DNA of 64,000 bases, taken from the NCBI GenBank assembly GCA_026014875.1, contig JAOZHO010000034.1:1-64000 (forward strand), given 5' to 3'. Source of the stretch: Candidatus Bathyarchaeota archaeon. Lineage in GTDB: Archaea > Thermoproteota > Bathyarchaeia > TCS64. Positions 1 through 64,000 of the stretch are shown piece by piece. Below the pieces are notes generated by a model. The model was not told the DNA's origin. It saw only the letters and a list, made by a program, of their open reading frames with translations, and did not search any database. Within the stretch, counting starts at the first letter, position 1. The number at the start of each line of letters is the position of its first letter. Position numbers and translations under genes: made by a program.

Positions 1-104
1 CCACAGCCCTCAACGGCAACCCCACGGAGAATGCCCCCCCGGGCAATCCATTGTTAAATACGAAGTTGATGAATACCACCTAATCCCTCCCGAGTGAACA
101 CTCC

Positions 105-1355
105 GTGGCGTACCTGAGACGGCTCCGCGACTTCATGCGAGACCAGACCAGGAACTATAACGTCCTCCTCACCCGGAGCGTCGTCGCCACGTTCCTCAGA
201 CAGCTCGCCGAGAACTTTACCAACATCTACATCGTGGAACTCGGCGCCACCCCCCTCCAGCTCAGCGCCGTCAGGGCCCTAGGCGCCGCAGCCAGCGCCC
301 TCGTCTCCATCCCCGCGGGATGGCTCTCCGACGTCTACAGCCTCAAGAAGATCATGATCATCGGCATGGTCCTCCAGGTCCTCTCCGTGGCCTGCTACGC
401 CTTCGCCCAGAACTGGCAGTGGATCATCGCCGCCATTATCTTCGGCACCCTCACCATGACACTGGTCTTCAGGATGCAGAACATCCTCATCGCGAACAGC
501 CTCACAGACACCAACAGGGCCACGGGCTTCGCCATCCGCACCGTGGTCCGCCAGTTCCTCGCCATCTTCGCCCCCACCATCGGCGGGGCCCTCGTCCACC
601 TCTCAGGCGGCATCTCCATCCAGGGCATCCGCCCCCTCTACTTCATCCAGCTCGTCGGCTACACGGCCGTCTCAATATACGTGGCCCGAAACCTCGAGGA
701 CGTCGAGACACAGAAAAGCGTCCAGCCTAACAAACTGATCGGCCAGTTCAGGGAGATGTTCGCCTCGGGGAAGAACCTGGGCAGATTCGCCGTGGTCCAG
801 GCCATGGGCTCAGTCACCATAGGGATGAGCATGCCCTTCTCCTTCGTGTACGCCGCGGATATCAAGGGGGCGGACTCCCTCACCATCGGCTACATGGGGA
901 CATGCTTCATCCTGGTCTCCATGCTCCTGGCGATACCCATCGGGAACCTGGCCGACACCCGGGGAAGGAAGTTCATCATCTTCGTCACCCGCCCCTTCTA
1001 CTACCTCAGCAGCATTCTCCTGGTCCTCGCCCCCGTCGGGGCCCCGTGGGTGCTCATCCTGGCGTGGGGGTGCAGGGGGGTGATGATGAGCGCCCAGGCG
1101 TTCAACACCATGAGCATGGAGATGGTGCCCCCCGAGTACAGGGGACGGTGGACGGGCTTCGTCAGCCTCTTCCAGAACCTCCTCAGGGTCCCCTCGATCC
1201 TCCTGGGAGGCTACATCTACGAGAACATAGATCCGACCCTCGTCTTCATCGTCCCCCTTCTCCTGGATGCCCTGGTCCGGATGCCCCTCCTGAACACCAT
1301 CCCGGACACCCTCAAATCCAGGCAGCCGCCCCCGGGACCACCCGTCCAGGAGTGA
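105..1355 (+). CDS. MFS transporter
   Basis: 416 aa, multiple hydrophobic segments, MFS-like motif GWLSDVYSLKKIMIIG and second-half repeat GNLADTRGRKFIIF. Confidence 0.9.
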   Translation: MAYLRRLRDFMRDQTRNYNVLLTRSVVATFLRQLAENFTNIYIVELGATPLQLSAVRALGAAASALVSIPAGWLSDVYSLKKIMIIGMVLQVLSVACYAFAQNWQWIIAAIIFGTLTMTLVFRMQNILIANSLTDTNRATGFAIRTVVRQFLAIFAPTIGGALVHLSGGISIQGIRPLYFIQLVGYTAVSIYVARNLEDVETQKSVQPNKLIGQFREMFASGKNLGRFAVVQAMGSVTIGMSMPFSFVYAADIKGADSLTIGYMGTCFILVSMLLAIPIGNLADTRGRKFIIFVTRPFYYLSSILLVLAPVGAPWVLILAWGCRGVMMSAQAFNTMSMEMVPPEYRGRWTGFVSLFQNLLRVPSILLGGYIYENIDPTLVFIVPLLLDALVRMPLLNTIPDTLKSRQPPPGPPVQE

Positions 1356-1409
1356 GAACCCCTTCCTCCACGAAACGTTTAACACTCCCAAAACCCCCAA
1401 AAGACATGC

Positions 1410-1661
1410 ATGGCCAAAGAAGAGATGGACAAGAGGAGCTTCGAGAACATCGTCTGGTTCTACCGCGACGAGCTCGCCCAGGTCACAGAGGGCACGCGGG
1501 CCACCGAACTCTTTCCCAAGGGCCTTCGACGCCGCCTCCTAGGCCTCGGGGTCCTCGTCTACAGGAGGGGCCGGAGCGGCCTACGGTACATTCTGAGCGC
1601 CACGGCCCAGGAGCTCCTGCAGACCCTCGCCTCGGGCGCGCCTACCTCAGCCGGCCCGTGA
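1410..1661 (+). CDS. Hypothetical small basic protein (83 aa)
   Basis: ORF following the MFS gene with AT-rich upstream region; no family recognised. Confidence 0.5.
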   Translation: MAKEEMDKRSFENIVWFYRDELAQVTEGTRATELFPKGLRRRLLGLGVLVYRRGRSGLRYILSATAQELLQTLASGAPTSAGP

Positions 1662-1767
1662 ACGCGTCTAACCGGCCAAGCCCTCCCTTCAGGGCATCGG
1701 CGGGCATCCCCGTGCATATCCTCAGGTAGCCCTCCACGCTGAAGAACGCCCCGGGGTTCAGGTAGCT
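1642..1767 (-). pseudogene. C-terminal remnant of a fold-type I (class I/II) aminotransferase
   Basis: Manual minus-strand translation between stops: VEPSYLNPGAFFSVEGYLRICTGMPADALKGGLGRLDAFTGRLR*, resembling the PGxxF...EGYLRI...L..GL.RL..F C-terminal signature; no N-terminal part present. Confidence 0.5.
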
Positions 1768-2255
1768 TGGCTCTACTGTTTTTGATTAAAAAAAGCCGTT
1801 GGTCCCTCTCTCGGATGGTTAAATGCTACCTCAGATTATCGTGTATCTGTTAGCAGATAATGTGAAACCAAATCTAGGGGGCCAATCTTTCGCGCGCCCG
1901 AACGAGTGTGTGGGGAATAATTTTATCCCAGAGTCCAAGCCCAACTCCATTTTCTCTCTTTTTCTAACTTTTTCTCGCGCGCAGCGTTGTAACTCTTTGT
2001 ATCTCTATAACCCATGTAATTCATTCCTTTTCGTTTTGGTATACTAAGAATAAGCGGAAACTATACTCTCGGCATTTCATCACATTGCCAGAATACTCGA
2101 TATTAAACCTGTTGGTCAAGCAGACGCTCGCGAAAATCACGTGTGCGGGGACACGGTGCATCAGTCATTAGAATAGATGTAGATATCGTGGAATCCGGGG
2201 TCCATGAAGGCTCTCCTTCGGAACACCTATATTCTCAGTCACGAGTTTTCAATCC

Positions 2256-2525
2256 ATGCCAAAAAAAGTGTTCACGGCCGAGAAGGCAAAGGAGATAGGG
2301 GAGACCCTGGGCGTCGACTGGTCCAAGTTCGACGTGGAGCAGTTCAGGGTGGGGATGGACGTGGAGCTGGAGCACGGCACGGTGGACCCCCACACCAACG
2401 TCACCGACGACGACCCGCTCGCCACGGGCAAAGTCGCCCTCGCCCACCTCAACGAGTTCCCCGACTATTACACCCGGCTGCTGGAGATGGAAGAGGAAGC
2501 CGAGGAGTACTGGGAGAACCGATAG
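2256..2525 (+). CDS. DUF5661-like small protein
   Basis: MPKKVFTAEKAKEIGETLGVDWSKFDVEQFRVGMDVELEHGTVDPHTNVTDDDPLATGKVALAHLNEFPDYYTRL; matches the remembered DUF5661 pattern. Confidence 0.75.
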   Translation: MPKKVFTAEKAKEIGETLGVDWSKFDVEQFRVGMDVELEHGTVDPHTNVTDDDPLATGKVALAHLNEFPDYYTRLLEMEEEAEEYWENR

Positions 2526-2535
2526 GCTGAAAGCC

Positions 2536-2560
2536 AGGGAGAGGTCCCCCTCCATTTTTT
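2536..2560 (+). terminator. Possible hairpin plus T-tract terminator after the DUF5661 gene
   Basis: GGGAGaggtccccCTCCaTTTTTT directly after the stop codon. Confidence 0.35.
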
Positions 2561-2582
2561 CCGCCTCCTGAGTTATTAGCGG

Positions 2583-2796
2583 TTAATCGGGGGGCATTTC
2601 GATCTGCGTGTTCGATAGGACTAGGGTCCAGTATCCATGTCCCGTCTCGAAGTCAGTCACAGAGTAATCCCCTGAAGCACTCCAGGTCACCAGCTGATAG
2701 AACCCAGATGTCGTCGAGATCCGATGCTGCCTACATGTCGTCAGGAACAACGGGGAGGGATACCATGTTCCACCCCGCCCTCAACTCCAGCACTAC
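2583..2796 (-). pseudogene. Frameshifted remnant of a secreted surface protein domain (GWNMVSLPV ... GYWTLVL type)
   Basis: Minus strand reads VVLELRAGWNMVSLPVVPDDM* (2731-2796), then in another frame TTSGFYQLVTWSASGDYSVTDFETGHGYWTLVLSNTQIEMPPD* (stop 2583-2585). Confidence 0.6.
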
Positions 2797-2970
2797 CCCC
2801 CATATCACCCATGGATGGAAGTGGATAGACGCCAAGTGTTTGGAACCCCAATGACGACGTTTAATCGCCTGCCATCTGCAAGTAATTTAATCCACTGATG
2901 ATTTCTAGCATGTTTTTACAGACAAATATGCGATCGGTTGATCGTTGAAGGCTCCCTTTTAGGCGCCGGG

Positions 2971-4344
2971 TCACCCTCGTTTGAAGGGGCTCTCCCCCGT
3001 CATGCACCGGATGCAGAGATGCTCCCGGGGGAGCCCCGTGGCCTCCACCACGTTCTCGGGGGAGTTGTACATGACGTTCTGGATCGACGGGAGCCTTTCC
3101 GCCACCCGCTTCCCCACCTCATCGAGCGGCTGCCCCTCGAACGCCCTCGCAGCGAGGGGCTTGTCCTCGGGGTCCGAGAAGCACGGGTAGTAGATGGGGC
3201 CGTAGCTCACCAGGAAGTCCACCTCCCTGGCCCCCGCCGTGAGGAGGTTCTGGGCCACAGACTCGCTCACCGTCCCCCTGACGATGCTGTCGTCGGTGAT
3301 CACCACCCTCTTCCCCCGGACCGTATCACGGATGATGTTGTGCTTCAGGTCGGAAGCCGTCTTCCGTGACTCGGGGTCGTCGATGATGTAGGTCCTCCCC
3401 AGGTAGGCGTTCTTGATCACCCCCTCGTCAGAGGAGACCCCCAGACTCTCCGCGACCCCCGTGCAGACGGATCTCCCCGAGTCGGGCGTAGGGATCACCA
3501 CGACGTCCTCGCCCTCGTAGGCCTCCAGCAGCCCGTGGGTCTCCACCAGGGCGTGGCCCAGGCGTTTCCTCACCGAGTGCACCGTCTGCCCCTCGATCAC
3601 CGAGTCGGGTCTCCCGAAGTAGATCCACTCGAATATGCAATGACCTCTCCGGGGCTCCAGCACCTCGTGTTCCTCGACTCCGCTCCCGTCCACTTTGAGG
3701 ATGGAGCCCGGGGCGAAGTCCCTCCTCTCATCGAATGTTATCCCCATGCTCTCCATGACGTCGATGGGCGCAGACTCGGAGGCGACGAAGACGTCCTCCC
3801 CGTTGAACGCGACGTAGAGGGGCCTCACCCCCACGGGGTCCCTCGCCGCAATCAGGGAGCTCTCACCGGCCTCCTTGTCCCTCACAGCCATCACGAGGCT
3901 GTAGTAGGCCATGGGCATATCCACCATCGTCTCGCTGAGGGCCTCCTCGATCCCGAGGCCTCCCTCGAGCTTCCCCCGGAGGACCCTTGTGAATGCCTCC
4001 TCGTTCGTCCCGGCGCCCCTGTCGGGGACATATCCGTCGAAAGTCAGGGAGATCTGGTAGCGGTCGGTCTCGAGGTAGATGGGTGCTATCTCGTTGTCGG
4101 CGTTCTCCCCCGAGGCGCACCCGATGACCACGTAGTCGTCGGGATGGATGAACGACTTGAACCTGTCCACGAAGACCTTGGAAACCAGCCCCCTCTCCTT
4201 CCACGTCCTCAGCGAATGGTCCCCCGCCGCCGAGAGCCCCGAGCTCTCCTGGCCCCGGTGCTGGACCCCGTAGAGGGTGTACAGCGCCTTCCTCACGGCT
4301 TCTTTCCTGGAATAGACTCCAACCACGCCTTGCATATCAGACAA
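2971..4344 (-). CDS. purF: Amidophosphoribosyltransferase-like protein (PurF family) with degenerate glutaminase domain
   Basis: HRGQESSG and PRPP-binding motif VVITDDSIVRGTVS; N-terminus MQGVVGV instead of MCGIVGI. Confidence 0.85.
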   Translation of the reverse strand: MSDMQGVVGVYSRKEAVRKALYTLYGVQHRGQESSGLSAAGDHSLRTWKERGLVSKVFVDRFKSFIHPDDYVVIGCASGENADNEIAPIYLETDRYQISLTFDGYVPDRGAGTNEEAFTRVLRGKLEGGLGIEEALSETMVDMPMAYYSLVMAVRDKEAGESSLIAARDPVGVRPLYVAFNGEDVFVASESAPIDVMESMGITFDERRDFAPGSILKVDGSGVEEHEVLEPRRGHCIFEWIYFGRPDSVIEGQTVHSVRKRLGHALVETHGLLEAYEGEDVVVIPTPDSGRSVCTGVAESLGVSSDEGVIKNAYLGRTYIIDDPESRKTASDLKHNIIRDTVRGKRVVITDDSIVRGTVSESVAQNLLTAGAREVDFLVSYGPIYYPCFSDPEDKPLAARAFEGQPLDEVGKRVAERLPSIQNVMYNSPENVVEATGLPREHLCIRCMTGESPFKRG

Positions 4345-4434
4345 GGGTGCACGCTGGAGATAAAAACCCGACGCGCGGGTGCCGTGAAGTATCCGTCGGG
4401 GCTGGCGGGGGGCACACGTTTGGGGGGGGTACTC

Positions 4435-4830
4435 TCACTCGATGAGGGGCCGGAACTTGTAGCCGTACTCTATGATCCCGGAGTTGCCGTCCACTTTGAC
4501 GCGGCGGAACGCGGCTTCGACCCTCATCCCGGTCTTCATCTTGATGGGCTCAATGTCCACTAGCTGGGAGAGCACCCGCACCCCGTCGTCGAGTTCCACG
4601 AGGGCCACCAAGTAGGGAGCGTACTCCATGTAGCCCGCCGGGGGATTCCGGACCACCGTCCAGGTCACCACGTGCCCCGTCTCCGCCAGCTTCACCTCCT
4701 CGAGGTCAACGGAGCCGCATGGAGAGCAGACGCCGCTCCGGGGGAACATTACACTCCCGCACTGGGCGCACATCTGACCGATCAGCCTGTACCTGTACTT
4801 GGTCTCCCGCCAGTACCTTGGAACGCTCAT
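4435..4830 (-). CDS. Zn-ribbon OB-fold protein (DUF35 family), partner of thiolase/HMG-CoA synthase
   Basis: CAQCGSVMFPRSGVCSPCG zinc ribbon; next to thiolase and HMG-CoA synthase. Confidence 0.9.
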   Translation of the reverse strand: MSVPRYWRETKYRYRLIGQMCAQCGSVMFPRSGVCSPCGSVDLEEVKLAETGHVVTWTVVRNPPAGYMEYAPYLVALVELDDGVRVLSQLVDIEPIKMKTGMRVEAAFRRVKVDGNSGIIEYGYKFRPLIE

Positions 4831-4831
4831 C

Positions 4832-5974
4832 TCAGCCCCTCCTCAAAATCGTGACAGCACACGTCGAACCCAGGCCTCCCAAGCTCTCCGCGAGGCCCAC
4901 CCGGGCCCCCTCCACCTGACACGGGCCGGCCCTCCCCTGAAGCTGGAGCGCGACCTCCCCCACCTGGTAGAGCCCCGTCGCCCCCAGGGGATGACCCCGG
5001 GCCTTGAGCCCCCCGAATGTGTTCGTGGGGACCTCGCCGCCCCGGAGGGTGCATCCGTCTGCTACGAAGGCGGCGCCCTTCCCCTTCTCGACGAATCCCA
5101 GGTCCTCGAGGCTGACGACCCCGGCTATGGTGGTCTCGTCGTGGACCTCCACCAGGTCCACCTCCTCGGGGGTGACCCCTGCAGTCTTGTAGGCCCTCTC
5201 CGCCGCCGTCTTCACCGCGTCGAATGTCAGTATGTCCTTCCTACCTGCGAGGTAGTATGGTCCCGTCGCGACTGACGTCGCCGCGACCTCCACCCCCTCG
5301 GGGGCTTGTTCTGCGGGCATCAGTATCAGTGCGGCGGCTCCGTCCCCCACCGCTGCGCACTCGAGCATGTGTATCGGGTCTGCTTCCATGGGGGAGGAGA
5401 GGACCCTGTCGATGGCCACTTTGAAGGGGTACTGGCTGTGCTTGCTCCCCACGGCGTGCTCGTGGCCCCGGACGGCGAACATCGCTATCTCTTCGGCCGT
5501 GGCGCCGTATGTCTCCATGTAGTTCCTGTGGATGAGGGCGTTGAGCCCCGTGTTGGTGACCCCGGTGTAGGCGGTGTACTCCTGGTCCTCCGCCATCGCG
5601 AGGATGGAGAGCACGTCCTCGGGGAGGCCGTCGCTCATCTTCTCGACGCCCCCCACCAATACGCAGTCGGCGAACCCCGACGCCACCGCCTTTACACCCT
5701 CGTGGAACGCGACGCCCCCGCTGGCCGAGGCCGCCCCCACGCTCAGGGCCGGCACCCCCCGCATCCCGAGGGCGTCCGCGAGCATCGCCCCGAGGTGCAT
5801 CTGATCCTGCAGGATTGGGGCCCCCATGTTGGCTACGTAGAGGGCGTCTATCTCCTTGGTGCCCGCGTCCTCGAAGGCTTTGTAGGCGGCCTCCGTGAAG
5901 AGGTCTTTGAGCCCCTTCTCCCAGTGCTCGCTGACCTTGGTGAGGCCGACCCCGGCTACGGCGACGGGCCTCAT
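4832..5974 (-). CDS. Thiolase (acetyl-CoA acetyltransferase-like), catalytic Cys position is Ser
   Basis: [45 protein letters not shown]; archaeal mevalonate-cluster thiolase layout. Confidence 0.88.
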
Positions 5975-7011
5975 TTGACGATCTTACCCCTCAGCTTCGA
6001 GTAGACCGAGTAGTCGATGTACCGTTTCCGGTCCACGAATCGGGAGACCGCGGGCTCCAGCCTGCGGTCGTTGGTGATGGCGTCCTGGACGGTGAGGCTG
6101 AAGGCGTCGCTCCCCGCCCCGGAGCCGTAGCTGACCGCCAGTATCCTGTCCCCGGGGTCGGCGATGTCTAGGGTCGCTGCGAGCCCCAGGGGGGTGGACC
6201 CGGAGTAGGTGTTCCCCACGAAGGGGACTATGAGCCCCGGTTTGATCGCGTCCATGCTGAACCCTAGGGTCCGGGCGGCCTTGATGGGGAACTTGACGTT
6301 GGGCTGGTGGAACACCGCGTACTTGTAGTCCCCGGCCTCGGTGCCCAGCTCCCCCATGAGCTCCTTGGCGGCCCCGATGACGTGCTTGAAGTAGGCGGGC
6401 TCCCCGGTGAACCTGTTCCCGTGGCGGGGGTACATCTCGTGCTCCCTGCGCCAAAAGTCCGGCGTATCCGTCACATAGCTGCAGGAGCCCTCGATCTCCG
6501 CGAGGGTCCGGGCAGGCTTCTTCCCGAATATATATGCCGCGCCTCCGCAGGAGGCGGTGTACTCCAGGGCGTCGCCGGGCCTCCCTTGGGCGGTGTCGGC
6601 CCCGATGGCCATCGCGTATTTCATCATCCCGCTGGAGACGAGTCCGATGCATGTCTGGAAAGCCTCGGTGCCCGCCTTGCAGGCGAACTCGTAGTCCGCG
6701 GCCAGGACGTTGGGGGTGGCCCCGATGGCCTCGGCGACGACGGTCCCCGAAGGCTTCACTGCGTAGGGCTTCGACTCGGTTCCCACGTATACGGCCCCGA
6801 TCTCCTGGGGGTCGATCCCCGCCCTCTTCACGGCGTACCTTGCGCACTCTACGGCGATGGTGATTGTGTCCTCGTCCATGGCGACGACGGACTTTTCTTC
6901 GATGGGTGTCCCGGAGCCCCCCCATACCCGCTTCACCTCGGAGGCCCTGAGCCGGTTCATCGGGATGTACGCGCCGTACCCCACGATGCCCACTCCGCGA
7001 TCGATTTTCAT
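5971..7011 (-). CDS. Hydroxymethylglutaryl-CoA synthase (archaeal type)
   Basis: [25 protein letters not shown] catalytic region; overlaps the thiolase start. Confidence 0.92.
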
Positions 7012-7242
7012 GTTGATGGTCCTGTCCTGATTTGAATTGGGTGATTTAGTCGCTATTTAAACACTTCGACATGAATCGATGAGAACTTCGACGATTGACG
7101 AATATATCGTTCTGCTCGGGGAAGAGAAAAGGGAATGTAAACCCTACATGAGATATTCGATAAATATCTATCGACCTAATTACTGTGGGCACTCATCGTG
7201 CGCGCTGGCTGGTGACAATCCTGATAGACGAGGGCTCTCAGA

Positions 7243-8115
7243 TTATCCCTGGAAGTAGACCTTCCTGATGGAGCCGATGGACTTCAGGGAGGCCTTCAAC
7301 GAGTAGGGTCTCTCGAAATCGCAGACGAATCTCTCCCAGCCGTCCCCCAGGACCTCCGGGTCCATCTCCCCCACCCCCATCTCGTGGGCCTTCGCGATGT
7401 GGGGGATCTCCCGGGGGTCGAAGCCCATGAGCCTGGCGCAGAGGGCGTCCACCGAGACCGGGCTCCTCCCAGCGACGATGACCCCCATCTCCCTCGGTGT
7501 CCCGATGAGGGGGCCGTTGCCCTCCATCGCGACGAGGCCGTCCACGACGATGAGGTCGTGCCTCACGGTCTTGGCGAGGTAGGGGAGGATCTCGTTGAGC
7601 TTCTTATGGAGCACGCTCTTCTTCCGCCTCTGGAGGACCCCGAACAGGTTCTTGATGCTGAGGGTCACAGAGACGTGGCCCTCCGTCTTGATCTTGGGGA
7701 GGTTCACGAAATAGTCTGCGTCGAGGACCGTCCGGGGGAGCCTGAGCTTCTTCCCGGCGACCTCGTGGACCTCCTGGTCGTCCCCGGTGAGGTTCATGAA
7801 CCCGACCCCGAGCTCGTCCAGCATGTCCAGGAGCCCCGAATTGGCGGCCCGGTTGTCCGCGGTGTCGGAGATGTTATCGGATTCGACGACGGTGATGTTA
7901 TCTGTCTTCTCCTGGATGAGGCATATGACGGCCTCGAGGATCCGGAAGTCGGTGATGACCATGCCGTGGGGGTTCTTCGCGTTGCAAAGGTTGGGCTTGA
8001 TGACCGCCGCCTCGCCCTCCCGGAGCCCCATCCCCCCGATGAACTCGATGGATCTTGCGATGGCCTTCTGGATGTCGTCGCCCGCCTCGACGAGTGAGAC
8101 CCTGTCCGGGGTCAC
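7243..8115 (-). CDS. DUF362 domain-containing protein
   Basis: VVIKPNLCNAKNPHGMVITDFRILEAV, INLPKIKTEGHVSVTLSIKNLFGVLQ. Confidence 0.85.
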   Translation of the reverse strand: MTPDRVSLVEAGDDIQKAIARSIEFIGGMGLREGEAAVIKPNLCNAKNPHGMVITDFRILEAVICLIQEKTDNITVVESDNISDTADNRAANSGLLDMLDELGVGFMNLTGDDQEVHEVAGKKLRLPRTVLDADYFVNLPKIKTEGHVSVTLSIKNLFGVLQRRKKSVLHKKLNEILPYLAKTVRHDLIVVDGLVAMEGNGPLIGTPREMGVIVAGRSPVSVDALCARLMGFDPREIPHIAKAHEMGVGEMDPEVLGDGWERFVCDFERPYSLKASLKSIGSIRKVYFQG

Positions 8116-9119
8116 GTTTGCTCCCCCTGTTCATTCTCGGAGAGGACTTTGACGACGTTCTCGAGGACTCCCATCATGCTGATCTCGTCCTCCACGGTGA
8201 ACCGGGGCTCCTCGGTGCCCCCGACGGTGGCTACGAGGTGCTCGTACTGTCCCACGAAGGCGGGGTGCTTGAGGCGTATCAGGTCCAGATACTGGCCGAA
8301 CCCCATCCCGCCTATCTGCTTTCTCCCCCTGTCCGTCTTGATGGTTACCACGTGGGGGGCTTTCATCAGGTCGATGTGGATGGCGCCTTCTTCCCCTTTG
8401 GCCTCGACCGTGAAGCTTGGGATGAGGCTGGTCCAGTTCATCTCTCCCCGGACCGTGACGCCGCTTCCGGTCGCCATGGTGAGCCTGATGTTGTCTAGGA
8501 CGGGGTATCGTTTCTTCCAGCCCTTGGCCTCGGTGACCTCCGCGATGGGGTCCGAGAGCACCTGGACCACCGAGAGGGCGTGGGGGAGGATGTCCTCCAC
8601 GATTCCGTGGGTCTCCTTGGTCCTGAAATCGGTCTTGGCCCCGTAGCTCCAGAGGTTGTTGTCGAACCTGATGTCGATTTCCTGGAGGGCGCCTATCTCG
8701 CCCTTCTCGATCAGCTCTTGGGCGGTCATGAGGCAGGGGGTGAACGCGTAGTTGTGGACGGGGAGGACGATCTGCTCTGTGCCTCTCTGGGCGTCCCCGA
8801 TCCTCTTGCAGCCCTCGATGGTCTGGGCCAGGGGCTTCTCGCATAGGACATGCTTTCCGGCCTCGATGGCCTCGAGGACCAGGCTCTCGTGGAATCGGGG
8901 CGGGGTGTTGATGGCCACGGCCTCCACATCGGGGTCGGCCAGGAGTTCCTTGGGGTCGGTGTAGCCCCTCTCGGCCCCCGCCTTCCGTCTGACCTCCTCC
9001 ATCCGCGCCCGGTCCAGGTCTGCGACCGCGGTCACTGTGACCTCTTCTACCTCTTTGATGGATTTGATGTGGAACATGGTGGTCACCTTCCCGCAGCCGA
9101 TGATCCCCAGCCGGAGCAT
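8112..9119 (-). CDS. Gfo/Idh/MocA family oxidoreductase
   Basis: LRLGIIGCGKVTTMFH, AINTPPRFHESLVLEAIEAGKHVLCEKPLA. Confidence 0.9.
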   Translation of the reverse strand: MLRLGIIGCGKVTTMFHIKSIKEVEEVTVTAVADLDRARMEEVRRKAGAERGYTDPKELLADPDVEAVAINTPPRFHESLVLEAIEAGKHVLCEKPLAQTIEGCKRIGDAQRGTEQIVLPVHNYAFTPCLMTAQELIEKGEIGALQEIDIRFDNNLWSYGAKTDFRTKETHGIVEDILPHALSVVQVLSDPIAEVTEAKGWKKRYPVLDNIRLTMATGSGVTVRGEMNWTSLIPSFTVEAKGEEGAIHIDLMKAPHVVTIKTDRGRKQIGGMGFGQYLDLIRLKHPAFVGQYEHLVATVGGTEEPRFTVEDEISMMGVLENVVKVLSENEQGEQT

Positions 9120-9170
9120 AGCATCTCACAGGTTGTGATCGGTGTTTATTAGTCTTCCAGAGTCTGGGGC

Positions 9171-9422
9171 CTAGACGAGTTTGGCGAGGAGGATCTCGCT
9201 CCACTTCACGGGCTTCACGAGGCTCCGGGGCTTGGGGGGGTCGTCTATGCAGTAGAAATGCTTCCAGACTAGGTACTTGCTCATGGTCACCTCTTTCTTG
9301 AAGAGCTTGTGGAGGAAAACGTCCACGGTCCCCATCCACTTCCTGCCGATGAAGCTTCCGGCGAAGGCCATGCCCAGGAGGTAGCTGCAGATGGCGATCA
9401 GGGTGTTTATGTACCATTCCAA
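9171..9422 (-). CDS. Hypothetical small protein with N-terminal hydrophobic segment
   Basis: 83 aa; INTLIAICSYLLGMAFAGSF; promoter-like region directly upstream. Confidence 0.55.
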   Translation of the reverse strand: MEWYINTLIAICSYLLGMAFAGSFIGRKWMGTVDVFLHKLFKKEVTMSKYLVWKHFYCIDDPPKPRSLVKPVKWSEILLAKLV

Positions 9423-9434
9423 ATTGGTTCACCT

Positions 9435-9490
9435 ATATCTCTAGTGATATTCCGGTCGCTAGTGATATAAAAACCAATCGCTAGCGATAC
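9435..9490. promoter_or_regulatory. Triple operator-like array centred on CTAG
   Basis: atatctCTAGtgatat, gtcgCTAGtgatat, aatcgCTAGcgatac with CTAG at 9441, 9459 and 9481; third site contains the perfect palindrome ATCGCTAGCGAT; minus-strand TATA-like tttttatatc lies inside the array. Confidence 0.55.
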
Positions 9491-9506
9491 ACCCCCGGGG
9501 AGACCC

Positions 9507-10541
9507 CTAACCGAGGTACTCCCCCAGCGCCTCCTGGTAACCATACAGGAAGCTCACCGCAGCAGCCAGAACCAGCTCCAGCCAGTAGGTCGCGAGCCTC
9601 GTCAGGAGGGAGATAGCGGAGGCCATGGACAGAGGAACCCCGAGAACGACGAAGGCCCCTGTCAGGCTCGCGTCGATGATCCCCAGCCCCCCGGGGATGA
9701 AGACATTGAGCTGCTGGATGAACTCGATGAGGGCGTAGATCAGCACGATGACCCAGAAGTCGATGCGCCACCCCAAGCTCAGGGCGATGATGTAGGCGGT
9801 CACCGAGCCCGTGACCCAGTGGAAGGCCACCATGAGGATCGAGAGAAGGTTCTGCAGCGGTTTCCCCTTCAATGTCTCCACGGCGGCCTCGATCTCCTTC
9901 ACCACCGAGGGGAACCCCCCCTCGTCTCTGCTCGTGTCAACCAGCCTGTCGAAGAGGTTCCTCCTCACCCAGCCCGGGCTCCTCCCGTAGACCGCCATCA
10001 GCGTCGCCGGGCTCAGGAAGAGGCCGTATATGACGCTGGAGCCCAGGGCGAACAGGATGACGACGGCGACGAATCCGGGGCTCACCGGCATGGGGCCCCG
10101 CCAGAAGACTGTGACCATGAGGGAGGCGAGGGCGATGAGGAGCCCGAAGCTGATGTTGTAGTAGGCCTTGTGGACCACCACCGAGGCGATGGCCTTCCCC
10201 ATCCCCGAGTTCTCCTCGTCCCGAACCAGGTAGGCCCTGATGATCTCCGTCCCCACGGGGATGGGTATCAGCCAGACCACGAAGAGGCTCGCGAACATCG
10301 CCCGCACCGCCTCCCAGAGCCCCACCCCCACCCCCAGCACCCGGAGCAGGACGTACCAGGACGCCGCGAAGAAGAACATCCCCGCGTAGTTGATCGCGAC
10401 TGCGAGGGCGAAGGCCCAGGGGTCGAAGCGCCCCACCTCCATGAGGACCTGGAACGGGTTGGTGTAGGCGAGGTAGACTGCGAAGAGGACGAGGCCTATG
10501 GTCGTGAGGAGTAGCCAGCGCCGGCTCTTCAGTGCCCCCAT
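9507..10541 (-). CDS. Lysylphosphatidylglycerol synthase TM / UPF0104-type flippase-like membrane protein
   Basis: Multi-TM, GGLGIIDASLTGAFVVLGVPLSMASAISLLTRLATYWLEL motif. Confidence 0.85.
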   Translation of the reverse strand: MGALKSRRWLLLTTIGLVLFAVYLAYTNPFQVLMEVGRFDPWAFALAVAINYAGMFFFAASWYVLLRVLGVGVGLWEAVRAMFASLFVVWLIPIPVGTEIIRAYLVRDEENSGMGKAIASVVVHKAYYNISFGLLIALASLMVTVFWRGPMPVSPGFVAVVILFALGSSVIYGLFLSPATLMAVYGRSPGWVRRNLFDRLVDTSRDEGGFPSVVKEIEAAVETLKGKPLQNLLSILMVAFHWVTGSVTAYIIALSLGWRIDFWVIVLIYALIEFIQQLNVFIPGGLGIIDASLTGAFVVLGVPLSMASAISLLTRLATYWLELVLAAAVSFLYGYQEALGEYLG

Positions 10542-10717
10542 TCTCTATCCAGAAAAAACTATCCCCCTATAAGAAGATAAACAAATTTCGCATTTGCGTA
10601 AGATTCATCTTGGGAGCCACCCTCAGAGTACGGGGGAGAACAGGTATCAACTTCAACTTCTCGACGGACCTCTGGTGGCGCCTCGTCCGCTTCAAGAAGG
10701 AGTTCAACAGGAGAATC

Positions 10718-11473
10718 ATGAAAGTGACCAAACCCGACTATGTCTTCATCTGCCTCGACAGCTGCCGCTACGACACATTCGAGGCCGCCGACGCCCCCAA
10801 CATGAAATCCCTCGGGGAGCTCAAGCGGGCCCACAGCTTCGCCTGCTTCACCCCGTCCTCGATCCTGGGCTACCTGATGAACTTCAACCCCATCGGCCTC
10901 GACATGGGCCGCCTTTACCCCTACAGGAAGTGGGGGTGGCTCCCCACGGAGCTGAGGAACGACGGCTACGGCACCGCTTTCCTGACCGCGAACGCCGCGG
11001 TGGCGGCGATGGACCTCTCCCTGGACGGCATCTTCAGGAAGAGCTTCACAGTCCACGAGTTCCTCAAGTACGATGGGCCCTCCGCGGTGGAGGCCATCGT
11101 CGAAGACGCGGTGGAGTTCCTCGGGCAGCACACCCCGGCGTTCCTCTTCCTCCTCCTCATGGAGACCCACGCCCCCATGTACGACGGGGAGAAGGTGAAG
11201 GTCCCCTACCCGGTGCAGCGCCCCTCCTCGGTCTACGATTTCCAGAAACGGGCGGTGACATTCATCGACGGGGCCCTGGAGCCCCTCTTCGACGCCCTCA
11301 GGGACCGGGAGACCCCCCACGACATCATCGTTACCTCGGACCACGGGGACCTCCTGGGTCCGGTGAAGTGGGGGCACAACCCCAGCGACCTCACACTCCT
11401 CAAGAGGAGCATGATCCACTACTCCGAGGAGCTCTTCGAGATCCCCTTCATCCGGGGCTCCGTGGCCCAGTGA
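10718..11473 (+). CDS. Sulfatase/alkaline-phosphatase superfamily protein
   Basis: YVFICLDSCRYDTFEAADAPNMKSLGE; VTSDHGDLLGPV; start moved from 10532 to the in-frame ATG at 10718. Confidence 0.8.
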   Translation: MKVTKPDYVFICLDSCRYDTFEAADAPNMKSLGELKRAHSFACFTPSSILGYLMNFNPIGLDMGRLYPYRKWGWLPTELRNDGYGTAFLTANAAVAAMDLSLDGIFRKSFTVHEFLKYDGPSAVEAIVEDAVEFLGQHTPAFLFLLLMETHAPMYDGEKVKVPYPVQRPSSVYDFQKRAVTFIDGALEPLFDALRDRETPHDIIVTSDHGDLLGPVKWGHNPSDLTLLKRSMIHYSEELFEIPFIRGSVAQ

Positions 11474-11517
11474 CAGCCCCGTCAGAAGTTTTAAGTCGCC
11501 CCCAACTTCCTGATCAA

Positions 11518-12006
11518 ATGATAGTTTTGTTCTTCAGGCTCAGGCCCTTCACCGAGGACGATCTCCCGGAGATCGCCAGGATCGAGGCCGCCTCCTTCCG
11601 CGAGGCTTGGCCCGACGCCTTCTTCACATACAACTACAGGACTGCCCCTGAGCTCTTCCTCGTCGCCGAGGACGACGGGGGGTTCCTAGGGTACGTGGTG
11701 GGGGAGATCCAGGAGGCGATGTTCAGCGGCCGGAGCTACATGTCCAAGATGGGGCACATCATCAACATCGCAGTGGACCCGAGGAGGAGGAAGGGGGGCG
11801 TGGGGACGAGGCTCATGGAGGAGATCGAGTCCCGGTTCCGGGAGGCCGGGGCGAGCAGCGTCACCCTCGAGGTCCGGGAGTCCAACATCGGCGCCCAGGG
11901 CTTCTACAAGGGCCGGGGCTTCAACGAGATCGGCCGCGTCAGGGCTTACTACCCCGACGAGGACGCCATCGTGATGTGCAAGGCCTTCAGCAGGGACGCC
12001 TGCTAA
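11518..12006 (+). CDS. rimI: GNAT acetyltransferase, RimI-like
   Basis: FRLRPFTEDDLPEIARIEAASF...INIAVDPRRRKGGVGTRLMEE...LEVRESNIGAQGFYKGRGF. Confidence 0.85.
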   Translation: MIVLFFRLRPFTEDDLPEIARIEAASFREAWPDAFFTYNYRTAPELFLVAEDDGGFLGYVVGEIQEAMFSGRSYMSKMGHIINIAVDPRRRKGGVGTRLMEEIESRFREAGASSVTLEVRESNIGAQGFYKGRGFNEIGRVRAYYPDEDAIVMCKAFSRDAC

Positions 12007-12065
12007 GCGCCTCCGTTAAATATTCGACCCCTAACCATATCCTACTCAGTGAAGGAGGTTCCAGA

Positions 12066-13109
12066 TTGACCAAGATCAAGGTAGCCGTGGCGGGGGTGGG
12101 CAACTGCTGCTCCGCCTTCGTCCAGGGCATACAGTACTACAACGACGGGGAGGCGACGGGGCTCATCCACGAGACCCTGGGGGGATACTCGGTCTCCGAC
12201 ATCGAGCTCGTGGCGGCCTTCGACATCGACAGGAGGAAGGTGGGGCTAGACCTCGCCGACGCCATCCTGAGCGATCCCAACAAGACCCTTCGCATCACCG
12301 AGATGAGGAGTCTAGGCATCAAGGTCCAGATGGGACCAATCGGGGACAGCCTCGAGAATAGCGGCGTAGGCCTCATCGACGCCTCCAGCGAGGAGCCCGT
12401 GGATGTCACCGAGGCCCTGAAAGCCAGCGGCGCCCACGTCCTGGTGAACATGATCTCGGGGAGCGCCCTGGAAGCCTCGAGGCAATACGCCGAGGCCGCC
12501 CTCGAAGCGGGGTGCGCCTTCCTGAACGCCGCGCCCTCCCCCGTGGTGAACGACGGGGACATAGCCGAGAGATTCAGAGAGGCCGGGGTCCCGGTCGCCG
12601 GGGACGACCTCCTGGACCAGATCGGGGCCACGGTCACCCATATCGCGCTCCTGGAGTTCCTCCACTCCCGGGGAGCCAAGATCGAAGAGAGCTACCAGCT
12701 CGACGTCGGGGGCGGCGCCGAGTCCGTGAACACCCTCTGGAAGACCCGGGAATTGAAGCGGGACATCAAGACCACAGCCGTCGGAACGAGTGTCCCCTAC
12801 GATTTCCCCCTGGTCTCCGGCTCCACCGACTACGTGGACTTCCTAGGGAACCAGCGGGAGAGCTTCTTCTGGTTCAAGGGGAGCTACTTCGGGGGCGCCC
12901 CCTTCGCCATGGACGTGAAGCTCAACACTGTGGACGCCCCCAACGCCGGGTCCATCCTCCTCGACGTGGTGAGGGGGCTCAAGATCGCCTCAGATAAAGG
13001 CCTAGCCGGCCCCGTGGAGCCCATCTGCGCCTACGGATTCAAGCGCCCCCCGGAGAGGGTGGAGCTCGCCGAGGCCTACGGGCTCTTCAGGAGCCTCGTC
13101 GGAGACTAA
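12066..13109 (+). CDS. ino1: Inositol-3-phosphate synthase
   Basis: KIKVAVAGVGNCCSAFVQGIQYY; GDDLLDQIGATVTH; likely TTG start at 12066. Confidence 0.88.
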   Translation: MTKIKVAVAGVGNCCSAFVQGIQYYNDGEATGLIHETLGGYSVSDIELVAAFDIDRRKVGLDLADAILSDPNKTLRITEMRSLGIKVQMGPIGDSLENSGVGLIDASSEEPVDVTEALKASGAHVLVNMISGSALEASRQYAEAALEAGCAFLNAAPSPVVNDGDIAERFREAGVPVAGDDLLDQIGATVTHIALLEFLHSRGAKIEESYQLDVGGGAESVNTLWKTRELKRDIKTTAVGTSVPYDFPLVSGSTDYVDFLGNQRESFFWFKGSYFGGAPFAMDVKLNTVDAPNAGSILLDVVRGLKIASDKGLAGPVEPICAYGFKRPPERVELAEAYGLFRSLVGD

Positions 13110-13124
13110 TTCAAGCGTGATCCC

Positions 13125-13883
13125 ATGTTCCTGATATTCGTCCTCGGGACCGCCGGCTCCGGGAAATCGGAGCTCACGGGGGTCTTCACAAGGTGGCTCG
13201 AACTCCAGGGAGAGGACGCCATGGCGGTGAACCTCGACCCCGGAGCCATATCCATCCCATACTCCGCGAACGTCGACGTCCGGGACTACATCCGGGTCGA
13301 GAACCTCATGGAGGAATACGGCCTGGGCCCCAACGGGGGGCTCATGCTCGCCTCCGAGATGATGCTGGAGATCGTGGAGCAGCTCTCCTCAGACATCGAC
13401 GACTTCGGACCCGACATCGCCATCCTGGACACCCCGGGCCAGATGGAGATGTTCGCCTTCAGGGACGTGGGGGCCCGGATAGCCGAGGAGATCAGCGACG
13501 AGGGGAAGGGAGTGATCTACCTCTTCGACGCAGGATTCAGCCGGGACCCGCTCAACTACGTGATGAGCATGTTCCTCGCCTCGGCCATCAACAACAGGTT
13601 CCTCCTGCCCCAGATCTCAGTCCTCTCCAAAGCCGACCTCCTAGGGGATGAGCTCGAGGAGCTGGAGGGCTGGGGGGAGGACCCGATGCTCCTGGAGGCG
13701 GCCATCGACGCCCGGCTCACAGGGATGAACAGGCTGATGAGCCAGGACATGATGGAGATCATCAGCAGGCTTGGAATGGAGTTCAACCCCATCCCCTTCT
13801 CCACCCGGACCAACCTCGGTTTCAACAGGCTCTACTCGGAGATAAGCCGGGTCTTCATGGGGGGGGAGCCCTTCACCACGTAG
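13125..13883 (+). CDS. GPN-loop GTPase
   Basis: Walker A GTAGSGKSELTG; LGPNGGLML GPN motif; LDTPGQMEMF. Confidence 0.92.
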   Translation: MFLIFVLGTAGSGKSELTGVFTRWLELQGEDAMAVNLDPGAISIPYSANVDVRDYIRVENLMEEYGLGPNGGLMLASEMMLEIVEQLSSDIDDFGPDIAILDTPGQMEMFAFRDVGARIAEEISDEGKGVIYLFDAGFSRDPLNYVMSMFLASAINNRFLLPQISVLSKADLLGDELEELEGWGEDPMLLEAAIDARLTGMNRLMSQDMMEIISRLGMEFNPIPFSTRTNLGFNRLYSEISRVFMGGEPFTT

Positions 13884-13936
13884 CCCCGGGTGAAACTATT
13901 AAATCCCCTTCACCCTATTTTATCCGGAGATCAGTT

Positions 13937-14920
13937 ATGACTCTATATCTAACCCAGGACGAGGTCAAGTCCGTCCTGGACATGAAGAGCACCTTCGAGG
14001 CGGTCGAGAGCGCCTTCAGGGAGATGGGCAACGACAACATCGAGATGCCCGCCAGGGTATACCTCCACTTCGACAAGGGGGTCCTCATCGCGATGCCCGC
14101 CTACATGCCGGGCCTCGGCGCCGCCGGCACCAAGCTCGTCACGGTCCACCCGGGGAACAAGCAGGCCCACGGCCTCCCCGCGGTCATCGCCCGCATCGTG
14201 CTCAACAGCCCCGACAACGGGCTACCCCTCGCCATCATGGACGGGACCTACGTCACCGCCCTCAGGACAGGGGCGGCAGGTGCCACCGGGATCAAGTACC
14301 TGAGCCGCGAGGACAGCAAGATTGTGGGCCTCTGCGGCCTCGGAGTCCAAGGCCGGAGCCAGATCATGGGGCTCATGGAGGTCCGCCCCAACGTCGAAAC
14401 GGTGAAGGTCTACGACATAGTTCCCGAGGCAATAGCCGCCTTCGCGGACGAGATGAAGGCCAAGTACCCGGGAGTCGAGTGGGTCGCCGCCGAGAGCGCC
14501 AAGGAGGCAGCCGAGGGGAGCGACATAGTCATCACCTGCACACCCAGCCCCGAGGCCTTCATCGACGGGGCATGGCTGAAGAAGGGCTGCCACGTCTCCG
14601 CAATCGGAGCCGACACCGGAACCAAGCGGGAGCTCATGACCAGCGTCATAAAAAAATGCGACAAGCTCGTGGTCGACTTCATCTCCCAGGCCTTCGTGGT
14701 GGGAGACTTTAGAGTCCCCAAGGAAGAGGGGGTCATCACAGAGGACGACATCTACGCGGAGCTAGGAAAGATCGTCGCTGGCCACAAGGAGGGGCGCACC
14801 GGCCCCGACGAGATAACCCTCTTCAAAGCGACGGGCCTCGCCATCCAGGACGTGGGCACGGCCTACAAGGTCTACCAGCTCGCGAAGGAGAAGGGGATCG
14901 GGACAACCCTCGCCGGCTAG
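13937..14920 (+). CDS. Ornithine cyclodeaminase / alanine dehydrogenase family protein
   Basis: ALRTGAAGATGIKYLSREDSKIVGLCGLGVQGRSQIMGL. Confidence 0.9.
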   Translation: MTLYLTQDEVKSVLDMKSTFEAVESAFREMGNDNIEMPARVYLHFDKGVLIAMPAYMPGLGAAGTKLVTVHPGNKQAHGLPAVIARIVLNSPDNGLPLAIMDGTYVTALRTGAAGATGIKYLSREDSKIVGLCGLGVQGRSQIMGLMEVRPNVETVKVYDIVPEAIAAFADEMKAKYPGVEWVAAESAKEAAEGSDIVITCTPSPEAFIDGAWLKKGCHVSAIGADTGTKRELMTSVIKKCDKLVVDFISQAFVVGDFRVPKEEGVITEDDIYAELGKIVAGHKEGRTGPDEITLFKATGLAIQDVGTAYKVYQLAKEKGIGTTLAG

Positions 14921-16446
14921 ACCGGCATATTCCCGTGCTTCTTGGGTGGGTGAACCTTCACCCTCTTTTTTGACAAGGACTCGAAGGCAGCAATAACCTT
15001 GGATCTGATCTCCCCGGGCTCGATGACATCGTCGATGAACCCTAGCTTTGCGGCTTGATAGGGGTTAGAGAACTCTTCTTGATACTTCGCGATGAGCTCA
15101 CCACGTTTCTCGGGTTCCGCGGCGATCTCCCTCCTGTATACGATCTCCACCGCCCCCTCGGCACCCATCACCGCGACCTCAGCCCCAGGCAGGGCGTAGA
15201 CGAAGTCGGTCCCCAGGTGCTTGCTCCCTAGGGCGATGTAGGCGCCTCCGTAGCTCTTCCTGAGGATCACGGTCACCTTGGGGACGGTTGCTTCCGAGTA
15301 TGCGTATATCACCTTGGCCCCGTGGCGGATGATGCCCCTGTGCTCTTGGTCTACGCCGGGGATGTAGCCCGGGACGTCCTGCAGTGTGAGGACGGGGAGG
15401 TTGAAGGCGTCGCAGAGCCTCACGAAACGGGATATCTTGTCGGAGGAGTCTATGGTCATGGTCCCCGCCATCACCGAGGGCTGGGACGCGACGACGCCGA
15501 TGCTTCTCCCTCCGAGCCTCCCGAATCCCACCACTGCATTCATCGCGTAGGAGGGCTGGATCTCGAAGAAACTCCCGGAATCTGTTATGGCATCGATGAG
15601 GTCGTGGGTGTCATAAGCCTGGCTCGATTCGTCGGGGATAACTCCCTCAGCATCCCTAGAGGGCTCTGACGAGATTGCTTGCACCGGGGCGTCGAGGTTG
15701 TTTGGGGGGAGATAGCTCAGAATCGCCCTGACGGCCTCTATCGCCTCCGCCTCGGAGCCCACAGTGAGGGATGCCACCCCCGTCACGGAGCCGTGGACCT
15801 CGGCCCCACCCAGAGTCTCCGGATCCACGTCCTCCCCTGTCACCTGCTTCACCACCCTGGGACCCGTGATGAACGTCGTCGCGATCCCCTCCACCATGAG
15901 GGTGAAGTCCATGAGCGCCGGGGAGTAAGACGCGCCCCCCGCCGTGGGCCCAGCGATCACAGCGATCTGGGGGATCACACCCGAAGCCTGCACATTCCTC
16001 CTGAATATCTCCCCGTAACCCCCCAGAGAGGCGACCCCCTCCTGGATCCGGGCGCCCCCCGAGTCATGGAACCCAATAAGGGGTGCACCGTTCTGGATGG
16101 CGAGGTCGAGTACCCGGCAGATCTTTCTGGCGTGTGCTGCCCCGAGGCTCCCCCCCATGAAACCGAAATCCTGAGCGTAGACGTAGGCTTGTTTCCCGTC
16201 GATGGAGCCGGAACCGGTGACCACGCCGTCCCCGAGCCACTTCCTCTTATCCATCCCGAGGGCTACGGCCTGATGCTTCACGTAGGGATCGAGCTCTACG
16301 AAGCTCCCCTGGTCGAGGAGGGCTGCTATCCGTTCCCTCGCCGTGAGTTTTCCCTTCGCGTGCTGGCGCTTCGCGGAGGTCTCCTCCTGCCTCCTAAGCT
16401 CCTCTCGATGGTCCACCGTGTCTTCGGAAGGCCTGTCATCGCTCAA
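14917..16446 (-). CDS. Acyl-CoA carboxylase carboxyltransferase / methylmalonyl-CoA decarboxylase alpha subunit
   Basis: AKGKLTARERIAALLDQGSFVELDPYV; GGARIQEGVASLGGYGEIFRRNV; RKSYGGAYIALGSKHLGTDFVYALPGAEVAVMGAEGAVEI. Confidence 0.93.
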   Translation of the reverse strand: MSDDRPSEDTVDHREELRRQEETSAKRQHAKGKLTARERIAALLDQGSFVELDPYVKHQAVALGMDKRKWLGDGVVTGSGSIDGKQAYVYAQDFGFMGGSLGAAHARKICRVLDLAIQNGAPLIGFHDSGGARIQEGVASLGGYGEIFRRNVQASGVIPQIAVIAGPTAGGASYSPALMDFTLMVEGIATTFITGPRVVKQVTGEDVDPETLGGAEVHGSVTGVASLTVGSEAEAIEAVRAILSYLPPNNLDAPVQAISSEPSRDAEGVIPDESSQAYDTHDLIDAITDSGSFFEIQPSYAMNAVVGFGRLGGRSIGVVASQPSVMAGTMTIDSSDKISRFVRLCDAFNLPVLTLQDVPGYIPGVDQEHRGIIRHGAKVIYAYSEATVPKVTVILRKSYGGAYIALGSKHLGTDFVYALPGAEVAVMGAEGAVEIVYRREIAAEPEKRGELIAKYQEEFSNPYQAAKLGFIDDVIEPGEIRSKVIAAFESLSKKRVKVHPPKKHGNMPV

Positions 16447-16555
16447 TCAAGTTCACCCAGAGACATCCCTGAATTGCACCGTAAACTATTAATCTCTTAC
16501 CCAGCCCGGGTCACCGTTTTATACTCCCCGGGACACGCATCCCACGTGGTTGAAC

Positions 16556-17032
16556 ATGACTGACAGATACATCGTCAGATCCGGGCGGCCCGGCCGAGTT
16601 ATAGTCGCGAGGGTTGAACCGGGGAGCGACCTCCTCCGCAGCCTCCAGAAAGTCGTAGCCGAGGAGGGGGTCACGTCAGGGGTCATCGTCTCCGGGGTAG
16701 GCCTCTTGAAGCAGGCTAAGCTCAGGAACTGCAGGAGCCTCCCCGAGGAGTACCCTATAACAGACGCCAACAGGACCTATCTCTCATTCGAGAAGCCCCT
16801 GGAGATCCTCTCCATCTCCGGGAATGTCACCCTGGCCGAGGGGGAGCCCCTCGTCCACGCCCACCTCACCCTCTCCCAAGTCGAGGGGGAGGAGATCACC
16901 GTCATCGGGGGCCATCTCATCGAGGGATGCGTGGTCTTCGGGTTCTCCGAGTTCGCCATACTGGAGCTTGAGGGGATCGAGATGGTCAAGAGGTTCGACG
17001 AGGAGACCCAGACGCTGCAGCTCTTCGCATGA
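16556..17032 (+). CDS. PPC/DUF296 domain DNA-binding-like protein
   Basis: DLLRSLQKVVAEEGVTSGVIVSGVG; LVHAHLTLSQVEGEEITVIGGHLIEGCVVFG. Confidence 0.85.
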   Translation: MTDRYIVRSGRPGRVIVARVEPGSDLLRSLQKVVAEEGVTSGVIVSGVGLLKQAKLRNCRSLPEEYPITDANRTYLSFEKPLEILSISGNVTLAEGEPLVHAHLTLSQVEGEEITVIGGHLIEGCVVFGFSEFAILELEGIEMVKRFDEETQTLQLFA

Positions 17033-17102
17033 GGCCGGAGCGCCCCGCATTAGTGTACCTTTATTTAACGGGCGGCCCCCAACTCTAATTGGGTTCTGCG
17101 TT

Positions 17103-18257
17103 TTGTCAACAACCCTAAGAGAACTCGCATTAACTGAGATCAGAAACATCATCCCCCAGCGAGCCGGGGCTTTCACACCGAATGAGACCGTCGCCAGGGT
17201 CCTCGGGTCTCTAAAGGAGGCCGACGCATACGAGGCCGCGGTCACCTCCGGCAACGCTCAGGGGATCATCACAGTGAGGGACCTACTCGACGTCGACCAG
17301 CCGGCCCACACCAAGATCGACGGCATCTGGAGGGCCACGGGAAGCGTCAGCCCCGAGGACCCAATTCTCACTCTCTGCGAGATCCTTGTCAAGAACAACA
17401 TCAGGGCGCTACCCGTCGTAGAGAACGGAGTCGTGGGGCTCGCCACGCAGATGGACGTCGTCTCGGCGATGACGGAGATATCGGAGCTCTCCGAGCACCC
17501 GGCCAGAGAGCTCATCAGGAGCCCCGTCTGGTCCCTCGACATCGGCGAGGGGATCGCCTACGCGCGGCGCACCATGCTGGAGAGGGGGGTCAGCCACGTC
17601 CCCGTGGTGGAGAACGGGAGGCTCGTGGGGGTCGTCACCGCCGGGGACATCGTCCACGCATTCATAGCCCCATCCTCGAAGACCACCACGGGAGAACGGG
17701 TGGGGAGCCGGACCCGCAGGTTCCCCGGCCGGGTCACCGGGATCATGGACACCCGCCCCTGCACCGTAACCCCGGACGCCTCCGTCCTCGACGCCGTCAC
17801 CGAGCTCAGGGACCGGGGGAAGAGCGCCTGCTTCATGACCGACCCCGAGAACAGGATACTCGGCATCCTCGCCCCCCGGGACCTCATGGCCCCCCTACTA
17901 AGGCTCAGGGCCCCGGAGGGGCTCCCGGTCTACGTCATGGGCATCGAGGAGGAGGACTTTTTCGAGAGAGCCGTCGCCGAGGCGAAGCTCAGGAGGGTCG
18001 TCGAGAGGTCCAGACGGTTCCGGCCCGACATAACCGAGGTCTCCGTCAGGATCAAGCGGTCCCAGCTCAGAGGGGAGAGGACCCGTTACGAGCTCACGGG
18101 GCGGGCTTTAGGCCAGGAGGGGCAGATCAACGCGGAGGCCGGGGGCTGGGACCTCCTCGAGGCCTTCGACGTGCTCACCAGCCGCCTCGGGGAGGCCATC
18201 CGCAGGAGCAAGCCCAGGGCCCCGGGGAGGCTCAGGCGGAGAAGGTCGAGGCGCTAG
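17103..18257 (+). CDS. CBS domain protein (four CBS motifs)
   Basis: Repeated CBS units (VENGVVGLATQMDVV, VENGRLVGVVTAGDIV, NRILGILAPRDLM) and basic C-terminal tail; inferred TTG start at 17103. Confidence 0.85.
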   Translation: MSTTLRELALTEIRNIIPQRAGAFTPNETVARVLGSLKEADAYEAAVTSGNAQGIITVRDLLDVDQPAHTKIDGIWRATGSVSPEDPILTLCEILVKNNIRALPVVENGVVGLATQMDVVSAMTEISELSEHPARELIRSPVWSLDIGEGIAYARRTMLERGVSHVPVVENGRLVGVVTAGDIVHAFIAPSSKTTTGERVGSRTRRFPGRVTGIMDTRPCTVTPDASVLDAVTELRDRGKSACFMTDPENRILGILAPRDLMAPLLRLRAPEGLPVYVMGIEEEDFFERAVAEAKLRRVVERSRRFRPDITEVSVRIKRSQLRGERTRYELTGRALGQEGQINAEAGGWDLLEAFDVLTSRLGEAIRRSKPRAPGRLRRRRSRR

Positions 18258-18308
18258 AGCCACGATCAAACTTTTACCGTCTCGGGGACGATCAAAGGAG
18301 GAGGCCCC

Positions 18309-19268
18309 ATGACAGCGCACAAGGTCATAGTGACGGAGCCCATCCACCAGGCGGGCGTCGAGCTCCTGGAGAGGAACGGAGTCGAGGTCGTGCAGCTCCC
18401 ACCCGGCTCCGACGAAGAGACACTCCAAGCCGAAGCCCCAAGAGCCGCCGCCCTCATCACCCGGGGAGGCATCAAAGTCACCCGGGGCTTCATGGAGTCG
18501 GCCCCACTGCTGAAAGCCGTAGGAGTACACGGGATAGGCTGCGACCACGTCGACCTGGAGGCCGCCTCCGAGCTCGGCAAGATCGTCCTGAACACCCCCT
18601 TCGCCCTCTCCGAGTCCGTCGCCGAGATGGCCATCGCATTGCTCTTTGCCCTCTCGAGGCGGGTCGTGAGCGCCGACAAGGCCGTGAGGGCAGGGGAGTG
18701 GCACAGGAAATACGGTGACCTGAGGGGGATCGAGGTCATGGGGAAGACCGTGGGGATCGTGGGCCTGGGTAGGATAGGGGCCGCGACCGCGAGGAGGCTG
18801 AGTTCCTTCGGGGTGAAGCTCCTGTATAACTCCCGGACGAGGAAGCCCGACCTGGAGGCGGAGATCGGCATCGAGTACGCGACCCTCGATTCCCTCATCG
18901 AGCGGAGCGACATCATCAGCCTCAACCTACCCTACAACCGGGAGACCCACCACCTCATCGACGCGAACCGGATAGCGGCGATGAAGGACGGCGTCTACAT
19001 TGTGAACACCGCCAGAGGAAGGATCATCGACCAGACGGCCCTCATCGAGGCCCTGAAGAGCGGCAAGATAGCCGCGGCGGGGCTCGACGTCTTCGAGGAA
19101 GAGCCATTGGACCCGGGGAGCCCCCTAGCGTCCATGGACAACGTTGTTCTTACGCCCCATCTCGCGGCGAGCAGCGAGGAGGCCATGGAGAGGATGGCGG
19201 TCCAGGTAGCCGAGGGGGTCCTCAAGGTGCTGAACGGAGAGGCCCCGGACTACCCCGTGGCCGACTGA
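18309..19268 (+). CDS. serA: D-3-phosphoglycerate dehydrogenase-like 2-hydroxyacid dehydrogenase
   Basis: GKTVGIVGLGRIGAATARRL; NTARGRIIDQTALIEAL; LTPHLAASSEEAMERMA. Confidence 0.85.
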   Translation: MTAHKVIVTEPIHQAGVELLERNGVEVVQLPPGSDEETLQAEAPRAAALITRGGIKVTRGFMESAPLLKAVGVHGIGCDHVDLEAASELGKIVLNTPFALSESVAEMAIALLFALSRRVVSADKAVRAGEWHRKYGDLRGIEVMGKTVGIVGLGRIGAATARRLSSFGVKLLYNSRTRKPDLEAEIGIEYATLDSLIERSDIISLNLPYNRETHHLIDANRIAAMKDGVYIVNTARGRIIDQTALIEALKSGKIAAAGLDVFEEEPLDPGSPLASMDNVVLTPHLAASSEEAMERMAVQVAEGVLKVLNGEAPDYPVAD

Positions 19269-19338
19269 GAGAGCCTGAAACCGGCTTTCAGGGCCTCCAA
19301 AACGCTTTATAAACGAGCCAGATTCTGATCTTTCGACG

Positions 19339-19890
19339 ATGTCCGAAGAAGCCATCATCTACATCGGGAATAAACCGCCGATGCGCTACGTCACAGCCAT
19401 GATCACGGCGTACAACCAGCAGGATGTGGACAGCATCACCATCAAGGCCCGGGGGAGATCCATCTCCAGGGCCGTAGACGTCGCAGAGATCACCAGGAAC
19501 CGATTCATCACGGGATTAGAGACCCCCGCCATCGAGATCGACACCGAGCAGCTGCCCGCCTTGGACGGCGGCACAAGGGGCGTCTCCTCCATCGCGATAA
19601 GCTTCCAGCTACCCGGGGACAGGGAGACCTTTGAATGGGAGGAAACCAGACCAAGGGAAGAAACCCCTGAGGTGGTAGAGCCTAAAGCCGAGGTAGCCGA
19701 GCAAACACAGTATGCGATCTCCGACGTCAAGGGGATCGGCAAAGCGACCAACGAGAAGCTGGAAAAAGCCGGCGTCGATTCCGTCGAGTCCCTCGCATCC
19801 TACGATCCGGAAGCCCTCTCAGAGAAGACAGGGATATCCGCCAAGACTTGTGCTAAACTCGTCGAGGCGGCAAAGGAACTCATAAAATAA
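19339..19890 (+). CDS. Alba chromatin protein fused to C-terminal helix-hairpin-helix domain
   Basis: N-term IIYIGNKPPMRYVTAMITAYNQQDVDSITIKARGRSISRAVDVAEI (Alba); C-term ISDVKGIGKATNEKLEKAGVDSVESLASYDPEALSEKTGISAKTCAKLVEAAKELIK (HhH). Confidence 0.88.
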   Translation: MSEEAIIYIGNKPPMRYVTAMITAYNQQDVDSITIKARGRSISRAVDVAEITRNRFITGLETPAIEIDTEQLPALDGGTRGVSSIAISFQLPGDRETFEWEETRPREETPEVVEPKAEVAEQTQYAISDVKGIGKATNEKLEKAGVDSVESLASYDPEALSEKTGISAKTCAKLVEAAKELIK

Positions 19891-19988
19891 CTGCAGCAAG
19901 CCTCTCATCCATTATTTTTATACCCCACCCCCAGCCCGGGTCATCCCAAACGATTTAACCACCCCGATCCACCCGATCCCCGATCATC

Positions 19989-20516
19989 ATGGTTGACGAG
20001 GAATTGGTCGCCGAGATAAGGAGGAAGGCTCACGCCTACGACAGCCACAGCGGGTGCTCCCAGGCAGTCCTGCTTGCCCTCCAGGAAGGCCTGGGTATCG
20101 GGGACGCCGAATCCTTCAGGTCAGCCACGGTCCTCTCCGGGGGCGTAGCGAGGAGGGGGGAGACCTGCGGAGCCCTGCTTGGATCCCTCATGGCCCTGGG
20201 CCTCATGGCGGGCAGGGAGCAGATGGAGGATAGGCCCAGTTACGTCAGAGCCACAGGAATAGCGGATGAGATCTGCGACGGATTCCAGGAGAAGCTCCGG
20301 GAGGAGTTCGGGTTCGAGGAGCCCCTCGCCTCGACCCTCTGCAGTGAGATCCAGGAGAAGATCTACGGGCGCTCCTTCAACCTCCGGGAGAAGAAGGACT
20401 ATGAGGCCTTCCTCGAGGCGGGTGGACACAGCGACGAGGGATGCTACAAGGTATGCGGGATAGCCGCCGGGGTGGCCGCGGCGAGGCTCCTCGAGCTGAG
20501 AGGAGAGCGGGGTTAG
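19989..20516 (+). CDS. C_GCAxxG_C_C family redox-active protein
   Basis: SGCSQAVLLALQE; GGVARRGETCGALLGSLMALGLM; DEGCYKVCGIAAG. Confidence 0.82.
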   Translation: MVDEELVAEIRRKAHAYDSHSGCSQAVLLALQEGLGIGDAESFRSATVLSGGVARRGETCGALLGSLMALGLMAGREQMEDRPSYVRATGIADEICDGFQEKLREEFGFEEPLASTLCSEIQEKIYGRSFNLREKKDYEAFLEAGGHSDEGCYKVCGIAAGVAAARLLELRGERG

Positions 20517-21370
20517 GCGAACTCGGATATCAGCTTGGCGACCTTGCCGCTGTCCAGTTTCTTCCTGACCATGGGCTCACCGGCGAGCACTGGGAAATTG
20601 TCCCCGTATGTGGGGCGCTCCACCTTGTAGAAGACCCCTATCGGGATCCTCTCAGACCACTCCTCCGCCCTCTCGTAGGCGGCCGTTAGGTCGGTGGGGT
20701 CGTGGCCGCTCTCCCCGAGCTTGTAGACCCTCTTGTTGTAGAAATCGTAGGTGTTGATGCGGTTCCACGCGACGCAGGGCTGGAGGATGTCGACTAGGGC
20801 GAAGCCCCTGAACCTGAGGGCCTCCTCCATGAGGTCGACGAGATGATCCATCTCCCCGACGTAGCCCCGGGCCACGAAGCCGGCGTTGCTCGCTAGAGCC
20901 GTCGAGATGGGGTTGATGGCCTCCTCGAAGGCGCCCCTCGGGGAGGTCTTGGTGACGTGCCCCAGCTTGGTGGTGGGGCTGGTCTGCCCAGTGGTGAGGC
21001 CGTAGATGAGGTTGTTGTGGACCACGAGAGTGATGTTCGGGTTCCGCCGTGCGGCGTGAGGGAAGTGCCCCATCCCGATCCCGAAGGCGTCCCCGTCCCC
21101 CGCGAATCCGATCACCGTCTGCTCCTTGTTAGCGAGCTTGATCGCGGTGGCGACGGGGAGGACCCTGCCATGGATGACGTGGAAACCGTTGACGGCGAGG
21201 TAGTTGGTGGTCTTCCCGTGGCACCCGATCCCCGTCACCGCGGTGACCTGATCCCGCCGCAGCCCGAGCCTGACAATGGCCCTCTTCACCCCGTTGAGGA
21301 GCCCGAAGTTGCCGCAGCCCGGGCACCAATAGTTCTTCTGGTCGGTGCCGAGCTCCCTTATCGAAGCCAT
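20513..21370 (-). CDS. 2-oxoacid:ferredoxin oxidoreductase, beta subunit
   Basis: NYWCPGCGNFGLLNGV; TPP motif GFAGDGDAFGIGMGHF; start placed at MASIREL. Confidence 0.94.
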   Translation of the reverse strand: MASIRELGTDQKNYWCPGCGNFGLLNGVKRAIVRLGLRRDQVTAVTGIGCHGKTTNYLAVNGFHVIHGRVLPVATAIKLANKEQTVIGFAGDGDAFGIGMGHFPHAARRNPNITLVVHNNLIYGLTTGQTSPTTKLGHVTKTSPRGAFEEAINPISTALASNAGFVARGYVGEMDHLVDLMEEALRFRGFALVDILQPCVAWNRINTYDFYNKRVYKLGESGHDPTDLTAAYERAEEWSERIPIGVFYKVERPTYGDNFPVLAGEPMVRKKLDSGKVAKLISEFA

Positions 21371-23130
21371 CAGGCCAGCCTCCTCGCCTCGGCGGCGATC
21401 TCCCCCGGGTTGAAGGGCCTCCCATCGTATTTGGCCCATGCTTTGTCGAATCCGAGCCCCGTGTGCTCCTTGATGAGCCTCCCGAGCTGGTTGGTGATGT
21501 TCGTCTCCAGAAGCATGGATTTACCTCCGTCCTCCATCGCCTTTGCGAAGGCCTCCGACGGGAAGGGCTCCATGTAGACGATCTGGATGAACCTAGCATT
21601 GATCCCTTCCTCCCCGAGGAGCTTGAGCGCCTCAAGGGCAGGCCCTTTCGTGGAACCCCAGCCCACGAGGGTCACATCGGGGTCGCTCCCCCCGTACACC
21701 TTCACCGGCTCAAGCCCATTAATATCCTCGACGAGGCGAGGACTCTTCCTGAAGCGCTTGTCAGCCATGGCCACGACCCCGACGGGGTCGGCGGTGGTGA
21801 AACCGTACTCGTCGTGCTCGTTACCGTTGGCGAGCATCGTCGCCCCCCTGGTTCCCAGGATGATCTTGGGGGAGACACCGCTCTCGGTGATCTCGTATCT
21901 CTTGTACTCCCCTTCCCCGGTCCACTCGTCGACGTCGATGAGCTCTCCCCTCTCGATCTCGATTGTTTCGTCGTCGAAGGGCTGTGTGGACTGGTGACTC
22001 TCCAGGATGTGTTTGTCCGCGAGGATGATCGCGGGGATCTGATATTTCTCGGCGAGGTTGAAGGCCTCCACGGTGCGGGTGAAGCAGTCATCGACGTCCC
22101 CGGGGGCCACTACAACCCTGGGGAACTCCCCCTGGGAGACGTGGATCGCGAAGAGGAGGTCGGCCTGGGCGGTGTAGGTGGCCATCCCGGTGCTGGGCCC
22201 CGGGCGCTGCCCCAGCATCACCACGATGGGGGACTCGGTGGCCCCGGCGAGGCCGAAGCCCTCGGTCATGAGGCAGAATCCTCCTCCGGATGTCCCGGTC
22301 ATAGACCTGAGCCCCGCATAGGCGGCTCCTACTGTCATGGTGACTGCGGCGATCTCGCTCTCCGCCTGGATGACGATCATCCCCGTCTCCTGGTCCTTGG
22401 AGATGAGGTAGTGGAGCACTGCGCTGGCCGGCGTCATAGGGTAAGCCGAGTAAAACATGCATCCAGCCCCTATCGCCCCGAGGGCTATGGCCTCGCTCCC
22501 CGTCACCATTATCCGGTCGGGGCTCGACTCCTCGGTCTTGAATCTGCCATCGAACTCGTGGTGCGCCCACGCAAAGTCGTGCCCCATACGGATTGCGCTG
22601 ACGTTGGACTCCACCACTTTCTCCCTCCCGGCGAAGGCCTCGGCGATCACCCCTTCCAAGTGCTTTGTGTCGAGGCCCACGAGGGCGAGCGCGGCTCCCA
22701 GGGCGACAGTGTTCCTCATGATGGGGGGTCCTTTCACCTCTTTGACGATGTCCGTCAGGGGTATCGAGAAGAGCTTCACGCCCTCCTCGGGTATCTCCCC
22801 CTCCTCGAAATCGATCCTTTCGTCGTAGACGATACCTCCCCCTTTTCGCAGCGCATGGAGGTGCAGGAGCGCCGTCTCCTTGTTGAGGGCGATGACGAGA
22901 TCGACCATGTCATCCGGGGCGTATACCTCCTTCCCGGAGACCGTGAGAGTGTAGAAATTGTGTCCTCCCCGGATGATCGATGGATAATCGATGGTCCCGA
23001 AGACGTGGAGCCCCGCCCTAGTGAGGGACCGCCCGAGGACCGAGCCGCCCCTCGTGATCCCTTGGCCTGCCTCTCCCCCGATCAGGAACGTGATTCTGTT
23101 CTCTAATGCTGTTGGAGACCCCATCATCAA
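21370..23130 (-). CDS. 2-oxoacid:ferredoxin oxidoreductase, fused gamma-alpha subunit
   Basis: N-term gamma IGGEAGQGITRGGSVLGRSL; alpha MTGTSGGGFCLMTEGFGLAGATESPIVVMLGQRPGPSTGM. Confidence 0.94.
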   Translation of the reverse strand: MMMGSPTALENRITFLIGGEAGQGITRGGSVLGRSLTRAGLHVFGTIDYPSIIRGGHNFYTLTVSGKEVYAPDDMVDLVIALNKETALLHLHALRKGGGIVYDERIDFEEGEIPEEGVKLFSIPLTDIVKEVKGPPIMRNTVALGAALALVGLDTKHLEGVIAEAFAGREKVVESNVSAIRMGHDFAWAHHEFDGRFKTEESSPDRIMVTGSEAIALGAIGAGCMFYSAYPMTPASAVLHYLISKDQETGMIVIQAESEIAAVTMTVGAAYAGLRSMTGTSGGGFCLMTEGFGLAGATESPIVVMLGQRPGPSTGMATYTAQADLLFAIHVSQGEFPRVVVAPGDVDDCFTRTVEAFNLAEKYQIPAIILADKHILESHQSTQPFDDETIEIERGELIDVDEWTGEGEYKRYEITESGVSPKIILGTRGATMLANGNEHDEYGFTTADPVGVVAMADKRFRKSPRLVEDINGLEPVKVYGGSDPDVTLVGWGSTKGPALEALKLLGEEGINARFIQIVYMEPFPSEAFAKAMEDGGKSMLLETNITNQLGRLIKEHTGLGFDKAWAKYDGRPFNPGEIAAEARRLA

Positions 23131-23302
23131 TCACCTAGTCTATCCCAATATTAATCCCGTTCAATAGAAATTTGAGGATTGCCCCTGTATCCTTTCGAAT
23201 AAAAACCGCCGAGAAAAATTTCATTGACTCTCAATTAAATATTCTCTAAAAAGATTTAAAGACTGCGAAAAACACTGTCGTAAGAGCACGAGAGGTATAA
23301 AA

Positions 23303-23506
23303 ATGCCCAAAGTCATAGTAGACCACAGCCTTTGTAACGGAGACGGCGTCTGCGCGGATGTCTGCCCGATGAATGTCTTCGACATCAAGCCATCGGCAGA
23401 ACACAACAACGAGGAAAAGTCTTTCTCCACGCGCGAAGAGGACTGCATCATGTGCATGGCGTGCGTCAGCGCATGCCCCACCCAGGCCATCACCGTCGAA
23501 GAGTGA
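23303..23506 (+). CDS. 2[4Fe-4S] ferredoxin
   Basis: CNGDGVCADVCPMNVF and CIMCMACVSACPTQAI. Confidence 0.92.
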   Translation: MPKVIVDHSLCNGDGVCADVCPMNVFDIKPSAEHNNEEKSFSTREEDCIMCMACVSACPTQAITVEE

Positions 23507-23561
23507 GCCCAGTTCCTCGGGAGCACCATTCTTCTTTTTATGTTCCCTTCTCCGAGACCAC

Positions 23562-24260
23562 TCACTGGATCCTGACTGCCACGGCCCTGACTATGTCGGC
23601 GGTGTTCTCGCACCAGTCGGCCACGGTCTCCAGGGCGTCGAGGAACATGTTCAGGAGGATAAGGGCTCCGGTGCTGAACTCGGGGAACTCCATGGTGGCC
23701 AGGTGTCCCCTCGCGATGCTGTAGAGCTCGTCCAGCTCCTCCTCGAGGAGTTCCACCTGGTTCGCGAGGTTGAGGGCCTCCTTGGGATTGTTGCTGTGGA
23801 GCTCGTGGATGCACTTTGCGAGAACTGTGACGCAGTCTAGGTTCGCCCTGCACATGTCCTGGGCGGCCTTCTTCATCTCCTCGGGAGCCTTCTGGAAGGG
23901 AATGATGATCAATATCCTACCCGCCTCCTTGGACCAGTCCGCGATCCAGTCCACGGCCCTGACGAGCTCCATGAGGTCCCCCCTCTCCTCGGGGAACATC
24001 TCCCCCTTGGTGAGCTCGTCCACCATCTTACGCCTCAGGTCGTCAGCCTCCATCTCGAGATCGGATACGCTGTCGTAGAGCTGCTTGACGTCATCCCTTT
24101 CTTCGCTCACGGACTCTACAAGTCTGTAGAGGCTGCTGACGGCGTTCTTGGTGAGCTCGAGGTGGTCCTCCACCATCTTGAGGACGTCCTCTCCCCGCTT
24201 CGGGGCGATCCATCCGAAAAGCCTCCTTACCATCCGCTCCACCTTCCTATCCATTTTCAC
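23562..24260 (-). CDS. DUF47/PhoU-like phosphate transport regulator
   Basis: VSDLEMEADDLRRKMVDELTKGEMFPEERGDLMELVRAVDWIADW. Confidence 0.88.
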   Translation of the reverse strand: MKMDRKVERMVRRLFGWIAPKRGEDVLKMVEDHLELTKNAVSSLYRLVESVSEERDDVKQLYDSVSDLEMEADDLRRKMVDELTKGEMFPEERGDLMELVRAVDWIADWSKEAGRILIIIPFQKAPEEMKKAAQDMCRANLDCVTVLAKCIHELHSNNPKEALNLANQVELLEEELDELYSIARGHLATMEFPEFSTGALILLNMFLDALETVADWCENTADIVRAVAVRIQ

Positions 24261-24296
24261 TATCGATTAAATATTTTACCTATACAGCCCCCCGGT

Positions 24297-25385
24297 TTAG
24301 AGGATATACCCCAATATCACCAAGATAGGCAAGGCGTGGAACACGACCGTGACGATCAGTGTCAGCCTCCTGGAGGCGGCGATCTTATCGGCACACCAAC
24401 GCACCAGCCTGCTGAAAGGCTTGAGGAGAGGGAAGAATATGAGGGCACCCACAACGTTGATGGTGAGGTGGACGAGCCAGACCCCCATGCTTATCGGGTC
24501 CCCCGTCGCGAGGGCCGCGATCATGACGTCGAAGACCGTGCCGATGTTCGCCCCTAGGATGTAGGGGAGGATGAAGTAGTCCGCGCGGATGACCCCGCTC
24601 CCCGCCAGGGGAACAAGGAGGGACACCATCACCGTGGTGCTCGGGACGAGGACTGTGAACAGGAAGCCCGCGACGAAGGCCCTGAGAGGCTTGGTGAAGG
24701 TAGCCCTGATGATGTTCCAGGACATGGGCATGCTGAATATCGCCGTCATATAATTCTCGAGGCCGAGGAGCGCGACGATGAGCGCCGCAGCCCCCACGAC
24801 GAGGCCCACCCACGCAGGGAAGAACGCGAGGAACGGATCGATCCAGGGCGTCACCACCTCGATGAGGTCGGGGACCGCAGTGATCCACGTGGCCTTCACG
24901 AAGATGTTGCTCCCCTGCTCGGCGATCTTGGTGAAGACCCCGGTTAAGAGCTCGGCGGGGTAGAACAGCATCAGCGTGAACAGGTTATACAGGACATGGG
25001 TGAGGGTGACGGTGAAACTAGCGTTGAGCCTAGACTTATTCCTGAGGTGCCCCAGCACCGATACCAAGAAAGGGGTCACAGTGGTCCCGATCTCAGCCCC
25101 GATTATCGTGGCCACCGCAAGGCGGAGAGGGATCACCCCGGAGGATGTGAATGCCACGACGATGGAGTCGAAGGCGCCGCTGCTGTGAAGGAGCGCTGTC
25201 CCTATCCAGCCCGCGAAGACCCCGCTGGTGGTGTCACTGATCAGGAGGACGATGCCCTCGGCGAGGGACTCCGCCATGATGACCGCTGAGGACTTTATGA
25301 GGACGATGCCGGAGATGAAGACATAGATGGCGGCGATGGAGCCCAGAGCGTTCTTCAGGTTTGTGCCCAAATCGATCAACAGCAT
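24297..25385 (-). CDS. Na/Pi cotransporter family protein
   Basis: SGVFAGWIGTALLHSSGAFDSIVVAFTSSGV and second-half GANIGTVFDVMIAAL repeats. Confidence 0.85.
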   Translation of the reverse strand: MLLIDLGTNLKNALGSIAAIYVFISGIVLIKSSAVIMAESLAEGIVLLISDTTSGVFAGWIGTALLHSSGAFDSIVVAFTSSGVIPLRLAVATIIGAEIGTTVTPFLVSVLGHLRNKSRLNASFTVTLTHVLYNLFTLMLFYPAELLTGVFTKIAEQGSNIFVKATWITAVPDLIEVVTPWIDPFLAFFPAWVGLVVGAAALIVALLGLENYMTAIFSMPMSWNIIRATFTKPLRAFVAGFLFTVLVPSTTVMVSLLVPLAGSGVIRADYFILPYILGANIGTVFDVMIAALATGDPISMGVWLVHLTINVVGALIFFPLLKPFSRLVRWCADKIAASRRLTLIVTVVFHALPILVILGYIL

Positions 25386-25455
25386 TTGAGTGAAGGGAAT
25401 AAAAGATCATCCCGAAATAATGTCAAAAATGGCTCATGCCATCGGATTAAGATCA

Positions 25456-26124
25456 TTATAGGTTCCTCACTGAGATGGCTCGAACGATATCGACGGTGTT
25501 CTCACACCAGTCAGCCACCGTCTCTAGGGCGTCGAAGAACTCGTTGAGGAGTATCAATGCGCCACGGCTGAATTCCGGGAACTCCAGGGTGGCGATGCTC
25601 ATCCTCGCCTGGCTGTAGAGCTCGTCGATGTCCTCCTCTAGGAGCTCGACCTGATCCGCCAGCGCCAGGGCCTTGAGCCCATCCTCGGAGAGGATGTTGA
25701 CGCATTCGGCCAGGGTGTCAACGCTCCTAATGATGACCCTGCTCATCTCGAGGGCCTTCTGCCTCACCTCCTCGGGGGACTTCTCGAAGGGGATGATGAT
25801 CAAGATTCTCCCTGCCTCCCGGGACCAGTCCGCCACCCAGTCCACGGCCCTCACGAGCTCCATCATGTCTTCCCTCTCCGACGGGGAAATGTCACCCTCG
25901 GTGAGCTTGACGATCATCTCTCTGCGGAGCTCATCCGCCTTCATCTCGAAGTCGGATATGTCATCGTAGAGCTTCCTCTTCTCAGAGGGGTCGACGCTCG
26001 CGGCGCTCACCATGCCAGATAGGGCGTGGACGGCGCTCTTGGTGAGCTGCAGGTGTTCCCTGACCATGTCTAGGACGATCTTGTTCCGGGAGTCTCCGAA
26101 CCAGCTTTTTAGGCGTTTACTCAT
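25456..26124 (-). CDS. DUF47/PhoU-like phosphate transport regulator (paralog)
   Basis: ISDFEMKADELRREMIVKLTEGDISPSEREDMMELVRAVDWVADW; clear paralog of 23562..24260. Confidence 0.88.
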   Translation of the reverse strand: MSKRLKSWFGDSRNKIVLDMVREHLQLTKSAVHALSGMVSAASVDPSEKRKLYDDISDFEMKADELRREMIVKLTEGDISPSEREDMMELVRAVDWVADWSREAGRILIIIPFEKSPEEVRQKALEMSRVIIRSVDTLAECVNILSEDGLKALALADQVELLEEDIDELYSQARMSIATLEFPEFSRGALILLNEFFDALETVADWCENTVDIVRAISVRNL

Positions 26125-26244
26125 ACTCCGTTTTCCTCTCCGATAACGAGTTTGACCCTCATTTCTGATTCCTCACGGGATGTAGGTGATGGCGATCGGA
26201 AGGATGAAGAAGTGCCCCGTCCCAGACCGAGCCCCCGCCTCTTC

Positions 26245-26391
26245 CTAGTCATCCGTTAAATCAGCATCCCGATACTTGGTCTCGGAGCCGTCGATGCCCC
26301 CCTCGTAGACCCAAGCTGCCTACGCGTTGGGGTGCATCCGGGGGTTTGGCCCGTGGAAACGGCTCTCAACACTATCGCTTTGAACGCAGAG
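26245..26391 (-). pseudogene. Possible coding remnant with in-frame TAG, or structured RNA; unresolved
   Basis: Minus frame: LCVQSDSVESRFHGPNPRMHPNA[TAG 26320-26322]AAWVYEGGIDGSETKYRDADLTDD* with GC-rich third positions after the TAG; same segment has 7-bp stem GAGCCGT(26285-26291)/ACGGCTC(26359-26365). Confidence 0.3.
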
Positions 26392-26463
26392 TTATAGAAT
26401 AAAAGTCTAATTTATATAAACTATATAGGCTATGAGAGGCTCTATATATTACCCAAGGAGGCC

Positions 26464-27048
26464 TCAGGACGGAGTTTCGAGACCGAACCCCTCCAGCATC
26501 GACCTCAGCCTCGAGAGAGGCAGCCCAACAACGTTCTCGAAGCAGCCCTCGATCCTCTCGACGAGCGCGCCTCCGGCCCCCTGGATGGCGTAGCCGCCGG
26601 CCTTCCCCGTCGGCTCCCCGGTCGAGACGTATTCCCCGATCTCCTGATCTGTCAAGGGATGGATCCAAACCTTGGTCTCGACGACGGCGACATCCCTTCT
26701 CCCCGTCTCCGCATCCACCACGGCTAGTCCCGTGAGCACTCTGTGCATCCTCCCTTCGAGGGCTGCAAGCATTACCCTGGCCTCCAGCGGGGTCTCCGCT
26801 TTACCCATGATGATGCCGTCGACCACCACCACCGTGTCCGCTCCAACGACCAGCCCCTCACTTAAACCACATGCGACCTCGCTCGCCTTGGCAGATGCGT
26901 TCCTCGTGACGACTTCCCCGGGGTCGCCCTCCTGAATCTCCTCGACGCCCTCCGGGGCGATCACATCGAAGGGGACGCCGAGCCTCTCCATCAGCTCCCG
27001 CCGCCTGGGCGAGGTTGAAGCCAACACGATTTTAAACGGTCGAGTCAT
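26464..27048 (-). CDS. maf: Maf-like nucleoside triphosphate pyrophosphatase
   Basis: IVLASTSPRRRELMERLGVPFDV; GADTVVVVDG; KAGGYAIQGAGGALV. Confidence 0.93.
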   Translation of the reverse strand: MTRPFKIVLASTSPRRRELMERLGVPFDVIAPEGVEEIQEGDPGEVVTRNASAKASEVACGLSEGLVVGADTVVVVDGIIMGKAETPLEARVMLAALEGRMHRVLTGLAVVDAETGRRDVAVVETKVWIHPLTDQEIGEYVSTGEPTGKAGGYAIQGAGGALVERIEGCFENVVGLPLSRLRSMLEGFGLETPS

Positions 27049-27099
27049 ACTCTCCTCTGCTCCACTGGAATCGACTCGAGATTAAAGGATGATGCACAA

Positions 27100-27669
27100 T
27101 TGGAGAGAATCTACTACGCTGGAATCGAGACCCCCGTCGGGACCGTCTGGGCCGCCAAGACGAAGAAAGGGCTGGTCCAGGTCCACGCCAACGGCGAGAG
27201 GGACAGCTTCATCGCGGAGCTGAGCCGGAGGGTCCCGGGGGATTACATCGAGGACCCCTCCATGTTCAAGGCTCTCAAGAAGTGGCTCAGTAAATGGGCC
27301 GACGGGAAGCCCGTGGTCTTCGACCGGCCTTTCGACCTACGTGGGACCGAGTTCCAGAAGGACGTCTGGCGGGCCATCCACGCGATACCCCACGGGAAGC
27401 TCTCCTCCTACGGGGGGCTCGCCGAGGCCATCGGGAGGCCCAAGGCGGTGAGGGCCGTGGGGAACGCCGTGGGCTCCAACCCCTGCGGCCTCGTCATCCC
27501 CTGCCACAGGGTCATCTGGTCCAACGGGGGACTCGGGGGTTTCGGAGGAGGCTTCGAGACAGAGAAGCTGAACAACAAGAGGAGGTTCCTCATGACCGAG
27601 GGGGTCCTCCCCCGGGTGGAGGGGAACCCCGAGAGAGACGTGGATCTCACCCTCCTCTTCGAAAAGTGA
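27100..27669 (+). CDS. ogt: Methylated-DNA-protein cysteine methyltransferase
   Basis: FQKDVWRAIHAIPHGKLSSYGGLAEAIGRPKAVRAVGNAVGSNPCGLVIPCHRVI (PCHR active site). Confidence 0.93.
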   Translation: MERIYYAGIETPVGTVWAAKTKKGLVQVHANGERDSFIAELSRRVPGDYIEDPSMFKALKKWLSKWADGKPVVFDRPFDLRGTEFQKDVWRAIHAIPHGKLSSYGGLAEAIGRPKAVRAVGNAVGSNPCGLVIPCHRVIWSNGGLGGFGGGFETEKLNNKRRFLMTEGVLPRVEGNPERDVDLTLLFEK

Positions 27670-27777
27670 CGAGCCTGAGCCAACTCGGCCAATGCCGGTT
27701 ATCTGATTCATGTCGAACCCATAGCTGACCGCTAATGTTTTCCAGATAACAGTACATCTTCTACCCGTGAGTATTCC

Positions 27778-29280
27778 ATGCGTATAGTGACGGGGACAGT
27801 ATCCCACGAGACCAACGTTCTATCCAACATCGCCACCGACCTCGAGCAGTTCAGGAAGAGGCGCCTCCTCTACGGCGAGGAGGTCTTCGACTACCACAGG
27901 GGCACCAAGACCCCTGTCGGGGGGCTCATGGACGGATGCGAGAAGCACGGCTTCGAGCTCGTGCCCACGGTGTTTGCCTCGGCGACCCCCTCTGGGACCA
28001 TCACGGCTGAGGCCTTCGACACCCTTCTGGGGCAGATCCTCGACGGCATCGAGGGTGCGGGGGAGTTCGACGGGGTAGCCATGCATCTCCACGGCGCCGG
28101 TGTCGCTGAGAACCACGACGACATCGAGGGGCACATCCTCGCCGAGGTCAGGAAGGCCATCGGGGACAGGCCCCTGGTCTCCACGTTAGATCTCCACGCC
28201 AATCACACGAGGCTCATGGTGGAGAGCGCAGACGTCCTCATCGGCTACGACACCTACCCCCACGTCGACGGCTACGAGAGGGGGGTCGAGGCCATCGACG
28301 TCATCGCGAGGCTCCTCGACGGCAGCCTGGTGCCCACCAAGGCCTTCAGGCAGCCCCCGATGATGCCCGCCCTCCAGGCCCAGTTCACAGGGAAGTACCC
28401 CATGAGCCGCCTCATCGAGGAGGCCCACAGGATGGAGGGGATGGAGGCGGTGGAGACCGTCACCGTGGCCGCCGGTTTCCCCTGGTCCGACTTTGAGGAC
28501 GTGGGGCTCAGCTTCATTGTCACGACCAACGACGACCAGGCGCTTGCCGACAGGCTCGCAGACGAACTGCGGGACCTGGCCTGGGGCATGAGGAGGGACT
28601 TCCTGGTGAAGCCCGTCCCCGTGAGGGACGCCCTGAGGAGGGTGAAGAACGCTGAAGGAGGGCCCTACATCCTCGCTGACATCGGGGACAACCCGGGAGG
28701 GGGCGCCCCCGAAGACGGTACTGTGGTCCTGAGGGCCATCCTCGAGGAGGGCCTCAAGGGAGGCGTCCTCGCGGTGATGTGGGACCCCGAGGCCGTCGAG
28801 AAAGCATCCGCCTCCGGCATAGGCAGCCAAGTCACGGTGGAGCTGGGAGGGAAGACCGATGATCTCCACGGGAAGCCCCTGAAGGTGACCGGGACGGTGA
28901 AAACCCTCACAGATGGCAAGTGGATCGTGAAGGGGCCGATGGGAACGGGCTCCGAGTCCGACATGGGGGAGACCGCCGTCCTCCTCGTCGGGGGGAATGA
29001 GGTGATCGTGACGAGCAAGCGCCTCCAGCCCATGGACCTGGAGCTCTACAGGAGCCTGGGCATCGAGCCCACCGAGAGGCGTTTCATCGTGGTCAAGTCC
29101 TCGGTCCACTACCGGGCGGCCCACGAGCCCATCGCCGAGGAGGTCATCGAGCTGGACACCCCGGGGCTCACTAGCCCCCGCCTCGCCGGCTTCGGCTTCA
29201 AGAAGCTGAGGAGACCCATATTCCCCCTGGACATCGAGATGCTGGGGATCACCGAGCTCAAGTCGATGGACGAGGAGTAG
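27778..29280 (+). CDS. M81 family metallopeptidase (MlrC-like)
   Basis: VSHETNVLSNIATDL; STLDLHANHT; ADIGDNPGGGAPEDGT. Confidence 0.88.
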   Translation: MRIVTGTVSHETNVLSNIATDLEQFRKRRLLYGEEVFDYHRGTKTPVGGLMDGCEKHGFELVPTVFASATPSGTITAEAFDTLLGQILDGIEGAGEFDGVAMHLHGAGVAENHDDIEGHILAEVRKAIGDRPLVSTLDLHANHTRLMVESADVLIGYDTYPHVDGYERGVEAIDVIARLLDGSLVPTKAFRQPPMMPALQAQFTGKYPMSRLIEEAHRMEGMEAVETVTVAAGFPWSDFEDVGLSFIVTTNDDQALADRLADELRDLAWGMRRDFLVKPVPVRDALRRVKNAEGGPYILADIGDNPGGGAPEDGTVVLRAILEEGLKGGVLAVMWDPEAVEKASASGIGSQVTVELGGKTDDLHGKPLKVTGTVKTLTDGKWIVKGPMGTGSESDMGETAVLLVGGNEVIVTSKRLQPMDLELYRSLGIEPTERRFIVVKSSVHYRAAHEPIAEEVIELDTPGLTSPRLAGFGFKKLRRPIFPLDIEMLGITELKSMDEE

Positions 29281-29322
29281 CCCGGGAACGTTTTTTATCG
29301 ATCCTCACACCTCTTCCCAGCC

Positions 29323-30462
29323 ATGTCTAACAAGGCGCTAGAAGGGATCAGGGTCCTCGACCTCACCCACGCCCACGCCGGCCCCATCTGCACCATGTTC
29401 ATGGGGTCCATGGGGGCCGAGGTCATCAAGATCGAGCCCCCCTGGGGGGAGATGATCCGAATGTTCCCGCCCCTCGTTCAGGGCGTCAGCCCCTACTTTG
29501 CGTTCCTCGGGCGCACCAAGAAGGGGGTTACCCTCGATCTCAAGAACCCCCGGGGGAAGGAGATGTTCCTGGAGATGGTGAAGGGGGCCGACGTAGTGAT
29601 GGAGAATTTCAGCCCGGGCACCATGGACCGGCTCGGACTGGGATGGGAGACCCTCAGGGAGACAAACCCTGGCATAGTCTTCGCCTCCATCTCGGGGTTC
29701 GGGCAGACAGGTCCCTGGAAGGACCGCCGGAGCTTCGACACCATAGCCCAGGCCGCCAGCGGATACATGTGGCTAATGCAGGAGATAGTCGACCCTGAGG
29801 GGCCCCCAATCTACGCCGCCGACGCCATCGCCGACACCATACCGGGCCTCACCTGCCTCGTCGGAATCCTCGCCGCTCTCAACCACAAGCGTAACACCGG
29901 CCGGGGACAGCGGGTGGACGTCGCCCAGATGGACGCGATGATCGCGACGATGCAGAGCTTCAGCTTCTGGAAGCTGGCCGGCATCACCTTCACGAACGCG
30001 AGGCTCAGCTCCGGGATGGTCAGGGTCTCAGGGCTCCACAAGGCCAGGGATGGCTACGTGATGTTCAGCCTCCCCGCTGGGCGCATCACCGAGTGGCTCA
30101 AGGAGAGGATGGGGGTCGAGGAGCTCACCTTCGATGTGCTCGCCGAGTGGATCGGGGACCGCCCCGTGGACGAGGTCGTCGAGATCCTCGCCGAGACAGG
30201 GGTCCCCGTCGGGAAGGTCCACAACATCGAGGAGGTCTTCGAGAACGAGCAGGCCAAGGCCCGGGGGATGTTCGTCAACGTGGATCACCCCACCCTGGGC
30301 GAGATCATCCAACCCGGGTTCCCCATAAAGTTCTCCGAGACCCCCGGGGACAACACCGCCCCCGCACCCCTCCTGGGGCAGCACAACGCCGAGGTCTACG
30401 GCAAGCTCCTGGGACTCACCGAGGAAGAGGTTGAGAACCTGAGGAAGGAAGGGGTCATCTAG
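29323..30462 (+). CDS. CaiB/BaiF family CoA transferase
   Basis: LEGIRVLDLTHAHAGPICTMFMGSMGAEVIKIEPP; ENFSPGTMDRLGLGWETLRETNPGIVFASISGFGQTGPW. Confidence 0.94.
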   Translation: MSNKALEGIRVLDLTHAHAGPICTMFMGSMGAEVIKIEPPWGEMIRMFPPLVQGVSPYFAFLGRTKKGVTLDLKNPRGKEMFLEMVKGADVVMENFSPGTMDRLGLGWETLRETNPGIVFASISGFGQTGPWKDRRSFDTIAQAASGYMWLMQEIVDPEGPPIYAADAIADTIPGLTCLVGILAALNHKRNTGRGQRVDVAQMDAMIATMQSFSFWKLAGITFTNARLSSGMVRVSGLHKARDGYVMFSLPAGRITEWLKERMGVEELTFDVLAEWIGDRPVDEVVEILAETGVPVGKVHNIEEVFENEQAKARGMFVNVDHPTLGEIIQPGFPIKFSETPGDNTAPAPLLGQHNAEVYGKLLGLTEEEVENLRKEGVI

Positions 30463-31543
30463 CCTCCAGCAGTGCCATATAGGCCTCGATGTGCAGGTCG
30501 ATGACCGTCTCTCTCCCGTGGACCTCAGAGACATAGGAACGCCCCCTCTCCCCGAGTTCCCTCCATCGGTCCTCCTCCAGGAGCCACCTCAGCCCGGCCT
30601 CCAGCAGGCCCTCCGATGCGTGGAAGCCGAACCTGCTCGAGAAGCAGTCGGGGTCGTGGAAGCTCAGTATCGCGCATCCGTGGGCGGCCGCCTCTAGGAA
30701 CGACACCGGGAGGCACTCGCTCACGCTGGTGTTCACCAGGATCCAGGCGCTCCCCAAGACCGATGATTTCTCGTCTCCATCCAGGAAACCGGGCATCGTC
30801 AGATTGGGTGTGCCTCCGTATTGTTCCCTCAGATGCCTGTCTCTCCCTCTATCGTGAGCGGCGCCGACGGCGATGAACTCCACATCGGGGAATCTCATGG
30901 CGAACTCGAGGAACAGCTCGGGCCTCTTCTCACCGTCGAACCTCCCCAGAAAGCACACTGTGGGCCCATCAGCCTTCCGGGGGGTTCTCTCGGGGACGTC
31001 GACGGGGTTTGGCAGGAAGCTGGGTTCACTCACGAGACGGTACATTTCCTTAACTTTGGGGCGAATGTAGTTGGCCTGACAGTAGACCTCATCCATCTCT
31101 CCGACGGCCCGCTTCAGCCTCCCCCTGAACAGCTCATTGAAGAGCCTTCGCCTGAGCGGATAGAACCTGTGCACCTGTTCCCAGTCGCCCCTGGTCTTCG
31201 GGTTCTGGCAGGTCAGGACATGGACCCTGTCGGGCATCTCCCTCTTGGCGAGGATGCTCCCCCAGCTCGGCTCCTCCGAGTGGTAGACGTCGGCGTCGCA
31301 TTGCCCGTAGATGGGTCTGGTCAACGGGTAGGAGTACAATGGGAACCCGTGGACCCGCATGCCCTCCGCCTCCTCGACGGCTCCCTGGCCTCTCCCTTTC
31401 GGGGCGACCACGGTGACCTCGGCGCCCCTCTCGACGAGCCCCGCACCGATGTCACGTGTGATCCTGCCTATCCCCCCGTACCTCCCCCATCCGAAGAACT
31501 CGGTCGAGACGAGGCAGACTGAGAGATCCATCCCGCTAAACAT
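30455..31543 (-). CDS. Glycosyltransferase family 4 protein
   Basis: GGIGRITRDIGAGLVERGAEVTVVAP; VCFLGRFDGEKRPELFLEFA; SVSECLPVSFLEAAAHGCAILS. Confidence 0.9.
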   Translation of the reverse strand: MFSGMDLSVCLVSTEFFGWGRYGGIGRITRDIGAGLVERGAEVTVVAPKGRGQGAVEEAEGMRVHGFPLYSYPLTRPIYGQCDADVYHSEEPSWGSILAKREMPDRVHVLTCQNPKTRGDWEQVHRFYPLRRRLFNELFRGRLKRAVGEMDEVYCQANYIRPKVKEMYRLVSEPSFLPNPVDVPERTPRKADGPTVCFLGRFDGEKRPELFLEFAMRFPDVEFIAVGAAHDRGRDRHLREQYGGTPNLTMPGFLDGDEKSSVLGSAWILVNTSVSECLPVSFLEAAAHGCAILSFHDPDCFSSRFGFHASEGLLEAGLRWLLEEDRWRELGERGRSYVSEVHGRETVIDLHIEAYMALLEAR

Positions 31544-31581
31544 ATCGTTAAATAAAATTAAAACTATGCTGGCTCAGGGCG

Positions 31582-32712
31582 TTGAGAGTCCTCGCCGTCA
31601 CCCCCTCCTATCCCAGGTTCCAGGGCGATTACCACGGGCGTTTCATCCACGACCACTGCGTAGCGCTACGGGAGAGCGGGGTCCAAGTCACCGTTCTCGC
31701 CCCCCGGAGCAGGAGCACCCGCTCCTTCCCCACACCCTTCGAGGTGGAGCGGTTCCCTTCCATGCCCTCGAAGAGGCTGGAGCTCCTCCCTGAGAGAACC
31801 ATGAAGGGAGCCCCGGTGCCCCATCTGGCCCAAATCCCTCCATACCTCGCCTCGGCCTACATTCGTCTCTTGGGAGAGGCCGCAGACATAATCCACGTTC
31901 ATTGGGCCATCCCCCTGGGATACCTGGCCACCCTCACGCCCAGAAAGACTCCAATTGTCGTGACCTGCCACGGGAGCGACTGCACCCTGGCCTACAGTAA
32001 TCCCTGGTTGAGGCCCTTCGTAAGGAAAACCTTCTCACGAGCCACAAGAGTCGTCGCGGTCTCCGACTATATTCTCAGAGTCGCGGTCAGCCTAGGCGCT
32101 CGGGACGTGGAGGTGATCTACCTGGGTGTGGACACCGAGAGGTTCCGCCCCCTGGCGGATAAGAAGGGACTTCGTGAGCGGATGGGGCTCCCCGTTGACC
32201 GCCCTATCGTGGGGACCCTGGGCAGGCTGGTGCGGGATAAAAGGATCGGTGACTTCATCGAGGCCGCCAAGCTCATCGCGGAGGAAACCGACGCGATCTT
32301 CCTTATCGGAGGAACGGGCCCGGAGGAGGCACGCCTGAAATCCTTGGCCAAGGGGCGTGACGAGATCGTCTTCCTCGGCGAGGTCCACGATCCGGCGGGG
32401 TTCCACGGGCTCTGCGACGTCTCGGTGCTGGCCTCTGTCCGGGAGGGACTCTCCATCTCCCTCCAAGAGGCGATGGCCACGGCTTGCGTGCCGGTGGCCA
32501 GCGACGGGGTGGGATGCCGCGAACTCGTAAAGGATGGAGAAAACGGCTACCTCTTTCAGCCAGGCGATGTCCATGGCCTCGCCCAGAAGATTTTCCAGGC
32601 TTTGGAAGATCCGCCCCTGGGGATGCGGGCCAGAGAGACCATTCAGGACGGTTTCGATATCAGAGAAAACGTATCGAGATATATCAGTCTCTACGAGGGG
32701 CTGCTCCGATGA
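31582..32712 (+). CDS. Glycosyltransferase family 4 protein
   Basis: VGTLGRLVRDKRIGDFIEAAKLI; VLASVREGLSISLQEAMATACVPVAS. Confidence 0.92.
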   Translation: MRVLAVTPSYPRFQGDYHGRFIHDHCVALRESGVQVTVLAPRSRSTRSFPTPFEVERFPSMPSKRLELLPERTMKGAPVPHLAQIPPYLASAYIRLLGEAADIIHVHWAIPLGYLATLTPRKTPIVVTCHGSDCTLAYSNPWLRPFVRKTFSRATRVVAVSDYILRVAVSLGARDVEVIYLGVDTERFRPLADKKGLRERMGLPVDRPIVGTLGRLVRDKRIGDFIEAAKLIAEETDAIFLIGGTGPEEARLKSLAKGRDEIVFLGEVHDPAGFHGLCDVSVLASVREGLSISLQEAMATACVPVASDGVGCRELVKDGENGYLFQPGDVHGLAQKIFQALEDPPLGMRARETIQDGFDIRENVSRYISLYEGLLR

Positions 32713-32816
32713 CTCTTAGAGGGGTATTTCGTCTGTAGGTCCGATTCACATACGTGAGCTATTATAAAATCGCTCCAAGATCGCTGTGGGGTTCACCCTT
32801 CGGAGAAGGTTATACT

Positions 32817-33116
32817 ATGGAACGCAGATCGAAACTGGAGATCTATCTGGAGGTCCTCCAGATCATCAAGGGAGGCACGTCCAAGCCGACCCGGATCATG
32901 TACAACGCCAACATATCCTGGCAGCCATTGATGCGGGTCCTCGGATCCATGATCAATCAGGACCTCGTGAGGGAGATCGACGTCAGCGACACGGGGAGGA
33001 AGCGGGACAAGAGGACCACCAAGATCTACGAGATCACCATGAAAGGCGAGCAGGTGGTCAGATACTTCAGGGGAGCCAAGGAGCTCGGGATCGACGAGAA
33101 CCTGATACCCGTCTGA
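32817..33116 (+). CDS. Winged-helix transcriptional regulator-like protein
   Basis: RRSKLEIYLEVLQIIKGGTSKPTRIMYNANISWQPLMRVLGSMINQDLV, typical archaeal wHTH. Confidence 0.88.
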   Translation: MERRSKLEIYLEVLQIIKGGTSKPTRIMYNANISWQPLMRVLGSMINQDLVREIDVSDTGRKRDKRTTKIYEITMKGEQVVRYFRGAKELGIDENLIPV

Positions 33117-33209
33117 CCCCCCGTCTCCCAATCAACCCTTTTTTAGGAGCAGCCGCAGCACGAGTCGCCCCTTTAATATCCTCTAGATCAATAATGCCTC
33201 GACACGGTC

Positions 33210-33851
33210 ATGGTCATTATCGCTGGAGTGGACGAAGCGGGCCGGGGCCCAGCGATAGGCCCCCTAGTCGTCGCGGCGGTGAGCTTCCAGGAGGCGGCTG
33301 CGGATGATCTTTTCTCCATGGGCGTGAGGGACTCCAAGGCCCTCTCAGCGAGGAGGAGGGAATCCCTCGCAGCCGAGATAAAGGAGATCTCGGAAGGCCA
33401 CTCATACTTCGAGCTCCAGCCCTGGGCCATCGACAAGGTGGTGAACCGCGGCCTGAAGCTCAGGAAGTTGAACTATCTCGAGGCGATGGCCATGGCGAAG
33501 GCGATCAGGGACCTCCACCCCGACAGGGTCTACGTGGACACCGCCGACGTCCTCCCCGACAGGTTCGGGGATGACATCCTCAGAGTCCTAGGCTGGAGAC
33601 CCCATCTCATCTGCGAGAAGAAAGCCGATATCAATTATCCCGTGGTATCCGCGGCGTCCATCCTCGCCAAGGTGAGGCGGGACCTCCTCGTCTCCAACCT
33701 GAGGGAGATCCACGGAGACTTCGGCTCGGGCTATCCCAGCGACCCCAAGACCGTCGCCTTCATCAAATCATGGTTCCAGGAAAACGATCTGCCCCCTCCG
33801 TACATGAGGGGCTCCTGGAAGACCATCAAGCGATATACCTCCCAGGTCTAG
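33210..33851 (+). CDS. rnhB: Ribonuclease HII
   Basis: IAGVDEAGRGPAIGPLVVA; GVRDSKALSARRRESL. Confidence 0.95.
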   Translation: MVIIAGVDEAGRGPAIGPLVVAAVSFQEAAADDLFSMGVRDSKALSARRRESLAAEIKEISEGHSYFELQPWAIDKVVNRGLKLRKLNYLEAMAMAKAIRDLHPDRVYVDTADVLPDRFGDDILRVLGWRPHLICEKKADINYPVVSAASILAKVRRDLLVSNLREIHGDFGSGYPSDPKTVAFIKSWFQENDLPPPYMRGSWKTIKRYTSQV

Positions 33852-34540
33852 GATTTGAGCCTCGCCACGACAAGCGCGTGATCCTTCTCGAAGGGATCGA
33901 GCTCCAGGGACTCGACGATCTCGAAACCCCCCTCCCTGAGCTTCTCGATCTCGGCCTCGTAGACCCTCTGGGGAGCCTTCGTCACGTCGATGCTCCGGGA
34001 CTTCACAGCCATGACCGCCCAACCCCCAGACTTTAGGAACACCCTCGCGTTCTCTATGACGATGCCCGCCTGATCGGGCTGGGCGACGTCCGCGTAGATC
34101 CCGTCGACCTTGGGGACGTTCAAGGCATAGGTCCGGGGGCGCCGGGCGTCCCCGAGGATTGGGGAGACGTTGGCCCTGTGCTTAGCCAGGCCCTCTATGA
34201 GGTCTCTGATGGGGCGGGGCGCAAAGTCGACTCCCCAGACGTGACCCCCGACTCCGATGATGTCCGAGACGTGGGAGCATGTGGTCCCAGAGGCCACGCC
34301 GAGGTAGAGCACCTTGTCCCCCCGGGATAGGGGCATCACCCCGAGGCCTTTACGGATGGCCGCCGCGAGCTTGCTCCTGTAAGGATTCCAGGTGCGGTAC
34401 TCGACGCCATCGACTGTGACTAGCTGCTCCCCGTAGAACCTCCTCCCCGGGGTGAGGTTCATCGTGGCTAGGGCCTTTCCTGCCTCACTCTCCAGCCTGT
34501 AGACTCCCGGGAAAATACGTTTGGGACTCAAATCTAGCAC
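33848..34540 (-). CDS. flpA: Fibrillarin-like rRNA/tRNA 2'-O-methyltransferase
   Basis: YRTWNPYRSKLAAAI; VLYLGVASGTTCSHVSDIIG; VDGIYADVAQPDQAGI. Confidence 0.94.
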   Translation of the reverse strand: MLDLSPKRIFPGVYRLESEAGKALATMNLTPGRRFYGEQLVTVDGVEYRTWNPYRSKLAAAIRKGLGVMPLSRGDKVLYLGVASGTTCSHVSDIIGVGGHVWGVDFAPRPIRDLIEGLAKHRANVSPILGDARRPRTYALNVPKVDGIYADVAQPDQAGIVIENARVFLKSGGWAVMAVKSRSIDVTKAPQRVYEAEIEKLREGGFEIVESLELDPFEKDHALVVARLKS

Positions 34541-34582
34541 TGAAGAAGCGGGTGCTCAGTGAAAAATTGATCCCTCGCCCGG

Positions 34583-34837
34583 TCAGACCTCGGCCTCGAT
34601 CTGCTGCTCCATCATCTTGGCCTGGTCGACGGCGAGCTTTTGGAGCCACGCCATGGGGGGTCTAAGCTCCCCGACCCTCTTAGCGAAGTGGTGGCAGTTG
34701 AGGTAGGAGGGGGTGTTGCAGATCCTCCTGAAGAAGTCGCCTGTAATGTAGACGCCACAGTCGTGGAGGTAGGGGCAGCCCTTCCGGTTAAGCTTCTTCT
34801 GGAAGGCCTCTGATAGCGTCGTCAACCCGATCCACAC
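34583..34837 (-). CDS. Small Cys-containing conserved-looking protein
   Basis: 84 aa with CPYLHDCGVYITGDFFRRICNTPSYLNC (C-x5-C-x12-C-x7-C); TATA-like sequence shortly upstream. Confidence 0.65.
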   Translation of the reverse strand: MWIGLTTLSEAFQKKLNRKGCPYLHDCGVYITGDFFRRICNTPSYLNCHHFAKRVGELRPPMAWLQKLAVDQAKMMEQQIEAEV

Positions 34838-34998
34838 CTGCCTGTGACTTCTTTATAATCCGTATCAGTAAACCCTAATCATCAAATTTATACTTAACTG
34901 TATCAGGGTTCAGTAACTCTTTTCCGGCATCCGCAAGCACAGATCCCCCGTTCAATATGTTTTAATTATATGTAAAGAAACGACTGAACGAACGCAGA

Positions 34999-35274
34999 AT
35001 GCCAGCCGACGAAAGAATCTACGTGGGCTCGAAGCCGATCCTCGCCTACGTCACAGCGGTGGTCACCGCCCTCTCCAAGTCCGACAGCGTCAGCGTCATG
35101 GCCCGGGGGAGAGCCATAAGCACCGCCGTCGACGTCGTGGAGGTGACCAAGAGAAGCTTCCTCACAGACATCATCGTCGACGGCATCGATATAGGGACGG
35201 AGAGGCTCGGGGAAGCCGGCGCAGAGCGGAACGTCTCGACTATATCGATTCATCTGTCCAAGCCCAAGGCATAA
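34999..35274 (+). CDS. albA: DNA/RNA-binding protein Alba
   Basis: RIYVGSKPILAYVTAVVTALSKSDSVSVMARGRAISTAVDVVEVTKRSF. Confidence 0.94.
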   Translation: MPADERIYVGSKPILAYVTAVVTALSKSDSVSVMARGRAISTAVDVVEVTKRSFLTDIIVDGIDIGTERLGEAGAERNVSTISIHLSKPKA

Positions 35275-35323
35275 CTCGAATCTGTGGCGACCCGGACGAG
35301 ACTCCATGGTCCTTTGATATGCG

Positions 35324-36505
35324 CTACACGGACTCTGTGGCTTGTCTCTCCGCATCCTCATCCAGCTGCCTCCTCAGCTCGGCCCCTATGGGGTTCCCCG
35401 TGAAGGCGTCTGCCCTGGCGGCTAGGGAGAGCTTCGCGGCGAGGGTCCTGGCAGCCTTCCCCCTGAGCTTGCGGGGCTTGGCGTGGACGTAGGGATGCTG
35501 GAAGATGAGCCCGTGCTTGGGGGGCTTGGCCCCCGTCATCTTGGAGCGGAACAGGGCCTTCTCGGCTCCCAGGATCTGCACCGTGCTGGAGGGCATCATC
35601 GCGAGCTTTTTGAGCCCCCCGGCCTTCTCGAGGAGCTTCGCGGCAAGCACGGGGCCGGCCACCACTGAGAGGTTAGGGACCGCCTCCTCGGCGATGCTCA
35701 TGATGAGTGCTTCCAGGGATTCCCTGTAGGAGTAGAGGGAGACGAGGTTGGCGGCGAGGCTCCTGAGGTGCTCCTCGTCCTCGGACAATAGAGGTGCTCC
35801 CATCGAGTCCTCGCTGGCGGATAGAATCCCCTTCACCCTGTCCCCCAGCTCGAGCTCTCCCAGGTTCTCGGGGGAGAAGTTGGACCTGTCTCCGAGCCTC
35901 TCGACAAGTAGAGCGTAGATCTTGTGATCATCGACGGCGCGGCTCAGCTCGGGGAAGTGGAGGCCGTACCACTCCCGGAGCTTCCCGGAGAGCACATTCA
36001 GAGACTTGTCGAGCTCGTTGAGGAGCTGCGCCGTCTGTATTATCGTCGCCCCCCGTTCCGACTGGGCCTTCTGAATGTCCTTCCTCGTCCTGAGGACCGA
36101 GACCTCTCGGCTCAGCGCGTAGTACTGCGTCTTATCCTCGACTGCCCTGAAGTCCACCGCGATGCTCTCGATGTTCTCCCTGACAAAGTCTTCGGGCCCA
36201 GAGTCCTCCACGATCTCGACGTTCACCCCGGCTCCCCTCAGAGCGTCGGCCAAGTGCTCGTTCGATATTATCACCGTCTCGAACCCCCTCTGGACGAGTT
36301 TCTCCACCATCTCCGACATCTCCTTGGAGGGCTCTCCCGCGGCGTGTCTCTCGAGGGCCGCGTTGATCTGCTTCGCGTCCCGGGGGTAGAGGACGCGCTC
36401 GACTATGTCGTTGTCATGGGTCAATGCGAAGATCCCTATCAGCGTCTCCACGACGTGGATCTGGCTCCCTGATTCAGCGTTCCCGTTCAACCGTCGTAAC
36501 TCCAA
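35324..36505 (-). CDS. Nop5/Nop56/Nop58 family C/D box RNP protein
   Basis: NLSVVAGPVLAAKLLEKAGGLKKLAMMPSSTVQILGAEKALFRSKMTGAKPPKHGLIFQHPYVHAKPRKLRGKAARTLAAKLSLAARAD; real start may be GTG near 36451. Confidence 0.95.
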   Translation of the reverse strand: MELRRLNGNAESGSQIHVVETLIGIFALTHDNDIVERVLYPRDAKQINAALERHAAGEPSKEMSEMVEKLVQRGFETVIISNEHLADALRGAGVNVEIVEDSGPEDFVRENIESIAVDFRAVEDKTQYYALSREVSVLRTRKDIQKAQSERGATIIQTAQLLNELDKSLNVLSGKLREWYGLHFPELSRAVDDHKIYALLVERLGDRSNFSPENLGELELGDRVKGILSASEDSMGAPLLSEDEEHLRSLAANLVSLYSYRESLEALIMSIAEEAVPNLSVVAGPVLAAKLLEKAGGLKKLAMMPSSTVQILGAEKALFRSKMTGAKPPKHGLIFQHPYVHAKPRKLRGKAARTLAAKLSLAARADAFTGNPIGAELRRQLDEDAERQATESV

Positions 36506-36542
36506 AAGTTTTCAAATATGCACGCGCGTAGTTGTCACCAAG

Positions 36543-37463
36543 ATGTCCCAATTAAGCCTATCAGTGGATATCGCGGGCCTCAGGCTGCGGAACCCGACCA
36601 TGAACGCAGCAGGAGTCCTAGGAATATCCGCCCCCCTCCTGAAGCGGGTCTACGAGGGAGGAGCCGGAGCCGTCGTCACAAAGAGCCTGGGGCCTGAACC
36701 CCGATCCGGGCATCTCAACCCGACTATGGTAATCGTGGAGGGAGGAGTTCTCAATGCGATGGGTCTACCCAATCCCGGGGCTGAATACTTCGTCTCGGCG
36801 ATCAAAGCCCTCAGGGCCGAGGGCATACCCGTAATCGCGAGTTTTTTCGGGGCATCCATCGATGATTTCAGAGATGTCGCCGAACTGCTCTCGGAGGCAG
36901 GCGCCGACGCTCTCGAGGTGAACGTGAGCTGCCCCAACGTCCAGGAGGAGCTGGGCATGCTGGGGGCCGACTGCCTCAACACCGAGAAGGTCACTGCGGC
37001 GGTGAAGGAAGTCTCCAAGCCCCCGGTGTTCGTAAAATTATCCCCTAACGTCACCGACATTGCCGAGATAGCAAAGGCTGCTGAGTTGGGCGGGGCGGAC
37101 GCCATCACGGCGGTGAACACCCTCAAGGGTATGGCCATCGACGCCGATTTCCGGAGGCCCATCCTCACCAATGTTACTGGGGGGCTCTCGGGCCCGGCAT
37201 TGAAATCCGTGGCCCTGAGATGCGTCTGGGATGTGGCAAAGGCCGTCGAGGTGCCCGTGATAGGCTGCGGCGGAATCACTAACTGGAGGGATGCCGTGGA
37301 GTTCATGCTCGCGGGGGCCTCAGCGGTGGAAGTTGGAACAGCGATTAGGGAGCGGGGATTCGGCGTCTACGAGGAGATAACCACCGGGATCGAGGGTTAT
37401 CTCGAGGCCAATGGGTTCGGGAGCGTGAAGGGGATCGTGGGCCTCGCCCAGGAGGCCATATGA
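36543..37463 (+). CDS. pyrD: Dihydroorotate dehydrogenase (class 1B)
   Basis: LRLRNPTMNAAGVLG; NVSCPNVQEELGMLG; VIGCGGITNWRDAVEFMLAGASAVEVGTA. Confidence 0.94.
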   Translation: MSQLSLSVDIAGLRLRNPTMNAAGVLGISAPLLKRVYEGGAGAVVTKSLGPEPRSGHLNPTMVIVEGGVLNAMGLPNPGAEYFVSAIKALRAEGIPVIASFFGASIDDFRDVAELLSEAGADALEVNVSCPNVQEELGMLGADCLNTEKVTAAVKEVSKPPVFVKLSPNVTDIAEIAKAAELGGADAITAVNTLKGMAIDADFRRPILTNVTGGLSGPALKSVALRCVWDVAKAVEVPVIGCGGITNWRDAVEFMLAGASAVEVGTAIRERGFGVYEEITTGIEGYLEANGFGSVKGIVGLAQEAI

Positions 37464-38257
37464 TGAGGACTGCGGTGATAACCCGGGTCCTCAGGATGGC
37501 TCCGGACATGGTCACCCTATATTTCGAGGACGAGGAATGCTCCAAGGCCTCTCCGGGCCAGTACGCCATGATCTGGATCCCCGGAGGCGAGGAGATACCC
37601 ATGTCCCTCTCAACCATCAACCCCGGAGGCGAGTCCTCACTGACCGTGAGGGATGTCGGCGAGGCCACCAAGACCCTCTGCGACATGAAAGAGGGAGACA
37701 AAGTTGGAATCCGGGGGCCCTTTGGGATAGGATACACCATCACCGGTGATTCGCCGCTGCTGGTGGCGGGGGGTACGGGTGTAGCATCCTTGGCTCCGCT
37801 TGCAGAGGCGTTCGTCGAGAGAGGAGTCAAGCCGACGTTCATCCTCGGCGCCAAGACCGAGTCGGATCTCGCATTCAGGGACAGGTTGGAGAATCTTCTC
37901 GGTGACAGTGTTGTCCTCGCCACAGATGATGGCTCCTGTGGCTTCGAAGGCTTCTCCTCCCAGTGCGCAGAAAAGCTGATGGATGAGAGAAGTTTCGACG
38001 CAGTTTACACTTGCGGTCCCGAGCTAATGATGGTCGCCGTCTTCGACGAGGCAGAGTCCCGGGGTATACCCGTTCAGGCCAGCCTCGAGAGGTACATAAA
38101 ATGCGCCCACGGTCTCTGCGGGAGCTGCGCCATCGGCCCCTACAGGGTATGCATGGATGGCCCCGTCTTCGACTCGGAGAAGCTCCGGGAGGTCAGGGAG
38201 GATTTCGGCTCTCGCAAGATGGACCCGACGGGGAAGATCGTCGGGGTGGACCACTAG
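37460..38257 (+). CDS. pyrK: Dihydroorotate dehydrogenase electron transfer subunit
   Basis: GGTGVASLAPLAE; [2Fe-2S] motif CAHGLCGSCAIGPYRVCMDGPVF; overlaps pyrD stop. Confidence 0.94.
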   Translation: MMRTAVITRVLRMAPDMVTLYFEDEECSKASPGQYAMIWIPGGEEIPMSLSTINPGGESSLTVRDVGEATKTLCDMKEGDKVGIRGPFGIGYTITGDSPLLVAGGTGVASLAPLAEAFVERGVKPTFILGAKTESDLAFRDRLENLLGDSVVLATDDGSCGFEGFSSQCAEKLMDERSFDAVYTCGPELMMVAVFDEAESRGIPVQASLERYIKCAHGLCGSCAIGPYRVCMDGPVFDSEKLREVREDFGSRKMDPTGKIVGVDH

Positions 38258-38297
38258 GACTGCATGTGTTATTAGCCAGTAACCTCAAAGCTCATCT

Positions 38298-39044
38298 ATG
38301 GTCGCAGGAAAAGCCGAAGTAGATATCCTTTTCCACTGCTTCTACATGCCCCTCGGAGTGACGGAGGGCCACCCGGTCCTCAGCATCCGATGGCCCCTCA
38401 CCCCTATGCCTGAGCCCGAGATCGCCGATATCTTCGAGACCCGCACATTCAACCTGGGTTCGACGAACACGATCCTCATCAGGGACGGGGGGATGAACAT
38501 CGTCGTTGACCCAGGGATCCTCCAGCTCGGGAGGTATGGTGCCTTCCAGAAGAGGTTGGCGGAGTTCGGTCTGGAGACCGGGGACATCGACATGGTGGTG
38601 AACACCCACTGCCATTACGACCACATCGAGTCCAACTACCTGTTCAGGGGGAAGCCCCTCATCGTCCACGAGAAGGAAGTCGAATATTGCAGTAACCTCT
38701 ACTGGCCCGAGTTCACCGAGGCCTTCATGGGAATCATGGAGATAGACGCCGTCTCCGGGGAGAAGAAGCTCTCCGAGAACGTGAGGGTCATAGAGACCCT
38801 GGGCCACACCCCGGGGAGCATCTCGGTCCTCGCCGAGACCGGGGAGGGGCTCGTCGCCTGCATCGGGGACGCCGCGATCGTCCGGGAGGACCTCCTGGAG
38901 TTCAGGGTGCCTTCCGTGGTGACCAAGAACATCGCCCCCGAGGTGAGCGTCAACAGCCTCAAGAGGATCGCTGCCCTGAATCCCTTCATGGTAGTCCCGG
39001 GACACGATGCGCCCTTCGACCCCAAGACCGGGAAAGCTTTATAG
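38298..39044 (+). CDS. MBL-fold metallo-hydrolase
   Basis: VVNTHCHYDHIESN; ETLGHTPGSISVL; VVPGHDAPF. Confidence 0.9.
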   Translation: MVAGKAEVDILFHCFYMPLGVTEGHPVLSIRWPLTPMPEPEIADIFETRTFNLGSTNTILIRDGGMNIVVDPGILQLGRYGAFQKRLAEFGLETGDIDMVVNTHCHYDHIESNYLFRGKPLIVHEKEVEYCSNLYWPEFTEAFMGIMEIDAVSGEKKLSENVRVIETLGHTPGSISVLAETGEGLVACIGDAAIVREDLLEFRVPSVVTKNIAPEVSVNSLKRIAALNPFMVVPGHDAPFDPKTGKAL

Positions 39045-39076
39045 AGCCCTACACGGTAGGGTTTGGCGGTAATAAT

Positions 39077-39259
39077 ATGCCTACACACGGCTCACTTACG
39101 AAGGCGGGCAAGGTCCGGGCTCAGACCCCCAAGGTTGAGGGCATAGTTCGGAAGCAACTGCCCCCAAGGCGGAAGAACAGATCAAACTACAAGAAGAGAG
39201 TCCTCGCAGCCCCAGACCCCTTCTCCCAGCGTGGGGGACGTCGGCGGCGGCGGAGATAG
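39077..39259 (+). CDS. Small ribosomal subunit protein eS30
   Basis: MPTHGSLTKAGKVRAQTPKVEGIVRKQLPPRRKNRSNYKKRVL, basic 60 aa. Confidence 0.9.
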   Translation: MPTHGSLTKAGKVRAQTPKVEGIVRKQLPPRRKNRSNYKKRVLAAPDPFSQRGGRRRRRR

Positions 39260-39301
39260 CTCCTTTAACCTTTTAACACCCCCTTCTTAGAGATCCCCGA
39301 G

Positions 39302-40885
39302 TTGGAGACCTCCCTCAGGCTTATCGTTGAGAGGCTTCTCGCCATTCCTTCCCCCGACAGGGGGGACGTTGAAAGGGTCAAGATCGAGGTGAGCCGGGAG
39401 CACCGCCTGCCCGGCATACCGGGGAACGCCGAGGTCATCGCGTCCCTCAATCCCGAGGAGAGAGCCCGCCTCATCCACGTCCTGAGAAGAAAGGAGACTC
39501 GCGCCCTGAGCGGGGTCAACGTCGTCGCAGTGATGACCGAGCCCCGAGCCTGCCCCCACGGGAGGTGCGCCTACTGCCCGGGCGGCCCCGACGACGGGGT
39601 CCCCCAGAGCTACACCGGCCACGAGCCGGCCTCCATGAGGGGCGCCCAGAACGAGTATGACCCCTTCAAGCAGGCCACGAGCCGCATCGAGCAGCTGAGG
39701 GCCATAGGCCACGAGGTGGACAAGGTCGATCTCATCGTGATGGGGGGCACGTTCCCGGCCTCCCCGCCCGAGTACCAAGAATCCTTCATCCACGGATGCC
39801 TGGACGCCCTGAACGAGAGACGTTCACCCACCCTGACCGAGGCGAAATCCTTCGCAGAGGGAGCAGCGATCCGCAACGTGGGTATCACGGTGGAGACCCG
39901 CCCCGACTCCCTAAACCCCGCCGAGGTCGACAGGCTCCTGGGGCTCGGGGTGACCCGGGTCGAGTTGGGCGTCCAGAACGTCTATGACGATATCTACGAG
40001 CTCGTCGAGAGGGGCCACACGGTTCAGGACGTGATCGATGCGACGAGGCTCCTGAAGGACTCGGGCCTCAAGGTCTGCTACCACATGATGCCCGGCCTCC
40101 CCGGATCCAGCCCCGAGAGGGATCTGGACGGGTTCAGGGAGATCTTCGATAATCCGGCCTTCAAGCCCGACATGATCAAAATCTACCCCACGCTGGTCCT
40201 CGAGGGGACCAAGATCCACGAATGGTGGAAAGACGGCTCCTACGCCCCCCTTACGACGGAGCAGGCCGTGAAACTCGTCGCCGAAATGAAGGAGTACGTG
40301 CCCCCGTGGACACGGATAATGAGGGTGGGGAGGGACATCCCCAGCACCATCATCGAAGCCGGCGTAGACAAGACCAACCTGAGGCAGCTGGTCCACGACG
40401 AGCTAGCCAAGCGGGGAAAGCGATGCAACTGCATCCGCTGCAGGGAGGTGGGCCACAGAGACGGAAGAGACCCGGCGCCTGAAAACCTGGAGGTCAGGAG
40501 ACGAACCTACGAGGCGTCCGGAGGCGTCGAGCACTTCATCTCCGTGGAGGAAGTAAAAGGAGATACCCTCGTGGGATTCATCAGGCTCAGGATCCCCTCG
40601 GATAGCCCCCACCGGCCCGAGGCGGAGCCCTCTTCAGCATTCGTCAGAGAGCTCCACGTCTACGGTCCCATGGTCCCCGTCGGCTCTCGCCTCGACTCGG
40701 GATGGCAGCACATGGGATGGGGCAAGAGGCTCCTGGAAGAGGCGGAGAAGGTTGCATTCGAGGAGCACGGTGTCGAGAAGCTGCTTGTGATGAGCGCCCT
40801 GGGGACCAAGGAGTACTACGCCAAACTGGGGTACGGGAGGGACGGGGTTTACGTCTCCAAGCGCCTCCCCGGGGGAAACATTTAA
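39302..40885 (+). CDS. elp3: Elp3 tRNA uridine(34) modification enzyme (radical SAM/GNAT)
   Basis: CPHGRCAYCPGGPDDGVPQSYTGHEPA; C-terminal GNAT ELHVYGPMVPVG...HMGWGKRLLEEAE. Confidence 0.95.
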   Translation: METSLRLIVERLLAIPSPDRGDVERVKIEVSREHRLPGIPGNAEVIASLNPEERARLIHVLRRKETRALSGVNVVAVMTEPRACPHGRCAYCPGGPDDGVPQSYTGHEPASMRGAQNEYDPFKQATSRIEQLRAIGHEVDKVDLIVMGGTFPASPPEYQESFIHGCLDALNERRSPTLTEAKSFAEGAAIRNVGITVETRPDSLNPAEVDRLLGLGVTRVELGVQNVYDDIYELVERGHTVQDVIDATRLLKDSGLKVCYHMMPGLPGSSPERDLDGFREIFDNPAFKPDMIKIYPTLVLEGTKIHEWWKDGSYAPLTTEQAVKLVAEMKEYVPPWTRIMRVGRDIPSTIIEAGVDKTNLRQLVHDELAKRGKRCNCIRCREVGHRDGRDPAPENLEVRRRTYEASGGVEHFISVEEVKGDTLVGFIRLRIPSDSPHRPEAEPSSAFVRELHVYGPMVPVGSRLDSGWQHMGWGKRLLEEAEKVAFEEHGVEKLLVMSALGTKEYYAKLGYGRDGVYVSKRLPGGNI

Positions 40886-40917
40886 CCCTCGGGCGCCTGG
40901 AATAGCGATGGCTGAAC

Positions 40918-41220
40918 ATGTTCATCGTCACATACCGCTACAACCTTCAACCGGAGAAGTCAAGGGACTATATCACGCTGGAGCAGAAAGCGATCCAGAT
41001 CTACCTCGAGCATGGCTGCCTCGGAGTCGAGATCTACAGGGACCCTCAGAACCCCCGGAAATGGATGGAGGTCAACAAGTACCACGACGAGAAGCACTAT
41101 GAAGATGTGTCCGCCGCGGTCGACGGGGACCCGAGGATCGAGGCCCTCTTCGAGGAGTTCCTGGGGCTGTTTGAGCAGGGGAATGCCCCGCAGAAGGACA
41201 CGTATCTCAGGATGCTCTGA
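40918..41220 (+). CDS. Dimeric alpha-beta barrel (ABM-like) small protein
   Basis: FIVTYRYNLQPEKSRDYITLEQKAIQIYLEHGCLGVEIYRDPQNPRKWMEVNKYHDEKHYEDV. Confidence 0.7.
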   Translation: MFIVTYRYNLQPEKSRDYITLEQKAIQIYLEHGCLGVEIYRDPQNPRKWMEVNKYHDEKHYEDVSAAVDGDPRIEALFEEFLGLFEQGNAPQKDTYLRML

Positions 41221-41253
41221 TAGGCTCAATCCTTCCTGTACCATGGATTGTAG

Positions 41254-42003
41254 TCAGACGAATACTTTCTCCTCGGGGTATACCTCCACGCCGGACTTGC
41301 CGATGGAGTAGGGCATCATCGTCTTGGGGAACTTCTGACCCCTGAGCTTCTTGATCTGGAAAACCTCAGTCATCACGTTCTTCGAGCGGATGCTGTGCAT
41401 CACGAACACTCCCTGAGCGAGATACGCTTCCGGGCCAAACCTCTGATAGTCTATCGACTCCTCCGGGAGCTCCCCGAGGAGAAACGTGGTGAGCCTCATC
41501 TCCGTGAGGCCCTTGATGAGCTTCAGGAGCTGCTGCCTCTGGACGAATGGCTTCTCGTATTGGAAGAGAAGCCCCGACACGGAGTCGATGACGCAGCGCC
41601 TAGCCGTTGGGATCAGTTGTCTCTTCGCGGTGCTCACCAGCCCCAGGACGCTGTCGATGCTGAAATCCTCGGTGCCCAACGCCCCCTTGATCCTGTAAGT
41701 CCCCGCCGGGGCGTCAATGTCCATGGGGGAGGCGTCCACGAGGGCGAGCTTGTGCTCTGTCTGCTGGGAGATCAGGTCCCACCCAAAGTTTTCCTTGGCG
41801 TTGTTGACGATGGAGAATGGGGGCTCGTCGAGGGTGACGTAGATTCCGGTTTCATCGTTTTCGGTGATGCCGTTCAGGAGGTACTGGACGCCGAAGGTCG
41901 TCTTCCCGGCGCCTGGACCCCCCAGTAGGAGGTAGCAGTATCCTTCGGGGAGCCCTCCTCCGAGGATTCTGTCGAGGTTGGTTATTCCAGTCTTGACCCT
42001 CAT
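41254..42003 (-). CDS. RAD55/KaiC-like RecA-superfamily ATPase
   Basis: GITNLDRILGGGLPEGYCYLLLGGPGAGKTTFGVQYLLNGI. Confidence 0.9.
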   Translation of the reverse strand: MRVKTGITNLDRILGGGLPEGYCYLLLGGPGAGKTTFGVQYLLNGITENDETGIYVTLDEPPFSIVNNAKENFGWDLISQQTEHKLALVDASPMDIDAPAGTYRIKGALGTEDFSIDSVLGLVSTAKRQLIPTARRCVIDSVSGLLFQYEKPFVQRQQLLKLIKGLTEMRLTTFLLGELPEESIDYQRFGPEAYLAQGVFVMHSIRSKNVMTEVFQIKKLRGQKFPKTMMPYSIGKSGVEVYPEEKVFV

Positions 42004-42045
42004 CGATTTTCGCCATTGTTACATGATAGTTTATTAAATTTAATT

Positions 42046-43299
42046 CTATTCAAGCAGCATAATCTCACTGGTGAGGAGGGCCATCTCCCTCTCAGACAGT
42101 GTCTGGGGATGAACGGGAATGAGCAGTATGCCCCGCTTCTCCATGAAATCGAACCTTATCTCCTGGATGAACGTGTAAACGATATCGAACTCGAAACGGC
42201 TTATCAGGTATTCGAGCCCATCCAGGATCACAATAGGAGAAACATTGTTCTCAAGGAAATCGGATACAACCCTGTTGACTTCCTGGAGATTCGAGACGTG
42301 CCTACGCCCCACCATCTCTCGGGAGGAGATCAAAATAATGTTCTCAGAATGGATGCCATATTTCGTCTCCAGTTCTTCAGGGTTGTTCCGTGTCAGACAG
42401 AGTCCGGGGACACCATGGAACGTTAGATCGCGGAATATCCGGAAGGCCAACTCGTGCTCTGAACACAGATAGCTGCAGCCCTGCGATACGCCATTCAACT
42501 TGAAAACGAGTTCCCTTAGATTCGACTCGGCGAGTTTTTTCTCGGTAACGTCCCTGAAGACCACTCGCTTGGTGTATAGGTTACCCTCATTGTCGTACTC
42601 TTCAGAGAAATCCAGTAGGGTATCGATAATGGAACCGTCTTTCCTCCTCAACTGCCACTCGGACCCGTTGAGGTCGGCGGAGAGATCGAATGTGGGCTGC
42701 TTGTTGGTATCGCATGATGGGTCAGTTACTCTCAACCGAGAAATGGGCCCGTCCAGGATCTCGTCCTTCGAGAAGCCCAGGTTGTCCGCCATAGTTCTGT
42801 TGATGCTTCTGACGATCCCCTTTGTATCGACGCTGAGATACATCACAGGGGCGTTCTCGTAGAGGTCGTCCAGCAGGAGCCTCTGCCTCTCTATCTCCCT
42901 CTGGGCCGCTTTCAACCGGGTTATCCTCTCGAGCATGCTGATAAGGTCCCTGGCGTTGACCGGCTTGAGCAAGAAGGCGTCGGCCCCCTGGTTCAGGGAA
43001 CCCACCGCGGTCTCCACGGTGGCTTCACCCGAGACCATCATGATCCCCATGTTAGTGTCTTTCTCGCTCAGCCGGCGGAGAACCTCCACCCCATCGATGT
43101 CCGGCAGACGAATATCGATGATAGCCGCGTCGAACTCGTGTTCCTGTGCCGCTTGTAGAGCATCCGCGCCGTTAAATACGGAGAGAACTCCATACCCGAC
43201 CTCGTTGAGGATCATCTCGAGGCTCGCGCATAGATACTTGTCGTCGTCTACTATCAGGACTTCGGGTCTGGACCCCTCTTGCTGACCTTTTTCTCTCAA
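42046..43299 (-). CDS. Response regulator with REC, PAS and C-terminal DUF835-like domain
   Basis: VLIVDDDKYLCASLEMIL and DAAIIDIRLPDIDGVEVLRRL (REC); PAS region ENAPVMYLSVDTKGIVRSINRTMADNLGF; DUF835-like NPEELETKYGI...ILISS... Confidence 0.85.
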   Translation of the reverse strand: MREKGQQEGSRPEVLIVDDDKYLCASLEMILNEVGYGVLSVFNGADALQAAQEHEFDAAIIDIRLPDIDGVEVLRRLSEKDTNMGIMMVSGEATVETAVGSLNQGADAFLLKPVNARDLISMLERITRLKAAQREIERQRLLLDDLYENAPVMYLSVDTKGIVRSINRTMADNLGFSKDEILDGPISRLRVTDPSCDTNKQPTFDLSADLNGSEWQLRRKDGSIIDTLLDFSEEYDNEGNLYTKRVVFRDVTEKKLAESNLRELVFKLNGVSQGCSYLCSEHELAFRIFRDLTFHGVPGLCLTRNNPEELETKYGIHSENIILISSREMVGRRHVSNLQEVNRVVSDFLENNVSPIVILDGLEYLISRFEFDIVYTFIQEIRFDFMEKRGILLIPVHPQTLSEREMALLTSEIMLLE

Positions 43300-43651
43300 A
43301 TTATCGGACCCTTCATTCTCGTAAATTTGTTTCCCAGCGTATCATACCCCTTTTGAACTGTGCCCATGAAGCCATAGTTAACGATTCTTCCAGGATTTGA
43401 CTCGACCACCGTTTCTCGCCTCGATATACTCTGAATGTCCACTGGCTTAGGGGTTAATCCCCGCGCGCATCACCCCCTTCTCGAAATTAGATAAATAGAT
43501 TATTACGGAATCCGACATAGCGTTGAAAGCACCATATCTTGAATAAATTGTGTACGCCAACCTGACGGTCTCCCCACTTGGCTATCAAAAATCCATGGTC
43601 TCTAGCAGTACCAAATATAAGCCCCTGCGGCATAGGAAGTTCTGATTCTAA

Positions 43652-44983
43652 ATGGGCGAGGACTCTCTGCAGGGCTACCGGGGGAGACTCAAAGTGGCCC
43701 TCAGGGCCATTGGAGCCGGGATCGGGGACCAGATCAAAGTGGAGTCCGGGGGTGCGGTGTACGAGGGCTCCCTGATGCCCCGCCTCGAGAGCGATGACGA
43801 ACACCACGTCGTACTCAAACTCAGGAACGGCTACAACCTCGGGATAAACTTCGACGCCTCCACGCAGATCGAGCGCGTGGGCGAGGCCGAGAAGCCCGAT
43901 TTCAGGCCCCCTCCCCTTCCCACCATGAATGAGAGGCTTCCCCGGGTGAGCATCGTGAGCACCGGGGGGACCATCGCGAGCCGGGTCGACTACACCACGG
44001 GGGGAGTCCATGCCGCCATCTCGTCCAAGGACCTCCTCAGCATCGTCCCCGAGCTCTCCGACTTTGCGGCCGTCGACGCAGACATCCTCTACAGCGTCTT
44101 CAGCGAGGACATCGATTCACGCCACTGGACCGGGATGGCCAGGATGGTGGAGGAGAAGGTCGACGACGGTGTGAAGGGCGTCGTCATAACCCACGGAACC
44201 GACACCCTAGGCTACTCCGCGGCGGCCCTCAGCTTCGCCCTGAGAGACTTGCCTATCCCCGTTATACTAGTGGGTTCTCAGAGGAGCTCCGACCGGCCCA
44301 GCAGCGACGCCGCCACGAACCTGGTGGGAGTTGTCACCGCCGCTGCGACCGCACCCTTCGCCGAGGTGGTCCTAGGGATGCACGAGACCACGTCGGATAC
44401 CAGCATCGTGTTCCACAGGGGCACAAAGGTGAGGAAGTGCCACACCAGCGCAAGGTACGCTTTCCAGTCCGTCAACACCGATCCCCTCGCCAGGGTGGTC
44501 GAGGGAAGGGTGGAGATGCTGGAGGACGATTATCGAAGGAGGAATGAGGGCCCCCTCGAGGTCATGGACGGCTTCGAGGAGAAGACCGCCCTCTTGAAGT
44601 TCCACCCGGGTTTCCAACCCAAAGTTGTGGATTGGTTCGTCGACGATGGTTACAAGGGGCTGATCCTGGAGGGGACGGGCCTCGGCCATGTGAGCACGGG
44701 TCTCTACGCCGTCATCGAGAGGGCCGTCGAGGAGGGGCTCTACGTCGGGATGACCTCCCAGTGCATCTGGGGTAGGATCGACATGGACGTCTACACCACG
44801 GGCCGGGAACTCCAGCAGCTGGGGGTGGAGCCCCTCGGGGACATTCTCCCGGAGACCGCCTACGTGAAGCTGATGTGGGCCCTCGCCAACTCGGAGGACC
44901 TGGAGGCGGCGAAGGCGCTGATGCGGGAGAACATTGCGGGTGAGTACTCGGACAGGACCCTCTACACCGGGAGGTTCGGCTGA
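43652..44983 (+). CDS. gatD: Glu-tRNA(Gln) amidotransferase subunit D
   Basis: SIVSTGGTIASRVDYTTGGV; VVITHGTDTLGYSAAALSFAL; immediately followed by gatE. Confidence 0.95.
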   Translation: MGEDSLQGYRGRLKVALRAIGAGIGDQIKVESGGAVYEGSLMPRLESDDEHHVVLKLRNGYNLGINFDASTQIERVGEAEKPDFRPPPLPTMNERLPRVSIVSTGGTIASRVDYTTGGVHAAISSKDLLSIVPELSDFAAVDADILYSVFSEDIDSRHWTGMARMVEEKVDDGVKGVVITHGTDTLGYSAAALSFALRDLPIPVILVGSQRSSDRPSSDAATNLVGVVTAAATAPFAEVVLGMHETTSDTSIVFHRGTKVRKCHTSARYAFQSVNTDPLARVVEGRVEMLEDDYRRRNEGPLEVMDGFEEKTALLKFHPGFQPKVVDWFVDDGYKGLILEGTGLGHVSTGLYAVIERAVEEGLYVGMTSQCIWGRIDMDVYTTGRELQQLGVEPLGDILPETAYVKLMWALANSEDLEAAKALMRENIAGEYSDRTLYTGRFG

Positions 44984-46875
44984 TGGACTACGGGAAGCTG
45001 GGGCTCAAGGTGGGCCTCGAGATCCACCAGGAGCTCGCCACCCAGCACAAGCTTTTCTGCCAGTGTCCACCGGAGCTCTTCAAGGAGGAGCTCGAGTACA
45101 CCTTCCTCCGCCGCCTCAGGCCCAGCCAGAGCGAGCTGGGGGAGATCGACCCCGCAGCCCTCTTCGAGTTCATGAAAGGTAGGACGATGCTATACGAGGC
45201 GAACAGGGCCACCAGCTGCCTCGTCGAGATGGACGAGGAGCCCCCAGGGCCATTGAACCCCGAAGCCCTCGACGTCTGCCTCACATTCGCTCTACTGACC
45301 GACTCCAAGCCCGTCGACGAGGTTCACGTGATGAGGAAGATCGTGGTGGACGGCTCCAACACAACCGGGTTCCAGAGGACCTGCGTGGTGAGCGTGGGGG
45401 GCTCCGTCGAGTCTGAGGGCAAGGCCTACGGCATCCAGCACATCGGCCTCGAGGAGGACGCCGCGAGGAAAGTCAGAGACGAGGGGGAGGTGAGCCGCTA
45501 CAGGATCGACAGGCTCGGGATACCCCTCATGGAGGTGGCCACCGATCCCGTCATCTATTCCCCGGAGGAGGCCGAGAGGGTGGCCCTTGCGATTGGCCGC
45601 CTACTGAGAGCCACGGGAAAGGTGAGGAGGGGCCTCGGCTCCATACGGCAGGACGTGAACGTCTCCATCACCGACGGCGCCCTCATCGAGATCAAGGGGG
45701 TCCAGGAGCTGGGCCTCGTCTCCAAGGTCGTGGAGTATGAGGTCCAGAGACAGGTGGCCCTACTGGGGTTGACCGAGGAGCTGGCGGGTCGAGGCGTCGG
45801 GGAAGGGGATCTCAACGGGGACTTGGTCGACGTCTCTAGTCTCTTCAAGGGGACCAAGAGCCGTATCATCAAGAACGCCCTCAAGAATGGGGGCGTCGTC
45901 CTCGCCGTCAGGCTCCCCGGTTTCGCGAGGATAGTGGGAAGCGAGCTCTGCCCCGGGAGGAGGCTCGGCTCCGAGATGGCCGACCACGCCCGCTTCCACG
46001 GTGGGGTCAAAGGGATATTCCACACAGACGAGCTCCCCGCCTACGACATATCGGAGGGGGAGGTCCAAGCCCTCAAGGAGCGAATGGGGGCGGAGGCATC
46101 GGACGCCGTAGTCATAGTCGCCGACGATGAGGACAAGTCAAGGAAGGCCCTCGAGGCTGTCGTCGCTAGAGCTAAACAAGCGCTTCATGGGATTCCCCGG
46201 GAGACGCGGTCAGCGAACCCCGACGGAACCACACACTTCACACGGCCCCGCCCCGGAGCGGCGAGAATGTACCCCGAAACCGACGTCGTCTCCATCCCCG
46301 TCACCTCCGAGAGGCTCGAGGCATTAAAGGCGGCCCTCCCGGAGATGCCCGAGGAGAAACTAGAACGGATCAAAGCCGATTACGACCTCAACGAGAAACT
46401 GGCCCGACAGATAGTGAACTCGATCCACGCCGAGTTCTTCGAGGAGCTGGCGAAGGAAGGATTGGGGGACACCACGCTCCTCGCGGTGACCCTCACGGAG
46501 ACCTTGAAAAGCCTGGAGCGGGATGGGGTTCCCGTCGGAAGCCTCGATGAGCCAGTGATGACGGGTGTCTTCGCATTGGTTAACGAGGGGAGGACGGCCA
46601 AAGAGTCTGTCCCCGAGCTCCTGACATGGCTCTCCTCCAATCCGGGGCGGTCCGCAGACGAAGCCCTTGACTCCCTGGGCCTCGGGATGATGGCTGTCGA
46701 AGTGCTGCGGGAACTGGTCGAGGCAAGGGTCTCCGAGAAGTCGGAGATGGTTGAGCAGATGGGGATGAAGGCGTTCGGTCCCCTCATGGGGCTGATTATG
46801 GGGGAGGTCCGGGGGAAGGCTCAAGCGGGGGACGTTCAGAACCTTCTCAGGAAGGCTCTGCAGGAGAGACCTTAG
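44983..46875 (+). CDS. gatE: Glu-tRNA(Gln) amidotransferase subunit E
   Basis: LKVGLEIHQELATQHKLFCQCPPEL; GSIRQDVNVSI; TRSANPDGTTHFTRPRPGAARMYPETDV. Confidence 0.96.
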   Translation: MDYGKLGLKVGLEIHQELATQHKLFCQCPPELFKEELEYTFLRRLRPSQSELGEIDPAALFEFMKGRTMLYEANRATSCLVEMDEEPPGPLNPEALDVCLTFALLTDSKPVDEVHVMRKIVVDGSNTTGFQRTCVVSVGGSVESEGKAYGIQHIGLEEDAARKVRDEGEVSRYRIDRLGIPLMEVATDPVIYSPEEAERVALAIGRLLRATGKVRRGLGSIRQDVNVSITDGALIEIKGVQELGLVSKVVEYEVQRQVALLGLTEELAGRGVGEGDLNGDLVDVSSLFKGTKSRIIKNALKNGGVVLAVRLPGFARIVGSELCPGRRLGSEMADHARFHGGVKGIFHTDELPAYDISEGEVQALKERMGAEASDAVVIVADDEDKSRKALEAVVARAKQALHGIPRETRSANPDGTTHFTRPRPGAARMYPETDVVSIPVTSERLEALKAALPEMPEEKLERIKADYDLNEKLARQIVNSIHAEFFEELAKEGLGDTTLLAVTLTETLKSLERDGVPVGSLDEPVMTGVFALVNEGRTAKESVPELLTWLSSNPGRSADEALDSLGLGMMAVEVLRELVEARVSEKSEMVEQMGMKAFGPLMGLIMGEVRGKAQAGDVQNLLRKALQERP

Positions 46876-48530
46876 AACGCCCAACTCCTGAGAATCCTGA
46901 GTAGGCCTCTCAAACCGTTGTGAACCGGGCTCCCTGAGATTACGGGATAGTAGAGCACGAAGGCGATCATGACTAGGAGCAGATAGAGTACAGTCTTTGG
47001 TCTCTTCTCATTCCTCTGCCAGATGTCCGTCATCCGTTCCGAGACCGCCAGGCACAATATGGGGACATTGGGGAAAAAGTGATACAGGAAGAGGGACCTC
47101 GAAATCAGAGCGTAGGGAAGCCACTGGAAAGCGAACATGGTCACCAGGAAAACCCGGGAGGGAGCACCCCCTCTGGTTACTCTCGAAGTTTCATTGATCA
47201 TTACGATTAAACCAACCCACCAAATCGCTGGATTACCCATGGCTACCATGGTGGACACCCACTCTCCTCCAAGCTCGGAAATATACAGCCAGACGGGCCT
47301 CGTGAGGAGAGGCCAGCTCCACCAGGGAGAGGAGTAGCCGTGGCCGGCCTCCAAGCCAGAGTGGTAGCCGAGCATGGATAACTGCCTTGCGAACACGTCC
47401 CTCAGCGAATGCCCTAGGCCCAAGTAGGGAATGTAGGTCAGGAAGTAGACCAACACGAAGACCGCCGCTGTCCCCGCAAGGACCAGGAAAACATTCCCGT
47501 TGACTGCCCCCGATCGCTTTCGGCCATCCCTACTCCTCAGGAAACCGATGCGAATCAGCCCCAGAGTGAAGAATTGTGCTGCGAGGCCGAATGCGGCGGT
47601 CCACTTCGTGGCGAACCCTAGTGCCGATAGGATTACTGCCGCAAAGAGGGGTCTCAGCGAGGTCCCCCAACCCGCATCCAGCACGCCCTTCATGTATCTG
47701 TAGAAAAAGAGCAGCGAGGCGAGGGAGAAGAAGGCGAGGAAGATGTCGGTGGTAGCCATCCGCCCCATCGTGAAATGCATAAAGTCGAACCCCAACAGCA
47801 AAGCCGAGAAGAGCCCCCCCAGCCAGGACCCGCTGATCTCTTTCCCAAGGAGGTAGATCACAGGCATCATCGCCGAGGCGAAGAAAACCCCGGCGATCCT
47901 CCAGCCAAGGGGATTGTTGCCCAGAACCGAGATCCCCGCCGCGATGATGAGTTTACCCAAGGGGGGATGCGTGTCCTCGAAGGGGTCCCGCCCGGAGAGG
48001 TAGTCCTCGGCGGCCCTGACGTAATAGACCTCGTCGAAGACCGATTCGGACATGTATGTGGGCGGATATTGGGCTAGGTCCTGCTCGTCGGTCAATGCCT
48101 CAAGGGAACCTGAGGGACCATCCGCCCCCCAAACGGTCAGGTCTTCGACGCGACCATCCTCACCTGCGACGATCATCTCCAAGATCTCGCCGTGTGAGCT
48201 ATCGAAGTCTATCATCAAGAATCGTGTGAGACGGTCTACGCTGACCCTCCTCCATCGGTTATAACCATCCACGGTTGCCTCAGCGGCCTTGTCCCAGGAA
48301 TCAGGCTCCCCCGTGAATATCTCCAGATTCAACTCCCCTGTCTTGACCATGAACACGATCTCACTGACATCCACCGGGGATCCGAGATCGACGATGACCC
48401 GGGCACTCCCGGAGACCGACCATCCCGATGACGGAATCTCGTCATGGCCGAGGTTCCACGATGCCAATAAAAAGAAGATTATGGAAAGAGAGAGAACGAT
48501 AACGGTGTCTCTCTTGAGAGGGGGCATCAT
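46872..48530 (-). CDS. PMT/GT39-type glycosyltransferase membrane protein
   Basis: MSESVFDEVYYVRAAEDYLSGRDPFEDTHPPLGKLIIAAGI; multi-TM; start shifted from 48647 to in-frame ATG at 48530. Confidence 0.85.
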   Translation of the reverse strand: MMPPLKRDTVIVLSLSIIFFLLASWNLGHDEIPSSGWSVSGSARVIVDLGSPVDVSEIVFMVKTGELNLEIFTGEPDSWDKAAEATVDGYNRWRRVSVDRLTRFLMIDFDSSHGEILEMIVAGEDGRVEDLTVWGADGPSGSLEALTDEQDLAQYPPTYMSESVFDEVYYVRAAEDYLSGRDPFEDTHPPLGKLIIAAGISVLGNNPLGWRIAGVFFASAMMPVIYLLGKEISGSWLGGLFSALLLGFDFMHFTMGRMATTDIFLAFFSLASLLFFYRYMKGVLDAGWGTSLRPLFAAVILSALGFATKWTAAFGLAAQFFTLGLIRIGFLRSRDGRKRSGAVNGNVFLVLAGTAAVFVLVYFLTYIPYLGLGHSLRDVFARQLSMLGYHSGLEAGHGYSSPWWSWPLLTRPVWLYISELGGEWVSTMVAMGNPAIWWVGLIVMINETSRVTRGGAPSRVFLVTMFAFQWLPYALISRSLFLYHFFPNVPILCLAVSERMTDIWQRNEKRPKTVLYLLLVMIAFVLYYPVISGSPVHNGLRGLLRILRSWAF

Positions 48531-48627
48531 CCGGGGATTCCGATCATAATTCAGCGCGGCTCTTATAGCGTTTAGGCGGACTCGAGAGGGATTCTTTATT
48601 TGGCTGGAAAGGAAAGGAAGTAAGACT

Positions 48628-49332
48628 TTGGTCAAGATCATAGCCACCCTCCCCTGTCATAACGACGTTGCTTTCCTTGAGAAAGCGGTGGATGCAATGA
48701 AAAAAGGGCTGATGAGCTATGGTGACGACTACCTGATCGTCATCGCCGAGGATGGCTCCACCGACGGCTCGGCCGAGCTTGCCGGGAAACTGGCATCATC
48801 AGATACCAGCATTATCCACATTCACGACGAAAGGAAACTGGGGAGAGGACGCGCCCTGATGAATGCTTGGAAGATGTTCGACGGCGAGATCTACGCATTC
48901 ATAGATTGCGACCTGGCCACGGACATGAGCTTCTTCCCCCAGCTACTAGGATACATCGAAGAAGGCTACGATCTGGCCACGGGGTCCCGATACGGCGAAG
49001 AAGCTGTAACCACTCGACCGTTTCTGCGGGGGATCACGAGCAAGGCGTACAATGGGATCATCCGGCTTGTGTTCAACGACGGTATCCGTGATCATCAGTG
49101 CGGATTCAAGGCCTTCTCCCGGGTCATGGTGGAGCATTTATTGGAGGAGAGCCGCCACGACGATTGGTTCTGGGACACTGAGGCGATCGTGCTCGCTAGG
49201 CGAGGCGGATTCAAACTCGTCGAGTTCCCGGTGGTGTGGGAGGAGAAAAAGGGGAGCCGCACCCCCCTCAAGCGATTGTTGAAGGATGTCTGGATCCACG
49301 GGAAGGGCTTGGTGAAACTGCTCTTCCGATGA
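48628..49332 (+). CDS. Glycosyltransferase family 2 (dolichyl-phosphate sugar synthase-like)
   Basis: ATLPCHNDVAFLEKAVDAM; IAEDGSTDGSAELA; AFIDCDLATDMSFFPQLL; DHQCGFKAFSR. Confidence 0.9.
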   Translation: MVKIIATLPCHNDVAFLEKAVDAMKKGLMSYGDDYLIVIAEDGSTDGSAELAGKLASSDTSIIHIHDERKLGRGRALMNAWKMFDGEIYAFIDCDLATDMSFFPQLLGYIEEGYDLATGSRYGEEAVTTRPFLRGITSKAYNGIIRLVFNDGIRDHQCGFKAFSRVMVEHLLEESRHDDWFWDTEAIVLARRGGFKLVEFPVVWEEKKGSRTPLKRLLKDVWIHGKGLVKLLFR

Positions 49333-49388
49333 CCGGAATGATTTATCCCGAATCAGAAACGGCCTAGGCCAGCATCTCTAAAATAGAG

Positions 49389-51035
49389 GTGACGAACAAA
49401 TCTGAGGATGCATCGATCATGACCTCAATATACGCCGATAAAGTTCTCGTGAACGGAAATATTCACACTGGTAGCGGGCGCTATACTACATCTCTCGCCA
49501 TCCTTGGAGAGAGGATCGCTCTCCTGGGCTCCGATGAAGAGGTGCTCGAGTCTGCGGGTCCCGGGACCCAAGTCATCGACCTCAAGGGACGGCTTGTGAT
49601 ACCCGGTTTCATCGACACGCACATTCATCCCTCCATGGCCGGGGCGCTGCTGACCGGGGACATCGACTTCAAGACCCTCCAGCCTGAATCCATACACCAG
49701 CTCCAAGAGATCGTGAGAAATAAGGCCTCCGAGACCCCAAAAGGGGAGTGGATCCAAGGCTGGGGATACGATGAGGAAAGGTTCACCGAGGGCAGGCTAC
49801 CCAACCGCTGGGAACTCGACGCAGCCGCTCCCGACAACCCCGTCTTCATTGTCCAGACATGCGGCCACGTAGCCGCAGCCAACTCAAAAGCTCTAGATAT
49901 AGGCGGAGTGTCGAAAGACATGCCCGATCCAAAGCAGGGGATCATCGACAGGAACCCCGACGGGGAGCCCACCGGGGTCCTCAGGAACAGGGCTCAGCGT
50001 CTGGTGAAAGCACACCTCCCCCCCAGGGGCCGCCGAAGGATGAAAGCGGCCCTGAGGGTGGCCCTTGAGAGGCTCGCCTCCCATGGCGTGACGGGTATTC
50101 ACGACGCCTGGTCGGGTCCCTCTCTGATCAGGATCTATCAGGAGCTCCTCTCCGAAGGTAGGCTCTCGGTGAGGGTGGGCCTGATGCCCCCGATAGCCAA
50201 CAGATTCGAGGGGGACTACCTCCAGCAGCTAACCTCCCTGGGCCTGCAGACAGGCTTCGGGAGCCCCATGCTCAGATTCGTGGGTGCGAAGGTGGCCCTG
50301 GACGGCATGCTCAGAAGCGGGACCGCGGCCCTCAGAGAGGACTATGAAGGAAAGAAAGGCGACCGGGGGCTCCTCACCATCGACGTCGACACCCTCCAGG
50401 AGAAGGTGAAAGCCTGCCACACAGCCGGCATCAGGGTCTGCATTCACGCTGAGGGAGACAGGGGCATCGACACGGCCCTGGACGCCATCGAGTTGGCGAG
50501 GGAAGCGAAACTGGAGGCAGAGCTGAGGCATCGCATCGAGCATTTCGGTCTCTGCCACCCCGACCAGATGAGGAGGATGAAGAGGCTGGGGGTCATCCCC
50601 TCGGTCTCCATCAACTTCATCCGCGACATCGGTGAGGGTTATCAAAGGGTCCTGGGGCCGGAGAGGTCAGAGTGGGTCTACCCCCTGAAATCCCTGGAGG
50701 AGCACGGCATCGTGGGCTCATGCAACTCCGATTGGCCTGTCTCCGTGGGCAACCCAATGATCGGCCTCCACTCCGCCGTGGCGAGGAGGACGTGGAATGA
50801 AAATGACCTCGGGGCGAGCCAGGGAGTATCCATCGAGGCGGCGGTGAAGGCCTACACCTGGAACGGGGCCTATGCCTCCAACGAGGAGGATATCAAGGGC
50901 TCGATCGATGTGGGGAAGCTGGCGGACCTCGCCGTGGTCGACCGCGATATCTTCACTGTTCCCGTGGACGAGATCCTAGATGCGCGGGTGGATATGACCC
51001 TCGTAGGCGGGCGAGTGGTCTACCGGAGAGCGTAG
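49389..51035 (+). CDS. Amidohydrolase (YtcJ-like)
   Basis: IPGFIDTHIHPSMAGAL; VCIHAEGDRGIDTALDAIE; HRIEHFGLCHPDQM. Confidence 0.92.
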   Translation: MTNKSEDASIMTSIYADKVLVNGNIHTGSGRYTTSLAILGERIALLGSDEEVLESAGPGTQVIDLKGRLVIPGFIDTHIHPSMAGALLTGDIDFKTLQPESIHQLQEIVRNKASETPKGEWIQGWGYDEERFTEGRLPNRWELDAAAPDNPVFIVQTCGHVAAANSKALDIGGVSKDMPDPKQGIIDRNPDGEPTGVLRNRAQRLVKAHLPPRGRRRMKAALRVALERLASHGVTGIHDAWSGPSLIRIYQELLSEGRLSVRVGLMPPIANRFEGDYLQQLTSLGLQTGFGSPMLRFVGAKVALDGMLRSGTAALREDYEGKKGDRGLLTIDVDTLQEKVKACHTAGIRVCIHAEGDRGIDTALDAIELAREAKLEAELRHRIEHFGLCHPDQMRRMKRLGVIPSVSINFIRDIGEGYQRVLGPERSEWVYPLKSLEEHGIVGSCNSDWPVSVGNPMIGLHSAVARRTWNENDLGASQGVSIEAAVKAYTWNGAYASNEEDIKGSIDVGKLADLAVVDRDIFTVPVDEILDARVDMTLVGGRVVYRRA

Positions 51036-51111
51036 CTAACCCTGATGCGTTGGCTTTAAAGCATCCACGGCCCACTATTTGCCAGTTCCGATTAAAACAG
51101 GAGTTCAGACG

Positions 51112-51612
51112 ATGGATGTGATGGACGCGATCCTGAAGAGGCGAAGCATCAGAGCCTTCACCGATGAGCCCGTTCCTGGCGAGGCCGTCGAGAGGCTGTT
51201 GGAGGCAGCCCGTTGGGCCCCCTCCGGGGGGAACAGGCAGTTCTGGAGGTTCATCGAGGTCAGGGACCCTAGGAGACTCGATATGATCAAGATGTTCTCG
51301 GCGGGGCTCAAAGGAGACCCTACTCTCATCATCGCCATCTGCGCCAAGGTCTCCGAGCCCATGAACCTCCTCGACCTCGGTATGGCATCGGAGAACATCA
51401 TGCTGGAGGCCGTCGAGCTGGGGCTTGGGAGCTGCGCCATCGCCTCCTACAGCGAGGGGCCGGTTAAACAGCTCCTGGGGATACCTGACGACACGGACCT
51501 GGTGCTCCTCCTCTCCATGGGCTACCCCGACGAGAGCCCCGCACCTAGACCCAAGAAGCCACTGAACGAAATAGCCTTCAGCGAAAAGTTCGGGGAGGGC
51601 TTCAGATCGTGA
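51112..51612 (+). CDS. Nitroreductase family protein
   Basis: MDAILKRRSIRAFTDEPVPGEAVERLLEAARWAPSGGNRQFWRF. Confidence 0.92.
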   Translation: MDVMDAILKRRSIRAFTDEPVPGEAVERLLEAARWAPSGGNRQFWRFIEVRDPRRLDMIKMFSAGLKGDPTLIIAICAKVSEPMNLLDLGMASENIMLEAVELGLGSCAIASYSEGPVKQLLGIPDDTDLVLLLSMGYPDESPAPRPKKPLNEIAFSEKFGEGFRS

Positions 51613-51902
51613 GCGACAAGAAAAGCGGCGAGGAATACATCTTCGAGCTGGCAGGCTACTTGGTCACTTGCGCCGCCATGGCCTTGTCAGGAGAACGGGA
51701 GGGCTCCCCCCGATACTCGGCTAACCGGTTCTTGATCGCTCTCAGGAAACTCGTCGATTCGCCTGTATACGTGGAAGGCCTTGCAGATGATCCGTTCCTG
51801 CGTGGGATAGTGGATAAGCTGGACGACATCAAGTTGGAGCATGAGGAGCTCCAGGGTCTCCAGATGGAGTTCGCCGTCGAAGCATCAAAACGCCTCGACT
51901 AA
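51609..51902 (+). CDS. DUF6092-like small protein
   Basis: EYIFELAGYLVTCAAMALSGEREGSPRYSANRFLIALRKLVD; overlaps nitroreductase stop; family assignment tentative. Confidence 0.6.
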   Translation: MSDKKSGEEYIFELAGYLVTCAAMALSGEREGSPRYSANRFLIALRKLVDSPVYVEGLADDPFLRGIVDKLDDIKLEHEELQGLQMEFAVEASKRLD

Positions 51903-51912
51903 GAAAAGGGGT

Positions 51913-52650
51913 TTAGAAAAGGTCCCGGAAGATTCTCTTCGCGTTCTTTCCCAGCAGGAGCTCCCTGTAGACGGGGGCCAGCTTCAGGGTGCGGATCTCC
52001 TTCACCCCCAGCCCGGGGTGATTCTGAGGAGACTCGGATCCGAAGCAGATGCGGGTTGGCCCCAGGTCCTTTACGAGGCCCACGCCGCTGGTGATCCCGT
52101 TCCTGCCCCCGGTGTCTATGATGATGTTCCTGTGGGTTCTCATCAGCTCTTTTATCCGGGGCCAGAAGGTGTTGACCACGAGCCTCACCTCTGGAAACTT
52201 GTAGGCCAGCTGGTTGAGGCCATTGTAGTAGGTCTCCCGTCCCATGCTCTCGCTCTCCCCTGTCTCGCTGTTTGGGTTGTTGAAGAGGACCGGGAGGTTG
52301 TTATCCATGCAGGGCACCATGAACTCTATCTTCGGGCTCCTCCCGAATACCCGGTGGAACTCGGGGTCCAGCATCACCCCCTTCAGGCCGAGGCTGACGA
52401 TCCTCTCCACCTCCTCCAGGGCTCCATCCGCATTGGGGTCGACGCAGCCGAACCCTATGAGCCTGTCAGGGTGCTCCTTGACGACCGCGGCGATTCTATC
52501 GTTGACCTCCTGGATCTTCATGGACGGGAAAGGCATGACGAAAGTGACGTCGATACCATACTTTTCCATGTCCCTCAGGATCTCTTCGGGTGTCTGCTTG
52601 AAGTCCATGAGGGGGTGGTGGCCAATGTGGGCGTGGATGTCCACGATCAT
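51913..52650 (-). CDS. Amidohydrolase-fold protein, B-type partner (degenerate active site)
   Basis: MIVDIHAHIGHHPL; strands expected to carry ligands read LFNNPN, VVNTFWP and FGSESPQNHP; coupled to 52650..53402. Confidence 0.85.
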   Translation of the reverse strand: MIVDIHAHIGHHPLMDFKQTPEEILRDMEKYGIDVTFVMPFPSMKIQEVNDRIAAVVKEHPDRLIGFGCVDPNADGALEEVERIVSLGLKGVMLDPEFHRVFGRSPKIEFMVPCMDNNLPVLFNNPNSETGESESMGRETYYNGLNQLAYKFPEVRLVVNTFWPRIKELMRTHRNIIIDTGGRNGITSGVGLVKDLGPTRICFGSESPQNHPGLGVKEIRTLKLAPVYRELLLGKNAKRIFRDLF

Positions 52651-53402
52651 TAGGCATCAACCCCCAGGAGCTTGGCCGCGGAATTCCCGAGGACAAGCTT
52701 TTCCTGTTCCTCCGGAAGGTCGGCGAAGCGGACTGCGTCCAGCATGAGCCCCATGTAGTCCCCCGCCTTCTCGAAACGGCTCCCGTATCCCCCGTTGGCG
52801 GAGTCGGAGCCGAACATCACCTTCTCGGCGCCTATGCGCTCCACCGCCTGTTTGATGGCGTAGGGGTTGGAGTAGCAGGTCTCCAGGTAGATGTTGGGGT
52901 TCTTTTCAGCCATCTTGGTGCTGAGGAGCTCGGAGTCGAAGCATGTGCCTCCGCCCATGTGGAGTATGACTGTTTTCACCTTGGGGAAGCTGTTGGCTAT
53001 GTCCCCGATGATGTAGGGATGGTTCCTGATGCTGTGATCAGAGTGAACGGCCACCACGGCACCATGCCTCTCAGCGATCTCCATCATGGGATACATGAAC
53101 CGTGCGACAGCGTGAGTGTGCCCCACCTTCACTCCTTTCCACTTGTATTCACCCAGGTACTTATCCACCAGCTCGAGCCCCACCTCCTCGTAGCTGGGGG
53201 CGAAATTCACGAAAGGAATGAATCTGTCTGGATGCTCCTCCGCCGACTTGGCTACGAAGGCGTTATCCTCAGCGTCCCCGAAGACACCGAAGACCACGGC
53301 TATGTCCACCCCCGCGGCGTCCATGTCGTCGATGAGAAGAGTAGCGGGCCCCGTGGGCTTCCAGCGCTGGGACAAATGGCAGTGAGCGTCTATAACAACC
53401 AA
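52650..53402 (-). CDS. Amidohydrolase, A-type (intact-looking active site)
   Basis: VIDAHCHL (HxH), AVHSDHS, VILHMGGGTCFDSE, VMFGSDSANGG. Confidence 0.88.
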   Translation of the reverse strand: MVVIDAHCHLSQRWKPTGPATLLIDDMDAAGVDIAVVFGVFGDAEDNAFVAKSAEEHPDRFIPFVNFAPSYEEVGLELVDKYLGEYKWKGVKVGHTHAVARFMYPMMEIAERHGAVVAVHSDHSIRNHPYIIGDIANSFPKVKTVILHMGGGTCFDSELLSTKMAEKNPNIYLETCYSNPYAIKQAVERIGAEKVMFGSDSANGGYGSRFEKAGDYMGLMLDAVRFADLPEEQEKLVLGNSAAKLLGVDA

Positions 53403-53584
53403 TTAATTCAACACTCCTAACGCAGATACCACGCTCTTCTCGTTATTAAGATCGAGGACTTTAACCTCGGGCTAACAAAGGGGGACGATAAAAAGGGAAG
53501 ATCCAAGATGGAAACGGCGGAGCTTCTTGCGTATACCCTAAAAAAAATTAAATAAAATGCAGGCGAAATCTGCTCTGGTACGTT

Positions 53585-54412
53585 ATGAAAGTCTACATCT
53601 CATTCGACATGGAAGGAGTATCTGGAATAGCAGGCGGGGGAATGACGGGGCCAAACCCCCGCACTCCCTCCGCCTACCCCAGAGGCCAGAGATTCTCCAC
53701 GGACGACGTGAAGGCGGCCATCGATGGGGTTCTCGAGGTCGATCCGGACGCTGAGATCTGGTTCAACGACGCCCACGGAAAATCGATGAACGTCTACTTC
53801 GAGGAGTTCCCGGAGAACGTTAAGATAGTCATCAACTCGGCGGAGCTCTTCGACGAGGCCCTCGGGATAGATGAAACCTTCGACGCCCTCATCTGCATCG
53901 GCTCCCACGGCCATCTCCTACAGGCCGACGGGGTGCTCAGCCATATCTGGGATGTCAGGGCGTTGGAGTATAACGGGAAGAGCCTAACGGAGACGTGCCT
54001 CAACGCATCCTTGGCGGGTTACTACAAGGTTCCCCTCGTGATGATCTCGGGGGACGAGGACAGCATGGAGTACATATCGGAGAACATAGGGACCGGGTTC
54101 GCGACTGCCTCCGTCAAGAAGGGGATAGGCAGGTACGCTGCGGTGTCCCTGCACCCGAAGAAGGCTCAGAAGCTCATCAAGGCGGCGGTCATCGACGGCC
54201 TGAAGAGGCTTCACGAGATTCCGCCCTTCGAGTTCGAGACCCCCATCACCGTGGATATCGCCTACAAGGACCATGGCGGGGCCTTCAACAACATGTTCTT
54301 CATGCCCCAGGACGAGAGGGTCTCAGGCGACAAGGTCAGGTTCACCGCGGCAAACGCCAAAGAGGCATATTACGGCTTCCTGGCCCGGGATAAGTTGAGC
54401 AAGAACAAGTAG
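53585..54412 (+). CDS. dppA: M55 family D-aminopeptidase (DppA-like)
   Basis: MKVYISFDMEGVSGIAGG; RFSTDDVKAAIDGVLEVDPDAEIWFNDAHGKSMN; IGSHGH. Confidence 0.92.
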   Translation: MKVYISFDMEGVSGIAGGGMTGPNPRTPSAYPRGQRFSTDDVKAAIDGVLEVDPDAEIWFNDAHGKSMNVYFEEFPENVKIVINSAELFDEALGIDETFDALICIGSHGHLLQADGVLSHIWDVRALEYNGKSLTETCLNASLAGYYKVPLVMISGDEDSMEYISENIGTGFATASVKKGIGRYAAVSLHPKKAQKLIKAAVIDGLKRLHEIPPFEFETPITVDIAYKDHGGAFNNMFFMPQDERVSGDKVRFTAANAKEAYYGFLARDKLSKNK

Positions 54413-54502
54413 CACGGGGTTAATCCCCCTTCCTTTTTTCCTCATCCCCCTCGAAAACTGAAAAGCAATTTAAACCCAGAGACTGGATCTCATTGGATCG
54501 CC

Positions 54503-56083
54503 TTGGATTTTGATATTCTCATTGTTAATGGTCGCGTTGTTGATGGAGCGGGGAATCCCTGGTTTAAAGCGGACGTGGGTATCACAGGGGAAAGCATCAG
54601 TGCCATAGGTAAGCTGCATGACTCCGGTGCCGGGAGGACCATCGACGCTGAGGGGCTCGTCGTGGCCCCCGGGTTCATCGATATCCACGGCCACTCAAGC
54701 TACTCGGTGCTCATCGACCCGAGGGTGGAGAGCAAGGTCAGACAAGGCGTCACCACGGAGGTCTCGGGGAACTGTGGCACGTCCCCGGCCCCGATGAGTG
54801 GGGCCGTGAGGGAGTACCGGGAGACGTTCATGCGGGCCCAGCTTCCCGAGGGTTTCGACCTTGACTGGGAAACCATGGGAGAGTATCTCGACAAGATAGA
54901 CGAACGGGGCGCCGCATTCAACGTTGTTCCCCTCGTCGGCCAGGGGAGCGTCCGCCAGAACGTGATGGGATTCGAGGACCGGCAGACCACGAAGGGGGAG
55001 CTGGAGGAGATGCGAGACCTGATAGCCGGAGCGTTGAATGATGGAGCCTGGGGCATGTCCTCGGGCCTGGTCACCACCCCCAGCTGCTACGCGGATACCG
55101 ATGAGCTCACCGAGCTGGCCAAGGTGGTCGCGGAGCACCGCGGAGTCTACTATATCCACCTACGGGGGGAGAGCGAGACCCTATTCGAGGCGCTTGATGA
55201 GGCCTTCGAGATCGGGAGAAGGTCTGGGGTATCCCTGGAGATAGTCCACTTCAAGGCATCTGGGAGGGATAACTGGGGAAACACCGAGGAGGGACTGAGA
55301 AGAATCGAGGAAGCCCGAGCCCAGGGGCTGGACATCACCCTCGACCAGTATCCCTACATCGCCTCGAGCATCGGCCTCTCGGCCCTCATACCTCCATGGG
55401 CGCATGAGGGGGGAAACGACAGGCTCCTAGAGAGGCTGAGGGACCCCAAAGTCCGCAGGAGGATCAAGGAAGGCCCGACCAGGCTCACCAACGAGCTCGA
55501 CGACGTGTTGATCTCCTTCGCCAAGAACAACCCAGATTATGAGGGGAAAAGGGTCACCGAGATCGCAAGAATGAAGGATAAGGATCCGATGGATACCGTG
55601 TTCGATCTGCTGCTGGCGGAGAACGCCCAGGCGGGGATGGTCGTTTTCGGGATGTCCGAGGAGGACGTCGAGCGGGTGATGCGCAGCCCCTACATGATGG
55701 TCTGCTCCGACGGCCTGGGTGTGTCGCCCAGTGGTACGCACAATAGGGGGAAGCCCCATCCCCGATACTACGGGGCGTTTCCCCGGGTTCTCAGCCGCTA
55801 CGTCAGGGAGAAGGGTGTCCTGAGCCTCCAGGAGGCCGTGAGGAAGATGACCTCTCTGCCGGCCCAGAGAATTGGCCTCAGGGACAGGGGTCTCCTGAGG
55901 GAGGGTTTCAAGGCCGATGTTGTCCTGTTCGACCCTGAGACTGTGAACGACGAAGCTACTTTCATCGATCCGCACCGGTTTCCTAAGGGAATACCCTATG
56001 TGATGGTGAATGGGGGCCTCGTCGTTGATGGTGGCGATCAGACGGGAGCGCTTCCCGGGCAGGTCCTACGTAAGCCCTGCTAA
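54503..56083 (+). CDS. N-acyl-D-amino-acid deacylase family amidohydrolase
   Basis: DFDILIVNGRVVDGAGNPWFKADVGI; APGFIDIHGHSSYSVLIDPRVESKVRQGVTTEVSGNCGTS. Confidence 0.93.
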   Translation: MDFDILIVNGRVVDGAGNPWFKADVGITGESISAIGKLHDSGAGRTIDAEGLVVAPGFIDIHGHSSYSVLIDPRVESKVRQGVTTEVSGNCGTSPAPMSGAVREYRETFMRAQLPEGFDLDWETMGEYLDKIDERGAAFNVVPLVGQGSVRQNVMGFEDRQTTKGELEEMRDLIAGALNDGAWGMSSGLVTTPSCYADTDELTELAKVVAEHRGVYYIHLRGESETLFEALDEAFEIGRRSGVSLEIVHFKASGRDNWGNTEEGLRRIEEARAQGLDITLDQYPYIASSIGLSALIPPWAHEGGNDRLLERLRDPKVRRRIKEGPTRLTNELDDVLISFAKNNPDYEGKRVTEIARMKDKDPMDTVFDLLLAENAQAGMVVFGMSEEDVERVMRSPYMMVCSDGLGVSPSGTHNRGKPHPRYYGAFPRVLSRYVREKGVLSLQEAVRKMTSLPAQRIGLRDRGLLREGFKADVVLFDPETVNDEATFIDPHRFPKGIPYVMVNGGLVVDGGDQTGALPGQVLRKPC

Positions 56084-56262
56084 GTGCTCCTTTTTCCTCC
56101 TGCGGCCTATCCTCCGATACAGGCGCATTCAGGTTAACTAATGGGTTTAGGGTAGACTTGGTGGGAAACCCCGCCTAGGGTTCATCAGTAAGCATTTTTG
56201 GGTTTATCCGGCAGGGAGTGATCTGGCTGAATTAAAATAAAAAAGAAGGAAATTTGTTTTGT

Positions 56263-58686
56263 TTAAGGAGTCTTTTCCAGTGTGTAGATCCAGCCAGGAT
56301 CGGTGATCCAGGCTATGCTGTACTGGAATCCGGAGACGTAGTCATGTGCAGCGAAGAATGCTGGAGTGTATACTGTTAGGATTCCCGGAACATCCTCTTC
56401 GAGGAGCACCTGGGCATCAATGTACAGTTGTTCCTGCAATTCTAGGTCTGCGGTTGCCGTTGCTTCTTCAAGCAGGGCGTCAGTTACGTCGTTTACGTAA
56501 CCGAAGCTGCCTGCGTATCCGTGTGCAGCTCCGAAGACGTTCTGGATGTAGTAGGCGTCTGGTCCGTTCTCTGCCACCATGGTCCCTATCGGCGTACCTC
56601 CGCCGACCAGGTCACCCCAAGTCGTTACGACGGGGATTACCACGAATTTGGGGTTGATGGATGCCAGAGAGTCCGCTATCAGAGTGCCGAGGACACCACC
56701 GGTATCCGCAGCCCATGCCTGATATGCGTACGTAATCTGGAAGCCTTCATCCCAGTACTTCCCGTCGTATGCCAGCTTGAACTCCTCCTCTGCTTTCACA
56801 GGGTCGTACGTGAAGGGGAAGCCCTCATAGTATCCCGGCCAACCAGGGTTTAGGACACCCTTGGCGGGCTCGGCCCATCCCAGATAGACCTCATTTACGT
56901 AGGTCTCGTAGGGGATGGCGTATGAGAACGCTCTCCTCATGTGTACGTCTGCACTGAAGAAGTCCGATGGCACCTCGTTGTCAGGTGGCGCAGCGTTTAT
57001 GTCGAAGTCGAAGCCGAAGTAGCAGACCTCAACGAATCCCTCCTGCTTGATGGGGGTCACATAAGTCTGCGAAGAAGCCGGTAGTGCGATTATCTGCTCT
57101 GCCTGTACAGGTGAGGCTGGAGACATCGCGTCGATGTCGCCCTGCCTGAACATCAGGTACTTGGTTGACCACTCTAAGATGTTGAGGCTGAGTATGGTCT
57201 CCTCTGGAGCCGCACCCTGCCAGTAGTCATCGAATCTCACAAGCTGGATCCTCTCGTTCTTGGACCACTCATCTACCATGAATGGGCCTGAACCGATGAC
57301 CCCCTTGCCAGCGATGATCGCGTCAACGTCCTCGAAGGCTGGGTCGATAGTGTCGGACCAGTCTCGAGTGTCTCCCAAGAACCATGAACCAGCTGCCTCG
57401 GCTGCCGCTTGCTGTATGATGCCTCTGCCTGGATATGCCACCGTGAACAAGAATGGCCCATAAGTTTGGGTGAGCACGAACACGACGGTATCGTCACCGT
57501 CTGCGTATATGTGCTCCTCAAGCATCTCGACGGTGATAGGATCACCGAATTCGATGCCTAGGAGGGGTTTCACTAAAAGTGCTCCCCAGCTCCTTCCCGT
57601 ACCCATGCTCCGGCGCCATGTATAGACGACATCGTCTGCAGTTACCTCCGACCCGTCCCAGAACTTGACGCCATCCCTCAAGGTGAAGGTGTATGTCAAG
57701 CCATCTGAGGAGACCTCAAGTGCCTCCGCGATACCGCCCTCAAGTGTGGGCACTGTCGATCCGGGTAGGAACTTCATCAGAGTGTCGAACAGAGCTAGGT
57801 CGACCCATCTTCCGACGTTTCCCTCGGAAATTCTCAGGGGCTCAAGGTTCGAAGGAGCGCCCATCGCCATAACCAAAGTATCGGGATTCTTCACGATACC
57901 CTGGTAGTCTACGGGCTCCTCAGTAACGATGATTGTCCGACCTACAGAGTCAGATTTTCCGTTGAGTGCATCTTTGACCGTCAGGATAACGAAGTAGCTC
58001 CCTGCATCGTCATAGGTGAAACTTGTGGTCTCACCATCGACCATGGTGCCCTCTCCGAAATCCCAACTCCAAGCGTTGACGTTTGGTGTGTATGCCTGAA
58101 TCTCTCCCCTCCGGTCCCGATAGTGATAGGAGGAAGCTCCATCGAGTCCTACCGGCTCACCCACCTCGAGAACCGAGGCATTTGCGCCAATAATGGCTAC
58201 AGGAGGAAGCTCAAGACTGAGCTCAAGGACCTCTTCCCTATCAACTTTGAGGAATATCGGAGCAGTTATGGTGTCAGCCTTACCACCTACGTCGTCCTCG
58301 GCCTCCACGTAAATTACGTAGTAACCGGGGAGATCGTAGCTGTGTCTAGCGGTCTCACCCACTCCTGTCGTTCCATCGCCGAAGTACCAGACGTACTCCT
58401 CGATCTCTCCATCCGGGTCGATCGATCCCTTAGCGCTGAACAGAACAGACTCCCCGACTTCGGCTGAAGTCGAGTAGCCTATCGAAGCAACTACGGGGAC
58501 CTTGTTGTCCGGGGGAGGAGTCGGGCTAGGAGCGGGAGTCGGGCTAGGAGTTGGACTGGGGCTAGGACTAGGTGATGGTGTAGGTGCTGGCCTTGTGAAG
58601 TACCAAAGACCCGCGGCGACCACGATGATCACCACGACTGCGATGATTAGTGTGTTGTTATTTGAACTTGCTTTTCTTGAACGCAT
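56263..58686 (-). CDS. ABC transporter substrate-binding protein (family 5, peptide type) with N-terminal TM, Pro/Ser/Thr linker and two PKD domains
   Basis: TM anchor, PTPSPSPSPSPTPSPTP linker, PKD-like VWYFGDGTTGVGETARHSYDLPGYYVIYVEAEDD and WSWDFGEGTMVDGETTSFTYDDAGSYFVILTVKD, then SBP_bac_5-like TYTFTLRDGVKFWDGSEVTADDVVYTWRRSM. Confidence 0.92.
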   Translation of the reverse strand: MRSRKASSNNNTLIIAVVVIIVVAAGLWYFTRPAPTPSPSPSPSPTPSPTPAPSPTPPPDNKVPVVASIGYSTSAEVGESVLFSAKGSIDPDGEIEEYVWYFGDGTTGVGETARHSYDLPGYYVIYVEAEDDVGGKADTITAPIFLKVDREEVLELSLELPPVAIIGANASVLEVGEPVGLDGASSYHYRDRRGEIQAYTPNVNAWSWDFGEGTMVDGETTSFTYDDAGSYFVILTVKDALNGKSDSVGRTIIVTEEPVDYQGIVKNPDTLVMAMGAPSNLEPLRISEGNVGRWVDLALFDTLMKFLPGSTVPTLEGGIAEALEVSSDGLTYTFTLRDGVKFWDGSEVTADDVVYTWRRSMGTGRSWGALLVKPLLGIEFGDPITVEMLEEHIYADGDDTVVFVLTQTYGPFLFTVAYPGRGIIQQAAAEAAGSWFLGDTRDWSDTIDPAFEDVDAIIAGKGVIGSGPFMVDEWSKNERIQLVRFDDYWQGAAPEETILSLNILEWSTKYLMFRQGDIDAMSPASPVQAEQIIALPASSQTYVTPIKQEGFVEVCYFGFDFDINAAPPDNEVPSDFFSADVHMRRAFSYAIPYETYVNEVYLGWAEPAKGVLNPGWPGYYEGFPFTYDPVKAEEEFKLAYDGKYWDEGFQITYAYQAWAADTGGVLGTLIADSLASINPKFVVIPVVTTWGDLVGGGTPIGTMVAENGPDAYYIQNVFGAAHGYAGSFGYVNDVTDALLEEATATADLELQEQLYIDAQVLLEEDVPGILTVYTPAFFAAHDYVSGFQYSIAWITDPGWIYTLEKTP

Positions 58687-58883
58687 TTTTTCATCTCTTC
58701 CTTAGTCTACGCTATTACCCGTTGGAACGTTTTAAATATTTTTTGTTTCACCGGCCTTGAATCGCCGTTTATTGCATCTTTCGTGCAAAATATTAAGGGA
58801 CTATGCCCCCCATCTAGGGTATTTTTTATGTTAATAGTATCTAAAGTATTTATCCAAATATTTATGAAAAACAGATATTCCCT

Positions 58884-58917
58884 TTATTAAAAAAAAGGAG
58901 GAGGTCCCCAACCTCCT
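58884..58917 (-). terminator. Hairpin plus U-tract terminator downstream of the FAD oxidoreductase gene
   Basis: On minus: AGGAGGT-TGGGG-ACCTCCT (stem arms 58911-58917 / 58899-58905) followed by CCTTTTTTTT. Confidence 0.65.
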
Positions 58918-58941
58918 ACTCGAGTCTCCTCGGAACCTAGA

Positions 58942-60087
58942 TTATTTGAATCTGCTCGGATTGAAACTGTCGAGCAGGGGATCCCCTTCATCCTTCATGA
59001 TGTAGTTGGTGAGTATCCTGCCTGTGTCGGGGGCCAGGATGACGCCGTTGCCACTCATGCCCGTAGCCACCAGGAAACCCTCCACATCAGACTCACCGAC
59101 TATCGGCAGCTTGTCAGTGGTCACAGACCTGTAGCCTAGCCAGTCGTTCACGAGCTGGGCGTCGAGGAGCTTGGGAACGCTCTCCGCCAGCCTCTCGGTG
59201 AGGAAGTCGAAGAAGTACTCTTCGGTGCCGCCGCTGAGGGACAGCTCGTCGGGGTCCCATACCCCCGTCTCGATTGCCTTGCCATAGTCCATGGCCATGT
59301 GGCTCTTGCAGACAAAGACCGCACGACCCTCTGACCGGGCATACCAGTGGGGATATTTGAGGATAGGGAACTCGTAGTCGAGAGGCTCATCAGTCTTCAG
59401 GATGAACACCTCGGCCTTAGTGTGAACCAGCGGGAGATCGAGACCCACCAGAGCCCCAACCTTGTTGGACCAGGGCCCAGCCGCGCAGACCACAAGGTCG
59501 AAGTCATAGTCGCCCTTCGAGGACTTTATTCCGCTTACCGCGCCGTCTTTGGTCAGGATCTCGTTCACATTTGCGTGAGTGATGAACTTGGCGCCCTGCT
59601 CCCTAGCCCACCTCGCGTAGATGAGGGAGGCAGCCGTAGGGTTGTTGTAGCCGTCGTCCGGGGTCCAGGCTCCGCCCAGCAGCCCCTCAGGGGTCAGGTC
59701 TGGGAGGTATTTCACCAGCCCTTCCGGATCCTCGATGAACTCGGCGTTGAACCCCGCCTTCTGACTCGCCTCGACGTGCATCTTCGCCCTCTTCATCTCG
59801 TCCTCGGTGGGGCTGACGACGAGGGTTCCAGACTGCACGAACTCGCTCTCATTGTGGGTGTCCTCGTTCATCTTCTTGTAAGTGTTCAGGCAGGTGACTC
59901 TCTGCTCGAAGAACTCGTAAGGTAGCGAGTCATCGATGAGGCAAAGGGTACCAGCAGACTTGGCCGTTGTGCCCGAACCAATCTGATTCTTCTCGAAGAC
60001 AACAACGTCCGCGTCGTCGTGCTTGGTTAGATGGTAGGCGAGGGCGGTCCCGATGATCCCTGCGCCGATTATTCCAATCTTTTTCAA
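58942..60087 (-). CDS. FAD-dependent oxidoreductase, DAO family (D-amino-acid dehydrogenase/sarcosine oxidase-like)
   Basis: KKIGIIGAGIIGTALAYHLTKHDDADVVVFEKNQIGSGTTAKSAGTL; VVCAAGPWSNKV; inferred TTG start at 60087. Confidence 0.9.
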   Translation of the reverse strand: MKKIGIIGAGIIGTALAYHLTKHDDADVVVFEKNQIGSGTTAKSAGTLCLIDDSLPYEFFEQRVTCLNTYKKMNEDTHNESEFVQSGTLVVSPTEDEMKRAKMHVEASQKAGFNAEFIEDPEGLVKYLPDLTPEGLLGGAWTPDDGYNNPTAASLIYARWAREQGAKFITHANVNEILTKDGAVSGIKSSKGDYDFDLVVCAAGPWSNKVGALVGLDLPLVHTKAEVFILKTDEPLDYEFPILKYPHWYARSEGRAVFVCKSHMAMDYGKAIETGVWDPDELSLSGGTEEYFFDFLTERLAESVPKLLDAQLVNDWLGYRSVTTDKLPIVGESDVEGFLVATGMSGNGVILAPDTGRILTNYIMKDEGDPLLDSFNPSRFK

Positions 60088-60197
60088 AACAATTTCACCT
60101 TTGAATACAGCATGGATAACTAATCTCATTGATAAAAGGTTTCTCAATAAAGACGAAGATCCGATTACTTGTGAGAAAAACTCCATCTTTTCTCAGG

Positions 60198-60431
60198 TCA
60201 TGAGATACTCATGAAAAAGGGAAGGGGATGTAATCTTTGAAAGACGGCGGGGGAGTCGATAAGGTAGACCTCGTCCGCCCTTGCCTCGACTGCTCCCCGG
60301 GCAACAGCGTTGATGTCTCCCGTGGAGAGGACTTTACTCTGCTCGTAGAACTGCGGTGTTCGACCGGTCTATTCTGTCTCCAACACTATGCCTGTGACTC
60401 CCTCTAGATCGAAGATTCTTATTTTCCTCAA
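60198..60431 (-). pseudogene. Remnant of a second M55 D-aminopeptidase (N-terminal part, in-frame TAG)
   Basis: Minus translation: (TTG)RKIRIFDLEGVTGIVLETE[TAG 60369-60371]TGRTPQFYEQSKVLSTGDINAVARGAVEARADEVYLIDSPAVFQ..., aligning to MKVYISFDMEGVSGIAGGGMTGPNPRTPSAYPRGQRFSTDDVKAAIDGVLEVDPDAEIWFNDAHG of 53585..54412. Confidence 0.72.
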
Positions 60432-60596
60432 TTTATTTCACTCCAAGAATATCTCTAACAAATGCGCACGCATGCTCTATTTTATTTCCTCCTCCATAAT
60501 GTGCAGGATTTTCGATATATTCTTGAGTACGCATAAACTAAATCTGTGAAGGCTCAAATACCGTGGAGACACTAAGAATGCCTAGGAGACCTGATT

Positions 60597-61325
60597 TTGG
60601 TAATCATTGATGCGCACTGCCATCTATCCCCGAAAGGGGGTCCAGCATCCAAGTTGATTGAGAGCATGGACCCTGCGGGGATCGACATGGCGTGTGTCTT
60701 CGGAAACGATAACGAGTATGTCGCAGAGGCAGCGAAAAAATTCCCCGACCGTTACATCCCCTTCGTCTACTTCGACCCCCGATACGAGGAGGTCGCAGTC
60801 GAGACCGTGGAAAAATACGCCACAGAGCTTGGCTGGAAAGGCGTGAAGGTGGGTCATCAGCACGCCGTAGCCCGGTTCATGTACCCCCTGATGGAGAAGG
60901 CCGAGGAGCATGGACTCTTGGTGGTCATACACTCTGATCACAGCATCAGAAACCATCCCTACATCATCGGGGACATAGCCAACAGCTTCCCCAAGGTGAA
61001 AACAGTCATCCTCCACATGGGAGGAGGCACCTGCTTCGACTCCGAACTCCTCAGCACCAAGATGGCCGAAAAGAACCCCAACATCTACCTGGAGACCTGC
61101 TACTCCAACCCCTACGCCATCAAGCAGGCGGTGGAGACAATCGGAGCCGACAGAGTGATGTTCGGCTCGGACGACTCCAACGGGGGCTATGGTAGCCGGT
61201 TCGAAAAGCCCGGCCAGTATCAGGACCTCATGCTCGACGCCGTCAGGGTCATAGGGCTCCCCAAAGATCAGGAGGAGGCGATCCTGGGGGGAACCATAGC
61301 TAATCTTATGGGGATTGATGCTTGA
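60597..61325 (+). CDS. Amidohydrolase, A-type (second copy)
   Basis: VIIDAHCHLSP, VIHSDHS, VILHMGGGTCFDSE, VMFGSDDSNGG; identical 69-aa core to 52650..53402. Confidence 0.88.
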   Translation: MVIIDAHCHLSPKGGPASKLIESMDPAGIDMACVFGNDNEYVAEAAKKFPDRYIPFVYFDPRYEEVAVETVEKYATELGWKGVKVGHQHAVARFMYPLMEKAEEHGLLVVIHSDHSIRNHPYIIGDIANSFPKVKTVILHMGGGTCFDSELLSTKMAEKNPNIYLETCYSNPYAIKQAVETIGADRVMFGSDDSNGGYGSRFEKPGQYQDLMLDAVRVIGLPKDQEEAILGGTIANLMGIDA

Positions 61326-62065
61326 TGATTATCGACATCCACGCTCATCTGGGACACCATCCGCTCCAGGACTTCAAGCAGGAGCCAGAGGACATCCTCG
61401 CGGTCATGGAGAAATACGAGATATCTAGGAGCTTCATTCTCCCCTTCCCCTCCATGAAGATCAAGACCGTCAACGATTCCGTGGCCGCGTTCGTCAAAAA
61501 GCACCCAGGCAAACTCACGGGCTTCGCCGTCATCGATCCGGCAGCCGATGACGCTTTAGAGGAGGTCGAGAGAATCGCAGGTCTGGGATTAAAGGGAGTG
61601 ATGCTAGACCCCGAGTTCCACGGCGTTTTCCGACGACAGGCGAAGGTGGAGGCGCTCATGGTGCCGTGTATGGACAACGGCCTCCCCGTCCTATTCAACA
61701 CCCTGAACATCGAGGTGGGAGAAGGTTCAAGGATGGGCCGAGAGCCCTACTACAACGGGCTCAACAGTCTCGCCTTCAAGTTCCCCGAGGTCAGGTTCGT
61801 CGTGAGCCCCTTCTGGCCCAGGATTAGGGACCTGATGAGGCAGTACCAGAACATATTCATCGACAGCGGAGGCCGGAACGGCATATCGGGGGCGGTGAGG
61901 CTCGCAGTTGAGGTCGGACCCACCCGAGTCTGTTTCGGCTCGGAGTCGCCCCAGAACCACCCAGCCCTGGGAGTCAAGGCCATAAGGACCATGAAGCTCT
62001 CCCCTGTTTACAGGGAACTCCTGCTGGGGAAGAACGCGAAGAGGATCTTCGGAGACCTCTTCTAG
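61322..62065 (+). CDS. Amidohydrolase-fold protein, B-type partner (second copy, degenerate active site)
   Basis: MIIDIHAHLGHHPL; LFNTLN, VVSPFWP, FGSESPQNHP; 4-nt overlap with upstream A-type gene. Confidence 0.85.
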   Translation: MMIIDIHAHLGHHPLQDFKQEPEDILAVMEKYEISRSFILPFPSMKIKTVNDSVAAFVKKHPGKLTGFAVIDPAADDALEEVERIAGLGLKGVMLDPEFHGVFRRQAKVEALMVPCMDNGLPVLFNTLNIEVGEGSRMGREPYYNGLNSLAFKFPEVRFVVSPFWPRIRDLMRQYQNIFIDSGGRNGISGAVRLAVEVGPTRVCFGSESPQNHPALGVKAIRTMKLSPVYRELLLGKNAKRIFGDLF

Positions 62066-62071
62066 AAAAAC

Positions 62072-62096
62072 GAGGGCTGTTGCCCTCTCCTCTTTT
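62072..62096 (+). terminator. Hairpin plus T-rich terminator after the amidohydrolase pair
   Basis: GAGGGC-TGTT-GCCCTC followed by TCCTCTTTTT. Confidence 0.55.
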
Positions 62097-62117
62097 TCAT
62101 AATGCTTCAGGTATACC

Positions 62118-62984
62118 CTAGGAGCCCTGACCCTTCCTTGGTTCCACTATCTTCGAGTACATCTCGGGTCTCCGCTCCTTATCGTAGGCTCTGCGTCTCC
62201 TCCAGATCGCCTCATCCTCAAGGTCGATCGATGCGGTTATGACGCATTCATCGAATCCCGCCTGGGCAAGGACTTTTCCATTAGGATTCACGATCATGCT
62301 GTGCCCGAAATACTCCTTTCCGCTCTCCTTCCCACCCCTGTTCACGAAGACGCCGAAAACGCCGCTGTCATAAGACCTGGCCCTGTTCACCAAGATCCAG
62401 CCGTCTGGGTAGGACGCCTTATCTCGGGGAAAGATCACCGACGGGACCATAACCATCTCGGCCCCCTTGAGAGACAGGACTCTGATTGGCTCCGGGAACT
62501 CCCGGTCGTAGCATATCACCATACCGATTTTCCCGATCTCGGTGGGGAATACAGGGAACTCCGACCCCGGAGAGAAGTAGAATTTCTCCTCTGGCCTAGG
62601 AGGGACATGAGTTTTACTGTATTTCCCGATGATCACCCCGTCGGGGCCGATGAGGGGCGCCGTGTTGTGATAAACCCCCGATGCAAGCCTCTCGAAGACG
62701 GGGGCGACGATGTACACGCCGTGCTTTTTCGCGATTCTCCCGATGGCCTCGGTGGTGGGCCCCGGGATGGGCTCAGCCATGTCGAAGAAATCGGGGTTGC
62801 GATCCTTGAAGATGTAGAACCCCATCGTGAAAAGCTCCGGTAGCACCATGAGCTCGGCCCCTTTCTCGACCGCGGTCTCGATTAGGCCAATCGCCCTTTC
62901 GACGTTGGCAGCTTTATCAAATGGGGCGCAGTTCATCTGAATTGCCGCTAATGTGAGATTCCGTCTATTCATTTTGATAACCAC
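62118..62984 (-). CDS. Carbon-nitrogen hydrolase (nitrilase superfamily)
   Basis: LMVLPELFTMGFYIF; YSKTHVPPRPEEKFYFSPGSE; IGMVICYDREFPEPIRVLSLKGAEM (E-K-C triad). Confidence 0.92.
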   Translation of the reverse strand: MVIKMNRRNLTLAAIQMNCAPFDKAANVERAIGLIETAVEKGAELMVLPELFTMGFYIFKDRNPDFFDMAEPIPGPTTEAIGRIAKKHGVYIVAPVFERLASGVYHNTAPLIGPDGVIIGKYSKTHVPPRPEEKFYFSPGSEFPVFPTEIGKIGMVICYDREFPEPIRVLSLKGAEMVMVPSVIFPRDKASYPDGWILVNRARSYDSGVFGVFVNRGGKESGKEYFGHSMIVNPNGKVLAQAGFDECVITASIDLEDEAIWRRRRAYDKERRPEMYSKIVEPRKGQGS

Positions 62985-63064
62985 GGAAGTATGATAACAG
63001 GGATGTATAAAAAATCATGAGCGGGCCCGGGCCAATTCAGAGGGAATATATTAGCTCCAAAATC

Positions 63065-63814
63065 TCACTTGTCGCTCTGAAAATATAGACCGAAGAGCGC
63101 CTCTCGATTCCTCAGCAAACTTTCATGATGTTCCTTGACTTCGGATCCAAATTTTTCTAGGCGTGAATAAGCCGATGTCTCCGTTTCCTCTGTATGATTG
63201 CGGAGCGCGGCAACAATCCACACCTGAAACTCGGGATGGGGCCAGCTGAGAATGCTCGAGGCGAGGCCCTCCTTTTCGAATAGGGCTCTCATGTGATCCT
63301 CTGTGTACATTACGAAGCCGGGGTAGACCCATTCGTCACCGGAGTAGTTGTCATCGCCCTTGGCGAACGTGGCGATGAAAAGTGATGTGGGCCTCATAAC
63401 TTTCCTTGCCTCCGAGAGGCATCTACTGATCTGCCGCTCCGAGGCATGAGAGAAGATGGAGTGGGCCAGGATGTAATCGAATTTCCTGTCGAATGCGGAA
63501 AGGGTGAAGTTGTTGTCGTGGTTGAAGACTGGTTTTTTTACGCCTAGGATATCCTCACCGAGCTCGTTCCTTATCCCTTCGTCTATGAGCCATTGCTCGG
63601 GCTCGATGCCGTGGTATCTCCCGGGTAAAAGGAAGGGAATGAGGAGTTTCCCCGCCCTAAGGGAGCCGCAGCCGATGTCGAGGAGGTAATGGTCCTCCCT
63701 GAGATCGAGGAAGGTGAGCAGGTTGAACTGGGTAGCGCTGATGAGATCGTATTTCTCAGACGGCCCGACGAAGCCTCTGTAATCTTGTTCGCCGTCTCTG
63801 GATCCGGTGCTCAT
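63065..63814 (-). CDS. Class I SAM-dependent methyltransferase
   Basis: HYLLDIGCGSLRAGKLLIPFLLPGRYHGIEP; FDYILAHSIFSHASERQISRCL. Confidence 0.82.
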   Translation of the reverse strand: MSTGSRDGEQDYRGFVGPSEKYDLISATQFNLLTFLDLREDHYLLDIGCGSLRAGKLLIPFLLPGRYHGIEPEQWLIDEGIRNELGEDILGVKKPVFNHDNNFTLSAFDRKFDYILAHSIFSHASERQISRCLSEARKVMRPTSLFIATFAKGDDNYSGDEWVYPGFVMYTEDHMRALFEKEGLASSILSWPHPEFQVWIVAALRNHTEETETSAYSRLEKFGSEVKEHHESLLRNREALFGLYFQSDK

Positions 63815-63904
63815 GATATTCTCCCATTCAACATGGATATCGATACATTATAGCGTCGCGTTCGATGTTGAGGAAAAAAAGAAAAAAGGGATAAAATGGG
63901 GGTC

Positions 63905-64000
63905 CTAGAGCAGGTCCTTGAAGACCCTCTCGGCGTTGCCGCCGAGGACGAGCTTCCTTTGGTATGGCGTGATCTTGGACCACTCAATAGTCTGCTTATG
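63905..64000 (-). CDS. Amidohydrolase C-terminus (truncated by window end)
   Basis: Minus translation HKQTIEWSKITPYQRKLVLGGNAERVFKDLL*, resembling the YRELLLGKNAKRIFRDLF C-terminus of the other amidohydrolases. Confidence 0.65.
   Translation of the reverse strand, partial: HKQTIEWSKITPYQRKLVLGGNAERVFKDLL

Follow-up and report, generated by a model that had tools for sequence, protein, structure and literature searches.

Intact amidohydrolases paired with maintained, metal-site-less paralogues point to an overlooked class of two-part enzymes

The first 64,000 nucleotides of contig JAOZHO010000034.1 of a Candidatus Bathyarchaeota archaeon (GCA_026014875.1; the whole stretch is called the window here) carry two gene pairs in which an intact ACMSD-type amidohydrolase, A, overlaps by one nucleotide a degenerate paralogue, B. 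B is a maintained protein: its fold is kept and it is under purifying selection, while its catalytic residues are lost. Pairs of this kind occur in many archaea and bacteria, side by side or fused, and they point to two-part enzymes, one half working and the other helping, as a class that has been overlooked.

RESULTS

Two intact-plus-degenerate pairs in the window

The pairs and the ligand positions of the first of them, as placed by alignment, are as follows.

52650..53402, minus strand: A1, intact Amidohydro_2 (ACMSD-type), 250 aa, TTG start; ligands H7 and H9 (β1), H120 (β5), H148 (β6) and D200 (β8), that is HHHHD
51913..52650, minus strand: B1, degenerate partner of A1, 245 aa; H6 and H8 retained
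52279..52281, minus strand: B1 codon N124, at the β5-His position (LFNNPN)
52168..52170, minus strand: B1 codon T161, at the β6-His position (VVNTFWP)
52033..52035, minus strand: B1 codon E206, at the β8-Asp position (FGSESP)
60597..61325, plus strand: A2, intact Amidohydro_2 by alignment and Pfam, HHHHD
61325..62065, plus strand: B2, degenerate partner of A2, HH-N-P-E; ATG start, alternative TTG at 61322

An earlier note, made from the sequence alone, had described both pairs. Its coordinates are right, to which we add that pair 1 lies on the minus strand, and its reading of the residues agrees with the superfamily alignment. The A-type pattern is intact (HHHHD in A1 and A2), B1 keeps its HAH motif and has both later histidines and the aspartate replaced (HHNTE), and the same loss recurs in the second pair (HHNPE). 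The motifs flanking the ligand positions align unambiguously between A and B. All four proteins pass the curated gathering cut-off of PF04909 (Amidohydro_2; 26.4 bits), with 87.2 bits for A1, 49.2 for B1, 95.1 for A2 and 63.6 for B2. The stop codon of A and the ATG of B share one nucleotide in both pairs, the junction reading TAATG in pair 1, where the overlap had been noticed before, and TGATG in pair 2.

B is constrained as strongly as A

Between two species of the genus, dN for A and B is 0.10 and 0.096 in pair 1, 0.090 and 0.103 in pair 2, and 0.097 and 0.092 in pair 4. Since B diverges at the same rate as A, it is constrained as much as A. The dN/dS check that the earlier note had suggested gave omega values of 0.056 for B1 and 0.060 for B2 (NG86, same-genus orthologues), with synonymous sites saturated or nearly so and an NG86 dS obtained for 2 of the 6 orthologue pairs only. 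The reading frames of the window B genes are free of damage. AlphaFold2 folds A1 and B1 singly into confident TIM barrels (pLDDT 89 for both; pTM 0.90 for A1 and 0.89 for B1), and the two share their PDB neighbours: 3cjp comes first, followed by carboxyvanillate and dihydroxybenzoate decarboxylases and ACMSD. The view that B is maintained and not decaying is thus borne out by intact frames, by dN of 0.09–0.10 as in A, by an omega of about 0.06 and by the predicted fold.

Further pairs in the genome and the genus

The same assembly holds two more pairs of the window type, on contigs C13 and C45 (the latter just past the end of the window), and a fifth of a different lineage on contig C8. Because there are more pairs in the same genome, chance occurrence of the window pattern is ruled out. 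A1–A5 are all HHHHD, so that a competent mononuclear ACMSD-like ligand set is present in each, and B1–B5 fail the same five-residue test, with the strings HHNTE, HHNPE, HHNPE, HQCLS and HFHQD. B4 (C45) additionally lacks one histidine of HxH, reading H-Q-C-L-S, and B5 (C8) lacks one histidine of HxH together with the β6-His. Within the window lineage the β6-His and the β8-Asp are absent from every B and A is always HHHHD. No complete alternative metal site is apparent in any of these B sequences, whose ligand set varies even within B1–B4.

Pairs 1, 2 and 4 are syntenic in a second species of the genus, where they lie in one stretch with homologues of the intervening genes. The B1–B4 type was found in this genus only, and because it is so confined a scan of GTDB genomes with it gave no matches; a broader B type did.

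The A copies show a mosaic of similarity. Over a central stretch of about 180–240 nt, A1, A2 and A3 (L003 2259-3008) are 87–98% identical, against about 58–83% over most of the rest, and in that same stretch the A1 orthologue of the other species reaches only 78–88%. On sequence grounds this suggests gene conversion among the A copies; no such signal was seen in B. One C8-type B gene of the same family, from a draft genome (L192 1489-2247), has a single in-frame TAA, which may be an error or decay.

Spread across archaea and bacteria

Degenerate partners of other sequence types stand beside an intact A throughout Thermoproteota, and also in Planctomycetota, Acidobacteriota, Armatimonadota, Bacillota, Bacteroidota, haloarchaea and more. 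Our first set, collected by class and phylum searches, held 39 degenerate domains, defined as keeping at most three of the five ligands. For 37 of them an intact domain lies next door or in the same chain, and it has all five ligands in 36 cases and four in one. For the remaining two an intact member lies within the same gene cluster: on a Klebsiella plasmid (L088) PTS genes stand between A and B, and in Nonomuraea (L092) A is cut at the locus edge. The same set contains 46 intact members without a neighbouring family member. Two further searches of the class with other B types added only B genes accompanied by an intact A.

The GTDB scan with one B type returned 80 loci in at least 12 phyla, covering Bathyarchaeota, Bacillota, Armatimonadota, Zipacnadia, Planctomycetota, Acidobacteriota, Verrucomicrobiota, Bacteroidota, Chloroflexota, Gemmatimonadota, Latescibacterota, Poribacteria, WS1 and Halobacteria. 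Of the B genes, 74 lie immediately 3' of an intact A. At L103 the A before B is truncated by the end of the contig, at L109 B lies about 700 bp downstream of its A, three B genes sit at the edge of a contig, and two lack an adjacent A. An intact A is therefore nearby for 76 of the 78 assessable B genes, and while one of the two scan patterns included the degenerate motif, so that degeneracy of B was selected for, neither whether an A lay next to it nor whether that A was intact entered the selection. Both exceptions look like split pairs, since each genome encodes, on a different contig, an intact A that has no B next to it (L212, L213), along with other adjacent pairs; adjacency is thus not strictly required. 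Where this could be assessed, we found no B in a genome that lacks an intact A relative. Co-location of A and B therefore extends far beyond the genome in which it was noticed.

Wherever examined, A is almost invariantly HHHHD, and the ligands of B vary (HHNTE, HQCLS, HFHQD, HHHSN, NYPNG and others). B of the scan type has a conserved polar set of its own, for example N11, R20, R103, H109, Y111, D140 and R142 in the numbering of the L125 B domain. Two loci are unusual in layout. The Klebsiella pneumoniae plasmid operon has its intact and degenerate amidohydrolases (L088 2807-3532 and 6001-6726) around a mannose-type PTS and also encodes an ADP-ribosylglycohydrolase and a GntR regulator, and a WS1 bacterium has a triple A-A-B arrangement (L161 2369-4756).

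Gene order, overlaps and fusions

A is the leading gene in 98 of 106 unfused pairs. Stop and start overlap at 71 of the 92 measurable unfused junctions, by 4 nt in 45 of these. Fusions occur in either order. Haloarchaeal A-B fusions of about 560–584 aa (L089-L091, L167, L217, L218) have an intact N-terminal half followed by a C-terminal half that is fully degenerate. The opposite order, B-A, is found in Halovivax (543 aa, L217), in one Gemmatimonadota and one Latescibacterota genome (524 aa, L210, L211) and in a genome of the class Bathyarchaeia (537 aa, L045), whose intact half has four of the five ligands. The tight coupling remarked on for the window thus holds well outside this genome and reaches as far as natural fusion in several lineages. 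Such consistent genetic pairing and fusion of intact and degenerate types is what a heteromeric enzyme is expected to show.

Evolution of the pairs

In a tree of 103 rows from which the ligand columns had been removed, B falls in at least four places, so that at least four state changes are preferred. The large scan type occupies one of these. The window type groups with the L010/L012/L039 type in another, the C8 type is next to the clade of its own A, and the first gene of L064 neighbours the intact first gene of L040. Forcing all B together costs 43 log units and is not rejected at the 5% level (p-AU 0.072). Several independent origins of B are likely, judged from the sequences, but not proven. 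Identities between A genes and between the corresponding B genes are correlated (r = 0.95 over 110 pairs, reached by 0 of 2000 permutations), although physical linkage and common descent inflate this Mantel-type correlation, which reflects in part plain co-inheritance.

Tandem pairs with both members intact, which could represent stages before degeneration, are seen at L040 1863-3370 and L053 1520-3112. As the intact-plus-intact L040 lies near the degenerate L064 in the tree, being paired is not in itself enough to bring about loss of the site. The pairs most likely arose more than once from tandem duplicates, L040 representing the both-intact stage. If A and B do form a heteromer, the pairs would make up a graded series: both intact (L040), the β6-His and a second ligand lost, no ligand left, and fused in either order.

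Gene neighbourhood

Genes between the window pairs, assigned by Pfam and neighbourhood, include the following.

53585..54412, plus strand: Peptidase_M55 (D-aminopeptidase), divergent from A1
54503..56083, plus strand: Amidohydro_3, D-aminoacylase-like, in the syntenic cluster between the pairs
56263..58686, minus strand: peptide-type ABC solute-binding protein (SBP_bac_5 and PKD domains), between the pairs
58942..60186, minus strand: FAD-dependent oxidoreductase (DAO family), between the pairs

These neighbours would place the window pairs in peptide, amide or D-amino-acid catabolism. Elsewhere, an M55 D-aminopeptidase adjoins A/B pairs in three unrelated lineages (the window, L045 413-1240 and L115 2336-3160), and genes for peptide-ABC ATPases follow C8-type pairs. 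Neutral/alkaline ceramidase-like (amidase) genes lie within a few kb of scan-type pairs at 13 loci (L089, L090, L091, L094, L107, L109, L146, L156, L160, L165, L166, L167, L171), and DegT aminotransferase genes are found near pairs at nine. Taken over all pairs, the neighbours hint at catabolism of peptides, amides or amino sugars.

DISCUSSION

The reading that we favour, and hold to be probable, is that A and B are two subunits of one enzyme, A being catalytic and B a maintained second protomer. A would be a metal-dependent ACMSD-type amidohydrolase with a complete predicted active site. B, a paralogue with the same TIM barrel that has lost the metal site, would replace the second protomer of an ancestral homodimer, and may complete, hold or tune the active site of A across the interface, or set its substrate specificity. 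The model for such a course is ACMSD, in which the dimer is the active unit, an essential arginine comes from the neighbouring subunit and reactivity is half-of-sites (PMC10143591). In a homodimer whose sites borrow from the neighbour and work one at a time, a second gene would let one metal site go. It is because borrowed, half-working sites can lose one metal site harmlessly that we adopt the heteromer. The sequences show that B has lost residues and is maintained, that its pairing with an intact A is obligate, that the two genes are translationally coupled and in places fused, and that this recurs in several lineages; a physical complex, a division of labour across its interface and the catalytic silence of B are what we infer.

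It is rather unlikely that B is instead a separate second enzyme with new chemistry, acting in the same pathway as A from a remodelled site that is metal-free or differently ligated. Operons and fusions would then reflect pathway coupling, and co-location, co-inheritance and fusion suit two pathway enzymes too. Such an enzyme could build a different site from the conserved polar residues of scan-type B (R20, R103, H109, Y111, D140 and R142 in L125); the β4 DPEFH stretch is conserved in window B1–B4, HxH is retained in B1–B3, and two genomes encode B away from A. However, the ligands of B differ between and within lineages while A is almost invariantly HHHHD, and no B was found without an intact A relative in the genome, where this was assessable. 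Because the retained ligands differ in this way, the B lineages have no alternative metal site in common, and the lack of a constant ligand set leads us to reject a full metal site concealed in B.

Still less likely is a role for B in regulating or chaperoning A without catalysis of its own, by allosteric sensing, metal or substrate delivery or stabilisation, and not as a structural half of the active unit. The pairing evidence would fit this equally, and a well-folded barrel with a conserved altered pocket is what one expects of a ligand sensor, but head-to-tail fusions in both orders favour a constant 1:1 stoichiometry. That B is a decaying tandem duplicate, as the in-frame stop of L192 might suggest, or its residue loss an alignment artefact, is scarcely credible, given omega near 0.06, intact frames, cross-phylum conservation, a confident fold and natural fusions on the one hand and unambiguously aligned flanking motifs on the other; decay is rejected by omega, conservation and fusions.

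If A and B are indeed subunits of one enzyme, the pairs would be a natural replicated experiment in turning shared-site homodimers into enzyme-plus-pseudoenzyme pairs. We consider it an evenly balanced question whether they form a widespread, undescribed two-subunit class in bacteria and archaea, in which half-of-sites homodimers became obligate heterodimers of a catalytic and a pseudoenzyme subunit, several times and independently, with recurrent fusion into a single chain. There are practical consequences. Genes without a metal site are annotated as enzymes in many phyla under the name 'amidohydrolase family protein'; assayed alone, A may seem dead, and B will mislead. The natural fusions and the cultured, sequenced Singulisphaera acidiphila DSM 18658 make the proposal directly testable.

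Pseudoenzyme partners are already known, and dead subunits of the amidohydrolase superfamily are known from other branches. A term-based search of open-access full texts, which is weak evidence of absence, found no description of a widespread pair of intact and degenerate Amidohydro_2 proteins. ACMSD and the γ-resorcylate, 2,3-dihydroxybenzoate and 5-carboxyvanillate decarboxylases have their Pfam family and fold in common with A1 and B1, and A retains their HxH, H, H and D. They are, however, annotated as single gene products, ACMSD being a homodimer, whereas here a degenerate paralogue accompanies the intact copy; the window proteins are also shorter, at about 245 aa versus about 330 aa for ACMSD-type decarboxylases. 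The uncharacterised amidohydrolase CAC3332 (3cjp), the best structural match of both A1 and B1, is of similar length and, unlike the A/B pair, is a single intact protein in its PDB entry.

The inactive dihydroorotase-like subunits that scaffold aspartate transcarbamoylase and the CRMP proteins are likewise barrels of the amidohydrolase superfamily that have lost metal ligands and are kept as structural partners. These belong to other branches of the superfamily, and their partner is the unrelated ATCase or the same protein, not an adjacent intact sister. Heteromers of an enzyme with an inactive paralogue are known in MPP α/β, in trypanosome AdoMetDC with its prozyme and in DHS. All three come from unrelated families, none of them amidohydrolases, but they offer the likeliest working model for the A/B pairs, in which an inactive copy completes its active sister or activates it.
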